A stretch of 6,676 bases of DNA from Lachnospiraceae bacterium UBA2868 (lineage in GTDB: Bacteria > Bacillota_A > Clostridia > Lachnospirales > Lachnospiraceae): the NCBI GenBank assembly GCA_002350465.1, contig DEEW01000065.1, positions 1-6,676 on the forward strand, in the 5' to 3' direction. Positions 1 through 6,676 of the stretch are shown one piece after another. How positions within the stretch are numbered: the stretch's first letter is position 1; every line of letters starts with the position of its first letter. The notes beneath the pieces are model-generated. The model saw nothing but the letters and a program-made list of their open reading frames with translations, was not told the DNA's origin and made no database searches. The translations under genes were made by a program, and so were the position numbers.

Positions 1-38
1 CCTGCAAAAGTTATCAGAATGCAGGATCCATCTGAACA

Positions 39-64
39 GAGGGAATAAGTCCATTATTGCCCTC
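39..64. other. Hairpin in the upstream non-coding stretch
   Basis: Bases 39-48 pair with 54-64 through ten base pairs, with one bulged G at 59 and a five-base loop (GTCCA). A weaker inverted repeat, CCTGCA (1-6) with TGCAGG (20-25), lies just before it. No T-run follows on either strand, so this is not a standard intrinsic terminator. It may be the 3' end signal of a gene outside the window or a regulatory hairpin. I see no gene in bases 1-97. Confidence 0.3.
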
Positions 65-90
65 CCAATGATGTGATACGCCTTAAAATG

Positions 91-99
91 TGGTAAAAT
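91..99 (+). promoter_or_regulatory. Possible extended -10 promoter for the MBL hydrolase gene
   Basis: TGG followed by TAAAAT (94-99) resembles an extended -10 element (TGn plus TATAAT with one mismatch). The -35 region at 71-76 (ATGTGA) is a poor match, which extended -10 promoters tolerate. Transcription would begin near base 106. That would exclude the ATG at 98 from the message and favour the ATG at 167. This is pattern matching only. Confidence 0.25.
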
Positions 100-148
100 G
101 AACCAAATATCAACACCACATAGGGAAGAACACATCATCGCTGATATA

Positions 149-156
149 AGAGGAAG
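149..156 (+). promoter_or_regulatory. Ribosome binding site deciding the start at 167
   Basis: AGAGGAAG contains AGGA and AGGAAG and ends 10 bases before the ATG at 167. The alternative ATG at 98 has no comparable purine-rich site and lies inside a possible -10 element. Confidence 0.45.
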
Positions 157-166
157 ACTTACCGAG

Positions 167-1081
167 ATGAGGATAATAAACCTGATTGAAAATACGGAAG
201 GCAGCACGGGATGTGTATGTGCGCATGGCTTGTCATTCTACGCTGAAACAAGTAAACATAAGCTTCTTGTTGATCTTGGACCATCAGAGGAGACGCTTAG
301 GAATGCCGAAAAGCTTGGTGTTGATCTTACACAGGTCGATACGGTTATTCTAAGTCACGGTCACTACGATCATTCAGGCGGCTTAATGGCATTCTCAAAG
401 ATCAATCCCGATGCAGCCATTTATATGCAGGAATCCGCAGGAGATGATTACTATGCCGATGATGGCAATGGCGCAGATAAGGAACGCTACAGGTATATCG
501 GCATAGATAAGGATATCCTGAATCTTCCGCAAGTTAAAACCCTTAAGGGGGATTATCGGATTGACGATGAGCTTGAGCTGTTTACAGTGAAAGAGAGAAC
601 ACATAAGCTGCCGTTTACGAACAATAGACTTCTGATCAAGGAAAATGGGAAATACATTCAGGATGATTTCAGACACGAGCACTATCTGGTGATTAGTGAC
701 GATGATATGAGGGTGCTTATATCAGGATGTGCACATAACGGTATCCATAGCATCCTCAATGCATACAAAGATAAGTATGGCTCAGTCCCTGATGCGGTGA
801 TCAGCGGTTTCCACCTGATGAAGAAGGTAGAATATACCGATGAGGAACTTGGTGAGGTCGTTGATATCGGCAAGGAACTGAAGAAATATCCCACAATGTT
901 CTATACCTGTCATTGTACAGGAGAGGCTGCATATAAGATGATGAAGCTTTCGATGGGCGAACGGCTTCAATATGTGCATTCGGGAGATGAGGTAACGATA
1001 AAAAAACGGGTAGCAAATAGCGAACGATTTGAAGAAGAAATAACCGGTGAAAGCGAGGTCTGTGGATGTTCAGAGAAATGA
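167..1081 (+). CDS. MBL-fold metallo-hydrolase, dihydropterin-ribofuranosyl-aminobenzene-phosphate-synthase-like
   Basis: This is a predicted cytoplasmic metal-dependent hydrolase of the metallo-beta-lactamase fold, 304 residues from the ATG at 167. The metal motif HGHYDH (His64, His66, Asp68, His69) is intact and followed by SGG. Further candidate ligands are His190 in SGCAHNG and His249 in the YTCHCTG motif, an arrangement typical of the subfamily often annotated as dihydropterin-ribofuranosylaminobenzene-phosphate synthase. The true substrate of most members is unknown. The C-terminus ends in a small Cys pair (CGC). An in-frame ATG at 98 would add 23 residues, but these are hydrophilic, unlike the usual start (MRIINLIEN), and lack a good ribosome site. 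The 3' end overlaps the next gene by 16 bases, so the two are probably co-translated. No signal peptide or membrane segment is seen. The fold is certain; the reaction is not. Confidence 0.88.
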   Translation: MRIINLIENTEGSTGCVCAHGLSFYAETSKHKLLVDLGPSEETLRNAEKLGVDLTQVDTVILSHGHYDHSGGLMAFSKINPDAAIYMQESAGDDYYADDGNGADKERYRYIGIDKDILNLPQVKTLKGDYRIDDELELFTVKERTHKLPFTNNRLLIKENGKYIQDDFRHEHYLVISDDDMRVLISGCAHNGIHSILNAYKDKYGSVPDAVISGFHLMKKVEYTDEELGEVVDIGKELKKYPTMFYTCHCTGEAAYKMMKLSMGERLQYVHSGDEVTIKKRVANSERFEEEITGESEVCGCSEK

Positions 1082-1542
1082 GACGTTTCAAGCAACAGAT
1101 CAGTGAGGAGGAGTGTATTCGTATCCTGAAGGAAGAACCGAGAGGCGTTCTGTCTGTTCTTGGAGATGAAGGATACCCATATGGTGTTCCACTGGATCAT
1201 TGGTATTCGGAGAGTGACGGAAAGCTATACTTTCATTGTGCGAAGGAAGGTCATAAGCTTGATGCAATTACAGAGTGCGATAAAGTAAGTTACTGCGTGA
1301 TGGACAGGGGCTATCGAAAAGAGGGCGAGTGGGCACTCAACATTCGTAGCGTAATAGCGTTTGGACGGATACGCGAGGTCACAGACGCAGAAAAGAAAAA
1401 GGAGATCTGCTCATGCCTTTGCCGGAAGTTTACGGATGATGAAGCTTATCTTGAGAAGGAAATGAAAAATGCCTTCCCTCGTGTATGCTGTCTGGAACTG
1501 GATATAGAGCATATGACCGGGAAACTTGTGAACGAGGCATAG
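1066..1542 (+). CDS. Pyridoxamine 5'-phosphate oxidase-family (Nim-like) flavin-binding protein
   Basis: This is a 158-residue split-barrel protein, a normal length for NimA-like members of the pyridoxamine-phosphate-oxidase superfamily. These bind FMN, and some reduce nitroimidazoles or other small electrophiles. Visible marks are RGVLSVLGDEGYPYGVPL (residues 26-43), the first strands of the barrel, and YFHCAKEGHKLDAI (55-68), the family's H-x-A-x-EGHK flavin-region motif. A later strand, RSVIAFGRI, follows. The start at 1066 has GAGGT at 1055-1059, six bases upstream. An alternative ATG at 1078 overlaps the upstream stop as ATGA but is 18 bases from that site. The 16-base overlap with the MBL hydrolase gene implies translational coupling. 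The residue pattern does not allow a choice between nitroreductase, stress protein or a dedicated partner of the hydrolase. Confidence 0.85.
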   Translation: MFREMRRFKQQISEEECIRILKEEPRGVLSVLGDEGYPYGVPLDHWYSESDGKLYFHCAKEGHKLDAITECDKVSYCVMDRGYRKEGEWALNIRSVIAFGRIREVTDAEKKKEICSCLCRKFTDDEAYLEKEMKNAFPRVCCLELDIEHMTGKLVNEA

Positions 1543-1577
1543 AAATCATGCGTATTTCAGAGTGTTGAACGTAAATA

Positions 1578-1606
1578 GTGTCATTCCGAAAAAAGAATGA
1601 TATGAT
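1578..1606 (+). promoter_or_regulatory. Candidate sigma-70 promoter of the signalling operon
   Basis: A -10 box TATGAT (1601-1606, one mismatch to TATAAT) lies 17 bases after GTGTCA (1578-1583, four of six to TTGACA). Transcription would start near 1613, giving a leader of about 75 bases before the ATG at 1688. Among the spacings I tried in the 145-base gap this was the best match. A weaker -10-like TATAAG at 1624-1629 has no matching -35. Confidence 0.4.
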
Positions 1607-1612
1607 ATCATA
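1601..1612. repeat. 12-base perfect palindrome over the -10 region
   Basis: TATGATATCATA reads the same on both strands and covers the proposed -10 box. A repressor dimer bound here would block initiation. AT-rich palindromes of this size also arise by chance, and no second copy was noticed in the window. Confidence 0.35.
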
Positions 1613-1687
1613 AGAGAGAATCGTATAAGATTATTTATGAAGTCAAGGCTGTTGAGCAAAATACAAGGGAGAATGATCTGAACAAAA

Positions 1688-3013
1688 ATGGGTAACTGGG
1701 TTGTAGTTGTGGACGATGAGGCACTAAGCCTTACAAGTGCAAAAACGCTTCTTGGATCAGAAGATATGAAAATAAGCTGCCTGCGCTCGGGCAGGGATCT
1801 TTTGAAGTTCATGGATAAAAATGAACCGGATCTGATCCTTCTTGATGTTATGATGCCTGAAATGGACGGGTTTGAGACGCTTGAAATACTCCGAAAACGA
1901 GAAAAAGAAGAGGGAAAACTGGAAACACCGGTTATCTTTCTTACCGGAGATATGGATGAGAGCACAGAACAACGAGGACTTAAGCTCGGAGCTTCCGATT
2001 ATATACATAAGCCGTTTAACAAAGATATCCTTATCAGACGTATCAACAATACGATACAAAATAGCAGAAAGATTGAAAGCCTGACCGAGGATGCCACAGT
2101 CGATAAACTGACGGGTTTTTTGAACAAAACAAGCGGAATAGAGCATATCTGTGATCTGATCCTCAGAGAGAGCGGCACATTTATGATCCTTGATCTCGAT
2201 AGTTTCAAGCTTGTAAACGACCTTCACGGACATGATAACGGTGACCGGGTTTTGGAAGCGTTTTCCTATGTGGTCAGGAACAATACGAGAAGTGATGATA
2301 TTGTATGCAGGATCGGTGGTGACGAATTCCTGGCTTTTTTCTGCGATATGTCAATTGATACTGCCATTCGGGCTCTTGCCGACAGACTGAATGAGCAGTT
2401 CACCTCCGAAGTTACATCTATTCTTGGGAACGATCATGGCATTCCTGTCGGAATATCAATAGGAGCGGTAAATGTTCCTTTGTATGGCAGGAACTATGAA
2501 ACGCTCTTCAAGATGGCAGATGAAGAACTGTATAAAGCTAAGCAAAACGGCAAGCATTGCTGCTCGATATATAGTGATTCGTCTGACGCTGCCCCAGAGG
2601 CCAATTCTCCCGAAGATGAGCTGGAGCGTATTTCAAGGATCATAGAAGAGAGAAATGAGGGACGCGAGGCACTTGTACTTGGTACAGAATCTTTTACGGC
2701 TGTTTATCATTTTGTCTCAAGATATAACAGCAGGTACGGGGGAAGGGCGTTAAAACTTCTGCTTGTTGTTTCCGTTGAAGATGAGACTGAACAGTTGGCT
2801 GAAAAAACAATGACGGAGCTTGGAAATGTACTCAAGACCGGTATACGAAAGAGTGACATCATTATGAAGAATAAGACCAATCAGTTCTTTGTGCTGTTTC
2901 CGGTAATGAATGTGTCGGCATATGAAAAAGTAATTGAACGCATTATTGAAGAATGGAAGAGAGTTCCCGGGTTTGACAGATGTAAGGTGAGTTATGCGGT
3001 TGAGGTGTGCTGA
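1688..3013 (+). CDS. Response regulator with receiver, GGDEF diguanylate cyclase and degenerate second GGDEF-like domain
   Basis: This is a predicted cytoplasmic regulator of 441 residues that makes cyclic di-GMP from two GTP when phosphorylated. Residues 4-125 form a receiver: acidic pair Asp9/Asp10, phospho-acceptor Asp53 in LLDVMMPEMDG, Thr86 and Lys108 in HKPF. Residues 135-295 form a GGDEF domain: metal-binding Asp169 in LDLDSFKLVND, GHDNGD (181-186), an intact GGDEF at 210-214, and RSDD (201-204) five residues before it, the product-inhibition I-site. After an Ala/Pro/Glu-rich linker (297-311), residues 312-441 look like a second GGDEF-like fold without catalytic residues (KTNQF in place of GGDEF). 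The first domain should be active. The ATG at 1688 is the only start that keeps the first receiver strand; the nearest Shine-Dalgarno (AGGGAGA, 1666-1672) is 15 bases away, which is long. It is the first gene of the signalling operon, and the lipoprotein gene follows after four bases. Confidence 0.9.
   Translation: MGNWVVVVDDEALSLTSAKTLLGSEDMKISCLRSGRDLLKFMDKNEPDLILLDVMMPEMDGFETLEILRKREKEEGKLETPVIFLTGDMDESTEQRGLKLGASDYIHKPFNKDILIRRINNTIQNSRKIESLTEDATVDKLTGFLNKTSGIEHICDLILRESGTFMILDLDSFKLVNDLHGHDNGDRVLEAFSYVVRNNTRSDDIVCRIGGDEFLAFFCDMSIDTAIRALADRLNEQFTSEVTSILGNDHGIPVGISIGAVNVPLYGRNYETLFKMADEELYKAKQNGKHCCSIYSDSSDAAPEANSPEDELERISRIIEERNEGREALVLGTESFTAVYHFVSRYNSRYGGRALKLLLVVSVEDETEQLAEKTMTELGNVLKTGIRKSDIIMKNKTNQFFVLFPVMNVSAYEKVIERIIEEWKRVPGFDRCKVSYAVEVC
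3002..3007 (+). promoter_or_regulatory. Ribosome binding site for the lipoprotein gene, inside the upstream coding end
   Basis: GAGGTG lies within the last codons of the cyclase gene, 10 bases before the ATG at 3018, which favours that start. An upstream in-frame ATG at 2994 has AAGG at 2984-2987, so it cannot be excluded. Confidence 0.45.
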
Positions 3014-3017
3014 CAAA

Positions 3018-3806
3018 ATGACGAGAATAATACTGATCGCAACGATGCTTGCAGTCATTGCTTCATTATTTAACGGCTGCAGCACAAATACGGACAGTTC
3101 TCTTCAAACCGTCCTTGACAGCGGTCAGTTGGTTGTAGGCCTTGATGAGAACTTTCCTCCGATGGGTTTTAGGGACGATAAGGGCAATCTTATAGGATTT
3201 GATATAGATCTTGCAAGGGAGGTCTGCAAGCGACTTGGAATATCACTGAAATTGCAGCCTATCGAGTGGAATCGCAAGGAAGATGAATTATATTCGGGCA
3301 GGATCGACTGTATATGGAACGGTATGTCAGTAAGTGCCGATCGTAGAGAGAGTATGTTGCTGTCACAGCCTTACCTTGAAAATGAGCTTGTGTTTGCTGT
3401 CAGAAGTTATTCCAGTATTCAGAACATCAACGATCTGAGAGGGCATAAAGTGGGGGTGCAATCCGGCTCTACCACATATGAAGTCATAAAGGATTCTGAA
3501 ATATATGAAGATATCGAGGTCGTATCACAAAGGGACAATCTGACACTTTTGGAACAACTTAAGAATGGTGAGATTGATGCGGCGTTGATTGATTCGTTCG
3601 TTATATATTATATTGCAAGAAACAGCGAAGATTTCGTACTGCTGTCCGGAGCTCTTGCCAAAGAAAAGATAGCTATAGGTTTTCGAAAAGAGGACGTAGA
3701 ACTTAGAAATAAAATACAGGATACTCTCTCTCAGATGAGAGAGGACAGAACACTCGATAGAATCTCAGAAAAATGGTTCGGCAGTGACATTACCATTGTA
3801 CGATAA
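3018..3806 (+). CDS. Amino-acid-type extracellular substrate-binding lipoprotein (SBP family 3)
   Basis: This is a predicted lipid-anchored binding protein outside the membrane, 262 residues from the ATG at 3018. The N-terminus is MTR, then a hydrophobic stretch (IILIATMLAVIASLF) and NGC, an imperfect lipobox with Cys21 as the lipidation site. The mature part has the SBP_bac_3 signature: LVVGLDENFPPMGF, GFDIDLAREVCKRLG, the WNGMSVSADRRE segment whose Arg normally holds the ligand carboxylate, VGVQSGSTT, and DAALIDSFV in the second lobe. Length is usual for the family (about 250-280). An earlier ATG at 2994 would add eight residues and overlap the cyclase gene by 20 bases. No ABC permease or ATPase gene is nearby. 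It lies between a diguanylate cyclase and a Cache-type sensor, so a role as an accessory ligand receptor for signalling is plausible, though it could serve a transporter encoded elsewhere. The ligand, probably an amino acid, is inferred from family only. Confidence 0.88.
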   Translation: MTRIILIATMLAVIASLFNGCSTNTDSSLQTVLDSGQLVVGLDENFPPMGFRDDKGNLIGFDIDLAREVCKRLGISLKLQPIEWNRKEDELYSGRIDCIWNGMSVSADRRESMLLSQPYLENELVFAVRSYSSIQNINDLRGHKVGVQSGSTTYEVIKDSEIYEDIEVVSQRDNLTLLEQLKNGEIDAALIDSFVIYYIARNSEDFVLLSGALAKEKIAIGFRKEDVELRNKIQDTLSQMREDRTLDRISEKWFGSDITIVR

Positions 3807-3826
3807 GAGTCTGTTTATATCTGCTG

Positions 3827-6094
3827 ATGAAAGAAATCAAGAATCCGAGTATTAAAAATAATATAGTCGTGTTTGTGCTGATGATTATGTTTTTCATAAC
3901 AGTAATCACGGTTTATTATCATGTACTTAGCGAAGAGACCAAGGAAAACATTCTTAAGGAGTGTGAGCTAAACGCTGTAAAATCATCCAATGAGATTGAA
4001 AAGTACCTGATCAAAGGTGTGCAAAGCATTAACACGACTGAAGGATCTATTAACAGCATGATCCGTGACGGACGCTCATCTGCTGAAATACTTGATTTTC
4101 TCGTAGGACAGTCCAAAGCGGTTGAGAGCATACTTCCCGAGGCAACGACAGGACTCTACGGATATATTAACGGTGAATATCTTGATGGTGACGGATGGGT
4201 TCCGGATGATGACTATGATCCGCTTAAGAGGCCGTGGTATATACAGGCAAGAGCCCATATGGGTATGATTGCTGTAGTTGACCCGTATCTTGATGCACGG
4301 ACCGGTCAGATGATAATAACACTTGCAAAAGAAATGTGTGATGCGAAGAGTGTTGTTGCAATCGACTTGTCGCTTAAAGAACTGCAAAATATAACCGAAA
4401 CGATTACAGGTAAGAATGAGACTATCATGGTACTTGGCCATGATTATCACGTCATAGCACATTCAGATCGGAGTGAGATCAACAAGGATTATCGTGATCC
4501 GGACGGATCATTTGGCAATTCTGTTGTATCTGCATACAGAAGAACGGAAGGTAATTCTTTCAGAGTAAACTATGGTAATACCGAATATATAGTCTATTCA
4601 AGAGAGCTGGATAATAACTGGACTGTCTTGTGCGCAACCGATACTACGGATGCGTATCGTGCACTAAGAACCCCTTTTATAATTACTATCATAGTATCGG
4701 TTATCATAGCGGGATTTATTATCCTTAATCTTGTCATTTCGGAACAGAGGAGACGGCGGACACAACAGCTTGAGGAAGAGACGAAAACTGCTGTGGCTGC
4801 AAACAATGCCAAGACCGCGTTCCTTGCAAATATGTCTCATGAGATACGTACTCCGATAAATGCGATACTTGGCATGAATGAGATGGTATTAAGAGAATCC
4901 GGGGATGATAAGATTCTAAAATACTCCGAGAATATCAAAATAGCAGGAGATAAGCTGCTTGATATAGTTAATGATATGCTTGATTTTTCCAAGACCGAAT
5001 CGGAAAAGGTTATTGTCGGCAGGAGAAGGTTTAGCGCTCCATTGGCTGATATACTTGTAGTTGATGATAACCCGATGAATTTAGAGGTCTTCAAGAGCCT
5101 CGTAAGAAGAACTTTTGTTACGACCGATACTGAGTTATCCGGTGAAGGCGCCATATCGAGAACCGGCTCAAAAAAATATGATCTGATCTTCCTTGATCAC
5201 ATGATGCCTGAAAAAGACGGTATTGAGACACTGGCGCAGATCAGATGTGATAAACAAAACCCTAATGTTGGGACTCCGGTTGTGTGTCTTACTGCAAATG
5301 CCATATCAGGTGCAAAGGAATTCTATCTTAATGCGGGATTTGATGATTATCTGACCAAGCCGATAGATCCGGATCGTCTTGAAGCGATATTGTTAAAGTA
5401 CCTTCCGAATGAGAAGATAACGTTTTATGAGAACAAAACGGAAGGAGACATATCAAAAGAGATTCATATTCCTAAAGAACTCAGCATACTAACAGATCTT
5501 TCGGTGGATGTTGCTTCGGGAATATCGAATAGCGGCTCTGCCGAAGACTATATGATGCTTATCCGGGTCTTTCATGAAAGCTATGATGACAGGAAGCAAG
5601 AACTTGAAAGAATGTTTAAAGATCAGGATTATAAGAATTATACGATCAAGATTCATGCGCTGAAAAGTTCTTTACTTCTAATTGGAGCGAAAACTCAGGC
5701 AGAGGGTGCACAGAGGCTTGAAGATGCAGGAAAGCACGGAGATTATGATTACATTGCGAGTAATCATGAGCAGTTTATGAGTGGATGTGATCGATTGGCA
5801 GATCCGCTTGATAAGGTTTTGGAAACCGGGGATGACGCGGATGATAAAAAAACATTGGCAGATGAAGGCAAACTGACAGTGGTTTATGAAGCCTTAAGAG
5901 CTGCGGCCGATGATATGGACTGTGACAGGCTGGAAAATATAATGAATGAACTAAGAAGCTATAGGATACCTATAGAGCACAAAGAGCGTATCAACAGTTT
6001 ATATACTGCCGTACGCAATTATGAGTATGATGCGGTTATATCGATCATTGACGGTGTTGAAGATAAGAATAAACAGACGAGGCAGGAAAATTGA
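3827..6094 (+). CDS. Membrane dCACHE-HisKA-REC-HPt hybrid sensor lacking the HATPase_c domain
   Basis: This is a 755-residue membrane sensor. Order: membrane segment 12-34; outside dCACHE domain about 35-278; membrane segment 283-304; HisKA with H-box FLANMSHEIRTP (His338) to about 392; receiver 407-527 with acidic pair Asp413/Asp414, acceptor Asp457 in LIFLDHMMPEKDG, Thr489 and Lys511; HPt about 570-660 with His610 in KIHALKS; helical C-terminal region 682-743. The dCACHE domain carries Tyr130, Arg135, Trp137, Tyr138, Tyr154, Asp156 and Asp180, matching the amino-acid-recognition motif known from PctA-type sensors. No N, G1, F or G2 box exists: HisKA ends at FSKTESEKVIV (387-397) and FSAPLADILVVDD (402-414) begins the receiver. 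Relatives with a kinase core are, from memory, about 200 residues longer. As written it cannot use ATP itself, but its relay residues are intact. The start has no clear Shine-Dalgarno and lies 20 bases after the lipoprotein stop, so coupling is likely. Domain calls are sure; function is inferred. Confidence 0.88.
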   Translation: MKEIKNPSIKNNIVVFVLMIMFFITVITVYYHVLSEETKENILKECELNAVKSSNEIEKYLIKGVQSINTTEGSINSMIRDGRSSAEILDFLVGQSKAVESILPEATTGLYGYINGEYLDGDGWVPDDDYDPLKRPWYIQARAHMGMIAVVDPYLDARTGQMIITLAKEMCDAKSVVAIDLSLKELQNITETITGKNETIMVLGHDYHVIAHSDRSEINKDYRDPDGSFGNSVVSAYRRTEGNSFRVNYGNTEYIVYSRELDNNWTVLCATDTTDAYRALRTPFIITIIVSVIIAGFIILNLVISEQRRRRTQQLEEETKTAVAANNAKTAFLANMSHEIRTPINAILGMNEMVLRESGDDKILKYSENIKIAGDKLLDIVNDMLDFSKTESEKVIVGRRRFSAPLADILVVDDNPMNLEVFKSLVRRTFVTTDTELSGEGAISRTGSKKYDLIFLDHMMPEKDGIETLAQIRCDKQNPNVGTPVVCLTANAISGAKEFYLNAGFDDYLTKPIDPDRLEAILLKYLPNEKITFYENKTEGDISKEIHIPKELSILTDLSVDVASGISNSGSAEDYMMLIRVFHESYDDRKQELERMFKDQDYKNYTIKIHALKSSLLLIGAKTQAEGAQRLEDAGKHGDYDYIASNHEQFMSGCDRLADPLDKVLETGDDADDKKTLADEGKLTVVYEALRAAADDMDCDRLENIMNELRSYRIPIEHKERINSLYTAVRNYEYDAVISIIDGVEDKNKQTRQEN
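6079..6087 (+). promoter_or_regulatory. Ribosome binding site for the TTG-started sensor gene
   Basis: GAGG at 6079-6082 lies eight bases before TTG 6091, with a second AGGA at 6084-6087. This supports the unusual TTG start, whose TTGA overlaps the stop codon of the preceding gene. Confidence 0.5.
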
Positions 6095-6676
6095 AGATAA
6101 AGTTTGACAGAAAAGACAAAAGATTTAACCTGATGGTAATGTGGACATTAATTACGATCGTCCTTGTTATTATGGTACTTATCATATATTTCGGACTTAA
6201 CAGAAGTAACAGGATGAAGGCATATCAGACGTCAGACCTTTTGATCAAGCAGGTAGAGGACGTTATCGAAGAGAATAAGCGAAAGGAAAAGTCACTTACC
6301 GACTCGCTGAAAGAAAACTACATTTCCAAGGCAAAGGCAGTGGCGTATATCGTAGATTCATCTCCGGAGAAGGAATATGACCTTGCTGAACTGATACGTA
6401 TAGCAAAGCTTATGTCGATCGATGAGATACATCTGTTTACTGAAGATGGGGAAATATACAGCGGCACAGTTCCAATATATTATGGATTTTCATTCGACTC
6501 GGGAGAACAGATGGCTTTTTTTAAGCCTATGCTGAATGACAAGGCGCTTTCGATGTGCCAGGACGTAACGCCTAATACGGCCGAGAGCAAGCCAATGATG
6601 TATGCGATATGCTGGAATGATAGCGGAACACATATGGTTCGATCCCTATCTGGACCATATGTGTTCCGCTATCATT
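6091..6676 (+). CDS. 5' part of a membrane sensor, probably a hybrid histidine kinase (partial; last ~38 bases unreliable)
   Basis: An open frame runs from TTG 6091 to the window end without a stop. It overlaps the preceding stop by four bases (TTGA). The product begins (M)KIKFDRKDKRFNLM, has one membrane segment at about residues 15-36, then a charged helical stretch (37-80) likely to be a coiled coil, and a sensor domain with GEIYSGTVPIYYGFSFDSGEQMAFFKPML and DVTPNTAESKPMMYAICWNDSGTHMV. I recognise this as the N-terminal sensor of large Lachnospiraceae hybrid histidine kinases. The kinase part would lie beyond the window, so the kinase call is an inference. The next ATG (6133) would remove the conserved basic start, so TTG is preferred. 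After base 6638 the frame reads RSLSGPYVFRYH, an artefact of the fold-back at the contig edge; the reverse strand there gives the expected QIGIEP. If complete, this protein could supply the ATP-binding domain its neighbour lacks. Confidence 0.75.
   Translation, partial: MKIKFDRKDKRFNLMVMWTLITIVLVIMVLIIYFGLNRSNRMKAYQTSDLLIKQVEDVIEENKRKEKSLTDSLKENYISKAKAVAYIVDSSPEKEYDLAELIRIAKLMSIDEIHLFTEDGEIYSGTVPIYYGFSFDSGEQMAFFKPMLNDKALSMCQDVTPNTAESKPMMYAICWNDSGTHMVRSLSGPYVFRYH
6616..6676. repeat. Perfect 23-base inverted repeat with 15-base spacer at the window edge (probable fold-back chimera)
   Basis: Bases 6616-6638 and 6654-6676 are exact reverse complements, and the right arm stops at the last base of the window. 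The reverse strand from 6676 repeats NDSGTHMV and continues QIGIEP, a better protein continuation than the + strand frame. The spacer is therefore also inverted native gene sequence. This fits template switching or an assembly fold-back, with GGT at 6636-6638 as the short shared sequence at the junction. Confidence 0.8.

Follow-up and report, generated by a model that had tools for sequence, protein, structure and literature searches.

Hybrid sensors without an ATPase domain in Lachnospiraceae: a recurrent family of putative split-kinase acceptors

In a 6,676-nucleotide stretch of DNA from Lachnospiraceae bacterium UBA2868 (contig DEEW01000065.1; the whole stretch is called the window below) we found a gene for a predicted membrane-bound hybrid sensor that has an acceptor domain, a receiver and an HPt domain and no ATPase (HATPase_c) domain. 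We refer to such proteins as CA-less and to those with the ATPase domain as CA-full. The absence of the domain in the window protein is confirmed by its homologues, and the trees described below indicate that its lineage lost the domain separately from other CA-less groups. We give an even chance to the reading that the protein is a dCache-gated split-kinase acceptor that carries a receiver and an HPt of its own and would be phosphorylated in trans by a kinase encoded alongside it.

The reading frame is open over all 755 codons. The Pfam scan of the protein identified HisKA at residues 328-392 (4e-18) and Response_reg at 409-521 (6e-22), together with two matches below their cut-offs, dCache_1 at 126-267 (42.6 bits, cut-off 45) and Hpt at 578-639 (21.0 bits, cut-off 24.6); no match to HATPase families was found up to E=0.1. 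The relay residues His338, Asp457 and His610 are all present. Thus, the architecture, the intact relay residues and the in-frame join, which a preliminary description had read from the sequence, were borne out. The H-box and the DD motif of the receiver are 73 residues apart in the window protein and 254-257 residues apart in CA-full relatives (63 of 105 among the matches listed, those that the pattern could measure). The window protein thus lacks about 182 residues, in fair agreement with the missing block of roughly 200 residues estimated earlier. The place of the HATPase_c domain of the relatives (about 180 residues) is occupied by a linker of 13 residues. In the AlphaFold2 model (mean pLDDT 79, pTM 0.41, 19-row alignment) one long helix, residues 274-357, comprises TM2, the signalling helix and the first DHp helix; it is followed by the second DHp helix (361-387), a segment of low confidence (387-398) and the receiver. 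The HPt domain is modelled as a four-helix fold, and the model has no ATPase fold between the DHp and the receiver. The helical extension C-terminal to the HPt can be aligned with CA-full relatives and matched no Pfam family in the scan. The coordinates of all features are collected in Table 1.

Table 1. Features of the window and the evidence on which they are placed.
Feature	Position	Strand	Basis or remark
CA-less hybrid sensor, 755 aa: TM-dCache-TM-DHp(HisKA)-REC-HPt-helical C-terminus	3827..6094	+	ORF, Pfam, AlphaFold2
dCache extracytoplasmic sensor region, residues 31-285 (as in probes)	3917..4681	+	Pfam, AlphaFold2
DHp/HisKA hairpin, residues 326-392	4802..5002	+	Pfam, probes, AlphaFold2
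His338 phospho-acceptor codon, in SHEIRTP	4838..4840	+	
13-residue linker at the HATPase_c position of relatives	5003..5041	+	
Receiver domain; Asp457 = 5195-5197	5042..5416	+	Pfam, AlphaFold2
HPt domain; His610 = 5654-5656	5507..5806	+	Pfam, alignment, AlphaFold2
C-terminal helical extension, residues 661-755, conserved in part across the family	5807..6091	+	alignment, AlphaFold2
Family 3 solute-binding protein, in a run with the CA-less hybrid	2994..3806	+	ORF, Pfam
REC-GGDEF response regulator (putative diguanylate cyclase), likely output	1688..3013	+	ORF, Pfam
Downstream hybrid kinase, 5' part	6091..6638	+	complete in L001 8265-11075 (936 aa, with HATPase_c)
Contig-end fold-back = reverse complement of L001 8790-8830; assembly/amplification artefact	6636..6676	.	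comparison with L001

The same join was found in an independent assembly, the Lachnospiraceae MAG UBA3762 (locus L001), where the protein is 97% identical and the gene order is the same, as well as in P0001 (99% identity, a cluster of 87 sequences) and in P0002 (83% identity). These homologues rule out an assembly collapse and a recent in-frame deletion confined to this contig, the two alternatives raised in the preliminary description, and in the homologue search proposed there the contig did not stand as the sole exception. The join recurs in a separate assembly and is still present at 83% identity, and so has been retained over time; the absence of the ATPase domain is genuine because relatives in other species show it too. 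The nearest homologues outside the clade of the window, P0003 and P0004, have HATPase_c.

Among the matches listed, 34 of 167 distinct proteins had a DHp and a receiver without an ATPase match by our probes; beyond P0001 and P0002, the other 32 were 39-45% identical to the window protein, and the precomputed Pfam domains of the 34 included no HATPase_c. Genes for CA-less proteins of the DHp-REC-HPt type were present on 21 contigs among the loci examined (in L133 cut by the contig end), a set that overlaps with the 34 proteins, some of the genes being identical. The Pfam scan of 14 CA-less proteins, including that of the window and nine from a control scan of ten further proteins, found no HATPase; in the tenth protein of the control, from L137 and without the acceptor His (H-less), HATPase_c was detected. 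At least 9 of the 37 genomes of the genus to which the L001 genome belongs carry a CA-less relative, as judged from the best hits (G001, G406, G408, G409, G415, G421, G431, G434 and G436). In a family-wide draw of 397 genomes, six had a match at E<=1e-125 and three of these were CA-less, two of them in genomes known before; the draw undercounts, since only two candidates were scored per genome.

A single loss common to all sampled CA-less proteins was rejected by both trees that we calculated. In the tree of DHp+REC+HPt (66 rows: 31 CA-less proteins, 27 hand-picked CA-full proteins and 8 neighbouring kinases), the proteins of the window, P0001, L001 and P0002 adjoined the CA-full P0003 and P0004 with support 100/99, away from the other CA-less groups, and one CA-less clade was rejected (p-AU 4e-5, or 3e-6 without the long L078 branch). 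In the tree of the dCache region alone (55 rows, 28 CA-less), the clade of the window was again sister to P0003/P0004 (100/99), P0071/L005 were placed elsewhere among CA-full rows, and the remaining CA-less rows lay in a third region alongside the CA-full P0015 and P0034. Here one CA-less clade was rejected with p-AU 1.9e-38, and the starred branches force at least four changes. We infer that the change was a loss rather than a gain, because the CA-full form predominates and the linker is eroded.

An alignment of 19 CA-less proteins shows no variation at His338, Glu339, Arg341, Thr342, Pro343, Asp413/414, Asp457, Lys511 or His610. Across 33 non-redundant DHp segments from CA-less proteins the H, R+3, T+4 and P+5 positions were conserved at 100% and E+1 at 97% (Asp in the other), counts that may be biased, as the segments were picked by an H-box pattern, although the pattern was present in 173 of 174 sequences and the one that it missed, a mis-framed row, also has an H-box. 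The exit from the DHp to the ATPase (columns +47 to +60, DFSKIEAGK-type) had a mean entropy of 2.54 in the CA-less segments versus 0.67 in 47 CA-full ones, and the H-box one of 0.43 versus 0.13, which makes it slightly less uniform in the CA-less set. Judged from these alignments, the CA-less proteins have kept the acceptor box while the linker motif from the DHp to the ATPase has decayed. The DHp is also the best-kept domain between the window protein and P0002 (93%, with REC 90, dCache 86 and HPt 75%); this holds against the CA-full P0003/P0004 as well, and the 93% is thus not special. A comparison of the window with L001 gave 21.5 non-synonymous and 7.5 synonymous changes in the CA-less gene (dN/dS 0.79, a value that such close comparisons inflate) versus 4 and 8 in the REC-GGDEF gene (Fisher p=0.034, rounded counts). 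Recent constraint on the CA-less gene in the species of the window thus looks weak, and this is possible. In a second CA-less pair, L131/L132, dN/dS was 0.155.

Taken over the window and L001, the gene order is REC-GGDEF, solute-binding protein, CA-less hybrid and a further hybrid kinase, which overlaps the CA-less gene by 4 bases (its TTG start was assigned mechanically). In L001 this downstream kinase is complete, with HisKA-HATPase_c-REC-HPt by Pfam, and it retains its own acceptor motif SHEIRTP. The copy in the window has about 182 true codons and no kinase domain by Pfam, as it is truncated by a fold-back with 23-nt arms at the contig end, 41 nt of which correspond to L001. Given the complete kinase in L001, it is plausible that the downstream gene is relevant to the CA-less sensor. 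Of the 19 other DHps found in the L001 genome, that of the 936-aa kinase is the closest to the CA-less DHp (77%, the next 71%). A general rule that the DHps of partners are unusually alike holds in G001 and fails in G002, where, in a ranking of 14 other DHps, those of the cassette partners come 9th (46%) and 13th (37%). At the locus of a CA-full orthologue, L012 (65-67% identity), the REC-GGDEF and solute-binding protein genes are present and no second hybrid was found downstream within the locus. This contrast suggests that in the lineage of the window the loss of the ATPase domain goes together with the second kinase, a single instance of such a link.

Gene neighbours were counted in same-strand runs for 20 CA-less and 30 CA-full genes uncut by contig ends; these loci are phylogenetically non-independent, contig L027 contributes two of the CA-full genes, and the genus search added to the CA-less set. 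An ATPase-bearing gene was present in the run of 15/20 CA-less and 20/30 CA-full genes (p=0.75; one of the 15 counts the H-less protein of L129), so that a special tendency of CA-less genes to adjoin such a gene was unsupported. The runs of L005, L031, L078, L130 and L128 (contig end) had no ATPase-bearing neighbour. REC-GGDEF was in the run of 16/20 CA-less versus 10/30 CA-full genes (p=0.0016). At 11 of the 20 CA-less loci the run includes REC-GGDEF and two other hybrids, the shorter of about 650-700 aa (548 aa in L008) and the longer with a DegV domain; in L028, L040, L044, L046 and L057 this layout is combined with a CA-full sensor. One cassette layout thus takes either form of sensor, which suggests that in this setting the sensor can do without an ATPase of its own. 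The DegV domain, a lipid-binding family, is fused into the hybrid kinase after the receiver, and before the HPt where this is visible (L010 10281-13727 and 23 further loci; 2 of the 24 are partial).

Small ATPase-bearing kinases in which the acceptor His is replaced by Arg were observed at L129 5586-6428 (-) and L137 1498-2373 (-), and the His is also lost (Arg or Gln) in the relatives L138, L140 and L144. In G415 the run contains the CA-less hybrid, REC-GGDEF, a DegV protein and an ATPase protein of 280 aa in which Arg replaces the acceptor His. A 72% relative of the latter in G434, also with Arg and with HATPase_c, lies at the edge of another contig; we infer its adjacency to the CA-less hybrid of that genome, as the two are on separate contigs, each ending beside the expected neighbour. 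H-less ATPase proteins thus exist in both genomes. As specific partners of CA-less hybrids, however, the H-less small kinases were rejected: G432, G407 and G412 have such relatives with no CA-less hybrid beside them by our probes, and loss of the His in this family is therefore not specific.

Unorthodox tripartite hybrid kinases, which include GacS, BvgS and ArcB, use an H1-D1-H2 relay. The window protein is like them in its sensor-DHp-REC-HPt order, in the HisKA with its acceptor His and in the receiver Asp and HPt His, but it differs in that HATPase_c is not on the same chain, and neither the protein nor its homodimer would therefore be expected to autophosphorylate. RetS and LadS both have ATPase domains. 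In this they differ from the CA-less hybrid, whose genes are moreover clustered. RcsD has lost the acceptor His, has no receiver and keeps an ATPase-like remnant; the CA-less hybrid is the reverse, with His338 and the receiver kept and the ATPase gone. A likeness lies in the multiple hybrid sensors on one relay of the RetS/LadS/GacS network (PMC4866733, PMC12189002), and in RcsD being a membrane protein with an HPt that is partnered by a full hybrid kinase (PMC13317618).

The closest parallel is the split kinase CheA3/CheA4 of Rhodobacter sphaeroides, described by Amin, Porter and Soyer 2013 (PMC3591291). As there, the acceptor and the ATPase would be on separate proteins (the partner here being a candidate), with the phosphatase motif on the acceptor protein, and the window protein does present an acceptor domain without an ATPase on one chain. 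It differs in being of HisKA type, with a membrane dCache sensor and its own receiver and HPt; CheA4, as described there, has no acceptor domain of its own, but the candidate partner of 936 aa does have one. The same paper counts, in SMART, 1556 of 42417 HisKA proteins without HATPase, 711 of the 1556 with a phosphatase motif, and treats these as candidate split bifunctional kinases, and in P2CS, HPt or HisKA proteins without HATPase or receiver are classed as phosphotransfer proteins (PMC2716373). Searches of titles and abstract openings, most covering only the best matches, found no paper on the CA-less hybrid family, and a DegV-fused hybrid kinase was unnamed in titles and abstract openings of the listed papers containing the terms. 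The kind is known in outline, a 2013 publication having predicted split HisKA kinases; the recurrent, conserved hybrid family, with its repeated loss and its neighbourhood, is a new form within it.

The kept acceptor, the decayed exit to the ATPase, the interchangeability within the cassette and the overlapping kinase suggest that His338 is phosphorylated in trans and that the phosphate is relayed to REC-GGDEF. Binding of a ligand to the dCache region, possibly delivered by the co-encoded solute-binding protein, would set the state of the DHp hairpin. His338 would then receive phosphate from the ATPase domain of a kinase encoded with it, in the lineage of the window the overlapping 936-aa hybrid, most simply via a mixed DHp dimer. 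The phosphoryl group may flow from His338 to Asp457, His610 and the receiver of the REC-GGDEF protein, the charging of which would adjust c-di-GMP. According to PMC3591291, EnvZ split into HisKA and HATPase pieces stays active. We put forward more tentatively that Lachnospiraceae sensors, many from ruminant guts, may have repeatedly dropped the ATPase and share that of a co-encoded kinase, giving one engine, several inputs and one c-di-GMP output, with a reciprocal split in two species, where an acceptor hybrid without ATPase would be matched by an ATPase protein without acceptor.

Alternatively, the CA-less DHp with its REC and HPt could serve as a ligand-gated phosphatase or phosphate sink that drains the partner kinase or REC-GGDEF as RetS acts on GacS, which we consider less likely than the split-kinase reading, though the most serious of the alternatives. 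The phosphatase motif H[E/D]xxT is retained in 33/33 CA-less DHp segments, and ATPase-bearing neighbours are unenriched and at some loci absent, which together keep such a drain in consideration. HisKA phosphatase activity often uses the ATPase domain as well, however; moreover, Glu+1, Asp457 and His610 are all retained, for which a forward relay is the simpler account. On the side of a sink, free CheA3, the non-catalytic half, is reported as a better phosphatase than CheA3:CheA4 (PMC3591291), and RetS, according to PMC12189002, both siphons phosphate from GacS and dephosphorylates it.

It is improbable that the protein is a relay adaptor that takes up phosphate at its receiver or HPt and bypasses His338, its HPt being charged by the receiver or HPt of the partner, as for RcsD or for LadS via the GacS HPt. 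The intact REC and HPt would allow it, and there are precedents in the literature, namely transfer from LadS to GacS H2 (PMC4866733) and RcsD as the phosphotransfer partner of the kinase RcsC (PMC13317618); yet an adaptor predicts free drift of His338 and the H-box, and both are among the most constrained DHp columns. A decaying pseudogene or an assembly artefact is very improbable: the high dN/dS between the window and L001 and the fold-back at the contig end would agree with it, but the join recurs in independent assemblies and across the genus, the frames are open, the H-box is kept, and dN/dS is low in L131/L132. Returning to trans-phosphorylation, the kept acceptors, eroded linker, several origins and recurring neighbourhood make it testable whether a HisKA sensor can be run wholly on the ATPase of a partner, and also whether it behaves like a switch, as modelled for split kinases. 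For annotation, CA-less hybrid genes should not be taken for truncated kinases.

CA-less DHp-REC-HPt proteins with other sensors were also observed. In L015 (4696-7341) and L031 (4636-7167) the sensor matches iron-only hydrogenase and ferredoxin domains, and a Synergistales MAG (L078) has one with a solute-binding sensor. Two of the 20 DHp matches found in the L001 genome were CA-less. The second (L174 1895-3388, contig C39) is a hybrid of 497 aa with HisKA and receiver, no HATPase in Pfam and an N-terminal part that matches no named Pfam family; its gene lies a few kb from a pair of a DegV-hybrid and an 839-aa hybrid. In the upstream part of the window, positions 1101-1542 diverge from L001 by 4.3%, versus 0.4-1.3% in the downstream genes, a sharp change that is perhaps due to recombination. 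The metallo-beta-lactamase-fold protein at 98-1081 has 327 aa versus 304 aa in L001, and the C-terminal ends of the two differ, apparently by a frame change.
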